64,000 nucleotides of DNA from Isoetes taiwanensis (Eukaryota > Streptophyta > Lycopodiopsida > Isoetales > Isoetaceae): contig JAJEKV010000055.1 in assembly GCA_021234155.1 (NCBI GenBank), forward strand, positions 124,001 to 188,000, read 5' to 3'. The translations under genes were made by a program, and so were the position numbers. Under the pieces are notes generated by a model. The model was given only the letters and a program-made list of their open reading frames with translations, did not search any database and was not told the origin of the DNA. Position 1 is the stretch's first letter. Each line of letters begins with the position of its first letter. Positions 1 to 64,000 of the stretch are shown here, in pieces.

Positions 1-90
1 TAGCTAGAATTTGTTCAAGCTCAGGTTCCTCCTCTACAAATCTCCTACTTTTCCCTTCATCACTTCTTCCATATTTATTTGTGTCAATGT

Positions 91-1465
91 CTAAATCATT
101 CTTGAGTTTTTCTGCTTCAGTCTTCCATAATCTCCATGTTCTATATCTGCCTGGTTCTTTTCATTGTTAACATTTCTGATATTTGCTGAATTTTCAGCAA
201 ATTCTCCATTGATATCCTCATCATCACATATTTCTGGTTTTTCAGTCTCCTTATTCACATCCTTAATTTTATCTTCACCATTAGTATTGGCTATTTCTTC
301 TGATTTCTTCTTCTCTCTATGTTTGTACAGAATGCTTTCATCAAATGTTACATCACGACTTACTATAACTCTTCTTTTGGCTGGCTCATATAACTGATAC
401 CCTTTTGAATGCTCGTCATAACCTATGAGATAGCATAGGCAAGCTCTGTCATCTAATTTCTTCCTAACTTCTTCTGGTATATGAACATATGCTGCACATC
501 CATACACTCTATAATGTTCAAAAGAGGGTTCAGTCCCATACCATAGTTTGTCAGGTACTTCTCCATTTGTACTTCTAGTAGGCAATTTGTTTTGAATGTT
601 TGCTGCTGATTTGAGCGCTTCCTCCCACAGAAAGTTTGGCAGGCCAGCATGCTTGATCATAGATCTCACTGCATTAAGCAATGATCTATTCTTCCTCTCT
701 GCTACTCCATTTTGTTGAGGAGTGTGTGAGCATGTAAGTTGCCTTTTAATCCCATGACTATGACAGTATTTGTTAAACCTGTAAGAAACAAACTCACCTC
801 CTCTGTCAGTTCTCAAGCATTTAATTTTCTTACCAGTTTGTCTTTCTGCTTCAGCTTGAAATATTTTGAATGCTTCAAAGGCTTGATCTTTAGTCCTCAG
901 TGTATAACATTTGGTTTTCCTAGTTAGATCATCTGTAAAGGTAATAAAGTACTTCCTTCCATGAATGCTCCTTACATTTAGTGGTCCACATAGATCACTA
1001 TGCACAATCTCCAAGATTTCTTTTGCCCTTTTTGCTTTCTTTGGGAATGGTAATCTACCAGCCCTCACATTTAAGGTTTTCAACCTTATCTTCTTCACCA
1101 ATGATCAGACCCCTTTTGATCATATAATTAATATTATTTGCATGAGTATGGCTGAGTCTCTCATGCCACAATTTCAGAGTAGGTATTCTTACGGTATTAA
1201 TTGCATCAGCCATATCATTATAGAAACCAAAGAGTTTGCCAATACGTTTCCCAAGAAATTTGATTTTATTATGCAACATCACCTTACATAATAGTTTTTC
1301 AAATACTACTTGATAACCAAGATCCACTAATTGAGTGACAGAAATAAGATTCTTCACTATATTAGGAACACAAAATACTCTATCCAACATCACAATCTTT
1401 CCCTCCAAGTCATATAATTCCAAGAGTCCTTCTTCTTCAACCTTTTCTAATTTCCCATCTCCCAT
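91..1465 (-). pseudogene. Copia 1 pol: pre-integrase and integrase region
   Basis: The stretch 1465-1055 encodes the end of the protease and the GAG-pre-integrase zinc finger (LWHERLSH, then CEGW). The overlapping frame 1101-91 encodes the integrase core. The catalytic triad is visible as SDLCGP, TDRGGEF and VAERKN, and the C-terminal part includes the YGCAAYVHIPEEVRKKLD segment typical of Copia integrases. A frameshift near 1060-1100 separates the two pieces. The enzyme would insert cDNA into the genome. This copy cannot make one continuous polyprotein as read. The identification rests on the motifs and their order and is secure. Confidence 0.9.
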
Positions 1466-1475
1466 TGAAACAAAG

Positions 1476-2623
1476 CTAGAAATTCTTGCTAGTCTTCTCC
1501 TTTAGCCTGCACCTGGATTTTATCACGCTTCTTTCAGCTCCACTATCTATGACAAATAGATTATCATCATCCTTAGAAGTTCTTTCAGAAACAGAAAAGA
1601 TTTTTGGATTGCTTACCTCTGCATTTTTGTCCATTTCCTCTTCAACCTCCTCATCTTGTGCTTCTCTAGTTATGTTTATAGCAGATGCTCTTCCTTTGCC
1701 TTTGTTCCTAAAATTTCCTCTTCCCCTTGAGTTATTGCCTCGGGTATTATACCCTCTGCCCCTAGCATTCATCCCTCTTCCTCTACCCTTTTCTTGATCC
1801 CTTGGGCTGGAACAATTTGCAGCTACATGACCATAACCTTGACAATTAAAGCATCTATTTTCCTTTGGCAGTTTAGGACAGTTAGCCTTAATGTGGCCTT
1901 CTAAATTGCAATAAAAGCATGGACCTACTCGGCCTCTTCCCCCAGCATAGAGTATTTCATTATTTTCATCACTCTCTTTTTTTACTTTCCTTTGCTCTAT
2001 ATACATCACGAAGCATATTTTCAGCTTTTATTCCTTGTCTTAGTAACATTTCTTATTAATTTTGTGATTTGCTCATTAGAGGAAACGGCTTTCGGGCTAT
2101 GGATAGCGCTTTGATACCTTTCATTTATGACAACTCGGCTCCATCTAAATCAGCTATGATGTTGTCAAATTTATTAAAAAGTCGACCCGTCATCATCCTC
2201 ATGAAGCGTTAGATTCTTAGTTTGGTTTCAAAACATCAATTTGTGAAGGCGTTTTGGCCTCATAATTTTAAGCAAATAGCTCCACGTCGCCTAGGTGTCT
2301 TACCTCTCGGCATGAGCATGATAGTTGGTCAAGTTTGTCGCAAATAATGCCTTTGGCCTCCTTTTATTTTGGCAATTAAATTGTTGTTGCATTTCTTTGA
2401 GCTCCCTTCTCCACTACATGACCCCCTCCTCTAACTCTATGGTGTTGAACTTGCACCAAGCATCACTTATAGCAGATGTATCACCTGCAATATCCTCACC
2501 TTCATTGGGATCTACAAGTTCCCAAAGATCTTGTACTTCCAGGATATGCATAATCTGATTCTTCCAGATTTGAAATCCTGGTCCTCCTTTATAAACTTCA
2601 ACTGCATTAAGTAGACGCACCAA
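1476..2623 (-). pseudogene. Copia 1 gag with zinc knuckles and protease start
   Basis: The frame 2623-2414 begins MVRLLNAVEVYKGG and matches the N-terminal Copia gag domain. The segment 2410-2010 is broken by stops. The frame 2009-1476 has two CCHC zinc knuckles (CFYCNLEGHIKANC and CFNCQGYGHVAANC), then an Arg/Gly-rich stretch, and ends with the aspartic protease motif VIDSGAERSV. Gag forms the cytoplasmic particle and the knuckles bind RNA. The decay means it is non-functional as read. Confidence 0.88.
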
Positions 2624-2653
2624 ATCTACTAGCCATGATCCTTAACCTGGAGA

Positions 2654-2665
2654 GCTCTGATACCA
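2654..2665 (-). other. Copia 1 primer-binding site
   Basis: The minus strand reads TGGTATCAGAGC five bases downstream of the LTR end. This is the usual initiator-methionine tRNA complement used by plant Copia elements to prime minus-strand DNA. Confidence 0.85.
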
Positions 2666-2670
2666 CTTGT

Positions 2671-2974
2671 TGTTAGTTCAACTATTGAATGCAAGATTTC
2701 TTTGTAATATTCTTCAATCTATAGCAATACTTAATCACCAAGCAAAACAAGGATATTATTCAATCCGTTTAGACAGCTTTACAAAATAACGACCCTAACC
2801 ATTGAAAATCATAATATAACCTTTACTGTAGCTTGGAGATCGAATATAACACTGTAGCACAATTTCCCTTGCTAGTTGAACTGTATAGACGGATCCAACT
2901 CACTGAGAGGTAGATCCACAATCCATAGATGTATATAGCTTAGCAGGTCCGGCGGTTATGGAATCGGTGTATGC
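2671..2974 (-). repeat. Copia 1 5' LTR (part before the hAT insertion)
   Basis: On the minus strand the LTR ends ...CTAACA at 2671, directly next to the primer-binding site. The other end is not visible because a hAT element starts at 2975. The remaining part should begin after 12225, but no second LTR is in the window to confirm its length. Confidence 0.7.
2967..2974. repeat. hAT target-site duplication, left copy
   Basis: GTGTATGC, identical to 12218-12225. An 8-bp duplication is diagnostic of hAT-superfamily insertion. Confidence 0.92.
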
Positions 2975-3212
2975 CAGGGATAGGTTCAATACGCTGTACG
3001 TTTTATACGGAATACGTATGAATTGTATGATACGGCACATATTTGCCGTATAAAACGTAAAGAATACGGCAAAAAAAAAAATTCCGTGTCGGGAAGATTT
3101 TCCGCGTCACTGAAAACAACGTGAAAGCGTCTGTGAAAATTTTTTCGCGTCGATGAAACTGATGAAAACCGCGATCTGTGAACGCATAATTATTATTATT
3201 ATTATTTTTTTT

Positions 3213-3599
3213 TTTTTTTTTTATGTTTATGTGCATGGGCTGGTCTTTTTTAATGAAAGATTTCAATTTTTTGCACTGTGTTCAATATACAGATCACAGT
3301 AATGTATATCCCATTTGGGTGCCAATGGCATGTATTCCTACCTTCACATTTTGCATGGGCTGGTCTTCTTTGATGAAAGGTTCTAAGTTTTGCACTAAGG
3401 GAGCTTTGTACAGATTATAGTAGTGTATATCCCCATGGGTTGAATGAAATAAACTCCTACCTTTACATGTTGGGGTACAATAAAATAAATAATGGCTTAT
3501 GCACTTTAACCATATGTGTTAAAAGTATTAAGTCTAGGGTTTTCTCCCCGTTCCTTTACCTATAACTTAAGTAACAGGCTGATGAGTGGCGCTTGGTTC
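3213..3599 (+). repeat. Left direct repeat of the Penelope-like element
   Basis: It begins with a T run and TTATGTTTATGTGCATGGGC and ends GTGGCGCTTGGTT. It is closely similar to 10293-10679 at a constant offset of 7080 bases. Internally each copy contains a diverged tandem duplication of about 115 bp: both halves start GCATGGGCTGGTCTT and contain TTTTGCACT and a GTATATCCC word. Confidence 0.9.
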
Positions 3600-3894
3600 C
3601 CCGAGCCCATGGCGTGATGTAAGACAAGGCAGTGGCAGGGTCGGATATGGAGATCTGCATACTTACCGTGGCTGGCACATACGGTGAGATCTTCTGACTC
3701 AAGCTAGGTGTTTAGCTTTACCACATTTAGATTTTACGAGCAGATTGATAGGTTCTACCTATAGACTATGGCTTTGACGGCTGGCTTTTATCATATCTGG
3801 CACTTGCTTGCATGCTTAAAACCGTGTGAGCATCACTTCATGAATTTTGTGGGCTGCTATGTACATGGTCCAAGGGCGGGAAAACCTTTACTGA

Positions 3895-4194
3895 AGTGAT
3901 TCAGACGGTTGCCCATACAGTCCTGATAGCAAGACCGTTCTTGAGGAGGAATGGCTTGAGGCGGAATTCCAAGCTTGTCTTGAGGATAATTGGTCTGATA
4001 ACATACACATGGATGCTGGGAGGAACACTGGGATCAAACGTCCTTGGATTAATCATCAGAGCAATGATGCTCACAAACAAATTTATGCTGGAAGGCAGAA
4101 TCGTGACAATGGAAAGCAGGGCAGTTCCAGCTTTAGAAATACAGTCCCAGATACACAGGAAGGGGACAATGAGTTTGAACCCGATGACTCTCAG
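3895..4194 (+). CDS. Upstream exon of ORF1, unrecognised product
   Basis: This is an open frame in phase 1 with no Met at its start. It is preceded by an in-frame TGA and a possible acceptor (ACTGAAG), and it ends CAG before GTTTGATC, a usable donor. The next in-frame material is the exon starting at 6262 after ATTGACAG. Both junctions are phase 0, so splicing out 4195-6261 would fuse the two. The peptide is acidic and polar (WLEAEFQACLEDNWSDN near the start, EGDNEFEPDDSQ at the end) and matches no family I recognise. An overlapping frame, 3896-4237, is also open and is taken as a shadow. The exon structure is inference. Confidence 0.45.
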
Positions 4195-6261
4195 GTTTGA
4201 TCATGCCATGCTTTTAGGAGTTCAACACAGTTTTTAGTGTGTGCTGGTCCCTAATCTATTCTTACAGATTTTATAATTAAACCTAGTTGGTTCAGGATCA
4301 ATCAATACTTCGGTTTGATTTGAATACATTGGTGTTTGACTCCTTATACTTGTTAAGAAGATCACTTCATCGGTTTAATAATTATGTCCTTGATAATCCA
4401 ATTGTTGCAAGATATTACATGGATTTTTAAACATGTTTACATAGGATTGAAAATGTATTTCAATTTGTGAACACTGATTCATTGGTTTTATATTCATATT
4501 TTTTGCTTGGAATGAACTTGAGGGAAAAAGGTAACAATAGGTGACCAGCGATGAGCTGAGAAACCTAATGTACCTTTTGGCCCCTCACTCATTACCAAAT
4601 TCTTGCTAATGTTGTGTTGGTTGGCTGCAGGTACCGGTTTCTCTTCCTATTGTTTCCTTTTTTCGATGTCAAGTTCGTGTCCTGGCTATAATATGGATAA
4701 TATTGGTGGCATCTCTTGCTCTCGCACTCATATGGTGTTTACAAAAGGTTTTATGAAAGGGAAGATTCACTAGCCCGTACTCATTAATATTTTGACTCAA
4801 AGCTCTGGCTGACTAGGAATTCTATGGGATCTTCATATTTCCATGCTTTCTGATTTATATGGCCAGCATTTTGTGATTACTGCTCTGCACAAAAGACTAT
4901 GTTGACAGAGTTCTATGTACTCAAATGTTTCACCTATCTTTACTAAATGAATCCACTGTTTTTCTTACTGCATTCTATGATGTATTTGCATTGGTCATTG
5001 TACTCTATTTAAAGACTGAAATAAGGCTGAAGCTAAGCATTGCTATTCCAGATGTATCATGACTAGATAGGCAGACCACAGTGGTCTTAGAACATCAGGG
5101 TATCAGGGTTTGTGGTTCTACTGCAATACTCCATACAATATGTCAAATAATGGAGTGACGTGCATGTTGATTTTTGGGCTCCATTCCAGGGTCTAAATGC
5201 ATAAAACTTGTCTATGTCTGGTTTAACTCTAAACAGCCATACAAAATGTAATTGTCAATATAACATGGCTGCATGCATATGCTGGGAACTAAAGTGTTGC
5301 CTTATCATTTGGGTCTTCACATGTACTGCTAGTATCTTTACATGTACTGGTATGATGGCTTGCATGCATTGGCTAAGAATTGCATGCATGCAAAGGATGT
5401 GAGTGGCACAGTTTTTGGCATAACAATAGTAAACGGATGTTGTTTTAACAAGTGGTGGGCTAAAGACTTGCATGCATGGTCTTCGGTCTAAAGGGGCTTT
5501 ATTTAAAGTGTAGAACTGAAAGTTACTCTAGTTTTTCTGAGTCTGCAAACACTTATGTCCAATTTTTAACTTTAGTGAAAACTGAAAGATGACCTTTGGG
5601 CTTTTTCAATGTATACACTATAATATTCGATCTTTGTGGAAGTAAAGCTTATGGCCAAAATCTACATGGTCTTAAGATTATGCATTTTACTAAACAGCCA
5701 TATTGGCTCTATGCATGGGATTACTGAGCATATATGGACACATGCACGGGATTACTGGGCATCCAAATTGGCATTATGCATGGGATTATGTAAAATATGT
5801 GGTTGCATTTGGCACTGGCTTTCTGTTATTACCCTAGTATATCAGGGGCAAATAATATAGATAGAACTTGGCTATGTTTATGGAATAGGATTCTCAACTA
5901 ACAGTTGACCAATGGTCCCATGACCTGTTCATTCTTTATCTGTACTATGGGATAGATAAGTGAGTGTTATGATCTAAGTACTTGGTGTTCCATGGCGGAT
6001 AGTGTCATCATGGATTTCGATCCTAGTATGAACTGATAAGACTGCATAAGGGATTGACCTGTGTTGATGTCACTACTAGTTGGTTGATGCCATGGCTAGT
6101 GTGGACTGGATTTTTTTAGGAACTTCAGTTCCCTGGTTTTACCAGGGTCACTTCTACCTAGAAATCAAGTATTTAGCTCAAAAACATGACTGTATCCTGA
6201 TAAATTGCATTTCTCTATTGATGCCTTGTGAACTAATGGCTTATTTATCAATGATTGACAG
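4195..6261 (+). other. Probable intron or non-coding spacer within the Penelope-like element
   Basis: About 2.07 kb of T-rich DNA with no long open frame lies between a plausible donor (CAG/GTTTGA) and a plausible acceptor (ATTGACAG). It contains many TTGCATGCATG words (about 5250-5480) and a loose repeat of GCATGGGATTA (5712-5790). No second gene is visible. Confidence 0.45.
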
Positions 6262-7800
6262 GAAAGAGAAGTAGTATACGAGATTACCCTACCCACTTGG
6301 AACAATGAATTAGCGGCTATAGGGTACAATTACTTCAAATCTGAAGTGCCAAGCTATGCTGTTCAGAGTCTACTGTGCTGCATTAAAGATATCAAGGCGC
6401 ACGAGTATATCATACAAAAAGAAGTTGCCAGAGGGACAGAACAGTACTCGGCCCTATTGCATCTAGGGTTTAATCAATGGATTAAAGCATTCTCCAGCAT
6501 CAATAAGGCTGGAAACGAAGTTGATAAAATTGTCAAAGTCATTGACGAACTGTATAACAGCCTACCTGACCTGATCTATCAGTGGACAGTTGAGGAGGAT
6601 CGATGCAAAATCCAATATCTGACTGGAATTAAAGCCTTGGAGAAGGCCAACAGTATCAAGAGGGAAGTTAAGGCAAAGGATGACATTTTTATCTGTGACG
6701 AGGTTATGGATGATGATCCCTTTGACTCTATACTGTCTGAACAGGATAAAGAAAACCTGAAAGCCAACAACAAGACTAATGATGAGGATGAGGATGGGAA
6801 TGGGGCATTTGACTTCACCTTAAACAATTGCCTGAACTTCCCTGTCATTCCTGAACGATTGGTTGAGAATCATGCGGTTCTATGCAATCAGGGTTTGTGG
6901 AGAACCAAGAATTTTGGGGCCCTAGCCCCGATCAGCAGGGATACGTGGATTTTACTTGGGGGCCTTACAAAGGATCAGGTTAATGCCACATATAGTGCAG
7001 ACCTGTCACTGGAAAAATTTGTCAGAAAGGAAGAAATCTTGTGCAGCATAGACACAAGATTCTTTGATAAGGTCTGCACAAAAAGTCCATACATGTATAT
7101 GGGCCAGAAAGGCCACATGGCATATCCAAACATTGACAGGAATGACTTTTACCTTAAGAGGATATGGAGAACATTCTGCCCCTATTTTAAGTGTGTATGC
7201 GATGATAGAGGAAAAAAGAAGACTAAAAAAACCACATGTGGTGACAACATGACCTGGCTGGATCACGGAGTGTGGTACATGTTCAATAATTTAGATTTGA
7301 TCTACCCTAACATGTCTACTGCAGCTCAAGTGGTTACTTTTAGAGGATTCCTTAGGGGTCCCCTTAAAACCAGTATCATGGGGTTTATTTCCTACCTACA
7401 GGTCAGGGAGGTGCTGATCCAAATGACAATGAAACTTGCTGCAGATCCATGGTCTGACCTTAAGATTGGTCTGCCTAGATGCAAGATGGTGGACATATGT
7501 GAGAAGACCATCAAACCAGTCACACATCTGAAAGATGCAGGGGCTTCTGCCAGCTATAATTCCAGCAGACTCAGTAGCAGGAGTGCATCTAATCCAACCA
7601 GCACTGTGCAGAACGTGGTTGTACGCACACCAAGAATTATGACCAAACCAATGAGTGAGACACCAGCTATGTCTGATAGTGCCTCAGTTGAATGCATTGG
7701 TACACAAGTCCCTGCCGGATACTCCGTCACCAAGGACAGAACCACACATGTACGTGCCAGAGACGTGGCTGCTGGGGAAGAACTACGATACCCAGCCTGA
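6262..7800 (+). CDS. ORF1 of the Penelope-like element, unrecognised protein
   Basis: The frame is open from the acceptor at 6262 (first residues EREVVYEITLPTWNN) to TGA at 7800, 512 residues, with no Met needed at its start if it is an internal exon. The N-terminal third is helical and charged (KAHEYIIQKEVARG). An acidic spacer follows (DEDEDGNG). The central part is rich in aromatic residues and Cys (FCPYFKCVCDDRGKKK, TWLDHGVWYMFNN). The last 90 residues are Ser/Thr-rich and basic and look disordered. I do not recognise a domain. There is no GIY-YIG motif, no CCHC knuckle and no esterase motif. Its length, lack of stops and position before the reverse transcriptase suggest an element-encoded accessory protein, possibly nucleic-acid binding. 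Confidence 0.6.
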   Translation, partial: EREVVYEITLPTWNNELAAIGYNYFKSEVPSYAVQSLLCCIKDIKAHEYIIQKEVARGTEQYSALLHLGFNQWIKAFSSINKAGNEVDKIVKVIDELYNSLPDLIYQWTVEEDRCKIQYLTGIKALEKANSIKREVKAKDDIFICDEVMDDDPFDSILSEQDKENLKANNKTNDEDEDGNGAFDFTLNNCLNFPVIPERLVENHAVLCNQGLWRTKNFGALAPISRDTWILLGGLTKDQVNATYSADLSLEKFVRKEEILCSIDTRFFDKVCTKSPYMYMGQKGHMAYPNIDRNDFYLKRIWRTFCPYFKCVCDDRGKKKTKKTTCGDNMTWLDHGVWYMFNNLDLIYPNMSTAAQVVTFRGFLRGPLKTSIMGFISYLQVREVLIQMTMKLAADPWSDLKIGLPRCKMVDICEKTIKPVTHLKDAGASASYNSSRLSSRSASNPTSTVQNVVVRTPRIMTKPMSETPAMSDSASVECIGTQVPAGYSVTKDRTTHVRARDVAAGEELRYPA

Positions 7801-8051
7801 AACAAAGGTGTGAATCTATACTTCTTACTGTATTTTGCATTGGCTGTACACTATACTTTTGTCTAAAATAACAGGCTACATTATCATAATTGATGTATAC
7901 CTATGTCTATCTTCTTTTTTAGAAAAAGAAAAAAGTTGCCACTCGGCCCATATATACACCAAAAGTCATATGCCATAGTGTGGCTGGCCAGAGGTCTGGT
8001 TGTATCTAGGTTGTGTTAGTATGTTTAAAATACTTTTGTTGCTGCCTACAG
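7750..8051 (+). other. Possible intron joining ORF1 to the reverse transcriptase
   Basis: A GTACGT donor follows codon CAT (7747-7749) in the ORF1 frame. CTGCCTACAG ends at 8051 directly before ATGTCTAAG. Both are phase 0, so removing 302 bases would fuse ORF1 to the reverse transcriptase in one protein. The alternative is that ORF1 stops at 7800 and the reverse transcriptase starts at its own ATG. Prediction only. Confidence 0.35.
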
Positions 8052-10124
8052 ATGTCTAAGTTTATCACAATAAACTGTCAAGGGAGATATTCTATCACTG
8101 AATGTGGACCTCGGAATAAAAAGAAAATTGTACACTGCACCTTTCTGTCCAAAATTCAGGACCTCATATGTTTACCCAGAATATTTCATATGGTTGCCCT
8201 CGAATGTTTTGGTGAAGCTGGGACAAACATGATGCTCAATACCATGTTTGGATGGAAATATAGTGAGAATCTTCGTGATATCTGCTATAAACCATTTTAT
8301 ATTTTTGCACAAGATAATGATGTGCCATGCCCCTGCAGCAATCCTAATATGGCCTCTTTTATTGACCCTGATATTGGTCATGTTAGAACCGCCAAGCTAT
8401 CAATTGTAAGAAACAAACTACTTAGAAACCTCTTCAAAAAAGGTCTTAATCATATTCCTGATAAGATGCTGATCATGAGGGAATTTAGAGAGGAAATATC
8501 TAAGGTGTGTGACCTGTTTTTTGATGCACATATCTATTCATACCCTGATATTACGGATGAGGAAAAGGTGATGTTCAAAATGAGAATATTAGATATAGCA
8601 TCTAGCAGGATCAGCATAGCTATCAGCTGCGTGACTGAACCAAAGAAATTTGCTTTAGCTGATCGAGATGTGATCAACAATCTGGAATGGTTGTTTACAA
8701 ACTTCTATATCTCTGGGGTGGATAAAGCCACCAACAATCCGGCCTTTATCTGCCCACAACATGTCAGGGAAATGGCCATCAAGAGGCTGAACAGTCATGA
8801 CTTTCAGATTATTCTCAACCCACACAAGGAGATCCAATGTCTAATCAAGGAGGATATACAAAACATTATGGGATGTATTGGCTGTGAATCAGAAAGATTA
8901 CCATACCTACTCGGGGTGTATAAGGCCCATAAGAGGGACTATAGGTGGATTACTAACGCCCATAATACAATTTACACAGAGATATCAGAAATTATCACTG
9001 CTGGTCTTAATGATATATTATCTAACTGGCCAGAGATAGCCAAAATGCTAAGTGCTAGTGTACACACCATGCTCCCAGGTAAAGTGAATTCCTGCTGGGT
9101 GGTTAATTCAGTATATGATGTTGTGGTTAATCTTCCATCCAGTATTCATGACCTATTTGTTGCGGACATAACTAAATGTTATGAGAACATCCCACTACTC
9201 GGAGACAATGGAATCTGCAGAATTATTGAATTGGTCTGCATGGCTGCTTGGAAATGGCAAAAAGGCTTACACCATAACAATGAATTATGGATTAAGAAGT
9301 CCTCCAATGGCTACATTGCCAAATGGTTTAAAACTGAACCAAAGGGAAGATGCTGGTCCAAAATGGGGCTAACTGTTTTCATTAAAGCTAACCATTGGCT
9401 GCTTTCCAACTGTTTTATAGCTATGGGCAGCCGGACGTGGCTGCAGGTATGTGGAATCCCCATGGGATTTTCATGCAGCCCAAGCTGGTGCAATTTGTAC
9501 CTTGCATGGTTCGAGGTTGATTTTATCAAGAAGCTGGCCTTGCATGGTAGATACAAGGAGATCAGTATGTTCAAACATACATTCCGATATATTGATGACC
9601 TGCTTGCCATTAATTGCCCCACTATTCGGGAATTTCTGAGTACTACCCCAAAGGAGTTTGGCCATAATCTGAATATTTACGACATGAGCAAACTTGGCAT
9701 CAAGGAAGAAACAGTATTTCACTACAGATATGGGGAAAGCAGCCCACGTAGCCATATGGTTAACTTCCTAAATCTACGTATTGAAATTGTCAACAATGGC
9801 AGCGGAGTATATAGGTATACCAGGTATGATAAGAGGGATATTCTACCTTTTACAGCGTTAAAGTTTGTACATGCTGATAGCTGCAGGCCTTATTTACAAG
9901 CCAGAAACGTAATAGTTTCCCAAATCTTACCATACATGTATGTCAACTCATGTCCATTCAAAGCTGCTGCTGACATTAGAGATCTGATTGTTTGTTTCAA
10001 CAATAACGGCTTTGACATCCTTGGCATGAAGAGGAAAATCACAGGCTATATACAAGATAACTCCTTTCCAGGACTCAAGTTTGACAAGTTTATCTTGATA
10101 CAAGAAATTAATGCGAGTGCATAA
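8052..10124 (+). CDS. Penelope-like reverse transcriptase, apparently without endonuclease
   Basis: This is a 690-residue intact frame. The ATG at 8052 is preferred because a splice-acceptor-like CTGCCTACAG abuts it; the frame is also open to an ATG at 8013. In order, counting from 8013: a DKATNN segment (about 8730) matching the conserved DK region before Penelope fingers; VYKAHKRDYRW (about residue 302); motif A ADITKCYENIP with Asp385; motif B GIPMGFSCSPSWCNLYL from 481; motif C YIDD at 526-529; FLNLRIEI at 585 (the family's FLD-like motif); then a C-terminal helical region. All three catalytic aspartates are present. No GIY-YIG or other nuclease follows. Distance from telomerase or cellular rvt genes cannot be judged without alignment. 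Confidence 0.8.
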   Translation: MSKFITINCQGRYSITECGPRNKKKIVHCTFLSKIQDLICLPRIFHMVALECFGEAGTNMMLNTMFGWKYSENLRDICYKPFYIFAQDNDVPCPCSNPNMASFIDPDIGHVRTAKLSIVRNKLLRNLFKKGLNHIPDKMLIMREFREEISKVCDLFFDAHIYSYPDITDEEKVMFKMRILDIASSRISIAISCVTEPKKFALADRDVINNLEWLFTNFYISGVDKATNNPAFICPQHVREMAIKRLNSHDFQIILNPHKEIQCLIKEDIQNIMGCIGCESERLPYLLGVYKAHKRDYRWITNAHNTIYTEISEIITAGLNDILSNWPEIAKMLSASVHTMLPGKVNSCWVVNSVYDVVVNLPSSIHDLFVADITKCYENIPLLGDNGICRIIELVCMAAWKWQKGLHHNNELWIKKSSNGYIAKWFKTEPKGRCWSKMGLTVFIKANHWLLSNCFIAMGSRTWLQVCGIPMGFSCSPSWCNLYLAWFEVDFIKKLALHGRYKEISMFKHTFRYIDDLLAINCPTIREFLSTTPKEFGHNLNIYDMSKLGIKEETVFHYRYGESSPRSHMVNFLNLRIEIVNNGSGVYRYTRYDKRDILPFTALKFVHADSCRPYLQARNVIVSQILPYMYVNSCPFKAAADIRDLIVCFNNNGFDILGMKRKITGYIQDNSFPGLKFDKFILIQEINASA

Positions 10125-10202
10125 GGTATGACTGATTCTACCATCTATTGTCACAATTTTTGATGTGTAGTTTATTGGATAATATATCTAATAGGGTAAG
10201 GT

Positions 10203-10295
10203 GTGGACCCCAGCAGTGCTGGTAGGAGTCCACCCTCCCTACGAGCACATAACAATTTAGCTGGGCCAAACCTATCCTACGGTTGGAGGTAGGTT
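10203..10295 (+). promoter_or_regulatory. Structured 3' region of the Penelope-like element
   Basis: Downstream of the reverse transcriptase stop, GTGGAC (10203-10208) pairs with GTCCAC (10228-10233), enclosing CCAGC (10210-10214) and GCTGG (10218-10222). A second potential stem is AACCTA (10269-10274) with TAGGTT (10290-10295), immediately before the T run of the right repeat. Such stems could be the site where the reverse transcriptase recognises its RNA; this role is inferred. Confidence 0.45.
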
Positions 10296-10679
10296 TTTTT
10301 TTATGTTTATATGCATGGGCTGGTCTTTTTTAATGAAAGATTTCAATTTTTTGCACTAAGGGTGCAACATACAGATCACAGTAATGTATATCCCATTTGG
10401 GTGCCAATGGCATGTATTCCTACCTTCACATTTTGCATGGGCTGGTCTTCTTTGATGAAAGGTTCTAAGTTTTGCACTAAGGGAGCTTTGTACAGATTAC
10501 AGTACGGTATATCCCCATGGGTTGCTAATGAAATAAACTCCTACCTTTACATGTTGGGGTACAATAAAATAAATAATGGCTTATGCACTTTAACCATATG
10601 TGTTAAAAGTATTAAGTCTAGGGTTTTCTCCCGTTCCTTTACCTATAACTCAAGTAAGGGTGATGGTGGCGCTTGGTTC
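10293..10679 (+). repeat. Right direct repeat of the Penelope-like element
   Basis: Near-identical to 3213-3599, including the internal 115-bp duplication, with a few substitutions and small indels (for example CTGATGAGTGGC on the left is GTGATGGTGGC on the right). Similarity stops at CGCTTGGTTC. Confidence 0.9.
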
Positions 10680-10972
10680 TAAATTAGGTGTTTGCTTAAC
10701 GCAGATATTTTTTTGGCGCAGACGCGAAACCTTCAGATCGCGAGACTGTGAAGTATTTTCGGCAGACGCGATGCTGTATTAGCGTCATCAGAAAAAAAAA
10801 AAATTATTATTTTTTTTCTTCACGGATTTTTAAAATTTTTTTTTTTTTTCACTAGTGGGATTCTTACGTATGAGACGTTGCCCAAAATACTTTCGCGTCT
10901 GACGCACTTGAAGATTCAGAAGTCTTTGAGGGAAAAAACAACTTTTTTTTTTTTCGGCGTAATCGTCATCAC

Positions 10973-12003
10973 AGTTTTTTTTTTTTTTTTTGAAGAACTA
11001 TGTCATCAATATATTAAAAGAATGGTAATGTTACAAAGCAAGTGAGGAGGAAGGAGAATCGCCTAAAGAGACAAATGATACCTCGACAATCCACAACAAA
11101 CTCCACAGAAAAACTGCAACTCTACTGGCGTACATAAGGACAACCATCACCATCTACAACACCCAAGAAGTCCATGGAAATGGCAAACTTCCGGCTCTAC
11201 TACTGGGGGAACAACGAAAAGCTTTGAAATAGCTTGTACAACGAAGTCGAGGATGTCGAGAGGTTGCAGTTGAATCCCTTGAAAGATCCACAACCGCTGG
11301 CCTTAAATCAGCCACACCAACCAAACCACGACAGATGCAATTTTTTGTTGCGCCAAAGCGGCCAAGCATGGGGATACACATGAAGCAAAGAATCGGCAAG
11401 GTCAATCTCATTCAAATTGAGCCTAACCCAATCCCAGTTTGAATGCAAGTGAGGGCATAAAACCGACAATGCTCCAGGTCTCCACGATGAAGCCACAACA
11501 AGGGGCGAGAGAGGGCTCACACCGGCCTAAATCGACTGCTAAGGGCATTCACCCCGATACGTTGTGCACCACCGCCTCTTCCTATTCTAACCTTCGGGGG
11601 GTGTGAGCTCCATGTCCACGCCCAAAATGGCGCCATCGAGAACCCTAAGCCGCAGAGACCACTTGTGTTTAAAAGGTGTCATGAATAGCCAAGACCCCGC
11701 GAAGAAGACCGCATCAAAAGCAAGAAGGCACAACATCCGGATGAACCTTCCAAACCGCACCACCACATCATGGCGAGGGACTATAGGTATGTGTAGCGGA
11801 ATAGACCCCGCCACGTGAGTTCCTAGATAGCGGTCCACTCGCCCTCGGAAGCGAGCTCTAAAAAGAACTCCCGCGAAGCTAGGCCGACCACCCCAATACC
11901 AATCCTCCAAAGGTGAGAGCACGGCTGCGCCTCCAACGAACCCTGCGTCAGAGCATGCGCGATGGCGACCAATAGGGCAAGTGCCGTGGGGTAAAGGAAC
12001 CCA
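10973..12003 (-). mobile_element. Poly(A)-tailed retroinsertion (truncated LINE or processed transcript)
   Basis: On the minus strand the sequence ends TTTTAATATATTGATG followed by ACATAGTTCTTC and a run of A (T run at 10975-10991 on plus), which is the 3' end style of plant LINEs or retroposed mRNAs. The body is GC-richer than its surroundings. It holds open frames on the minus strand (12006-11587 and 11520-11154) that match no domain I recognise. The 5' end is uncertain; similar CGGCGTWAT words lie near both ends (about 10957 and 12034), so a target duplication is possible but not established. Confidence 0.5.
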
Positions 12004-12217
12004 CAAGAAAGGAGAAGGCGGTTTTCACCGTTCCGGCGTTATGCGAAAAAAAAACTTTCGCACGCTTTCCGCGGGCTTTCGGCGTCTAAATGCGAATTTT
12101 TTTTGCCCATGTCCGGCGAGGTTTAAATACGTTAAATACATATTTTATTAAAAAATATGTATTTTTTGACTTTATATGTCAGGAATTTGAATTTTGTACG
12201 TACAGAACCTATCCCTG

Positions 12218-12225
12218 GTGTATGC
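12218..12225. repeat. hAT target-site duplication, right copy
   Basis: GTGTATGC, identical to 2967-2974. Both flanks also contain a similar TCCGRCGGTTATG word in the same orientation (about 2948 and 12230), of unclear meaning. Confidence 0.92.
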
Positions 12226-13817
12226 TGAGTCCGACGGTTATGCCTTCACCGACCACTGAACTAGCATGTCATATTTCTATTTGATCCCTTAAATAAGCAA
12301 TGCAAACACTAAAGGCAATTTTAACTTAGCCGTTTAGCCTTTTTAACTTTAGACTTTAACCATTGACATTTAGCCAATATCGTTCAACCTTATGTAACCA
12401 TTGCTAGGTAACCATATGGTTAAGTGTAGAACCCAGCACTGCAGTCTGCTTCCAGGTTATGCAGATCTTGACAAGCTCAAGAATATTGTCTGACAAATCT
12501 ACAACAAAAGCTTTGATGGATGGTAAGTGGTGTGCTTTTCCAGCAGAATCATTGCGTAGGCAACTAGGCAAATCATCACCTAGATTGTTACATATTTCCA
12601 CTATATGCAATGCAAAGAACCTGCTATTTTATGAGCAGTTTACCTTGAAAATCAATCACCTATGGTATCATGGTATACGAGCCATATCTGCAAATACTGA
12701 GGAGATGCAAGAAATGTTATTACAATGATGCCAATATAACTTACCTAGGGATTTTCTCCAAAAAATAGCAAGATATAATCACATCAGAAGTTGTGATGAG
12801 TGGATGACAAATATGGAAACATTTTGCATTAACAAAAGCATTGTGGTGTGAACTGCATCCATAAATAGCCTGCTCAAAATCCATGAACTTATTATGAGAC
12901 GATTTTTAGCAATTGCATGCATGCTATATTTTTGGGGATAACTCAATATTTCCAATGGATGGGAACTAAGGGGCCCATAATAGAGTTGTACCACGAAAAT
13001 GAATGGCATGACATGTGAATATAGGTCTTGGAGAATGTTTTACTATGCTGTGTTCCATTTGAGGTATTTTGAATCATGGATATTGTAATTGCAAGGAGAT
13101 AACTTCCAATTATTTCGTTTGGTATTTGGGGACCATATTTCACGCATGGTTTTGCCTAGATTTCGGGTTTTTTTTGAACGGGTTTGAGCTGCTTACTGGC
13201 GATCGAAGCTAGTGGCCCGAAGATTGCAGTGGTTGTTCATTTCGATTTGAGTTCGCATGTTGCGAATTTCGAAGGAGATGGCTGTGAAGTTAAGGAGCCG
13301 ATTTATTAGGCCATGGATAAGATAGCATGATGGTTTCTAATTTCGGCAGAGCAGGGGCGGGCCTTCTGAGCTAGGCCTGAGCAGAAGCAAGGTCCGATTG
13401 CTTGGTTGCTTGTGGGTTTCAAGTCCCATTCTTTCCCCTTATTGTGTGTGTTTCCAGGTGGGTTGTGTTCTTGGAGAGTGGGCATGAAAACAGATTGTCA
13501 AAGCAGAGCTTTTGGCGATGGGCGCTGCCCGAATGCAAGGGAAATGGAAATGAAGATGTTTTTGGGTTCTGATGAGGTGATTGAGACCTAGTTGCAGGGC
13601 AGCTCTACAGCATGGCTTCTCGGATTCCACAATAGGGTTTTCTCGAGTTTGTGCTACCCAAGTGCTTGTATGTGGTTTACCGGTGAAAGGCAGTTTGTAT
13701 TTGGCTGGGCCTGTGGTCGTATATGGTGGTGGCAATGGTTGGACAATGGTTGCAGGGCGAAATTTGAAGCTGCCTGTGCACCATTGGAAGTGGCGAGTAA
13801 TAATGTTATGGAAGGAG
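12226..13817. other. Gene-free stretch, probably partly the remainder of the Copia 1 LTR
   Basis: No coding region or RNA gene is supported here. The first few hundred bases should be the rest of the LTR interrupted at 2974, but without a second LTR copy this cannot be shown. The part 13140-13800 is GC-richer unique-looking DNA with only short frames. Confidence 0.4.
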
Positions 13818-13935
13818 TAATTTTGATGAGGAGAAAATTTTGTGATGAAATTTTCTGGCGGCCGCCAGCTGACCTGGCGGTGCCGCTCGTGGGCCGCCAG
13901 AAAATTTCAAACGAAATTTTCTCCTCATCAAATTA
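13818..13935. mobile_element. Foldback MITE of 118 bp
   Basis: The two halves are near-perfect inverse complements: a TAATTTTGATGAGGAGAAAA start on the left mirrors a TTTTCTCCTCATCAAATTA end on the right, and TTTTCTGGCGGCC mirrors GGCCGCCAGAAAA inside. The arms are about 45 bp. TA at both ends would fit a 2-bp target duplication. The transcript would form a strong hairpin. Confidence 0.75.
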
Positions 13936-14543
13936 CCTGACAAAATTCCAACTAGCTTAAAATTTTGCCCATTTTTTAGGCCGAATTTGTAGCAGAGTCT
14001 AGCGCAGGCCGAATACTTGAGTGCAGAGACTGGAGATCAACAAATATCTCTGAATTTCAAGGGCAGTGCAGCATTTAGATTAGGATTAAACTTTTCCTTC
14101 GACCAGGTGCGACAACGAGGTAAAAAGCTATGGCCGACCTAGGCCGCCAAGTGGCAGAATACCCAGGCTCCGTTTCTTGGCGCTTCTTGGTCAAGTTCGT
14201 CAGAATACATCAGATCTTCCCATCAGAACTGCAATTTCCTGAACTGTTCAATTCACACAAAGAATTGCAATTTCCAGAACTGTTCAATTCACACAACCTA
14301 TAGTTGAAGGAATGCTTTTGAAAAAAAAATTTCGGAGAGATCTGAAGAAACTCCTTTCAGTTTTGTTTCCCATCAAGATCTGCCAGATCGAACATCAAAT
14401 CGGCAGAATACCCAAAAATCCGTGATCAACATCAAATCGGCGTAATTTGGATTGACCAAGTTCGGCAGTAACCCCAGTTCGCTTCATAACCGATCACCTA
14501 CACGCTCCACTAAAACTTTTTTTTTAGGCATCCTTCTTCTACG
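13936..14543. other. Gene-free stretch
   Basis: No open frame or RNA gene is supported. A short imperfect direct repeat (GAATTGCAATTTCC.GAACTGTTCAATTCACACAA type) lies at about 14225-14300. Confidence 0.4.
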
Positions 14544-14559
14544 GCAACACAAGAATCTC
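14544..14559. repeat. LINE target-site duplication, left copy (16 bp)
   Basis: GCAACACAAGAATCTC, identical to 27026-27041, directly next to the T run that is the LINE poly(A) tail on the minus strand. Confidence 0.95.
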
Positions 14560-14939
14560 TTTTTTTTTTTTTTTAATTGAAGGCTTAAGTATGTATTAAG
14601 AGTGTATGGCAAAGTACATAGATCAAAAAAAGTTGTATGAAGCTTTTTTTAGAAAAAAGACCTTTAGGAAAGGGTAGGTCATAAACCCTGAAAAATTTAA
14701 ACTAACCAAAATCATAAATATAGTTATAGCTTTAAAAGTATCTGGTTGTTTCAAACAGTTAGATCAACTCTGGAGGGGCAAAGAATCAATGTTTGGCCTC
14801 AGTACCTCCTTTCTTTGGCTCTTTTTTGAATGGTCCTTTCTTCCCCATGCCCTTGTTGGCAAACTATGAACAGCAAATGGGGCATTTACACATATGGGCC
14901 TTCCCCTGGATTGAATCTGTCCTTCTTATCTTTGGCAGA

Positions 14940-16348
14940 TTATAGAATGTATCTTCTTTCGTCCAAATAAGCAGTGCAAACGGGGTTGCATTGACAATTG
15001 TCCCCATGCTCATTGGGTATTTCAACCCCGAATTGTGTCAGCCATTGAGCATTCGCATGGAGATTCATCCTCCTCCACCTCAGTCTTTTGAACATGATCA
15101 AAGTATTTCCTGCACACAAAGGCAAAACTAACATTAGATAAAGGGATTAGGACTTAGTTCGATTCAGAAGATTTCCAAAACCCAATTTATATCATATTGG
15201 GTTTGCTTAATAATGGCATTGGGCGGATAATTTCTTCCTTGAAGATCAGGGTATTCCTTCCTTTCCACATTCTCCAAAGAAGAATGTATCTTCTCCATTC
15301 CACTGGGTTCTCGGGGAAGAAGATCTCATCTATTTGCATATTAGCCAATCCAGAATATTCAAACCCAGTTTACGCCGCCTCCAAAGTCCATTCTCATATA
15401 GGCGCTTTTAAAGAGGTGTTCTTCATCCTCCCGATCCCGCATGCACCCGACACATATATTAGAATCGGACATATTCAGCCTCCACCTTTTTTACATTCGT
15501 GGCAAAGCTTTATGCCAAAGCCGCAAACATAAAGGCCTTGATCTTTGGATGAATTGGACTTTTCCACATGAATCTCGAGGTTCCTAGAAGCTCATGCGGA
15601 TCAATATTCCATTTTGCGGATAGAGCTTTCTTGGCCCCTATTGAGGTACCAGAAGCCAGGTTTTACTCTATATCCACGTAATCCATTGATGTGCCAAAGA
15701 ACATCTGTATCATGCCAAACTCCAACTGCCAACCTTTTGAGTGATACTATTGAAAATTACTGGAATCATCTCCTAAATTTGTTATGCTGGATTCCTGATA
15801 AACAAAATCATCAGTAATATCCCTTATATAAATAATTCCATTGTTGGTCCATTGCTTGGCTAGAATAGGGAAATTAGTAGCCAGACAGATATTAGGGTCA
15901 TCCAAAAAAGAGAGGGACTCCGTAAAAATTGGTTGATCTTGAGAAAGACCTTCTTTCCATGTATACATACCCTTTACCTTTTGCCATGCCCTAATCCACT
16001 TTTTGATAATCAAAGGCATTGTAGTGGGAATGGTAAAGTCAAAGTAAATGCTATGGGGCAGCTGCATTTTGAGATTCCTCCAACCAAAGGGGTGGCACTT
16101 ATTGACATAATGGGAGATAAGAGTGCTCACAGGGTGATTGATTTGGTTATTACAGGCTCTATAAAAGTACTTAGCAGCCAGAGCAATAGCCTGTTTTTCA
16201 ATATTAATAACTCCCAGACCTCCCAACATTTTGTGCTTGCAACATACTTCCATAGAGATAGGAATCCAGCACCTCCTGCTTGTCCCTCCTGCAATGAATC
16301 TACCAATAATCCCTTGCATTTTAGTCAGAACCTTCTTAGGGGCCATCA
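14940..16348 (-). pseudogene. LINE ORF2, C-terminal part
   Basis: The frame 16349-15747 begins MAPKKVLTKMQG and continues with RRCWIPISMEVCCKHKMLGG, the connector after the reverse transcriptase core in plant L1 ORF2. Further on (15470-15410) the minus strand encodes CMRDREDEEHLF, the core of the C-terminal zf-RVT zinc finger. Stops and frameshifts break the region. It joins seamlessly to 19605-19747 once Helitron 1 is removed. Confidence 0.88.
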
Positions 16349-19300
16349 TCTTATATTATAATGTTTTACTGCAAGTAATGGACCACGCCCTAAATCTGAC
16401 GGTCTACATTATTTTGTCTAGATCGAACGGTCGGTTGTTTCCACGATTTTCTTAGGTTTTTCTTAGCTCTTCCGTTTCTGGCTCTATAGGGTTAGAGCTT
16501 CGGCTTTTCCATCCATACAAAATTAGAGCCCAGCCATATAGGGTTAGCTCTATAGGGTTAGAGCTATGGTGCAGCCATGGCAACTATCGAGCTCGCTTCT
16601 CCATCCATTCCAGATCATCGTATTTGTTCCTTTTTTTTAGCTTTTAGGACGCTGCTACAAAGAAATGGATTAGAAGACTTACTCTTCGTTTTAGTCTAAG
16701 ATATTGATGCCGGAGGACACCATAATGTACTGAGAGAGGTTTCTAGAGGAGTTTTATAAAGGGATTTTCGTCATAGTTTGCCACAAAGAATGGCCCATGC
16801 ATTTCGATTAGAGAGAAGCATGAGCAAATGCTAAACTCGTGGTCATTCCGTGTCGTGGAGTGAATCCTTTCTCCCGCAACATTATTATTGCAGCTTCTAC
16901 TTGGAAATCCGTTTGACATGGATGGTATAAGTGGAAGATTTCTCATGTGGAAATCTTTGTCATATTGAGATTCTTTCACCAAATCCTCGGAGGGTCGTAT
17001 ATAATTCCTGAAGTTTGGCCTCCTTTTTTTCGAAGTGGAGTTATGAAATCACGGCAAACTCTATTCTTGCAAGGTAGGTGTTGTTTCCCATGTAAAAATT
17101 AGCACTTCATTTCATAGTTTGATGGAGCTAGAGTTTGATCTCCGACATCTCTTTTTCAGCCAACAATATCCGCGGATTCTTTGTTCAGATTCTAACCTAA
17201 TCATGTATCATGACATAAATGTATGTAGAATGCGGCCCTCTATCCTTAGTGTTTGGAAACTAATCCTTTATCCGCATTCATGTAATGCATGGATGTCCCA
17301 TGAATGATTCATAGCATCCGCTTACTAGGGGCCAACTTAGGATCTTCGCTTCCGTGATCGCATGTTGGAACTTACCAGTAGTTGGGTTAATATGTATGGC
17401 TTTTAATTGAATGGCGAGACGCTACTGCGGGTCAAGGACCTCCATGTCTTTATTTACACAATTCTTTGCACAAAATGTTCGAATCACCTTCACCGATTAA
17501 GCCAATGATGCCCACGTGTAAATGAATTTTTCTAGACAGACTTTTTATTTCTGAAACTATCATAATTTGAAATGTTAGAAAGACTAATGGACGGAAGACC
17601 ATTTTAGACAAAGTATGGACAGAGTTTGTGATTTTTATGCGAGGGGTTCCTACCGGTGAAGCTATGAGTTTACTTACTAGCTCAAATAAGATATAATATT
17701 TTCAAAACTACTCTTGAAAGTTTTCAAGGTAAATCTCAAATTTTGTATAATCACAAAAACAATCTTGAACTGTACAAATCCTTGGTAATCGAAACGTGGC
17801 TTTATCCTATCTGTGATTCTTTGGAAGTTGGATTTGTAAGTCGCTACTTGAACAGGAATTTGGTCGATATCGTTGTATCAAGGATCGCGTTATTGCGATT
17901 GAACAAATTTAAACAACATGCAAACAGTAACGGAAGGGATCTATGTTTGCTTCAATGAATGTAGACAATCCGTTAATGCCTATGGCATTATAAAACTATT
18001 TACTCTGGCCTTGAGGTCATATCGAGTTGTAAAGAGGTGTATTTGAGCTACATGTTCAAGCTTTGGACTCAGTAAAACCAACATGGAAAAAGATCATCTC
18101 TATTTTTTTTTGTTTCACTTGAAAATCTCCTTGGTCATTCGCAACGCATGCCTACAATATCGCCATTTATCCATGCATTTTGCATATATAGAATAGGTAT
18201 CCGCGCCCTATGTTTGGGGGTCCCGCAATTTGTGGTGCCGCGACTTTGTAAACAATAGGAAAAGACTTGCAACGAATAGCAAGGCATTGCAATATTGTAG
18301 CAGTACATCACCAACACTTGAGCAACATACCCATGGGTAATGATGTGCATTAGAATTCCGACCTTGCAAACTTAAAGTTTTCTACAAATTTGGCTATTAT
18401 GATTGTGCCCAAGGTATTGACAATGTAGTGCCGACCTAGATCCAAGACAATTGTTAAAGGCCAATGCCCATTGTTGGAATAGCTCCCATTAAACACGTGT
18501 AACACAAATGGAAGGTGACGAACTCCAGTCCCAATTGGCATGTACCATATATAAATTCACAATCGTGAATACGGAAAAAAACAAAATAGCATACTTAAAG
18601 AAGATAAAAGAAAACCCGGAACAACAACTCAAATGCATAGTGTGCTTCTTCTTCAATTGGGAGATAAAATATAGCGTTGCGAATAGGACCATCGAGATAA
18701 AGTACTTGCCCCAAAAGCATTGCCTAAATATAATGCAAAGATAAAAGTGTTGTTTTAAGGTATTGCACAAAATTATAGCTTCAATGTTGCATCATTAACA
18801 TGCATTATGTAGGAGAAGCAATACATATCACATATAGATGTTGCAACTACGACAATATTCCAGATCATCATTAGTAAATCTTCAGTAATGCAACTTCTTA
18901 TTTAACCAAGCCATCCATCGTAATGCACATCGCGATTCAAGTTATTTATAATACCTATAGGTTAATAAATACCTATAGGAGTCAAGTATACCTATAAGTT
19001 AATGTGCAAGAAATCTGTTCAAGGTTTATGAAAGAATATTTAATATCAAATATTGTGCACATGTTGCACGCACATGAACTCAAGTTTAAACGCTGTAAAT
19101 GTTTTGTTTTTAGTTATATCAATGGAGATGCATTTCACCACATCTACAACTTTAAGATGAGCTATTTCTAGAGCATCAAGTAAGGGCGATGCATCTTATA
19201 ATAGGTGTCAATGCAACTTAAGACAACATATCTATCCCTAGAGGATCAAGCAAGGAAAAGAAAAGAAACACATCAATGAAGGCATCTCAAAGAGCATCAA

Positions 19301-19604
19301 GCATCAAATCAATGTTATGCTTATTGATTTGGATCTAGGTAATATGAGCGAAGGGAGGGAGGGAGGGAGGGAGAGGAGATATTAAGTCGCCCTCAATTTC
19401 TTAAATCCCAGTATGGGGTTGGATACAAAACTGGATTATTATTATACGTTTTTCTCATTTGGCCAAAACATTTTCAACCAACTTATGCCCAACAACATTG
19501 GGGTGGGATACAAAAATTCGATTATTATTAGACGATTTTCTCATTCGACCAAAACATTTTCAGGCTCCCAACTTATGCCCAGCAACGCTGGGCATTGTTA
19601 CTAG
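16349..19604 (+). mobile_element. Helitron 1 (3.26 kb, non-autonomous)
   Basis: It starts TCTTATATTATAATG (5' TC) and ends with the hairpin GCCCAGC-AAC-GCTGGGC, then ATTGTTA and CTAG (19601-19604). It is inserted between A (16348) and T (19605) with no target duplication. Excising it restores the LINE reading frame across the junction, which proves both ends. No Rep/helicase gene is present, and the interior has no recognisable captured gene. It contains repeated GGGTTAGAGCT words (16488-16570). Confidence 0.93.
19411..19595 (+). repeat. Tandem duplication of the Helitron 1 3' terminus
   Basis: Two diverged units of about 92 bp lie in tandem. Each has GGATACAAAA, TTATTATTA, a CGTTTTTCTCATT-like word and CCAAAACATTTTC, and each ends CAACTTATGCCCARCAAC. 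The outer copy has the intact hairpin and CTAG. The inner copy has a degenerate hairpin (CCCAACAACATTGGG) and no CTAG. Confidence 0.8.
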
Positions 19605-19747
19605 TAATGGAAGATTGGTAAACCTGAGAGGAGGAGATGACCGAATTTGCCAAAATGGCTCTCCCATTTTTAGAAAGAAATTTAGAACTAAGGGAGTCTA
19701 CTTTTCTGTAGAATTTATCAAGTAAGTCATCCCAAAGCTCACAAGCA
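19605..19747 (-). pseudogene. LINE ORF2 middle segment between the two Helitrons
   Basis: 143 bp open in one minus-strand frame, encoding CELWDDLLDKFYRKVD and then SKNGRAILANSVISSSQVYQ. This is the post-catalytic segment of plant L1 reverse transcriptases. It continues the frame of 21945 upward on one side and 16348 downward on the other. Confidence 0.95.
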
Positions 19748-21944
19748 TCTTATATTATAAAGTTATAGCGTAAGTATATCATGAAGCAAACCCTAATTTG
19801 TATGGCTTAGATCATTTGATTGCATCCATAGGCCGTGATTTATTGCACAACTTCCCACTACCGCGATTGGCTATGCTTTGATCTCTTAAGAGGAAAGGGT
19901 AAAGGAAAAGGGAGGAGGAAAGGGGAAAAGTGAAGGGCAAAAAGGCATGGACAAAAGGGAAAGAGGGAAAGGAGAAAAGTAAGGGTAGGGAAGAGAGAAA
20001 AAAAGAAAGGGAGAAAGGGAAGGGAAAAAAGGACACCGAGAAAAGGGAAAGAGGGAAAGGAAGGGAAAAGTGAAAAAGGAAAAGGGTAGGGTGGGTGGAA
20101 AAGGGCATGGGAAAAAGGGAAAGGGAAAAAGGTGGGGGGGTTGGTGTGGGAAGAAAGAGAGGACATTGGGAAAGGGAAAGGGTAAGGGGGGAAAGGGAAA
20201 AGGGAAGGGAAAAGGACAAGAGGAGAAGGAAAAGAGAAAAGGGAAGGAAGAAGGGAAGGGAGCTAAAAAAAAGAAAAAAGGAGGGGGGAAAGGGAAGAGG
20301 AAAAGAAGAAGGCTGAAAAAAGAAGGAAGAGGGAAAGGGTGCGGAAAGGGGAAAAAGGAAAGCATTGGAAAAGAAAGGAAAGTAACATATGAGGAAGAAA
20401 AAGGGCAAGGGAAGAGGGAAAGGGAAAAGGGGAAGAGGAAAAAGGTGAGGAAAGGGAAAACGAGCACGAAAAAAAGAGGAAGAGGAAAATGATGGGGAAA
20501 TGGGAAAGTAAAAAGGAAATGGGAATGGGATAAAGGAAAGAGAAAGGGAAAAGAAAAGAGAGGAAAGGGAAAAGGCACGTGGAAAAGGGAAAGAGAAAAG
20601 AAAAAGGAGGAACGGGAAAAGGGGCGCTTAAAAAGGAAAGGGAAAAAGGGCACGGGAAAAAGAGAAAAAAAGGGAAAGGGTGAGGAAAGGAAAAGCGAAT
20701 CGAAAAGGAAATGAGAGGATAAAAAGGAAAGAGAAAAGGGACTTCCGGAAGAGAAAAAAGGAGGAAAAGGGAAGGAAAATGGGTACGGAAAAAAGGGGAA
20801 GTAGGAAAAAGGGGGGAAAAAGAAAGGCATGGAAAAAGAAAAAAAGGGGAAAAGGAAAAAGAGAAGGAAAGGGAGAATGTGAAGGGCAAAACGGCACCGA
20901 GGAAAAGGAAAGAAAAAAAAAGAGAATGCAAAAAGGGAAGGAAAAAGGCATGGGAAAAAGGGAAAAGGAAAAAGGGAAGGAATAAATGGCTTGGGAAAAG
21001 GGAGAAAAAACGAAAGGGAAAAAAATGAAGGGAAAAGGGCACCATCAAAAGGGGAAGAGGGAAAGGGTGGGAAAAAAGAGGAAAATGGAAGGGAAAAAGG
21101 GAACCGGAAATGGAAAAGGGAAATGAAAAAATAAAAGGGAGGGGGAAAGTGGAAAAAGAACCCGGAAAAAAAAAAGCAAGAGGAAAAGGGGAAGAGGGGA
21201 TAGGGGAAAGGGGAGGGGGAAAGGGCACGAGAAAAAGGGGAAGAGGAAAGGTGAACAAAGGGTAAAAGGAAGCTGAAAAGAGCATGCAAATGGAAGGGAA
21301 AAAAGGCATGGGAAAAGGGGACAGGGGAAAGAAAGAGCAAGAAAATTAGAAAAGAGAAGGAAAGAAAAGTCATGTAGGTGGAAAAGGGAAAGGGAAAAAG
21401 GAAAAATAGAGAGAGGGGGGAAGGGGAAGGAAAGGGTGGGAAAGGAGAAAATGGAAGGGAAAAAAGGAACGAAAAAAGGTTGGGAAAAGAGGAATAGCGA
21501 AATGGGAAAAGAGAAGGGAAAAGGCACGAGGAAAAGGGGCGAAAGAAAGGGAAAAAAGAAGCCAAGAAGAGCATGGAAAAAGGGAAAAAGAAAAGAAAAG
21601 GGAAAGGTGGAAAAAGAGAAAAAAGGAAAGAATCCACGGAAAGGAAAAGGTTTTGAAGAAGGGAAAGGGGGGAAGGGCAACATAGGGGAAACAAGGATGT
21701 GAAAAAAAGAAAAAAAAAAGAAAGAAAGAAAAGGAAGCATGCAAGGAAAATAAAAAAAAAAAGGAAAAAAAAAAGGGAAGTGTGAAAACGAGGAAAAGAA
21801 AAAGAAAAGAGTAAAAGCAAAAGAAAGAATTGTATCGAATATGTTAACAATGGAGTACTTTCGGGTTATTCTCTCATTGCTATTGTGTATCATTTACAGG
21901 GTCTCAGTCAACTTATGCCCAGCAACGCTGGGCACTGTTCCTAG
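19748..21944 (+). mobile_element. Helitron 2 (2.2 kb, purine-rich interior)
   Basis: It starts TCTTATATTATAAAG and ends with the same hairpin as Helitron 1 followed by ACTGTTC and CTAG (21941-21944). The last 36 bases differ from Helitron 1 at only two positions, so they are one family. It is inserted between A (19747) and T (21945), and excision restores the LINE frame. Apart from about 130 bp at the left and 100 bp at the right, the interior is a purine-only-like repeat. Confidence 0.93.
19885..21835 (+). repeat. Two-kilobase polypurine tract (GGGAAAA-type degenerate repeat)
   Basis: Almost every base on the plus strand is A or G, arranged as variants of GGGAAAAGG with occasional GGCAY or CATGG interruptions spaced some tens of bases apart. 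The very long Phe/Pro/Ser/Leu-rich frame on the minus strand (21850-19886) is a by-product of the strand bias and not a gene. The tract could adopt triplex or G-rich structures. Confidence 0.9.
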
Positions 21945-24050
21945 TTAGTTCTAATAGCATAGGGGATGCCTAAAATTTTAGTTTTAGTAGTGGGAGAGAG
22001 GTACATACAACCCAAATGTGTAGCTGCTTGCTCATCCTCATCTTGATGCCTTGAAATAAGCTTGGTCTTGGCAAGGGTTGATTTTGCATCAGAGCACTTG
22101 CCAAAATCTTCTAAAATAGCTTGGGTGTCTTTGAATGGAGTGTGCTTCCAAATGAAGAAAGAGAAAAGTGTCATCGCAAAGTGAACATTTAAGATTTCTC
22201 CAGCCTCCTGGGAGGGAAGGCTAAGACCTTTAATTAGATGTAAATCCTTAGCTCTCTTAAAATGGCTATTCAGGCCTTCCATTACAATTAGGAAGAGTAA
22301 GGGTGCAAGGGGGCAACCCTGCTTAACCCCCCTTTTAATGTCAAAGAAAGGGCTACATTCCCCATTAATGAGAACAGCAGATCTAGAGTTGCTAAGAATG
22401 GCTTGAAAACCAAAATGACACTATCGGAGAAACCAAGTTTTTGCAAAAGACCAGCAAAGGAAAGCCCAACTCCATCGTGTCAAAGGCCTTTGTAATATCC
22501 AATTTGAGGAGGCCAATTGATTGGTTAGAATCCTGGCCCAAGAGATTCCTAAAGAAGCAAAGAACAACATTATCTAGAATATCCCGGCCTCTTAAATAGG
22601 CACTTTGAGTGTTGCTGATGACTTCTTCAAGGATGGGCTTGAGTCGGAAAAGAATGGTACCGTAATTAACTTATAAACCACATTGGTTAGGGAAATAGGT
22701 CTATAATCGAAAATGTAACCGGGAGTTCAATCTTTGGGATGAGAGCAATCGGGACTTGTGTTGATCCCGCGGTCCCCTTCTTAGTCATCAAAAATTCATT
22801 AGCAAGGGATACAATATCCATACCCAGAATATCCCATGATTTCTTGAAGAATTCAGCTGGAAGACCATCAGGGCCTGGAGTTTTACCATTTTCCATTCCC
22901 TGAAGAACCTTCAGCATTTCCTCATAACTAAAAGGCCTAGAAAGTCTGTCATTCATCAGATCAGTAACTTTTTCCTGGATACACACAAAATTCTCGATAT
23001 CTTCCCTTCTAATATTTTCCTCAGTTCCCATAATCCTGGAGAAATGAGTTTTGGCAGCACTCTTGAGCTGCATATCATTGTCAATGCTATTGCCTTCCCA
23101 AAGAATACTGTAAATGTGATTTCTCTTAACCATGCCCTTGGCTTTGATGAAGAAATATTTCGAATTGCTTCTCTCGTCTTCTTTAAGCTCCTTAACCTTT
23201 GCTTTAATTTTCCAGCCTTTGGCAATTCTGATCTTTTCTCTTTCTATTTGAAGTTTGATTTCATCTCTGTGCTGATCCTGGGCTACATCCAACTGGGATC
23301 TCCAATCCTGTAAATGAGCAGTGTTACTTCTATGAACTTCCTTTCCCCAAACCTTGAGCCAATTCTTGATTCTTTTGGACACCCTCACCCACCAATCCAT
23401 CCAGCCTGTGTTACCATTAGGTTTTCTCTCTTGAGACACAATCTGTTACAGATTAGGCAAAAAATCATCAAGCTCAAGAAGATTAGTATTGAGTTTAAAA
23501 AAAGAATTTCTCTTTCTTTGAGCAGTGTTTCCACAAATATTAATGAGCTGAGGAAAATGATCAGAAATAGTATAGTTGGTTAAATTAGTGACCCTAGTGC
23601 TATTGTTCCAGAGGGCCTCACTGAGATAAAATCTATCATGAAGGCAGCAGACAGGCTGATCCCTGTGGTCACTCCAACTATAAGAGTGGGGGGTAACTCT
23701 AGCTAGAGAGAGATGATGAGAGTAAAGGAGAGAATTCCAGCTAGCAAATTCATTATCAGTCAGGGGCCTAAAATTGGTACTTCTCATATAGCTATGGGTG
23801 ACCATGTTGAAATCTCCTGCTAAAATACACTCATCATAAGGAATTCTCTCTAGACTCCTTTTAATGACCTCCCAAAGGCCGACTCTTTCTGGGGGCTGAT
23901 GATAAGCATAAACATTGATAAAAGCAATCCTCTTGTCACCAGCCATCCCATGAATAATTTGCCATCTCTTGCTGTTATCATTTACCATCTGAGTGTCAGC
24001 AAAGTTAAGCCTGTTACTCCAAGCTATAGTAATTCCTGCAGAAGTGTTGT
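21945..24050 (-). pseudogene. LINE ORF2: endonuclease and reverse transcriptase core
   Basis: In the minus direction the segment first encodes an apurinic-like endonuclease (23988-23446) with GDFNMV and the SDH catalytic motif near its end. The linker and reverse transcriptase fingers follow (23439-22687) with NGKTPGPDGLPAEFFKKSWD, the plant L1 signature. The palm is frameshifted. In 22282-21941 the FADD box appears degraded to HFAMT, followed by LGIPYAIRTN, where Helitron 2 begins. Several stops are present. The protein would nick target DNA and reverse-transcribe the LINE RNA; this copy is inactive. Confidence 0.92.
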
Positions 24051-24324
24051 TAGCTTTGAGTATAAATCTTGTGCTCTTGAAGGAAAATGAAATCCAGATT
24101 CATGGAACAGAGGCAAACCTTCAATCTACCTCTTTTGATATTCGAATTGATGCCTTGGATATTCCAAGTTATACCTTTAAGACTTATATCCATTGGAGGG
24201 GGGGAGGATCTTTCTTGATGATCTTCTTGGGGGTCCCAAAGAATATTCTTTGAAGTTTTTCTTACCCCTCTTCCTTCATTGTACTGATTGTAGACTGTGT
24301 AGGATCTTCCAGGTGGAGGTCTTG

Positions 24325-26215
24325 CTATTGACTCCGAAAGTCAAAGTCATCTTCTGAGTCTTCCTTCCTGGTTTCCTCATATTTGCCAAATTTGTCAAAG
24401 TCTAAGGTTGAGATACCAAGATCCATGGTTGAGATAGTCATATTAATGGGATCAACTCTAATTACCACTTTTGAGGGGAATTGGAATATAATACCTTTAT
24501 CTGGAAAATACTTATCTTGAGAATCGATATTATACTCGACTTTGTCTTCCACGATATCCCTGTTGTGAGATGGTGTTACGGCGGCTTTGCTAATACAATT
24601 GTCTTCCATATTCTTTGCCTTGGGCACCCAAACTTGCTTAACCTGATGAGTTTCCTCCTGTTTATGATGTGTTCCCTCCTGCTTCTGGATCTTAACTTCT
24701 TTATGATGCTCTCTAGGGTGAGAACTTTTAGCCAGAGGCATTTTGGAGTAGGAAACTTTGAGATCAAAAAACCCCCTTTTAGGAATTTTGCAGGGGATAC
24801 AATCTTCCCAATTAGAATAAATTTTCTTTTGAATCGCATTTAGGGAAACTGGTTTGGGGATTGAGACATGGATAATTTCCCCTGATCTTTGGCTATAGCA
24901 CTAAGGTGAGAGAGCAGTCAAGTGCCCATAGGGAGATTCAAACAAGAAATCCAGGTGGTGGTAGCTATCGTGGAGAAGTCTCCTGGAATGTAGAGAGGGT
25001 CCCATTTCATTATATAAACTGGGAAACCTGAGATGTGGGTGATTTTTCTGGTAAGAATCATGGGAACATTCTTCTCTTCTCTACAAATAATCTGATAGGT
25101 CTTGTTTGTCCAAATTTTAAGGATAGATAATATAGGAACTAATGAGTCTTGGTAATCCAATATTTAACATTGCTAGTGGAAGGACGACTCGAGGGAAGTG
25201 GACAAGAATTCCATGATTTATATATCCGGGTGTTTTTGTATGATCCACAATATTACCCAGTCCGAATTTCCTCTTCTTTTTAAAATCTTCTTTTCAACAA
25301 AGTCATTAGCATCACTAACAGAATTTAAAGAATTGAGTAAAGCATTCTTGTAAGAGATACCATTGATTTTGTCGTATTTTCCCATGATGGGGACTGAAAA
25401 CTTCAAAGTTTGCTTGGAGTTGGAAACCTTTGTCTTGTTTTTGTCCATGTTACGCTCCTTGATCTTTGATGCGGTTTTGGCATTCATTCCCGCTTGGTCA
25501 AATCGGATGGAAGTATCCATTACTGTCAGCAATCTCACATTTGGTGGGAACTTTGAGCGGGAGTTGGTAAGTTTTATAATCCATTTCAACTTCCTTCAGA
25601 AGAGTATCAGGGGCAAAAGAGGGAAGCCTTTTCTTGATTCCTTTCGAAATCTTCAATTACATGGTCATCCTGCTTCCTCCCAAATTTTCACCCTGTAAAA
25701 AGAGGCTTTGGATTTCCACCCAAGATCCTCGAGTTCTTCAACCAGTTTTTCTTTGCTTCAAGTATCTCTCGTCATGGATCTCCGAAGATCTGGTTCTTGT
25801 TGCAGCAATCTTCTTTTGAATGCCCCGCTTTTGACTCTTATGAGTTGATATAAAGGTTGTCCATCTCTCGTATCTTCTCAAGCATTTGCCATGCCAGGTC
25901 CCGATCATTGGCTTTGCCTTCCTTATACTGGTTTTCCAATCTCTGCATTTCAAGTTTGCATACCAAGATTTGTCCTTCCTTCTGAACTCCCATACAATCC
26001 GCCGCTGATTCTTGCTGTTCCCTGATTATATCGAAAGCAGCTTTGAGCTCTTTCATTTTTATCCACGATTGATCTTTTTTGTCATCTAGGACAAAGATTT
26101 GGTCCCAACTTTGAATGATCAAAATTGGGTCAGTGTCTTTGTATTCATACGAGATCCTTGTTGATGAGGAGGACCCTCCCGTAACCGGTTTGCTCGTCGA
26201 TGCCTTAGTTCTCAT
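24325..26215 (-). pseudogene. LINE ORF1 (decayed)
   Basis: The first minus-strand frame starts MRTKASTSKPVTGG at 26215 and is rich in charged helices (IREQQESAADCMGVQKEG). Later pieces at 25589-25218, 25160-24918 and 24741-24325 lie in different frames, so the gene is broken several times. It precedes the endonuclease and matches the position and size of plant L1 ORF1, an RNA-binding protein. No clear CCHC knuckle is visible. Confidence 0.7.
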
Positions 26216-27025
26216 GGTGGCACAGAGATTCTAGGGGAGAACGGAACAGAGAAAGAAGAAAAAGTGAGTAAAGGGAAGCAAAAAGAGGGGAAAGAATAGG
26301 AAAGGAGCGAAAGATCCGAAGATGGGGTAAAGGACAAAGGAAAGGGGAGAAAGAATGATTGGAAAGAGAGGGGGGAAAGCTGCCTAGATAATGAAAGAGG
26401 GCTGCTCGTACCCTGGACGACCTGCGAGGATCTAGTCAGGGGGAGAGGGTCCCATCAATCATCAAAGAAGCAACAATTCCAAGAAAAGGGAAAAAACTAG
26501 AGGATAAAGAAAAAGGAAAGAATGGGGGGAACCAAGAGCACAGGAAATCAAGAACAAAGAGGACTAATTCGCCACCTCGAACCTCCACACCACAATTCCA
26601 AGGTCATCGAAAACTTCTGCAGGCTGGAGATCAAAGAAATTTGCCCAGTGATAGAGAGGATCAATCCCGAATTCTGTGGGAACCCCTAAAAGAAAGAGAT
26701 TCCTTTCAAAGTTGTTGCCCAGGGCTAAGTAAGGCTGTGAATTATGAGTAGCAACCCTGAGGGAACCAACTCTGTCGAAACAAAGGATGCAGAGAAAAAA
26801 CTTGTTGAAGAAATCAAAATCTGCTCTACAAAAACCTATTCTAGACTGATTCCTAACAGCTAAACTGATCAGATCTTCAATGTTTTGAAGGGTGCTCTCA
26901 TGGCCCTGGGGGGGATGACAAAACCCAGCCCTTGGAGAACAGCTTCGAGCAAAGCCTCATCCATCAGGGCTAGGAGATGCGCGGATCCCGAGGCGCAGTG
27001 AGAGAGCGCTCATTCTCCCAAAATC
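26216..27025 (-). other. LINE 5' leader
   Basis: About 810 bp between the ORF1 start and the right target duplication, without a supported gene. It is purine-rich near ORF1, and plant L1 internal promoters lie in such leaders. No specific element is identifiable. Confidence 0.5.
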
Positions 27026-27041
27026 GCAACACAAGAATCTC
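27026..27041. repeat. LINE target-site duplication, right copy (16 bp)
   Basis: GCAACACAAGAATCTC, identical to 14544-14559. Confidence 0.95.
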
Positions 27042-27299
27042 ATTGGCTGCATTTTGCAGTCGCAAAATGTGGCGGGAGGTTTCCCCCGGAAGAAAATGCG
27101 ACATCAAAACTGTACGGAATGCAATTGCAACATGTCACAAAAGTATCCGTGGAAAAGCCGCCGAGTCTTATTTTCTTAGGTGGACCAATGAAACTCTAAA
27201 AAAATTAGGACAAGCTTGCCAAACAAGGTTTAAAATGAAACGCACTTATTTAAGAAGTGCGTTTGAAAGATTCCTTCTAAAAGTTTACAAAATTCTAAA

Positions 27300-28418
27300 A
27301 TACCCCTAAAAATGACTCTTTTACTATCTTGTGTCTAAAGATTTATAAAACTGCTTATGAAAACAGACATTTTAGGAAGACTTAACATTAAGGAGAAGAA
27401 CAACAAAGAAAAATATCTCATTTTAGAGGGGAAAAGGACCACTACGAAAGCCAAAGATTTATTATGGGGCAAACTCATATGATAAAATTAGACGCTTTTG
27501 TATCTTATCCCTTAGAACATTTATATTGGCTGTTATAGAAGACAAAAAATTTGTTATTTCACAACCATTTTGGCTAAACATCCTAATTGACCTTAAAAGA
27601 CATTGGGAGACAGTTGAACAAACTGCTTGAATGAAAAATTATTGTTTTTGCATCATATGGTATTACAAATGGTAATACATCCATGAAATCATGCAGTTAG
27701 TTGAAGTTCCAACTGACGATGTCGTATAAATTTATACCGGCGAAACGAAGTTGAAGTAGTGAAGCTCGTGATTAATGGCCTTTTTGTTGTTCTTGAGATG
27801 TATTTATCATGTCTTTGGGCTTGCACAATACCAATCCACAATATAGTGATGTTGAGAAGATAGTCTCCTCCTTGTCAATGTTGAGAGTCTTCTAAAAGCA
27901 CAATTCCATCATCAGAAAGCGATTGGGCGTCCTTTGCCGCACATTTCTCCGCAGAAGTATTTGTCTATCTTGCTTTTTTTCTGCTTTTTGCAAAGAAATA
28001 GGTAAACTTTTTTTTGGGGTTGCTACTCCTCGCACCCCTATGGACAAACTCATTAGTTTCCTTCTCGTTGAACACATGTGTCTCCATAACATTTTGGGGT
28101 CCTTTGCCTTTAGTAGCGTTTTTGAGTTTCCCTAAAGTGAAGTTAGCATGTGTGTAGAGAAAAAAGTAAAAATAACAACGGGATTCGACTAATTTATGCT
28201 CTAACATTGCATTACAAGGTCAGAGAATTTAGAACTATTTTAGAACTTTTTGAACTAAAAAACTAAGAAAACTGCATAAAATTATCCCTTAAGTGTGTTA
28301 TTTCAACAGTATTAAGTTGCAAAAACCTTTGGGAGCAAGAAAGACCCCACAAGATTTTGCACGATATAAACTTATACTCCTGGACTATATATTTTATGTA
28401 TATATATATCAGTATATA
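27300..28418. other. Gene-free stretch inside the inverted-repeat region
   Basis: AT-rich DNA with only short frames. One GTATAAATTTATACC palindrome occurs at about 27724-27738, the same word as the array at 33.1 kb. Confidence 0.4.
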
Positions 28419-31400
28419 TATATAATTATTAGGAGTGGCTTCCGGAAGCTTCTTTATATTCACCCCCCTCAGATCTTGGCCGTCGGTTTGCTCCCTTGCA
28501 ATCTCGTCCGTCGGATCTGGTGGCTTCTAGAAGCTTCCTGGCGGCCCTCTGGTGGCCCATCTCGACCGTCCATTTGTTTGGGGATCTCCCAACTTTTACC
28601 CAAAATTTTTTTGCGTTAGGAGGGAATTGAACCCCTGACCCCTTCACCCCCACAAGGGGGGTTTGGGGGGAACCCCTTAACCAACTTTCCACACTTCCAT
28701 TCAGGAATATAAGTGTGCTTTTTTCTTGTTAAGGTTACCTCCAACCCTAATAATTCTAGAATATCTAGGATGGTTCTAGAATTTAGGGTTTGCACATATA
28801 TCCCACATGCATAGATGCAAAAAAGAGCCTTTTTTCAGTATATAAAGAGGCCATCCAGATGGGAATAAGCATTCTAGTTTTTGGCTAGAAAATTCTAGAT
28901 TGGAGTTCTAGAATGCTCTAGGAAGATCTAGGATGTTCCAAAAATTATGGAATGTCTTTGGAAAGTTGGGGGGTTTCGGAACATAGAACCTTCTAGAACA
29001 ATAAAAAAGAAGTTGTAAAATTTTGTAAAAAGTAAAAAAAAAAGTTACGAAATTTGAACCTTATTGTACAAGAACCTATTCTAGAATATAGAACCTTCTA
29101 GAACAATAAAAAAAAGTTGTAAAATTTTGTAAAAAGTAAAAAAAAGTTACGAAATTTGAACCTTATTCTAGAAAAAACTATTCTAGAATTTAGGGTTTGC
29201 ACATATATCCCACATGCATAGATGCAAAAAATAGCCTCTTTTTCAGTATATAAAGAAGCTATCTAGATGAGAATAAGCATTACGGTTTTTTGGGTGGGGG
29301 TTCATTATATAAAGAAGCTATCCAGGATGAGAATAAGCATTACGGTTTTGGGTGGGGGTTCTAGAACATAGAACCTTCTAAACATGCTAAAATTGGAACT
29401 TGCTCCGTAGGAACATGCACCGTAGGACGTATTAAATTCTTATAATTATTAGGAGTGGCTTCCGGAAGCTTCTTTATATTCACCCCCCTCAGATCTTGGC
29501 CGTCGGTTTGCTCCCTTGCAATCTCGTCCGTCGGATCTGGTGGCTTCTAGAAGCTTCCTGGCGGCCCTCTGGTGGCCCATCTCGACCGTCCATTTGTTTG
29601 GGGATCTCCCAACTTTTACCCAAAATTTTTTTGCGTTAGGGGGGAATTGAACCCCTGACCCCTTCACCCCCACAAGGGGGGTTTGGGGGGAACCCCTTAA
29701 CCAACTTTCCACACTTCCATTCAGGAATATAGGTGTGCTTTTTTCTTGTTAAGGTTACCTCGAACCCTAATAATTCTAGAATATCTAGGATGGTTCTAGA
29801 ATTTAGGTTTTACATATATCCCACATGCATAGATGCAAAAAAAGAGCCTTTTTCAAGTATATAAAGAGGCCATCCGGATGGGAATAAGCATTACGTTTTT
29901 GGCTAGAAAATTCTAGATTGGAGTTCTAAAATGCTCTAGGAAGATCTAGGATGTTCCAAAAATTATGGAATGTCTTTGGAAAGTTCGGGGGGGTTCTGGA
30001 ACATAGAACCTTCTAGAACAATAAAAAAAAGTTGTAAAAAATTTTGTAAAAGGTAAAAAAAAAAAAAAAAAAGTTCTGAAATTTGAACCTTATTGTACAA
30101 GAACCTATTCTAGAATATAGAATCTTCTAGAACAATAAAAAAAAGTTGTAAAATTTTGTAAAAAGTAAAAAAAAGTTACGAAATTTGAACCTTATTCTAG
30201 AAAAAACTATTCTAGAATTTAGGGTTTGCACATATATCCCACATGCATAGATGCAAAAAATAGCCTCTTTTTCAGTATATAAAGAAGCTATCCAGATGAG
30301 AATAAGCATTCTAGTTTTTGGGTGGGGGTTCAGTATATAAAGAAGCTATCCAGATGAGAATAAGCATTCTGGTTTTTGGGTGGGGGTTCTAGAACATAGA
30401 ACCTTCTAAACATGCTAAAATTGGAACTTGCTCCGTAGGAACATGCACTGTAGGACGTATTAAATTCTTGTATATATATATATATACATCTCAATATATA
30501 TATATATTTAATATATATACGTTCACATATTTGTATATATAAAAAAAAAAACGGTATAAATTTATACCGCAGGAAGTCTCTCGGTATAGATTTATACCGC
30601 AAGACTTCTTTTTTTTTCGGATATATATATGTAAATATATATGTTATATATCAGTATATATATATAATTATTAGGAGTGGCTTCCGGAAGCTTCTTTATA
30701 TTCACCCCCCTCAGATCTTGGCCGTCGGTTTGCTCCCTTGCAATCTCGTCCGTCGGATCTGGTGGCTTCTAGAAGCTTCTGGCTGCCCTCGGGTGGCCCA
30801 TCTCGTTATAAATCCATTTGTTTGGGATCTCCCAACTTTTACCCAAAATTTTTTTTGCGTTAGGGGGAATTGAACCCTCGACCCCTTCACCCCACAAGGG
30901 GGTTTGGGGAACCCTTAACCAACTTTCCACACTTCCATTCAGGAATATAGGTGTGCTTTTTTCTTGTTAAGGTTACCTCCAACCCTAATAATTCTAGAAT
31001 ATCTAGGATGGTTCTAGAATTTAGGGTTTGCACATATATCCCACATGCATAGATGCAAAAAAGAGCCTTTTTGGTATATAAAGAGGCCATCCAGGATGGG
31101 AATAAGCATTACGGTTTTGGCTAGAAAATTCTAGATTGGAGTTCTAAAATGCTCTAGGAAGATCTAGGATGTTCCAAAAATTATGGAATGTACTGGAAAG
31201 TTCAGGAGGGGTTCTGGAACATAGAACCTTCTAGAACAATAAAAAAGAAGTTGTAAAATTTTGTAAAAGGTAAAAAAAAAAAGTTACGAAATTTGAACCT
31301 TATTGTACAAGAACCTATTCTAGAATATAGAATCTTCTAGAACAATAAAAAAAAGTTGTAAAATTTTGTAAAAAGTAAAAAAAAGTTACGAAATTTGAAC

Positions 31401-31690
31401 CTTATTCTAGAAAAAACTATTCTAGAATTTAGGGTTTGCACATATATCCCACATGCATAGATGCAAAAAATAGCCTCTTTTTCAGTATATAAAGAAGCTA
31501 TCCAGATGAGAATAAGCATTCTAGTTTTTGGGTGGGGGTTCAGTATATAAAGAAGCTATCCAGATGAGAATAAGCATTCTGGTTTTTGGGTGGGGGTTCT
31601 AGAACATAGAACCTTCTAAACATGCTAAAATTGGAACTTGCTCCGTAGGAACATGCACTGTAGGACGTATTAAATTCTTGTATATTATAT
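28419..31690. repeat. Three tandem units of 1.0-1.2 kb
   Basis: The word TTATTAGGAGTGGCTTCCGG recurs at about 28427, 29447 and 30667, each time followed by the same order of sequence: a GC-rich tRNA-like block, TTCTAGAA-rich DNA, two TATAAAGAAGCTATCCAGATGAG-type repeats and a GGAACATGCACYGTAGGACG end. The middle unit is longer because of an AT-rich palindromic insert at about 30470-30650. Identity between units is high, so duplication is fairly recent. Confidence 0.88.
28615..28700 (-). repeat. tRNA-like (SINE head-like) block, copy 1 of 3
   Basis: On the minus strand GGTTAAGGGGTT resembles a pol III A box and GGGTTCAATTC (28624-28634) a B box, spaced as in a tRNA-derived SINE head. No cloverleaf is formed, so it is not a tRNA gene. 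Copies recur at about 29635-29720 and 30860-30930. Confidence 0.5.
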
Positions 31691-31745
31691 ATTTAGATAA
31701 TATACATATATATACAAGAAATTTAATGCGTCCTACGGTGCATGT
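31680..31745. repeat. Palindrome closing the tandem array
   Basis: The end of unit 3 (GGAACATGCACTGTAGGACG, TATTAAATTCTTGTATAT) is mirrored across an AT-rich centre by TATACAAGAAATTTAATGCG and TCCTACGGTGCATGTTC. The arms are about 45 bp. Confidence 0.75.
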
Positions 31746-31794
31746 TCGAGTTTTAGCATGTTCCTATGCTGCAAGTTCTTGTCGTGCCCTACAT

Positions 31795-32540
31795 TCTAAA
31801 AGAATGTCTTGAGAATACTCTAAATTCATAGATTCTCTAAGATTCTACCAAGGTTCTCTTGGAGGTTTCGTGGAGATTCCTCTAAATTTTATAAGATTCC
31901 CTCTAGATTCCATTAGATTTCCGTAGATTCTCCAAGATTCTATGACGATCCCCTTAGATTCCCTTAGATCCCTTTAGATTTTATGAGATTGCCTTAGGTT
32001 CCCTTACATTATATGAGATTCAAAGAGATTCTATAAAGATTCCCTTAGATACTCTAAGATTTCATCAACATTTTCCTAGATTGCCTTAGATTTTATGAAG
32101 ATTCCCTTAGATCCCCTAGATTTTAAGAGATTCCCTTAGGCTTGTAAATATTTTCCTAGATTCTCTCACATTTTATGAGATTTTCTTAGATTCTGTTAGA
32201 TTCTCCTGGATTCCTTTACATTCTAGAACTTTTTAGAACATTCTAAGGCTTTCTGGAACATTCTAAGACTTTCTGGAACATTCTGAGACTTTTAAAATAT
32301 CCTAGAACTTTCTGGAAGTATTTCCCTAGATTCTCTTACCTTCCCATGGATTCCTACATTCTCGAACATTCTAGAACCTATTAGAACAATTTGAAACTTT
32401 CTGGAAGAATTTTCATAGATTCCCTCCAGATTATGTTCTAGAATTTTCTAGAATATTTTGGAACTTTCTAGAAGATTCTAGAACTTTCTAGAGCCTTCCA
32501 GAACATTCTAGAACTCTTTTGAACTAGTTAGAATGTTATA
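31795..32540. repeat. GATTCCCTTAGATTC-type degenerate minisatellite with TTCTAGAA words
   Basis: Dozens of imperfect repeats of AGATTCCCTTAGATTCTATG type, about 20 bp per unit. From about 32215 on they shift to ATTCTAGAACTTT-type repeats. The same repeat family occurs again at 58485-59535. Confidence 0.8.
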
Positions 32541-32610
32541 CTCCATTTTATCTTAACTGGATTGTTACCCTTAAGTACATTTGAAACATAAATTATTCAT
32601 AGAATTAATG

Positions 32611-32672
32611 CTTGGTCTAGTGGTTAGAATGGGGGGCTGGGGGGTCAATAACCAGGGTTCAAATCCCCCACA
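32611..32672 (+). repeat. tRNA-derived SINE head or tRNA pseudogene
   Basis: TGGTCTAGTGGTTAGAATG (A-box region) and GGTTCAAATCC (B box, 32656-32666) are spaced as in a tRNA-derived sequence. The acceptor stem does not close, so it is not called a functional tRNA. Confidence 0.5.
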
Positions 32673-32699
32673 CAACATAAAAATTTTAAAAGCCTTTCC

Positions 32700-33060
32700 T
32701 TAAAGGATGAGCATTCAACGTGGGCCGTAGGATCTTAGGCCCGATCAAGGGCCGAGATCGTGCCATGTGGCAAAAATCTAAAGCAACATGAGCCGTAGGA
32801 TCCTAGATCGACGATCAAGATCAAGAACAACTTGGACATAGGATCGATTACATATAATTCCCAAAGCCATGTGCACCATAGGATGTGTCCCAAAGTAATG
32901 TGGGCCGTAGGATCTCGAATCGGCGATCGGGGATCAAATCAACCCGACCGTGGGATCGCTTACATATAGTCTATACACAAACTCCCAAGCCATCTGGGCC
33001 GTAGGATACGTCCCAAAGCCACGTGAGCCGTAGGATCTCGGATCAACGGTCAGATTTAGG
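32700..33060 (+). repeat. Field of GCCGTAGGATC repeats
   Basis: GTGGGCCGTAGGATC and close variants recur about seven times with spacing of some 35-80 bp, alternating with GATCAACGGTC and CCCAAAGCCA words. No coding potential. Confidence 0.7.
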
Positions 33061-33098
33061 AGGACAAACATAAGAACATATATATATCAGATATCTTT

Positions 33099-33366
33099 GG
33101 TATAAATTTATACCGAGAAAACTCTTGCGGTATAAATTTATACCGCTTGGGTCCTCTTGCGGTATAAATTTATACCGCTTGGGTCCTCTTGCGGTATAAA
33201 TTTATACCGCTCGAGTCCTTTTGCTGTATAAATTTATACCGCTCGAGTTCTTTTGTTGTATAAATCTATACCGCTCAAGTCTTCTTGCGGTATAAATTTA
33301 TACCGTGCAAACTCTCTAGCATACTATGTCCATATATTACTATCTATTGAGGTATAAATTTATACC
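33099..33366. repeat. Array of GGTATAAATTTATACC palindromes
   Basis: Six 20-bp palindromes (consensus GCGGTATAAATTTATACCGC) start at 33127, 33159, 33191, 33223, 33255 and 33287, an exact 32-bp period. The 12-bp linkers are alike (TTGGGTCCTCTT or TCGAGTCCTTTT). Shorter 16-bp versions flank the array at 33099 and 33351, and further copies are at 30552, 30582 and 27724. Confidence 0.93.
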
Positions 33367-33989
33367 ATCTTGAAATTTATTTGGAAGAAACTAAGGACTA
33401 CAGAGAACAAATAAATTACAAAGTTTAAAAAAGTCCAGATTGGATACATACGTCGCCATCGCAAGATATCGTAAGTCTATAGCAAGTCTGGAGGAGCAAA
33501 TAAGAGCAAGTGTATAAAGCAAAGCGCAAGCATCTTCAACTTCAACTCGCGTGTGGTGAGGCATACTTTAAGGTGACAATATTTGCTTCATTGAGGCAAT
33601 ATCAAAATGTGTTGCATTTTTGCAATTTTGTTCATAATTTTGTAGTGAATTCATAAACTTTGAACTAAATATCGTTTTTGGGCACTCTTAGCTTGTTGTT
33701 TTTTTTTTTTCAATGTCTATTTTGTTTTGTCCTTAAAAATATTACTATTTCTCAAACCAAACTAGGAGGCCAAAAAATGGTACCAAACAATTTTGAATGA
33801 AAGCTGAGTTCAAATTCCCCTCCAAAAATGGTGCCTAAAATATTCAAATTGTCACACTTGTCACAAATATACCAAGAAAAGGGCATTTTTTAAGGGAATT
33901 TTAGGGAATCTTTCAAAGATTCCTTTTGAAGTGCGTTTGCAGCAAATAAGTGCGTTTCATTTTAAACTTTGTTGCCATGGAAAAAGGGC

Positions 33990-34483
33990 CTAAGATGTCA
34001 TTTGCATCTTTCGACCTCTCCAGACTTTCAATGAAACTAGAGTCCAACCCTTCATCGAAGCGGATTGTGGAGATTCTAAAATGCTGGGACCCAAAAGTAG
34101 TGGCTCATATGCAAGGTATGATAGGTTATACCCACAAACGTCTTTAATACTATTCTTCTCCTCGAATTTCATGATGTGTGGCTTTATTCTATCAAAGGAT
34201 TCCCATGCATCTAACTCAACATTTTTCTTTTCTAAATCAACTAACCTCTGCATGATCTTGGTCTTCTCCTCTTCGATTTCGTCTATCATCCGTTGCATCT
34301 CCTCACTTGTTCTCTCGACCCCTTGCACCCTGGTTTCCATGTTAGATATGACTGTCTTGTTACAATTGGCCATCTTCGCCAGTATGTTAAGTGTGTCCAT
34401 GCTTTAGATCTTGGCCTCCAGTTGCCTGTTCATCTGGGCTAAGAAATCTTTAAGGTCTTGCGGGCTTACGATTGCTTTTGCTG
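33990..34483 (-). pseudogene. Coiled-coil protein fragment, unrecognised
   Basis: The minus-strand frame starting at 34400 (MDTLNILAKMANCNKTVISN) is rich in heptad-like charged residues (RMIDEIEEEKTKIMQRLVDL), predicting a coiled coil. Upstream in the same frame, before a stop, the strand encodes PQDLKDFLAQMNRQLEAKI. It may be a retroelement gag-like leader or a host gene remnant; I cannot name it. Confidence 0.3.
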
Positions 34484-34744
34484 CATCGCCCTTCTTCTAT
34501 TGGCTGGCATTATATTGGTCTGCCATCGGACTTTGGATACAATTTCAGTGGGGGGTTTCTCAAGCGGCCTGGAAAAACTTTCTTTGGGCTATTACTGTGT
34601 TTCCATTGTATAATATATGTGGTCCCCCAATGGTACCTCATTTGAAAACAGAACCAGAATTTGAACAAAACATTATAGTAACTTTAATTGTAGAACAATT
34701 TCCTTGCTGAGGTTTTTAAGAAGAGTAATGCGCAAAAGATTGCC

Positions 34745-34775
34745 ATGGTTCTCTTCTTATATAGAAGAGAACCAT
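34745..34775. repeat. Perfect hairpin, copy 1
   Basis: ATGGTTCTCTTC, a seven-base TTATATA loop, and GAAGAGAACCAT. The surrounding 41 bp is repeated at 35011. Confidence 0.85.
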
Positions 34776-35012
34776 CATTCTTGTCTTCTCCTTCTTGCCT
34801 TAATTGCACTATTGTTCTGTTGCTCCTTTGCTCCACAACGTCTGCTTTATTCTTTATCCATTTATCTCGGTCCTAGGGTAGTCTGCATATTTCTATGGAT
34901 TTTCAGTGATCTTACTTGTTTTTTCTCGCACTCTCAGTCTGTGATTGGAGGAGATAGGTTTCTCTTTGTGTCGGATGTTATTTCTTTGCAAAGGACCTTT
35001 CCCTAGAATGCC

Positions 35013-35043
35013 ATGGTTCTCTTCTTATATAGAAGAGAACCAT
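35013..35043. repeat. Perfect hairpin, copy 2
   Basis: Identical 12-bp arms and loop to 34745-34775, 268 bp downstream and 48 bp before the Copia 2 LTR. Confidence 0.85.
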
Positions 35044-35086
35044 CATTCTGGGGAAAAGGACGCCTGTTTTGGCGTCACGCCATTTT

Positions 35087-35091
35087 GAGCG
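35087..35091. repeat. Copia 2 target-site duplication, left
   Basis: GAGCG, repeated at 43010-43014. Confidence 0.9.
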
Positions 35092-35723
35092 TGTTAAAAT
35101 ATGAAGACCTGTGGAACTGTGGAAGAGAAAGGACAAGAACATCATGCAGAATAATTGCTCAGTTCATTATCAAGTGCTCACACAAGTGCAATTACAAGAC
35201 AAGAGCAGTTCTTCATAGCTAAGGTCTTAAAAAGGTTTAAAGGGCACCATGGTTGAGCTCGAATATGAAGGTTAATGGTTGCCTTTAAATGGGACTTATA
35301 TTTTAAGTTCTAAAGGTTAACTTATTATAAAAGGGATAAACATAAGTTGATCGAAATATTTGCAAGAGGTGATGGCCGAAAATAAGGAAGGAAAGTTGAC
35401 AGTCTATATACGTTAAGATCAGCTAAACCGATTCTGGATCGGCCGTTGCTGCACCCTGTAAATAACCCTGTAGATAATCATTATTCAGACGGTTGAAATG
35501 CAAGTCGGATCAGTTGTGGCAAATAAAGGAGAAATTGAGAGTGCATAAGTCCATGTTTACTGTTCATTTGGTTCAATAGTTCATTGCTACAGTAACTCGA
35601 GATTGGAAATAAGGTTTCACTTGAATATAATTATGATCTTATTTTCAATGGTTTTCTAAGTCTCAAATCATTAAAAACTTGTTGATCTAAGGCAATATTT
35701 CAAGGGTCTCAAGCTAACTAACA
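35092..35723 (+). repeat. Copia 2 5' LTR
   Basis: 632 bp, TG...CA ends. Compared with the 3' LTR it lacks about 20 bp near the start and has AGCAGTTC inserted around 35205. Confidence 0.93.
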
Positions 35724-35725
35724 AT

Positions 35726-35737
35726 TGGTATCAGAGC
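35726..35737 (+). other. Copia 2 primer-binding site
   Basis: TGGTATCAGAGC two bases after the LTR, complementary to initiator-methionine tRNA. Confidence 0.9.
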
Positions 35738-35765
35738 CAGGTTATTGCAGAACAAGGTTGTTGCA

Positions 35766-36743
35766 ATGTCCAGTCGGTTTGGAGCAAGTTTGCTTGCCAC
35801 AGTAGAGGTATATCAGGGAGGTCCTGAATTCCAGATATGGAAGGACTCCATTAAGCATGTGTTGGAAGTTGAAGACCTGTGGGATCTTGTTGATCCTAAA
35901 GGAGGTGTTGAAAGCATGGGGATTGTCAGAAGTGCACAGATGAGGTCTGTATCTGAGATGTCTGTCAATGCTCGCACTAATAATGCAGGTGAAGGATCTG
36001 GAGAAACAAACACAAGAGAGACATCTGGTCTAGGAGCAGCAGGAAGATCAATGAATGCCAAATTAAAGGAAGCTCAAGGAATTATAACGTGCAAGGTGAG
36101 TCCAACAATCAGACTCAAACTTAGAAATAAATCTCCTAAGGAAATGTGGACTTTTCTTCTATTGCATTATGAGCAGAAAACATCTTCCCAAATATACCTT
36201 CTTGAAAATGAGTTGAGAGGCCTTAAACTTCAAGAAGATGGAGATGTATCTGAATTTTTCAATAAATTTGATAATATAATAGCAGATCTAGCAGGAGCAG
36301 GAGTACTTGTATAAGAAAGAAGTCAAGTGTTGCAAATATCTAGAGCAATCAGTGAAAATCAAAATCTAGCTTTATTTATTAGAAACATGAGCAAAAACAG
36401 GGAGGATGCTGAAAATGTTCTTAGGACAGAATTTGAGCAGAGGAAAATTGCACAAGAAGAAGGCCATGCAAGTGAGATTTTATATACAGCCAATAAAGCT
36501 AGACAAGCAAAGGGAAATTGTTTCCATTGTCATGAACCTAGCCATTTTAAAGGAGATTGCCCTAAGCTAAAGAATGAATTGATTTGTTATCATTGTGGAG
36601 GCAAAGGTCACATTGCATCTAATTGTGCAACACCAAAGGAATATGGTCAAGGCAGAGGCAAGGGAAAGGAGATTGGAGGTGGAAGAAATATAAACAGGGG
36701 AAGAGGAGGCAAAAGATCAGCTGGAGTACATATTGCTCGATAA
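35766..36743 (+). pseudogene. Copia 2 gag
   Basis: It starts MSSRFGASLLATVEVYQGGP, with the conserved LWDLVDP and LLHYEQKTSSQIYLLENELRG of Copia gag. Two intact CCHC knuckles, CFHCHEPSHFKGDC and CYHCGGKGHIASNC, lie in the second half, followed by an Arg/Gly tail. A stop at 36312 and another at 36743 interrupt what should be one frame. Gag would assemble the RNA-containing particle. Confidence 0.92.
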
Positions 36744-36806
36744 CATAATGATGAAGAAAAATCAGAGGTTGAAGATGAAAATGAGGTAAAACTTGCATTA
36801 TCTATT

Positions 36807-38134
36807 ATGGATAAGGAAATAGAGTCTAACAAAAACCCTGATGCTCTTGTAGTTGATAGTGGAGCTGAAAGATCAGTAGTGCAATCATCTACACTGCTCA
36901 AGAATGTTTCCAAAGCAAGTTCAAAGAATATTCAAGTTGGAAGTGGAGATTTATTGCAAATAGAAGGAAAAGGCCTGCTGCAGTTGCTGGATTTAGAAGG
37001 GAAGATAGTAGACATTGAGAATGTTTTGTGTGTACCTTGCATAGTCAAGAATTTAATTTCTATAAGTCAGCTTGTTGACTTAGGATATAGAGTCAACTTT
37101 GACTCAAAAGGATGTAGAATTTATCTTGACAATGAATTGAAGTTTTTTGCAAGAAGATGTGGCAACTTGTTTCAAATGGAAAATCATTGCTATAATAGTG
37201 TGAATTCTGTTGGTATGTCTGAAACTGAATTATGGCACAATAGGCTTGGACATACAAACCGCAATAATCTCAAAGTATTGGCAAAGCAAGGATGGATTGA
37301 TTGTAAAAACTTGCAAACAGAAAAATTCATGTGTGAAGGATGTATGTTGGGAAAACTAAATAGGCTACCTTTCAAGAAGACTAAAAGCAGAGAAGTCAAG
37401 CTTTGGAATTGGTCCACACGGATTTGTGTGGTCCTCTAAATGTGAAGGGGAGATCTAACAAGAGATACTTTATCACATTCATAGATGATTATAGTAGGAT
37501 GTGTAGATGTAATTGTCTTGAAAGAAAATCTCAGGCTTTGATTGCTTTCAAACATTATGTATCAGAGGTTGAGAGAGAAACAAGCCTAAAAGTGAAGTGT
37601 ATAAGGTCAGATCGAGGAGGGGAATATTTGTCTACCAAATTCAAACTTTTTTGCATTGCTAACGGGATCAAAAGGCAACTTACATGCAGGTACAGTCCTC
37701 AGCAGAATGGAGTAGCAGAGAGGAAGAATAGAACCATAATGGATGCAGTAAGAGCTATGATTAAACACAGTGGCTTGCCAAACTATCTCTGGGAGGAAGC
37801 ACTCAAAACAACTATTCTAATACAAAACAAATTACCATCTGCTGCTTTAAAAGGTAATGTGCCTCAACTTCTCTGGTCAAATTCAAAAGGAAAAATAGAT
37901 TTTAGTTGGCTCAGGGCCTATGGGTGCTTAGCATACTCACATATTCCATCAGAGTTAAGAAAGAAATTGGATAGCAAATCTGAAATAGGATACCTTGTAG
38001 GGTATGATAGTGAATCAAAGGGGTACAGACTTTTTGTACCAAGCACAAAGCAGATTATCATTAGTAGCGATGTAATTTTTGGTGAGGAGACTCTTTACAA
38101 GGATAGACTAAAAAAAAAAAAGAAGAAGATGTGA
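36807..38134 (+). pseudogene. Copia 2 protease and integrase
   Basis: The protease active site DSGAERSV is at about 36854. The GAG-pre-integrase finger follows (LWHNRLGH and CEGCMLGKLNR), then the integrase core with the triad TDLCGP, SDRGGEY and VAERKN, and the AYGCLAYSHIP segment. A frameshift at about 37400-37440 separates protease from integrase. Reading continues towards 38340 with stops. Motif content is complete, so this copy was once functional. Confidence 0.93.
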
Positions 38135-38344
38135 ATGTGTCACAGGGTACCAAAAAGGTAACATTTGATGTAGATCTCGATTCCAATGATGTGGCAGTGA
38201 TGAGCAGGTCACAGATGATGACAGCATGAGACAAGAAAATACAGCAAATCAAGAGTCATTCACTGAATATGAGAAAGAGGACAGTGTGCCAAGTGAGCAA
38301 GTCACCAAAAGAAGAAAGACCCAAACAGAAAAATTAATTGAGGA

Positions 38345-38428
38345 GGCCAGAATAGAATAGAATAGAATAGAATAGAATAGAATAGAATAGAATAGAATAG
38401 AATAGAATAGAATAGAATAGAATAGAAT
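38345..38428. repeat. (AATAG)n microsatellite
   Basis: About sixteen near-perfect pentamer repeats. Confidence 0.95.
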
Positions 38429-38722
38429 ACATTAATGTCGCTTGTGCCGCGAGGCCCCTGGACTTGTGTAGCATGGGCGAGCTCCCTGAAAGGGCGCTAC
38501 TAGCACATCACGCTGTTATGATGTAGCCTTTTCTGAAGGCTGACTTTTTTCTATTATTACCAGCATCCCACTTTACTTTGGCTTCGTGGCCGTGCAGTGA
38601 TGCTTCGCTATCAACAACTTTGAGCTGTACACATTGTGGATTCCACTGTCCCACCTTTAGTAGTGGGTCAGATTATGAACCCTAAGTTTTTGGCGCACCA
38701 GAACTCGAATGTGGAAATAGAA

Positions 38723-40000
38723 CACCAGCCGGTGGGTTGTACCCGCTCTATCCTGGTGGTCGGTCGGAGGCCCCTCACTGACCCGACACTTAGTCCCTTT
38801 CCTTTTTTACAATTGTTCTGCATAGTCTTGGTGCCCAATAGTGGTGTCCAGCGGCAACAGAGTCGCACTGGCCTGGACTACATTAGTGACGCCGATTACT
38901 ATCAGGATTAAAAAACCCCGCCCCGAAGGGTTTTCGAGGAAAAACCTTAATAGTAATGGGCTCACTGATGCACGTGATATTATCGAGATCCGTTTTTCCG
39001 TCATTCGGATTTTGGATTTTTCCCACGCCATTATTGTTAGGCTGCAAAAACTCTAAACTAAACTGATTAGTACTGATTAGAGCTCCAATCTGGAGCTATG
39101 AATATGTAGTAATTACTATCAACATAACATCACGTGTCCAAAGGTCCGTGTTTATAAACCATCTTGAAATATTTTAACTACACTATGTTAACACAATCCC
39201 CAACTTATGTAGTCACTGCCTAATAGTCCAGATTTATATTAGTGTAAAGCGTCTAAAGAAACTTCCTAATTTCATACATAGCATGCATATACTATGTTGA
39301 TAGAACTGATGCATTGTGCAAAGAAACCGGCCCAATTTCATAGCTTACATGACCAATCTATATTTATACCTAATGATGATAAAAGAAATAAAAGATCAAT
39401 CATCCAGATTGTGCAGATAGTGGTATCACCCTTCCCTTGTTTTGTGTGTTACTAGCTATTCAATTCAAATGAAAAAACCTGATTAGATGAAAGTCCTCAT
39501 CTTCGAGTTTTTTGAAGGCCTGCAGCATAATTGATTGTGCTATTCCCTGTTCCACTTTGTTGGACATTCTGCAGTTGGCAAAACTTCTTGTAGAGTCCCA
39601 AACATGGTTTTTGATTATTCTATAGATGTCTTCACATAATCTGCAACACATCCTCAAGCACTTGATGTAAGAGCACTTGTAAGCTATTATTTATTAAAGT
39701 CTTTAGGCTCTCCTTCAGTCATTTTGGTGATCCAGGAACCAGTTGGAGGGTCGTGCCCTCGCTATCCTGGCCTACGGCGGGGGTTAGACCCCTCAGTCCG
39801 TAGCATATCCCAGTCTCCTTTTTGACTACAAATACCACACTTATATACATATGCATTGTGTCTTTTCATGCTGTCTTTTCATGCTGGCTGTTATTCTATG
39901 GCGGGAGTTTATAGTGGTCCGATTACCAGTTGGTGGGTCCAGCCCTCGCTATCCTGGTGTGTACCGGCAGAGGGCTGAGCCTCTCGTCCGTAACTTATTC
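38723..40000 (+). repeat. Three dispersed copies of a 75-bp block
   Basis: ACCAGYYGGTGGGT, then a CCCKCTATCCTGG word, then a G-rich word and a CC(T/C)CNGWCCGWNRC word recur in the same orientation at about 38724, 39738 and 39925. The function is unknown; they could be heads of a SINE family or part of a larger repeat. Confidence 0.7.
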
Positions 40001-40760
40001 CGTCCACCTTTTACTCAAATGCATTTGCCTTGCCTATGCAGCCCCTAGCCTCTGCTGTATTCCCTAATTTGTGTCTGAATATAAACTAGAAATATTTGAT
40101 CTCTCTTATAAACTTAAGAGCTAAAGAAATCTCAAAGCCAGAGAAAAGTAGAGAGCAAATTAGAGTAACTAACATGCCAGAAAATGTCTTTACTAAATGC
40201 AATGTCTTGAAATCAAAATATATGCTACCCCAAGCTAACAGAATTGGTCATTGCCTTGATTCAAAATGAAACAGAAAACTTATCTGAAAGCCGTTCGTTC
40301 GTTCGTGTGCAAAGTTTCAGAGGCCGAAGTTTCAGAGCTGAACCGTCTTTCCCAACATGCCAATCTCTGAAAAGCTTAAACACCATTGGATGGAGTGCTC
40401 AAAGAGCTTTCCAACAAGCCCAAACTCACCCAAAACTGCCACCAGATCCAGAAGTTATGGCCAAAAGAAAACTGCAGCCAAACCCTAGCGCCGCCAAAAG
40501 AGGGCCGGGACTGTCAGGTGGATTCCGTCGACTAAAACAGAGGAAACACCATACAAATCATACACCGACGGAAAGCTCGTTCGATAAGCTTTCCAACGAG
40601 CCCAAGAACACCTGAATCTGACACCGGAATCCCGAGTTATGAGCAAAAGAGCAGGGCTGAAACCCTAAGCGCCCTCCATTAGCGCCCTCCATTTTCTACT
40701 TCACAAGAATGAATAGACAGCAATGAATATGGAAGAACTGAAGCTGGAAAAAGCAAAAGA

Positions 40761-42376
40761 TTGGAACATTTATGTCATGTAAATGATCAGATCTTGGCAA
40801 TAATGGAAGATGTGGAAACCTCTCAGAGATTTGAAGATGCTCTAGTGTGTGGAGACAAAGACAAATGGGTAGCTGCAATGAAAGAGCTGGAATACTTCAA
40901 ACAAACTCAGACCTATGATATAGTGGATTATCCTGCTAATCATAATGTAATTGGAAGCAAATGGCTGTTTAAGGTAAAAGTCAATGCAGATGGAAGTAAA
41001 AAATTCAAGGCAAGACTTGTAGCACAAGGGTTTACACAAAAAGAGGGCATTGACTATGATGAGACATATTCTCCCATTGTGAAGCTTACCAGCTTAAGGA
41101 TTTTGGTGAGTTTATCTAATGCTTTAAACTTGGAATTACATCACATGGATGTGAAAGCTGCCTTCTTGAATGCTAAACTAGAAGAAGACATATTTATGAG
41201 GCAAGCTCCAGGATTTGAAGTTGGAAACAATAAGGTCTGGAAATTGAACAGGGCAGTTTATGGGCTGAAACAGTCACGAAGAGAATGGTATCTCTGTATT
41301 GATAATTTTTTAAGGGAGCAAGCGTTTGAAAAATTCAAAAATTATGGAAACATGTACAAATTTCAGTTTGCCAATGCTTATTGCATAATAGCTTTATATA
41401 TCGATGATTGCATCATGGCTGCCAGTAGTATTGATTGCTTGAATCATTGTAAAAATTTGCTAAAGCATAGATATCAAATGTCAGACTTGGGAGAACTTAA
41501 ACAATTCTTGAGAATTGAAGTTGAAAGGGATAGGCAAAAGAAGGAATTGAAGCTGAAGCAAAGTAGGCATATTGATAATATGCTCAAAAGGTTTAACCTA
41601 TATGAAGCAAACATTGCAAAAACCCTGTTGTGCCAGGGCATCAATTGACTGCTGAGGTTGCATTATCAGAATATGAGAAAGGAGAAATGGAAAAAGTCCC
41701 TTATAGATCACTGGTTGGTTGTCTTCTGTACCTTGCAAATAATACCAGACCAGATATTGCCTACATTGTGAATATTCTAAGTAGGAGGAATCATAATCCT
41801 AGCCAAATTCATTGGTTAGCATCCAAGAGGGTCTTAAAATATCTCAAAGGAACAAAACATCATGGTATTATGTTTAACTCTGAAGATCTAACTTTACATG
41901 CATACAGTGATGCAGACTGGGGAGGTGATCTAAGTGCAAGAAGATCTACTTCAGGGTTTGCAATTTATTTTGGAGGAGGAGTTATCAGCTGGAAATGCAA
42001 AAAGCAAAATGCCGTAGCCATGTCATCTGCAGAGGCTGAATATGCTGCAGCATCTTTCGTGGCTAAAGAAGTAATTTGGCTTAGGAGATTGCTTGAAGAA
42101 ATGATGTGTACTCAAATTAAGCCAACAATAATTCTGACTGACAGCCAAAGTTGCATAGCCATTATTAAAAATCCAGTACAGCACGAGAGAACCAAGCATA
42201 TTGAGCTGAATATGCATTTCATCAGAGATTTGGTAGCTAAGGAATATATTGAAATGAACATAAACACCAATGATCAGGTTGCAGACATTTTTACAAAAGC
42301 TTTGGTTGAAAGGAAGTTCACATATTTCAGAGACAGTTTGAATGTGCAGGAATATATGATGAAGGAGGCATGTTAA
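40761..42376 (+). pseudogene. Copia 2 reverse transcriptase and RNase H
   Basis: The first frame (40761-41648) has VIGSKWLFKVK, ARLVAQGFTQKEGIDYDET, MDVKAAFLNAKLEEDIFM, VYGLKQS and the catalytic YIDD in LYIDDCI. The second frame (41630-42376) carries RPDIAYIVNILSR and the RNase H motifs YSDADWGGD and SSAEAEYAA. A frameshift at about 41630-41650 joins the two. A purine-rich tract (GATGAAGGAGGC) directly before the 3' LTR is the plus-strand primer. Confidence 0.93.
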
Positions 42377-43009
42377 AATATGATCATGAGTCATCAAATA
42401 TTCCTGAAACCTGTGAGACTGTTAAAGAGAAAGGACAAGAACATCATGCAGAATAATTGCTCAGTTCATTATCAAGTGCTCACACAAGTGCAATTACAAG
42501 ACAAGGATCATAGCTAAGGTCTTAAAAAGGTTTAAAGGGCACCATGGTTGAGCTCGAATATGAAGGTTAATGGTTGCGTTTAAATGGGACTTATATTTTA
42601 AAGCCCTAAAGGTTAACTTATTATAAAAGGGATAAACATAAGTTGATCGAAATATTTGCAAGAGGTGATGGCCGAAAATAAGGAAGGAAAGTTGACAGTC
42701 TATATACGTTAAGATCAAGCTAAACCGGCTCCGAATCGCCGTTGCTGCACCCTGTAAATAACCCTGTAGATAATCATTATTCAGACGGATCAGTTGTAAA
42801 GGAGGCAAATAAAGGAGAAATTGAGAGTGCATAAGTCCATGTTTACTGTTCATTTGGTTCAATAGTTCATTGCTACAGTAACTCGAGATTGGAAATAAGG
42901 TTTCACTTGAATATAATTATGATCTTATTTTCAATGGTTTTCTAAGTCTCAAATCATTAAGAAGTTGTTGATCTAAGGCAATATTTCAAGGGTCTCAAGC
43001 TAACTAACA
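42371..43009 (+). repeat. Copia 2 3' LTR
   Basis: 639 bp, matching 35092-35723 with indels. Ends TGTTAAAATATGA...CTAACTAACA. Confidence 0.93.
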
Positions 43010-43014
43010 GAGCG
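43010..43014. repeat. Copia 2 target-site duplication, right
   Basis: GAGCG, as at 35087-35091. Confidence 0.9.
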
Positions 43015-43396
43015 TCAGATCTATCTATAGCCTGAGCCTTCTATGGCGCAGGCTTTCTTTGGCTCTGTCTACTATATATCCATATTGCCTGCTAGCATTC
43101 CTCATCGGCATTTCCTCCGAGTTGAATTCTGTTGGTTCTAAAGTTTCCCTCCCTCCCTCCTCTGAGTCTAGTCACTTGGTGTCGGCTCGTCTTAACATCT
43201 GTTGATTTCTTCTCGTTCCACCTAGTGAGGGTTGTCCATATAGTATTCCGCTTGAAATCTTATAGTATTTTGCGAATCTTGTTATACAGTATAGCAAACT
43301 TTGTACTTGCATACCCCACAAATGAGGAACTTTACGTACGGTGTAGATTAAGGAATAAGGGGTGAATATGCCTATCCAACAGCTCTCACTGCCCTA

Positions 43397-43658
43397 TGTC
43401 ACCCCCCGTGACCCAAACCAAAGGGGGTTTAAGGGGGATTTTAATTTAAATGTGTTGGACCCAATGGTTGTGTTAATTAATGTCAATGGTAGTTATATGT
43501 TGGTTGTTAATGTCAATGGTTGTTATGTGTTGGTTGTTATGTGTTGGGGGATTTAATTTTTATATGTTGGATGCTAATGGTTTGTGTTCCAAAAAATTTT
43601 TTTGGCCCCGTCGGGGCCTTAGGAACGTCAAACCTCCCCCCTCTTTCCCGGTGTGACA
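43397..43658. repeat. Possible solo LTR
   Basis: 262 bp starting TGTCACCCCCCGTGACCC and ending CCCGGTGTGACA, so the ends form a TGTCAC/GTGACA inverted pair. Flanking 5-mers do not match, so the call is weak. The interior repeats TGTTGGTTGTTAATGTCAATGG. Confidence 0.35.
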
Positions 43659-44143
43659 AAAATTTTAGAATTCAAACCAGAAAAAAACTAGAATTCATTT
43701 GAGGCTTTCATCATCTGTAGCTTTTGAATTTGATCACAATAAAACAAATAGAACATAAGTAAAAGTTACCATAAAGATAGAGCAGATTGATCCCATTATT
43801 CTGAAAGTCATAAAGTTTGCAACACCCATACACAAACATTTTTCAACTGGAATTTAACAGCAGCCTTTGGCCTCCATGGATTCTTGTGGTGAGAAACCAA
43901 AGTGGGAAACTTTTCTGCTTGTTAGCACAAGGATCTAGAAGTCTTGGAATTTGCTTAATAACTGTCTCAAAATCTAAAAATGCATGGTAATTTTTTGCAA
44001 GCTTCATTCGGAATGAACATAAAACAATATCCAATAGCGCAATCCTGTATTAATCTGCTGGTAGGATGTGAAAGCCTACCAAACCCGGCCGAAAAATTGC
44101 TGTTTTAGCGTAGATAACTTAACTAAACATATCCATATCATAC

Positions 44144-44277
44144 ACTATCAAAAAGATCGGAGAGAGCTTTCCAACGCAATAAAAATCATCTCAAACAGAG
44201 CTCTGGATCAACTATCAAAAAGATCGGAGAGAGCTTTCCAACGCAATAAAAATCATCTCAAACAGAGCTCTGGATCA
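44144..44277. repeat. 67-bp perfect tandem duplication
   Basis: ACTATCAAAAAGATCGGAGA... is repeated once without visible change (44144-44210 and 44211-44277). Confidence 0.92.
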
Positions 44278-44334
44278 AAAGTTATGATAAGAAATGTGTT
44301 GCCGGCGGGGAAACTGCACTACATGCGCCCTTCA

Positions 44335-44535
44335 AGCCCTTCATGCGCCCATTATGCACCACACACACAAAAAGAAGGCTTTTGTTGTGAGCCATTGGTT
44401 GTTGACCATTGGAAAAAAAGGCTAAAATCAATGGCCCTTCATGTGCCCATTATGCACCACACGCACAAAAAAAGGGCTTTTGTTGTGAGCCATTGGTTGT
44501 TGACCATTGAAAAAAAAAGGCTAAAATCAATGGCT
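44335..44535. repeat. Tandem duplication of about 100 bp
   Basis: CCTTCATGYGCCCATTATGC to GGCTAAAATCAATGGC occurs twice in tandem with a few differences. Confidence 0.9.
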
Positions 44536-44783
44536 CAGAAATGGTGCACTCTAGATGTACGCATTAGTACATCCATTTGAATACATCACGAAATCATAGG
44601 AAAACCTTAGTGAAAAGTGTACAAAAACACAAACAAAATCCCCTGTTATTATGCTACATATTCGACTCTTCTCTTCTATATCTTTGTGGCTGGTGGCCTC
44701 TGCAATTTCTCAGCGTAGCACTTGTCGCTTCTGGAGAGCACCTAGGGGCAGACCCCCACGGTCGGGCCTAGACTCTCTCTCTC

Positions 44784-46524
<1,741 letters not shown>

Positions 46525-46618
46525 GGGAAAAAAGGGCAACAAGGGCAAAAGTCTTCCAAGTGCGACAATCGACAAAAACAAAGCAAAGGGGACCACATCC
46601 GAGGTCACTCTCGTTGGT

Positions 46619-47589
46619 GTGGCATCCAAAAAAACTAAAGGGGCAACATCGGAATCAGGGTCAGACTCAGATGTCGATGTGCATGCCGACTCTATGCATA
46701 CCGAAATGGAGGTGGTCGACTCTCTGCAGGCCGAAACTGCTGCTACTGCTACTATTCAAATGGTGCTGCTAGTGCTGCCGATAGTGCTGCCAGGGCTGCC
46801 ATAACACAAAACGAAATCATATCCTGCTCTATCCAACAGAACAAAGATTTTCAGAAGGAGTTGCTGGCTGCCATGGCGGATAACATGAAGAATATGCTGA
46901 TGGACTTCAAGAGAGAATTTGTGAAGGAATTCATGAGCTCGGTGATGCAAGACATGATTAAAGAGTTACGGAGTTCTTTAGCTAATGATTTTCAATCAGC
47001 ATTAGAAGAGATTAAACAGGAAAATGCTCTGGCCATAAAGGAATTGAAAGAAGAATTAGCTGCAGTAAGAGCAGCTGAAATGAAAGAAGTGAAAGAGGAT
47101 ATTAAATCAGAAATGGAGGAGGTAAAAGAAGACATACTGAAGATACAAAGTTACCAGGATACCTCCGAGATCATGGCAGTGAAAACAGAATTACAGGAAT
47201 ATATTGAAGGACAATAAAGGAAGCAACGGGCACTGAATCTCAGGATTGTGGGTATGCCAGAACAAGAAAATGAAAATACAAAAGAAGCAGTGACTAAATT
47301 ATTTGAGGAGAAATTGGAGATAATGGATACGAATGTGCTTGATGCTTTTTGGGTAGGAAAGAAAGAGATAGGGACAAGACACGTTGTGGTTCGGTTCCAG
47401 ACTAGAGATGCTCGTTTTTCTGTACTCAGGAACAGATTCAAATTGAAAGACCAGTTCATTTGGATCAATGAAGATCTGACAAACGAACAAATGATGGAAA
47501 AGAAACAGGAATTAGAGAAAATGAAGGAAGCTAGAGCCAATAATAAGAAAGTCACATGGAGAAAGGGGAAAGCTGTGATTGAAACATAG
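46619..47589 (+). pseudogene. LINE copy B ORF1 (L1-ORF1p-like)
   Basis: The N-terminus is acidic and Ser-rich. A frameshift near 46800 follows, then a long coiled coil (LKEELAAVRAAEMKEVKEDI). After a stop at 47215 an RRM-like and C-terminal region follows (RALNLRIVGMPEQENENTKE, RHVVVRFQTRDARFSVLRNR), the order seen in the Transposase_22/L1 ORF1p family. Such proteins trimerise and coat the LINE RNA. Removing one stop and one shift would give one protein, so decay is light. Confidence 0.75.
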
Positions 47590-47609
47590 GAAGTGTAGGA
47601 GACCTTTAG

Positions 47610-48180
47610 GATAGGTATATGGAATATTAACACACTTACAGTAGATAAGATTATCAGTATGGAAGATATTTTATGTGAAGTAGACATGATTTGCTTTGTA
47701 GAAACTAAAGAGCACGATCTGTTTGGACTGCCAGAAATTGAAAATTTTAAAAACATTTACTCAGTTAAGAATGTAAGATTTACACAGGGTGATTGTGGCA
47801 ATGGTGGAGTAGCTTTCTATATTCGGGAAGAGTATGCGCATATTGTCAAAGGGGTAAGAAAGGACATAAATAACCAATACATGTGGATAGAGATCATTAG
47901 AGGAATGAACATCACATATATGGCAGTCTGCTATTCTGCGCCGCACCATAAGCAGGCTTATGCAGCTGCGCCGGATGCTTCAGGTGATAACCCATTCTAT
48001 AATTTGGAGCAGGATATCATGGTATATCAAGAAAAGGGCCAGGTTATCATAACATGAGACTTTAATGCACGTACAAAACATAAACAAGCTACGGTTTATA
48101 TTGATGCTGAAGACCATCTGTGGCTTGAGGCTGAAGAAGTGGCTGGAGACGCACATCAGCAGATCCAATTCTGACCAAAA
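47610..48180 (+). pseudogene. LINE copy B endonuclease domain
   Basis: It reads FRIGIWNINTLT, then ICFVETKEHDL, then GGVAFYIREEYAHIVKG, and IITDFNART where the usual GDFN has lost its Gly to a TGA stop at 48055. This is the apurinic-endonuclease fold of LINE ORF2. The stop and later shifts separate it from the reverse transcriptase. Confidence 0.85.
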
Positions 48181-48344
48181 CAGGTAGGCAACTATTGAAT
48201 TTATGTAGTAGTGCTAATATGCGCATCATGAATGGCATAAGCAGATACCCGAGATCAGGAGGCTTCACATGTAGACAACGAAGTGTGGTGGACTACCTTA
48301 TATGTGGAGAAGATACAGCTCAATATATCTAGGATTTTATTGTT

Positions 48345-50713
48345 ATGGATGATGGGATTGAATCTGATCATGTCCCAATACTCCTGGTTCTACCAGCTTT
48401 AGCACATAAAGCAACACATACAAAGCACATGCCGAGAATAAGATATGATTACAAACAGGCCGAACACTTTAGAAAGGATACTGAGCATGCTATTGCAAAC
48501 ATGTGTTGGCCTGATGATGCTCCTACCTTATCTGATGCCATTGCCTCGATGTTAGTGGAATCTGCCAGCAGATGTTTTGTCCCACAACGCATTATTAAGG
48601 GATTAAAATGCAATGCATGGTATGATGGGGACTGTAAAGAATTGAAAAAGAGTTTTCTAAGGGCAAAAGGAGAGTTAGTAAAATTAATAAGGAAGAAGAA
48701 ACGTGCATATCTCTTTAAGAGACAAGAGCAGCTCGTCCAAGAATACCTCAAAGAGCCAAAAAAATTCTGGAATAGGATGAAAAAGGAAAAAGCAAATGAT
48801 GTAGCCATTACTGCGCAGGAGCTATGGCAACATGTACATAATTTGTATCATGTAGCAGGCGTAGGTGAAGATATAAGGGGCAAATCAGATCTGTCCATAA
48901 CTATGGAGGACGTTGAGGATGGAATCAAAAGATTATCAAATGGTAAGGCGAGAGACATACAGGATCTTGGGGCTGAATTGCTGAAATGGGCAAGCAAAGA
49001 ACTATATGTAGGAGTGGCGAAATTACTCAACTTGGTGCTTAAACAAGGCTTTCCGCTCTCATGGCAGACTAACAGGATTGTACCTCTTTGGAAAGGTGGT
49101 GACCCTACAATAGCCAATAATTATCGTACCTTGATGATTAGTAGCTTATTCTCTAAATTATTTGCCACTATTATAGAGAAGAAACTAAGCCAATGGCGGA
49201 AGAGAAACATATCAGATCTGAAACTCAGGCAGGATTCCGTGCTCATAGATCCACAACAGATCACCTTGTTACATTGAAGGCGATCATGGATTCGGTTAAG
49301 GGTAAGAAGAAGCCAGTTTACATTCTTTTTGTAGATTTTAAAAAGGCATTTCATAAGATATCCAGAGATAAATTATGGAGACGGATGGAGAAATTACAGA
49401 TACCTGTTGATCTTAGGGAAGCGGTAAGAACATTATATGAAAAAGTTCTTGTGCAGTTATCATTTCCCTTTTCATTAGATGCTCCTGAGACAATCTTAAG
49501 TAATATCGGAGTTAAACAGGGATGCCCTTTATCTCCTACGCTGTTCAGACTATTCATCGATAGTCTGGACGAATGGCTTACTGAGAATGGAGGAGATGGT
49601 ACGGTTTTGCATGATTATGTGGTAAGATTGCTAATGTATGCTGATGATGTGGTCATTTTTGCGCGTACTCCTGAACAAATGCAGAAACACATAGATGCAT
49701 TAGCTTCCTTTTGTGATCATACCGATATGCAGGTGAACCTTGAGAAAACAAAGGTTATGGCAGTTGGGATTCTTAGGCAGACATGCTTTAAGTTTAATGG
49801 GGCTGAAATTCAGACTTGTGAATCCTATAAATACCTTGGGCTGGAAATCCACCGAAACCATAGATGGAACACATGCATAGCACAGAGGATCGAAGGTGGG
49901 CTTAAAGCCTTGTATAATATGCAAAGCATAAGCAGACGAATTCATTTGTGGTCTTGGGAAATGAAAATTAAGCTTTTCTTTGTGTTAGTGCAGACTGTAG
50001 TGCTTTATGGCTGTGAAGTATGGGGACCAAGTCTGCCTAAAGGATTATGGGAGGATATAGAACAAGTATTGAAAAAGTTTTTGAGACAGGAGATAGGAGC
50101 TAAAATGCAAACTCCATTTCCCATGCTGTTAGCTGAATGTGGCTTGATGCCGATGGAAGGTGAAGCAATGGTCAGGTGTATCCGATATGTGAGAAAGTTG
50201 AAAAAACAAACAGATGCTCGGATTCCATATAATGCCATGATGTCTAGTCTTGAGCGGGGATGGTTTGCTGACACAGTGTCTTGGCTAAGAAGATGGGACA
50301 TTGCATTGGAAGCTGCACTATCGTATGATGGTGATATCAGACAATGGGTGAAAAAGAAGGTAATAGATAAATTATGGCAGAATCCACCAACCAAGATGTG
50401 TTTGTATAGATTGAATATGAATTCTAATCTAATGCAGGCTAAGCATCTACAGGAGAACATATCTATAGGTAAGAGGCATGCTATCAGCCGGCTTCGTCTC
50501 AGCTCACATAGGCTGGGCGTGGAAGCTGGGCGCTGGAGTAACTTACCCAGAGAATGCAGAACCTGCAAGGTTTGTGGAGGTGCAGAGTTAGAGGATGAGC
50601 GTCACTATATGCCCTGCATACGAGCTACTGAGGGCTCAATACGGCGTCAAAGTAGAGAATCTATTCTAGTTATTTGCTTTAGATGCAAATGTAGTGGGTG
50701 CTTTCATTATTGA
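48345..50713 (+). pseudogene. LINE copy B reverse transcriptase
   Basis: The frame 48345-49277 has the linker and fingers (NGKARDIQDLGAELLKWASK, NNYRTLMISSLFSKLFATII). The frame 49193-50713 continues after a frameshift with FRAHRSTTDHLVTLKAIMD, motif A YILFVDFKKAFHKI, motif B GVKQGCPLSPTLFRLF and motif C LMYADDVVIFA. The C-terminal finger starts CRTCKVCGGAELEDERHYMP and is then frameshifted. It is homologous to copy A throughout. Confidence 0.92.
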
Positions 50714-50899
50714 TATTTTAAAATGTAGAGAAACATATGTAGAGAGAAATATGTCTTTTGATATTGATAACATTGATGATTATGAGGAGAGAGCTGAGGA
50801 AGTCCTACATGAGGATTTCTCAGAAGAAATTATGGAATTGCACTTTTATCGTCTTATAGACCTATGAGGTCTCCGCAGACGTAATAACATTTCATTTCA

Positions 50900-51420
<521 letters not shown>

Positions 51421-51504
<84 letters not shown>
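51421..51504. repeat. (CT)n microsatellite after LINE copy C
   Basis: About 80 bp of CT with one TTC interruption near the start. Confidence 0.97.
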
Positions 51505-51506
<2 letters not shown>

Positions 51507-53570
51507 ATCTCTCTATAATAACTGCAATTAACATATAATGCAGATCACACTGAAAAGTATTGCTACTCAAAGCGGACCCCAAACATTCACCGTGTCCATC
51601 AGCTCATGTAATATGCAGCTATTGTTTATGGACCTTGCCAAGATGCTGCGTAGCATTAATCTTTATTTCATGGCCCTTCCCATGTATGGTGCTAGATGCA
51701 AAATGTTCCTTTTAATGGTAATCTACCATCTCCATTTTCCGAGAGATTTTGGGAATGCTTATATCCGAAGAAGGCTGAATAGCATGGATGGAGGCAACTA
51801 CAACTAAAGCAGAGGCGGCAAAATGATAATCGAAGGAAGAAAGCCAACAATAGGAGAACGGGGAAACACGATTTGGCCATAGCCAACCCTTGTAGAATCT
51901 GCAAAATAAAAAGCTCTTCTAACTTGTGAATCTATAAGCGGAATTGGGTAAAGCCTTGCATAACCAGTGCCGCTCTGATAATTATACCATTTCGCCATAG
52001 CCAGAAGAAACAAAAATGAGGAAAGACCTGCTCCTTGCATCGTATCAAGCAAAACCGAAGATCTAATGATTAAAATAAGAATAACAAAATCAAGGACTCA
52101 AAATGCCCACTTACTCCTATGTTTAAAAAAATAAATAAAATCAACCAGCTATATATCCCAATCTGGACACTTCATCTGCATCAATGGTCCATAATGAAAG
52201 TTGATCACATATACTCTAAATCCCTTTTCGTATATATAAAGATACAGGAGAAAAACATGGAGAAATAATGCATGAGATTTGAAATCAGCAATCTTAGAAA
52301 ATACCTTCGCATTTGAGATAAAGCACCTTTGAGAAGCACCTTTGAGAACCTTGTACAAGGCTTATTCCCAAGTTATCAAAAGGTCCTAACAATCAAATGG
52401 GTAATTCAAACGTGCTAGATGGCTGCCTTTTCCACTCTGTAAGCATGGAGTGCTGCTAGTGGACATAGGCAACCGTATTCCAATAAACCATCATCTAAGA
52501 AATCTGAACTGAAGACACAATTCTAAGCAGACTGAAATAGAGGCACATATTTGAGAAAGTGCAAATGCGCAAAGGACGCCAAAGCCACGATGTTCAAAAG
52601 ATAATCTACAAAAGACTTGAATATTTTAGAATCAAAATATGACCCCCAACTAGCAGCATAAAACCCTACTCTCACAAAGATGAGACAATTCGCAGACCCA
52701 AATGCTCAAGAATCAATGCCAATTCGTAGGTTTCAAGAGTTGCCACAGGGCTCTTCCACCAACAATCGTGACAGGCAAACTGACACCTACAATAAGTTTC
52801 GGGTAGTCATGTCGAATATTCGGGTATATTCTAGCATATACTTGGGATATTCCAACTTCCCACATAACCGAGGGCTTGCCCATAGGGGCAACCCAAAAAG
52901 ACATTTCATTTGATTTCTCTCTTGCTCACTTTTGTTATTGCTATGTTATAAAAACTTGTGCTACTCCATTTATGAGAGCCTTGCATCATTTGGCTTTACT
53001 CTCTTATTTAAATCCTATGTTAATCTTAAGTCAATAGTGGCCTTATGCTATTTATCATACTTCCATGTGGTCGTGCCAATGTTAGAGTCTACCATGGTGC
53101 CTAGTTAGTGGTGGCTCTTGTATCAAGTTGGCCCTCATGCTTGGTGGGTTAAGCCTTATGTGCCAGTGGGTGGTAGCGGGTGGTAGCTGGCTACAAGCAA
53201 AGAGGTATTCGATCATGTCTAGTTGCAGTCCTCTCGTGCCTCTTGTAATTTTCTCATCACAACAAATGCATGCTTATTGCATTTTCGTTTCCCCTTCAAT
53301 GCACTATACACGTGAGTAATGGGGTGACACCATTAAGCGTTTGATGATAATGACCCACACATTGGATTGTTGAATATTGCTAAATTATAACAATATGGGA
53401 CGCTAGGCTATAGTATCTTATAGATCAAGATGTAAAATGATGTATTAGACACAACAAACAAGCGTACTTGAATAAGTTATTCATTATCATTTCCAAACAA
53501 GAATGTAATACTGAATCATAATACAAGAATGAAAAGGCATGTGTTTGATCTTATACAATAAAATTCTTCG
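51505..53570. other. Gene-poor stretch downstream of the permease gene
   Basis: The only frame worth noting is on the minus strand at 52052-51804. It starts MLDTMQGAGLSSFLFLLA with a signal-peptide-like hydrophobic stretch and could be a first exon of an unidentified gene; support is weak. Nothing else is recognised. Confidence 0.3.
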
Positions 53571-55621
53571 TTAGTAATGCGTCTTGAACGGGGTGTAATT
53601 TTTGAGCGAAAGGATGATGCCCTCCACCGATCCTAGAGCAGCAGCTATGGAGACGATAAGGCAACCAACATTAAGGATCTGAAGTCCGGTCCACTTGGCT
53701 GTCCATTTTGATATTCGAGCTTGAGAAATATGCATCGTCACAGGAAAATACACTGTAAGTGGCCAGAATGCCAAGGCCCCCAATAACCCTAGCACATCGT
53801 TGAAAAATGGTAGCAGCATAGACACCACTGTTGTAGTTATTACAAAAATTGTCCTGAATATAAGTCTGAATGCTGTGATCTTGAAAGGCCTTATGTAAGG
53901 AATTCTAACATCATGTTCTATGTGAAGGATATGGCTCTTGGGCCATTTTCTTATGCTGTATTCTTCCACAAATGCAAATATTGGTTGGCAGTATACCTGC
54001 AGACAATAGGCAGAATTGCATCAAATTTTAGGGTAAGTAAAATTGTGTTAGAGACTCTGTATTGGGTTTTTCTGATTTACCTGATATGCACCCACAAGAT
54101 GGACCACAATGCATGCATTTGCAAAATCTACAAGCCAGTAGGGATTGTAGAACCCAAATCCTGTTAGCAGATTTCCTGGAGCATTATTTCCAAATGCTAA
54201 ATATCCAAAACATCCAACAGACATATAAAACGCTGTTGTTGTGAGTACTCCCAAAAGTGATGCCTTTTTCATTGTCTTGTTTTCTGGTGGTGGAGCCTTC
54301 AGTGTATCCTGTGAGAAGATGAGCCTACTATCAGAACTGCTTAATTTGGCCATACTATAAAATATCTATGCAGAAGATTGTTCTTCTTACTTGAATTTCA
54401 ATGAGGATCATGGCAAATGAATAGGCAAATGCTACATTTCCGAGCGCTTGAAAGACCTGCCATAGTTTTTTGGCTTCTGTAAGTCCATCAGCAGTGCTTG
54501 TTCCTCCAATAGTCCCTCTTGAATGTCCTCCTTCTAAACAAGACAAAAAAAGGAAGGAATCAGAATACATGTAAAGAAATTCTTCATAATGGGATGGAAC
54601 TTTTTGATCACCTGCACTCCTAGCTATGGATAAGGCAAGTCCAATGAAAGAGTATGAGAAGGACATTATCGCAGCGACGATTGATAACCACCAGATTCTG
54701 TTGAAGTCAGGAATCTGTGACAGAAGAATCTGCACGACTCCAAAGATGGCCATGTAGATGTTGTTTGAAACATGACATGCTGCATCATCTCCATGCTCAT
54801 GGAAACAGTCTGATCTTCTGATGGCTCTATTTAATCACAAAGAGGATATACACTTAGCTTCACGACGACGTCGTATATTTAACTTAGAAGGCGGGTTATT
54901 TAAAGATAACATCTTACACCATGCTTATTGATGCTGTTATTGTGTAGCCAATTGAAGTTCCCACAAGATTTGTGTACTGCACAAGACCACATAGGAAGAT
55001 TTTTGAACCGCCTGAACAAATTGCACGGAAATAAAAGTTTAGATACAACAAAACTGATCAGACTGAAGGACTTTTAGGATAGAAAGGGAGTATAGACCTA
55101 AATTTGCTCTAACTGCATCCATATATGTATAGTTGCGCTTTCCTGTTACAGGATCAGGTGACCTGTAGCAGTCTGCAAGTAGAACTGAAGTGTAATATGT
55201 CACAAATGCAAAGGCTGCAAGAACTATTGGTCCTGCAATCCATCCTAGTTGAGCCATGCTCCATGCTAGTGACAGAACTCCAGAGCCAATTACTGCGGTG
55301 ATGACATGGGCTGATGCAGTCCATAAGTTCCCTGCGAAGTGCAAATGCAATTATGATTAAAGTTATACTATGATCCAAATCGCACGCAGATTATGTAACA
55401 GACTTTTCATCATAAATAAACACTTCATGTTTGCTTTTCATGGAAGAAGTATGCAAAGAATTCTTCAAGGTGACAAAGTTATGCATTGTGGACCTATGAA
55501 CAATATATTGTAAGGAATTCAACAAAAGAAGACAACCCAAATGTGTTTTAAGAACAAAGAAGCAAGCTTATTCAAGAATTGGCATGAAAAACAAGTAGTT
55601 AGCGACAGAGCTAGCATCCAT

Positions 55622-55674
<53 letters not shown>

Positions 55675-55829
55675 GTTTTTTAAAGGAAAGATGAAATACC
55701 AGTTCGTTTGACATGGCCGTCTTCATCTACAGTAGGGGGGAGGATAATTTCCGCGCTCTCTGCATCCTCATCATCTTGATGTTTGAAGTTCTCAACAGGC
55801 GTTCCGTTTTCCATGTCCGAGATCTTCAT
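53571..55829 (-). CDS. Amino acid permease (AAP/AAAP family), seven exons
   Basis: Exons on the minus strand: 55829-55700, 55331-55098, 55011-54918, 54826-54612, 54533-54391, 54308-54081 and 53996-53571. All introns have GT-AG ends and compatible phases. The sum is 1470 nt, giving 489 residues, the normal AAP length. The N-terminus (MKISDMENGTPVENFKHQDD) is acidic and cytosolic. The conserved first segment follows (TGNLWTASAHVITAVIGSGV, then LSLAWSMAQLGW), then YTYMDAVRANLGGSKIFLCG, VGTSIGYTITASISM, AIRRSDCFHEHG, TMKKASLLGVLTTTAFYMSV and VYCQPIFAFVEEY. About ten or eleven membrane helices are expected. AAPs are plasma-membrane proton/amino-acid symporters. No stop or frameshift is seen, so the gene appears functional. 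Substrate range cannot be read from sequence. Confidence 0.96.
55621..55673. repeat. (TAGA)n microsatellite in permease intron 1
   Basis: About thirteen tetramer units within the first intron (55332-55699), likely polymorphic. Confidence 0.97.
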
Positions 55830-57406
55830 CCTGCCACCTTAAGCTAGAATCTCACAGTTAAAGTGCAAAGATTTTGCTGCTACACTTTGCTGAAGGCTTT
55901 CTGACAGATTCTGAACGGACAGGCAAGCGGTGTCTTCAGCCTTATCATTGGTACGTCTGAATTGTAAGACTAAAGAAAACCGTAAGACTCAAATCTTTCT
56001 CTGCTCAACTGCTGAAGTTCAGAACACAGCGGATAAAAATGGTAAGCAAAACACGGTTGAATCAACTTGAATGCTTGGCAATTTGGGCCTGATTTAGGTG
56101 AATGGATTGGCAAGAGGGAAGGTGTATGGTTCGTCTAATCTGGACTCACCTGGGTTTTATGACCAAATGAGCAACTGGGTCATGGGTTCCTTGATTGGAT
56201 CTCAAAGCAATGAATTGGGTGGTTAATTCCTGAGCTAAACAATGTGTTTTCTTCAGCTAAATTAAGGCTGAGATTCCACTGGCACAATTATGGGAGTGTC
56301 AACTAACTGAACACCAATCCTTTGATGGCATCTCAGATTTGAAGCTTTGATGGCATCTCAGATTTGAAGCCAAGTTTGATTTTTTTTAATTTTGAACTAA
56401 TTGCCACTGCCGTGGGTAGAATTATTGCCTATCTTAGGTCACAGAAGGAAGCCGCAGTTGAGATTTTGCTCCCAAGTGCCGTTTGTTGATAGTAGAATCT
56501 GGCCAGCTAACAGAATCAAAAAGAGAAAACAAAATTTACAGATGCAGAATGGTGTTCCTTATGATCTAGACGAAACATAAAAGGTGGAGTTAGGTAAAAG
56601 CTTTCTGCCTGAATTTTTGTTCAGCAGATTGGTCGCCTTGATTCGGGACAAAGTGAATGACCTAATTTTTGGCGATCAAATCTGCCATGCAATCCAGCTC
56701 AAAGCATTTAATGGCTTCCATGGCTAAATATATCCATCCCATGATTCCCAAGGTGGTACCTTAGTATATTTGGCCTTTTGCATACCTTAAAGCAACCTGT
56801 ATTACAAGAGTATCGTGGACTCTTTTGCTCCACATGCATATGTTCGACGTACATATTTACTCTTCCATCCTTTAGCATCTTTCTTTCATGCGTAACCTTT
56901 CGCTCTCTTTCTCTTCATCTTCATCTTCTTCCCCTGCCTTCGTATCTCGCCCTTCGCCGCCTCACCTAGCGTGATTCGATTCGCAGTACGTCTCTACCCT
57001 CCCAATGTAACTACGTGTTTCGAATGAATACATCCAACTCTCCCCTCCTCCCCCCAACTGAGATTAAAAGTGGTTGCTACCACACAACGCTAACACATTG
57101 CTTTCCAACAGCAAACTTGCATGAGTTGCAAATGAATTCTCCTTGCGTAATTGGGATCAGATGCTATCATTGGTGCTAAAAGCTAACATGTTGCTTCCCC
57201 GCAATAAACTTGCAACTTGATTCCACCACAATCTTTGAAGCGAGCCTACTTTCCCAGGCGTCTGCTCTACTGCCTTATCAACTTGCCTTGCACTAGAGAG
57301 ATTCTTTGGAGTTTATAAGAATCATGCAAGTTATCATGTAATGGTTGCTTGTAAATTGATAACGGGGATATAAATTAGACTTCATTGTATTGCCTAATGG
57401 TATGTT
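55830..57406. other. Upstream region of the permease gene, no other gene
   Basis: This contains the permease 5' leader and promoter on the minus strand, but no TATA box or motif can be assigned with confidence. A 24-bp tandem duplication (TTTGATGGCATCTCAGATTT) is at about 56320-56368. Confidence 0.4.
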
Positions 57407-57592
57407 AAAATGTGCCCATCGTGATGGTGGTCTAGTGGTAAGGCTTTGGATTGGGGTGATCCCCACCAGGGTTCAAAACCCACTGGCTACTATCGGGTGG
57501 GAGATGTGGGCGAGTGCAAGTCCCACCAACTATGGCTTCAAAAAAAAAAAAACTGCAGATCCACCATGCCTTTAAACAAAAAAAATGTGCCC
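57407..57592 (+). mobile_element. tRNA-derived SINE with target duplication
   Basis: The body is 57418-57581. The A-box region TGGTCTAGTGGTAAGG and B box GGGTTCAAAACCC are followed by a GTGGGCGAGTGCAAGTCCCA body and A-rich tail. Perfect 11-bp direct repeats AAAATGTGCCC lie at 57407-57417 and 57582-57592. It would be transcribed by RNA polymerase III and mobilised by a LINE. Confidence 0.88.
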
Positions 57593-57655
57593 TTCCTTGT
57601 TGATGCTATTATGAATACACATTTGTTGATACAACAAAGTCACAAGGCACTATGT

Positions 57656-58206
57656 AATGTATATTGGAATCACTGGCTGTCGAGTTCCTAGGAACACTAG
57701 CATCCTACCTGTTAAAATCCACAATTTTCGACAGAGAAAAAAAATTCCAGGAAGTTTTCTAGTCAAAATCCGTGGGTTTCTTTATATTTTTCCAAATGAA
57801 ATCTCAATTTTCGTAGTCCTCTTCCGCCTAGCATAAATTATACACTAAATTTAAAATTGGAGATGGTGCTTATGATAACTTATCCTATATTAAATATTTA
57901 ACTTTTATCAATTTATAACCTAGTGTTTATTTATGAGTGAATGTTGGCGTCATTACATTTTTGACTCGCCAATATCTTTTTTTTCTTCTTTTTCTCTCCT
58001 TTTATTTCTAGCATTGTTTTTCATTGTTATATGTTCTTTTGTTCCCTTTTTCACCTCCCCTTTTTTTTCCTTGTTTTGCTATTTCGTTTCGGCACGATGT
58101 AATGTATATTGGAATCAGTGTGTGCCGAGTTCCTAGAAACACTAGCATCCTACCTGTTAAAATCGAGAATTTTTGACGGAGAAAAAAAATTTCAGGAAGT
58201 TTTCTG
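57656..58206. repeat. Two direct copies of a block of about 108 bp
   Basis: 57656-57763 and 58100-58206 share ATGTATATTGGAATCA, CGAGTTCCTAGRAACACTAG, CATCCTACCTGTTAAAATC and GGAAGTTTTC, with scattered differences. The 336 bp between them are T-rich and non-coding. They may be remnants of a small terminal-repeat element. Confidence 0.8.
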
Positions 58207-58484
58207 GCCTGGGGGATTCACCTCTATAATAGGTATATATGCCATGTGCGTTCCTTAGGTTGCCAAAAAACCCATTGTATACGACAGTTCCATATGAAAA
58301 ACCCTTTGTATATGACTACATTATTTGTAAAAGAATGCAGCCCATATCATATAATTACTTGCCCAAAACACTTTTACTTGACAACCCCTTCTATACATAT
58401 ACAATATCTCTATTATTTTATATATGTATATAATATACAAGTGGTTGTACTATGAGGGAGTACAGAAATTTTGAGCCATCAAAT

Positions 58485-59535
58485 GAAGATTCTCTTAGAT
58501 TCTCTTAATCCCATAGATTATTTAAGTCTCTCTTAAGATTCCCTTACATTCTCAAAGATTATCCCAAATTTTCCTTAGATTCCCTAAGATTCTATATAAA
58601 TTCCCTTAGATTCCCTTAGATTCTATCAAGATTCCCCTACTAAACACACTTACTGTGAAAGATTCCCTAAGATTCCACAAGTTTCCACTTACTGTAAAAG
58701 ATTCCCTAAGTTTCCACAAGATTCTATAAGGGTTCCTCTAGATTTTCAAACATCATCACAAGAATCCTCTAGATTCTCCAAAGTTCTATGTAGATTCTCC
58801 TAGATTTCATTAGATTCGATGTAGATTCTCTTAGATTCTATGTAGATTCCCTTAGATTCTATAGAGATTCCCTTAGATTCTATCAAGATTTCCCTATTAA
58901 ACACACTTACTGTGAAAGATTCCCTAAGATTCCACAAAGCTTCCCCTAGATTCTATAAAGATTCCTCTAGATTTTCAAACATTATCACAAGAATCCTCTA
59001 GATTCTCCAGAATTCTATGTAGATTCTCCAAAATTCTATGCAGATTCTTCTAAGTTCCGTTAGATTCTATGTAGATTCCCTTCGATTCTATGTAGATTCC
59101 CTTAGATTCTACAGAGATTGCCCTAGATTCCCAAAGATTCCACCAAGATTCCTCTAGATTCTCAAAGATTTTATGAGGATGCGCTCAGATTCTGCTAGAT
59201 TCTCTACAATTCGCTTGAGACTCCCATACATTTCCTAATTTTGTTGAGGTTCCCCTAGCTTCCTAAAGATTATCTCAAGATTCCTCTAGATTCCCCATGT
59301 TTCTATGTAGATTCTCCTAGATCCCCTTAGATTCTATGAAGGTTCCCCTACATTCTCAAAGGTTTTATAAAGATTCCCATAGAATCTCAAAGATTCCCTT
59401 GTGATTCTCATAGATTCCCGAAGATTCTCTTGAGCTTCAACTACATTCTCTAAGATCCTATGAAGATTCTCCTAGATTCTCTTGAATTCCGTAAATTCTG
59501 TAAAATTCTAAGTTTCCAAAAAGATTCTTAGTATT
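58485..59535. repeat. GATTCCCTTAGATTC-type minisatellite, second locus
   Basis: About 1.05 kb of imperfect AGATTCCCTTAGATTCTATG-like repeats of the same family as 31795-32540. It includes a larger internal duplication around AAACACACTTACTGTGAAAG (58646 and 58899). Confidence 0.85.
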
Positions 59536-60430
59536 CGATCACATTAGCTCCAACTGCGACGGAATAGTGCCAAAGCACTACTCATTGAAAAGCTCTCGAC
59601 GAGAGCAATCCAAGGGCGTGGGCTTCATCTTCATCCGACCCCTCTACTGCAAGTTACCGGCCTTTGAAGCCGATTATAAAAAAAGAAGCTTTATAGAAAG
59701 TCCATCCATTAATGTTGTTGCCACCTCATTACCTTTTTATTAAATAAAGGTGCCACCTCACCTCTTTTAATAAAAGAAATTGCAATTGAATAAAAAATTT
59801 AATGGTCAGGATTTCTCCTCTCCCTTTTGATCCAACGGCTAAGATTGACTGCACCAAAAAGCACCTTTTAAGGGACCTTCCTTGTACCTTCCCTTCAAAA
59901 AATCAAAGGCCAAGATGTTTCACGTGCCCGATCAACGGTCTAGGGATGGGGTGCATGCCCCATGCATGTCCCATGCATGCCCCCCACAAAATCCAAGGGC
60001 CATTGTCGCGCCACCTCACAAAATGGACGGATGGGATCAATCTCTACATAACTTTCACCCCTCCATAGGCACATCAAATAATTGTATCTTAACATATATA
60101 ATTATTGGAGGACGATTCTTTTGGCATATTACCGATAGATACCTCGCTAAAAAATTGACACCTAAGCGTTTTTCGTGCGCAACACTTCTATTGAAAATTT
60201 TATGACACGTATCAGATAAAGATAAGGTGTGCGAGGTGTGGTTCTGGCGACAATCCATCAGCCATCTCCGGCATCCAAAATATTGGAGCCGGCCATGGCC
60301 TTATTGCTTCAAGAAAGACTCAAGCTCTTGCGGTGATTTCAGCCCTAGCGTGACAATCTACTTGGTAAAAAGCTTGCGACTCATGGTCGTATGATTCTAC
60401 GTAGTGATGCTACTGGCCGGTGGTTCATTG
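59536..60430. other. Gene-free stretch
   Basis: No coding region is supported. It contains a direct CCATGCATG cluster (about 59958-59985). Confidence 0.4.
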
Positions 60431-60783
60431 TGTTGGAATATAAATATCCGACTAAGCATAATGTGCTGAAACAAAGAAGTTGGTTCAAAGACTTAGCACA
60501 CAGTCTTTGAGAAGATCTTTGAAAAATATGAAGAAGACTTTGTCAACTTTGAGCAATCGAGCCCTAAATTAGTGCCGTAATTAATGGGCGGTGGTTAAAC
60601 GATAGACTACTATTCTTAGTCTCACTTAGGTTGTATATATTGATTGCGTTATGTACTATGCAATGCTTTCGAAGTAGAGATTGTATTTCCTATTGCTTTT
60701 CTCAATAGATTTGTTCTTGTCTTCTATTCTATCTCTTGAGTCGATCTTGCGGGTTTGTCTTTGGTTTTGCACTAGTTCTATCA
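60431..60783 (+). repeat. Copia 3 5' LTR
   Basis: Starts TGTTGGAATATAAATATCC and ends TTCTATCA directly before TGGTATCAGA, 353 bp. The boundary is inferred from the start and the adjacent primer-binding site, because the 3' LTR is outside the window. Confidence 0.75.
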
Positions 60784-60794
60784 TGGTATCAGAC
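60784..60794 (+). other. Copia 3 primer-binding site
   Basis: TGGTATCAGAC, one base off the initiator-methionine tRNA complement, directly after the LTR. Confidence 0.8.
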
Positions 60795-61111
60795 GCTTTC
60801 TTAAGGGAAAAATAGAGCAAGCTATTGGAGAAGCATCCAAATTGGATTGGCCATTGTTTCCAGAGTTCTTTGGCTGACATTTGGTGGTGGAAAATCTCAT
60901 TTGCAGCATTGGAGAATATTCTTCTTTTGGCCTGGAGGAAGTGTTTTGGGGAGAGATTCGATTTTCCGGCCAAGTTACGGTGTGAGATTCGAGTTTTCCA
61001 AGACCTTTTTGGCGACAAAATTCAAGATTCAACTTTTCTAGTGGGTGCTTTGTTTGGTGGCGAATTTGTTTTCTCAACCATCTGTTTGGCTGCTGAAAGC
61101 AGGAGAAATTC

Positions 61112-61895
61112 ATGGATCCATTCAAGTTCTCACAGAATGCAAAGCTCACTAATAATAATTACCATGCTTGGAAGAAGTTCATGGTGAATTATTTGATATT
61201 TAGTGACATGGGAGCGGTGTTTGATAAAGATTTTATCAAACACCAAGTCGGCCAGATCTTTGGCGGGATAAACCGTAAAGCTTGTGCTCTTGTCAAAATG
61301 TTATCGAAGAGACAATTGGTCATGAAATCAACCATTTTACTGAGTTTAAGGAGATGTGGTCTCATTTGGAGAAGTCTCTTGATAGCAAGGGTATGGCTAC
61401 TCAAATGCTGATCCAGAACAAAATGAGACATGCCCAATTAGGTGATTTCAAATCTGTCACGGCATACCTTACTCAGATGAAGCAATGGCGCTTGGATTAC
61501 ATGGCTGTTGGTGGAGTGCTGTCTGAAAAACAGCTGATTCAAGATATCTTGGTTGGTCTTCCTCCTTCAGTATGATATTATCTCTTGAAGATTAGGTACA
61601 AGGAGAAGATTGACATAGCCAAAGTAACCATTCTAACGCAACAAGAGGAATTGGTGCGAAGCAAAGGGATGGGAGAGTGGACCATGCTAATTTTGTGTCT
61701 ACTTCGAGGCGGAGACACCAAGAAGAAGTTTTGCTGATAGCAAAGACTCTAGGAAGTCGAGAGAAAATGTGAAGTCGAAGGTAAGAAATCCAAGGAGTTC
61801 AAGTGCTTGAATTGTGGTGAAAAGGGTCACTACGGTTCAAATTGTAAGAAGGAGAAGAAAAGCTCAAAGGATAGTGACACGAGAAGCCTGTGATC
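61112..61895 (+). pseudogene. Copia 3 gag
   Basis: It begins MDPFKFSQNAKLTNNNYHAW, the UBN2-type gag start. After a frameshift near 61290 it continues EMWSHLEKSLDSKG and LIQDILVGLPPSV to a stop at 61575. A CCHC knuckle CLNCGEKGHYGSNC is encoded at about 61805-61847. Confidence 0.9.
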
Positions 61896-61979
61896 AACTC
61901 TAAGGGAGAGACAAGTGTTTGTTGCGTGCCACTTTTGATGTCAATATCGAATCTTGCGAGCGGCTAGCACCTTCTGAAA

Positions 61980-63500
61980 GGACCGGATTTTGGACTCGGG
62001 AGCCACGGTTCATCTTCAGGAGATTCAAATATGTTTTACGAACTTGAACCTCGATCGTAGGAGGTGATGTGAAGATGGGTGATGGATATTCTCTTCCTAT
62101 CGGGAAAGGGGATTGTAGCTTTTCAATTGCATGGGCGTGATGTAGTTAGTAAAGTGAGGAATGTCATGTTTGCTCGGATTCTGATCCTAATATCATGTCT
62201 GCTGCTGAATTTGATAAGGCGAGGCCATCACATTGTTCTCCGGAAATGGCAAAGCCTATCTGGCTGGCGGGGAATCCACTTGAAGGAATTGACTTGAAAA
62301 GTGCAGTTCATGGATGGAGCTGACGCTGCAGAATGGCTTGTATGTCTTTGATGGTTCGATTCATAAAGCCTGAACATGGTCTTGTATGTCTTTGATTTGA
62401 CTGCCGAGCATCTGTGGCATGCTCGTTTTGGTCATGTTGGAGGCACCTTTGTTGTACATGCTTTGTACAAGAACAAGATGGTTCTGGTATTCCCTCTACG
62501 AAATGTGTCAAGCTTGAGTGTCTTTGCGTGCCATCTCGGGAAAGCAACCTCAACGGCCCTTTCCGGCCGGGCTCTTCATCGAGCAACTCAACCTCTTGAG
62601 GCTGCATTCTCGATTTGTGCTATATGCCCGATGTTTAGCTAGTGGAAAGAGGTATTTCTTGATACGATTGATGATTTGAAAGAGGGTACACTTGGGTGTA
62701 TACTTTGCCGCAAATCTGAGGTGCTTGGCAAGTTCAAGGCCTTCAAAAGCTAGGTTGAAAAGGGCGGGGTTAGTAATAAAAAAGTTGAGAAGTGACAATG
62801 GAGGTGAATATGTTTCTAATGCCTTTGATGAGTTTCTCATGGAAGAAGGTATTGAAAGGCAGTTAATCATTCCTTATGCTCATCCACAAAATGGTGTAGC
62901 TGAAAGGAGAAATAGATCTTTGCTTGATTTGGCAAGATCTATGATGAGTCATAAGCAACCGCCTCGAATCTTTTTTGGGGAGAGGCGAGTAGTAAAGAAA
63001 GATATTTGGCAAATAGGTCGCCTACTAAGGCAGTCAGGATATGACTCCTTATGAAGCATTTTGGAGAATGAAACCGGATGTGTCTCATTTGAGGGTGTTT
63101 GGATGCTTGGCTTATGCTTCCATACCGCCGAGAAAAGCTGAAAAAGTATGGGAAGTTGCATGATGGGGCTGTCAAAGCCATCTTTATTGGGTATCCGAAA
63201 ATCAGAAAAGGTTACAAGTTGTATGATCCTTCCAACAAAGGTTGTTATTGTAAGTCGGTTCGGTTCGTTGAAGAGTATGATGGTATATCTTCCCGTGATT
63301 CTCTGCAGTTCACAATGACGGCAGCCTTGGATGTTGGAGATCCGATAGCGGTGCCGGTAGACCTTTTCTCCCTCTCTCGTGGTTTCTCAAGTGAACTTAC
63401 ATTTGCACGAAGTAGTGGGCGGGATGATCCCAATCCCCTTCGCCCTATGGTCCATGAGCAGGTTGGTTCCTTTCACGGGGAGTCCAAAGACACATGAAGG
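61980..63500 (+). pseudogene. Copia 3 protease and integrase
   Basis: The protease motif LDSGATVHL is at about 61990. LWHARFGHVG (about 62410) marks the pre-integrase finger. RSDNGGEYVSNAFDEFL and NGVAERRNRSLLDLARSMM (62790-62945) give the second and third catalytic residues of integrase. TPYEAFW, RVFGCLAYASIP and KLHDGAVKAIFIGY follow up to 63240. Frames change repeatedly. Confidence 0.88.
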
Positions 63501-63714
63501 TGCTTGTAGCACCTCGATCCAAAGACCTCTTACAACACCTATTGTAGCACCTCGCTATACCCCCGTTGTAGAACCTAGGAGATCAAAGACGTCTCAAGGA
63601 GAAACAAATTGTTGAGAACCGGTTGCGACTGCTGTACTTTTGTTGTTGAACCTAGGAGATCAAGACGTCGATGGAGAAAAAGGGGAGAAGTCTAATGGAT
63701 CATGTAACCTTGCC

Positions 63715-64000
63715 TTAATGGCAAAGGTTCAGGATCATGTTGATCCACAAACCTTTCATGAAGCAGCTAGTGATCCGCAGTGGCAGCATGCAATGGAAGA
63801 AGAATACTCTCAATTGTTGAAGCAAGGCACATGGGAATTGGTTGAACTCCCAGTTGATAAGCACGTTATTGGCTGTAAGTGGGTGTTTAGAACCAAATTT
63901 CATGCTGATGGGACAGTGTCAAAGCACAAAGCTAGACTTGTAGCCAAGGGTTTTGCACAGAAAAAAGGCTTAGATTATGATGAAGTCTTTGCTCCCGTAG
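63715..64000 (+). pseudogene. Copia 3 reverse transcriptase start
   Basis: It reads AASDPQWQHAMEEEYSQLLK, LPVDKHVIGCKWVFRTKFHA and KARLVAKGFAQKKGLDYDEV and runs open to the window end. This is the N-terminal RVT_2 domain of Copia reverse transcriptase. Confidence 0.92.

Follow-up and report, generated by a model that had tools for sequence, protein, structure and literature searches.

The window analysed here is a 64,000-nucleotide stretch of the Isoetes taiwanensis genome. It carries on its forward strand a Penelope-like element (PLE) in which a reverse transcriptase (RT) reading frame follows a second reading frame, ORF1, between direct repeats. The features, in window positions, are as follows.

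3205 to 3222, + strand: T18 tract at the 5' junction of the insertion; the same sequence is preceded by T13 to T44 in seven other copies
3223 to 3598, + strand: left terminal direct repeat, part of the leader, from repeat comparison; a terminal repeat of about 2.9 kb in the copy L009+L041
3897 to 4194, + strand: ORF1 exon 1, about 100 codons, from tblastn and a conserved donor CAG^GT at 4195
4195 to 6261, + strand: putative ORF1 intron of 2,067 nt containing blocks A and B, proposed from donor and AG acceptor in the sequence only
4515 to 4686, + strand: block A, conserved structured RNA, from its single-sequence fold (z -4.3) and paired cells
5996 to 6176 (about), + strand: block B, conserved structured RNA around U7, from covariation
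6111 to 6117, + strand: U7 run, putative template or priming site and 3' end of insertions; matches end at 6117
6262 to 7800, + strand: ORF1 exon 2, 512 codons and stop; open stretch 6262 to 7797 behind a splice-acceptor-like AG
8052 to 10124, + strand: RT exon or reading frame, 690 codons, behind a putative second intron from about 7808; from the open frame, motifs and RVT_1
10195 to 10293, + strand: conserved 3' region up to the unit junction, from nucleotide conservation between families
10294 to 10302, + strand: unit-junction T9; of the 15 junctions located, 12 have T8
10303 to 10679, + strand: right terminal direct repeat, truncated in the window copy, from repeat comparison

The surroundings are rich in other mobile DNA. 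Searching with the right flank for an empty insertion site returned instead a dispersed repeat of about 1.04 kb at 10975 to 12017, with T17 before it and 39 other scored matches of 80-83% identity (of 4,348 candidates); unclassified as it is, this is probably a minus-strand LINE or retroposon beside the element. A 34-nt inverted repeat (2960-2993 and 12199-12232, 76% complementary) encloses the whole nest, and element and dispersed repeat may together lie inside an older inverted-repeat transposon. On the left, 91-2009 holds minus-strand retrotransposon pieces, which we take to be copia-like, with a Pfam integrase core and SH3-like domain at 91-1101 and a zinc-knuckle-like reading frame, judged by eye, at 1476-2009 on the minus strand. 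Further right, one strand is strongly purine-rich for about 2 kb (19894-21826), with a GC skew of 0.75 and an AT skew of 0.74 over 20001-22000.

The RT frame is stop-free from 8013 or 8052 to 10124 and carries ADIT, GIPMG, YIDD, DKATNN and FLNLRI, all at the places given for them in the preliminary description; the catalytic Asp of ADIT is residue 372 counted from 8052 and 385 counted from 8013. Pfam RVT_1 was found in all nine RTs scanned (best E-value 1.5e-5), the window RT matching at E 2.7e-5 and 24.4 bits, under the Pfam cut-off of 29.6. DKATNN, KAHK..RWIT and FLNL resemble PLE motifs. Class membership is assigned from these motifs and from the architecture described below, the Pfam match being a sub-threshold one to RVT_1, and the enzyme is therefore called PLE-like. 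No group II intron or bacterial RT model matched over its cut-off; one general RT match was weak (23.7 bits, model with no stated cut-off). Pfam identified no telomerase RNA-binding domain in the RT. In the PDB, neither the RT itself nor profiles of the RT and of ORF1 had a credible match, and a search of viral contigs found no RT relatives. AlphaFold2 models of the window RT and ORF1, each predicted singly, had mean pLDDT values of 31-33 and were not used.

ORF1 is probably longer than first thought. The preliminary description had noted a spliced-looking 512-residue frame; the acceptor-like AG before it stands, and a further exon of about 100 codons appears to precede it. The exon 1 peptide has tblastn matches in all 20 genomic loci fetched for comparison (10 kb each; best about 37-98% identical), and a CAG^GTYT donor follows in every copy in which a scripted search located the exon end, 11 of 14. 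By comparison with L010 and L015, the window copy is without the start-codon segment of this exon. Exon 2 has no ATG start, the AG before it is kept in most of 14 aligned copies, and five other copies are 61-98% identical to it. An in-phase CAG^GT donor and AG acceptor would thus leave the 2,067-nt intron between the two exons. All 12 aligned copies have a donor-like GGT downstream of the ORF1 stop, with an AG acceptor at the RT, and donors and acceptors of both putative introns are conserved in genomic copies. The scripted search located the second-intron donor in 7 of 12 copies (not in the window, L009, L011, L015 or L025); in those 7 the spliced RT frame would differ from the ORF1 frame, which hints at frameshifting. 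This putative second intron (7800-8051) also contains the motif GCCACTCGGC, 9 of whose 10 bases are constant in 12 aligned copies. Pfam, NCBIfam and PDB yielded no credible ORF1 relative, and a further search for relatives yielded none.

The assembly searched comprises 1,658,258,908 bases in 1,110 contigs. RT DNA has 42 matches in it (best 40 of 911 candidates scored), in two groups, close copies at 88-97% and a second group at about 69-79%. With RT protein, identity was 53-100% among the 64 scored of 4,771 candidates, many being relatives at 53-60%, and an in-frame stop was absent from 58 of these 64 scored copies. Because the same genome holds these 42 DNA matches and 64 scored protein matches, the window element is not a chance assemblage. 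ORF1 sequence accompanies the RT in 19 of the 20 fetched loci, several of them degraded; the exception, L016, has just the 3' third of the RT. The genome-wide search for further copies called for earlier thus returned elements with ORF1, rather than RTs devoid of it or of repeats. Among stop-free copies, dN/dS is 0.03-0.13 for the RT (7 of 36 pairs, those with unsaturated dS) and 0.08-0.13 for ORF1 (3 of 15 pairs, likewise); these low values support purifying selection on both, selection being one of the two readings, beside recent activity, already offered for the open frames.

The claim that the element encodes no endonuclease also holds for everything scanned. GIY-YIG is absent from the RT and ORF1 exon 2 proteins examined, and of the 121 GIY-YIG matches listed in a six-frame genome search (150 of 263 candidates scored), the one closest to a scored RT copy (64 in all) is still about 37 kb away. 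These listed matches, none near RTs, are a possible source of nicks in trans.

The direct repeats at 3213-3598 and 10294-10679 consist of blocks 86-100% identical, with small indels. L009+L041, a copy read to both ends, has terminal repeats of 2.9 kb, the right one reaching the U run of block B. It begins with a 5' T tract and the 2.9-kb leader, in which lie ORF1 exon 1 and the putative intron with blocks A and B; then come ORF1 exon 2, the RT, a unit junction and the second leader, and at the right end the block B U run is followed by a T tract and then host DNA. Measured against this copy, the 387-bp repeats once regarded as the element's ends are real, but they are the remnant of a terminal repeat of about 2.9 kb, and such long repeats behind the short remnant look new. 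The second unit of the window copy breaks off at 10679, before the usual 3' end and not at U7. Other copies have a further unit continuing beyond the right repeat, and the elements therefore form head-to-tail partial tandems, as PLEs do. Together with terminal direct repeats, this bears out the proposed PLE-like architecture, with which the putative introns in DNA would be in keeping, just as the two reading frames and the plant host were rightly recognised. Nucleotide conservation between families extends to about 10301-10311 and then stops; the conserved region before it has a fold z of only -1.9. Inside arrays the unit junction is T8-T9 at 13 of 15 places, with T7 in L026 and T4 in L027.

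Insertions have a fixed 3' end within the leader. When the genome was searched with block B (best 40 of 294 candidates), 18 of the 40 matches stopped exactly at 6117; the other 22 pass it, 15 spanning nearly the whole query and 7 being divergent. The 17-nt end of block B is followed by T of 12 or more at 57 genomic sites and by T of 7 or more at 134, reversed-pattern controls giving 0 in both cases, and 15 of the 18 fixed-end matches are among the 57 (3 lie outside). The unit junction was considered as a second 3' end and rejected, its T8 standing as T12 or longer at a single site, a 57-to-1 contrast that is not normalised to the genome-wide count of junction sites. Inside arrays, 11 of 15 aligned copies have T7 as their block B run, which is T6 in L009, T8 in L025, interrupted in L024 and deleted in L015. 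At insertion ends, the second leader of L009+L041 stops at this run and passes through T33 into host DNA, and that of L020+L042, from another family about 70% alike, likewise stops there. Twenty 3' flanks at 20 places, picked from the 57 sites and thus preselected for T of 12 or more, carry T12-T40. An insertion endpoint fixed at a single base of block B, directly behind U7, looks new.

Block B sites about 2.8-3.6 kb apart occur at C907:11251191-11256790, C224, C49, C90, C952 and C1026; these are perhaps tandem units without a coding region, moved in trans.

The sequence around this end is predicted to fold. Block B has 60 predicted pairs with 97.1% of cells paired. Of these pairs 16 covary, through 54 cells with two-sided changes, where shuffles yield 8 pairs and 17 cells (0 of 500), in a test whose structure was derived from the very alignment tested and in which kinship of the copies inflates the comparison with shuffles. 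The covariation score is 0.230, against at most 0.073 when the structure is slid, and the window's own single-sequence fold has a z of only -2.05. For block A, in contrast, 0 of 200 shuffles fold as well as the single sequence (z -4.3) and 97.7% of cells are paired over 16 copies; 1 of 48 pairs covaries, with 5 covarying cells against 2 in shuffles, and covariation says little here because the sequence is nearly invariant. Rfam searches at E up to 5, over window positions 2600-12600 and six loci, found no known ribozyme or RNA family for either block, and no hammerhead, which is common, if not universal, in PLE terminal repeats. Two conserved RNA folds within a putative ORF1 intron look new. 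Their position there would also suit splicing or regulatory parts of the intron, the shared 3' end then descending from a single truncated master copy that was amplified. That account has little chance of being right: two diverged families share this end, the 57 sites include several block B variants, and the 20 flanks are at 20 places.

T tracts also mark the 5' side. Eight copies, L017 and L018 among them, have unbroken runs of T13-T44; those of L015 and L022 are T-rich and broken by C or G. Where both ends of a copy were read (n=5), the lengths of its two T runs are correlated (Pearson 0.85, p 0.07; rank 0.97). Of these five, C1040 and C1054 span about 16 kb and are perhaps not single insertions, and L017 and L018, with a near-identical 5' flank, look like a duplication. 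On C974, a copy made up of the leader alone is bounded by T27 and T29. The 64-kb window has 10 homopolymer tracts (T or A) at least 12 nt long, one of them the element's own. Two of the 20 3' flanks, L057 and L059, start in the end of one dispersed repeat, whose T12-plus-end pattern, with as many as 3 mismatches allowed, is found 814 times in the genome (0 times for the control); since this repeat's own copies carry the T tract, the tracts at those two insertions belong to the target.

Such tracts could instead be made during insertion. If the element entered DNA at nicks or breaks irrespective of sequence, its RT might generate T at both ends by slipping on the element's U7 and U8. U7 and U8 are slippery runs, terminal T lengths vary, 4 of 15 copies deviate from T7 internally, and the few pairs inspected by eye have no duplicated non-T target sequence. 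We nevertheless think this unlikely, given the correlated T lengths at a copy's two ends (n=5), the steady junction run inside arrays and the two insertions in repeat tails; these two sites, and only these, directly disfavour slippage as a source of T runs.

The same tails raise the matter of LINE machinery moving the element RNA in trans, the T tracts then reflecting a LINE endonuclease's preference for T-rich sites. T-tailed dispersed repeats are common (the 814 sites are unclassified as to LINE status, and the repeat is called LINE-like because of its T tail alone), two insertions lie in such tails, and no endonuclease was detected in the element. LINE priming, however, requires an A tail on the RNA, and the element's plus strand ends in T. 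An antisense RNA would account for T at the 5' end, yet it would leave unexplained why the 3' end is fixed at U7 in a conserved fold, and purifying selection on RT and ORF1 also counts against this route, which we judge quite improbable.

Telomeres were considered as targets and rejected: no telomeric dimers occur in 378,716 bases of fetched loci (some overlapping), including the 20 short 3' flanks. With no telomere association in the loci examined, this is not a typical endonuclease-deficient PLE. The host genome has a gene with a telomerase RNA-binding domain, so the element need not serve telomeres. The lycophyte case described, in Selaginella, is a telomere-associated PLE, as far as the excerpted account goes (PMC12477314). 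TTTAGGG arrays exist in Isoetes (402 overlapping pattern matches), and some copies are 0.1-1 Mb from a contig end, the window copy 0.13 Mb, as might be seen if an ordinary telomere-associated, endonuclease-deficient PLE had later been moved inwards. Other copies, however, lie megabases inside contigs, and with the lack of telomeric dimers at the loci examined we regard such an origin as highly improbable.

Telomerase works by base pairing between a DNA 3' end and a short template inside a structured RNA. The fixed 3' end at U7 within a fold, and the A/T runs at insertion sites, suggest that targets are found by RNA pairing in a telomerase-like way, and we consider it probable that this is an endonuclease-deficient Penelope-like retroelement priming at interstitial oligo(dA) 3' ends. 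The template would be an unspliced RNA that reaches beyond a single unit of a tandem array. Folded block B, with U7 exposed, would be held by the RT or the ORF1 protein, and a host DNA 3' end within a poly(dA) tract, possibly left by replication, repair or another element's nick, would pair with U7. Reverse transcription would begin internally, at U7, proceed through the leader and the upstream unit and halt at the unit-junction U8, after which the cDNA end would rejoin the same A/T tract. The evidence for this priming model is genomic sequence, in which T runs could partly reflect RT slippage. Unlike the telomerase RNA, the Isoetes RNA would be the element itself, copied over kilobases, by an RT in which Pfam finds no telomerase RNA-binding domain.

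Several parts of this scheme have counterparts, described here from excerpts of the sources cited. Endonuclease-deficient PLEs are described as taking their primers from breaks or exposed chromosome ends (PMC3846280). The Terminons (Athena) of bdelloid rotifers and the Selaginella telomeric PLE share with the Isoetes element the lack of an endonuclease, two ORFs and head-to-tail arrays (PMC6431247, PMC12477314, PMC3846280). Because such PLEs are already described, the two-ORF endonuclease-less layout, at first thought possibly undescribed, is not new. Terminons attach via a 3'-terminal hammerhead fold with adjacent telomeric complements (PMC6431247); they too have an RNA fold beside a short complement of the target 3' end, the Terminon fold being 3'-terminal. 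In these accounts, C-rich complements beside a hammerhead face telomeric G-rich overhangs in Terminons and the Selaginella PLE, whereas in Isoetes U7 would face interstitial A/T tracts. The Isoetes fold, unlike the Terminon hammerhead, lies within the putative intron and has no counterpart in Rfam at E up to 5. The Penelope/Poseidon PLE of Anolis also has tandem units, pseudo-LTRs, reverse transcription starting internally in the RNA and an AT-rich preference (PMC11167929). It differs in having a GIY-YIG endonuclease, one ORF and a hammerhead, and its start, an AC-rich stem loop, is not homologous to the target (PMC11167929). The Isoetes element would thus combine an internal start, a short target complement and an adjacent fold, with the target changed and the fold new. 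Literature searches over titles and abstract openings, with the founding PLE papers and the green-lineage PLE paper outside their scope, found no such element described.

The fullest form of this reading is that an endonuclease-free element has its target choice set by a few bases of structured, intron-borne RNA (U7 and block B), uses telomerase-like pairing to insert at interstitial poly(dA) 3' ends, and is related to the telomere-attaching PLEs but re-aimed, having diversified into many families within a single plant genome; taken whole, we hold this to be evenly poised between right and wrong. If it is true, the telomere-attachment mode of endonuclease-free PLEs would be redirectable to other DNA ends by swapping a short RNA stretch, and the spread of an endonuclease-less element through chromosome interiors would be explained. 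The blocks would offer a new structured RNA family for study. The link between retroelements and telomerase would likewise become directly testable, by changing U7 and asking whether the target follows.
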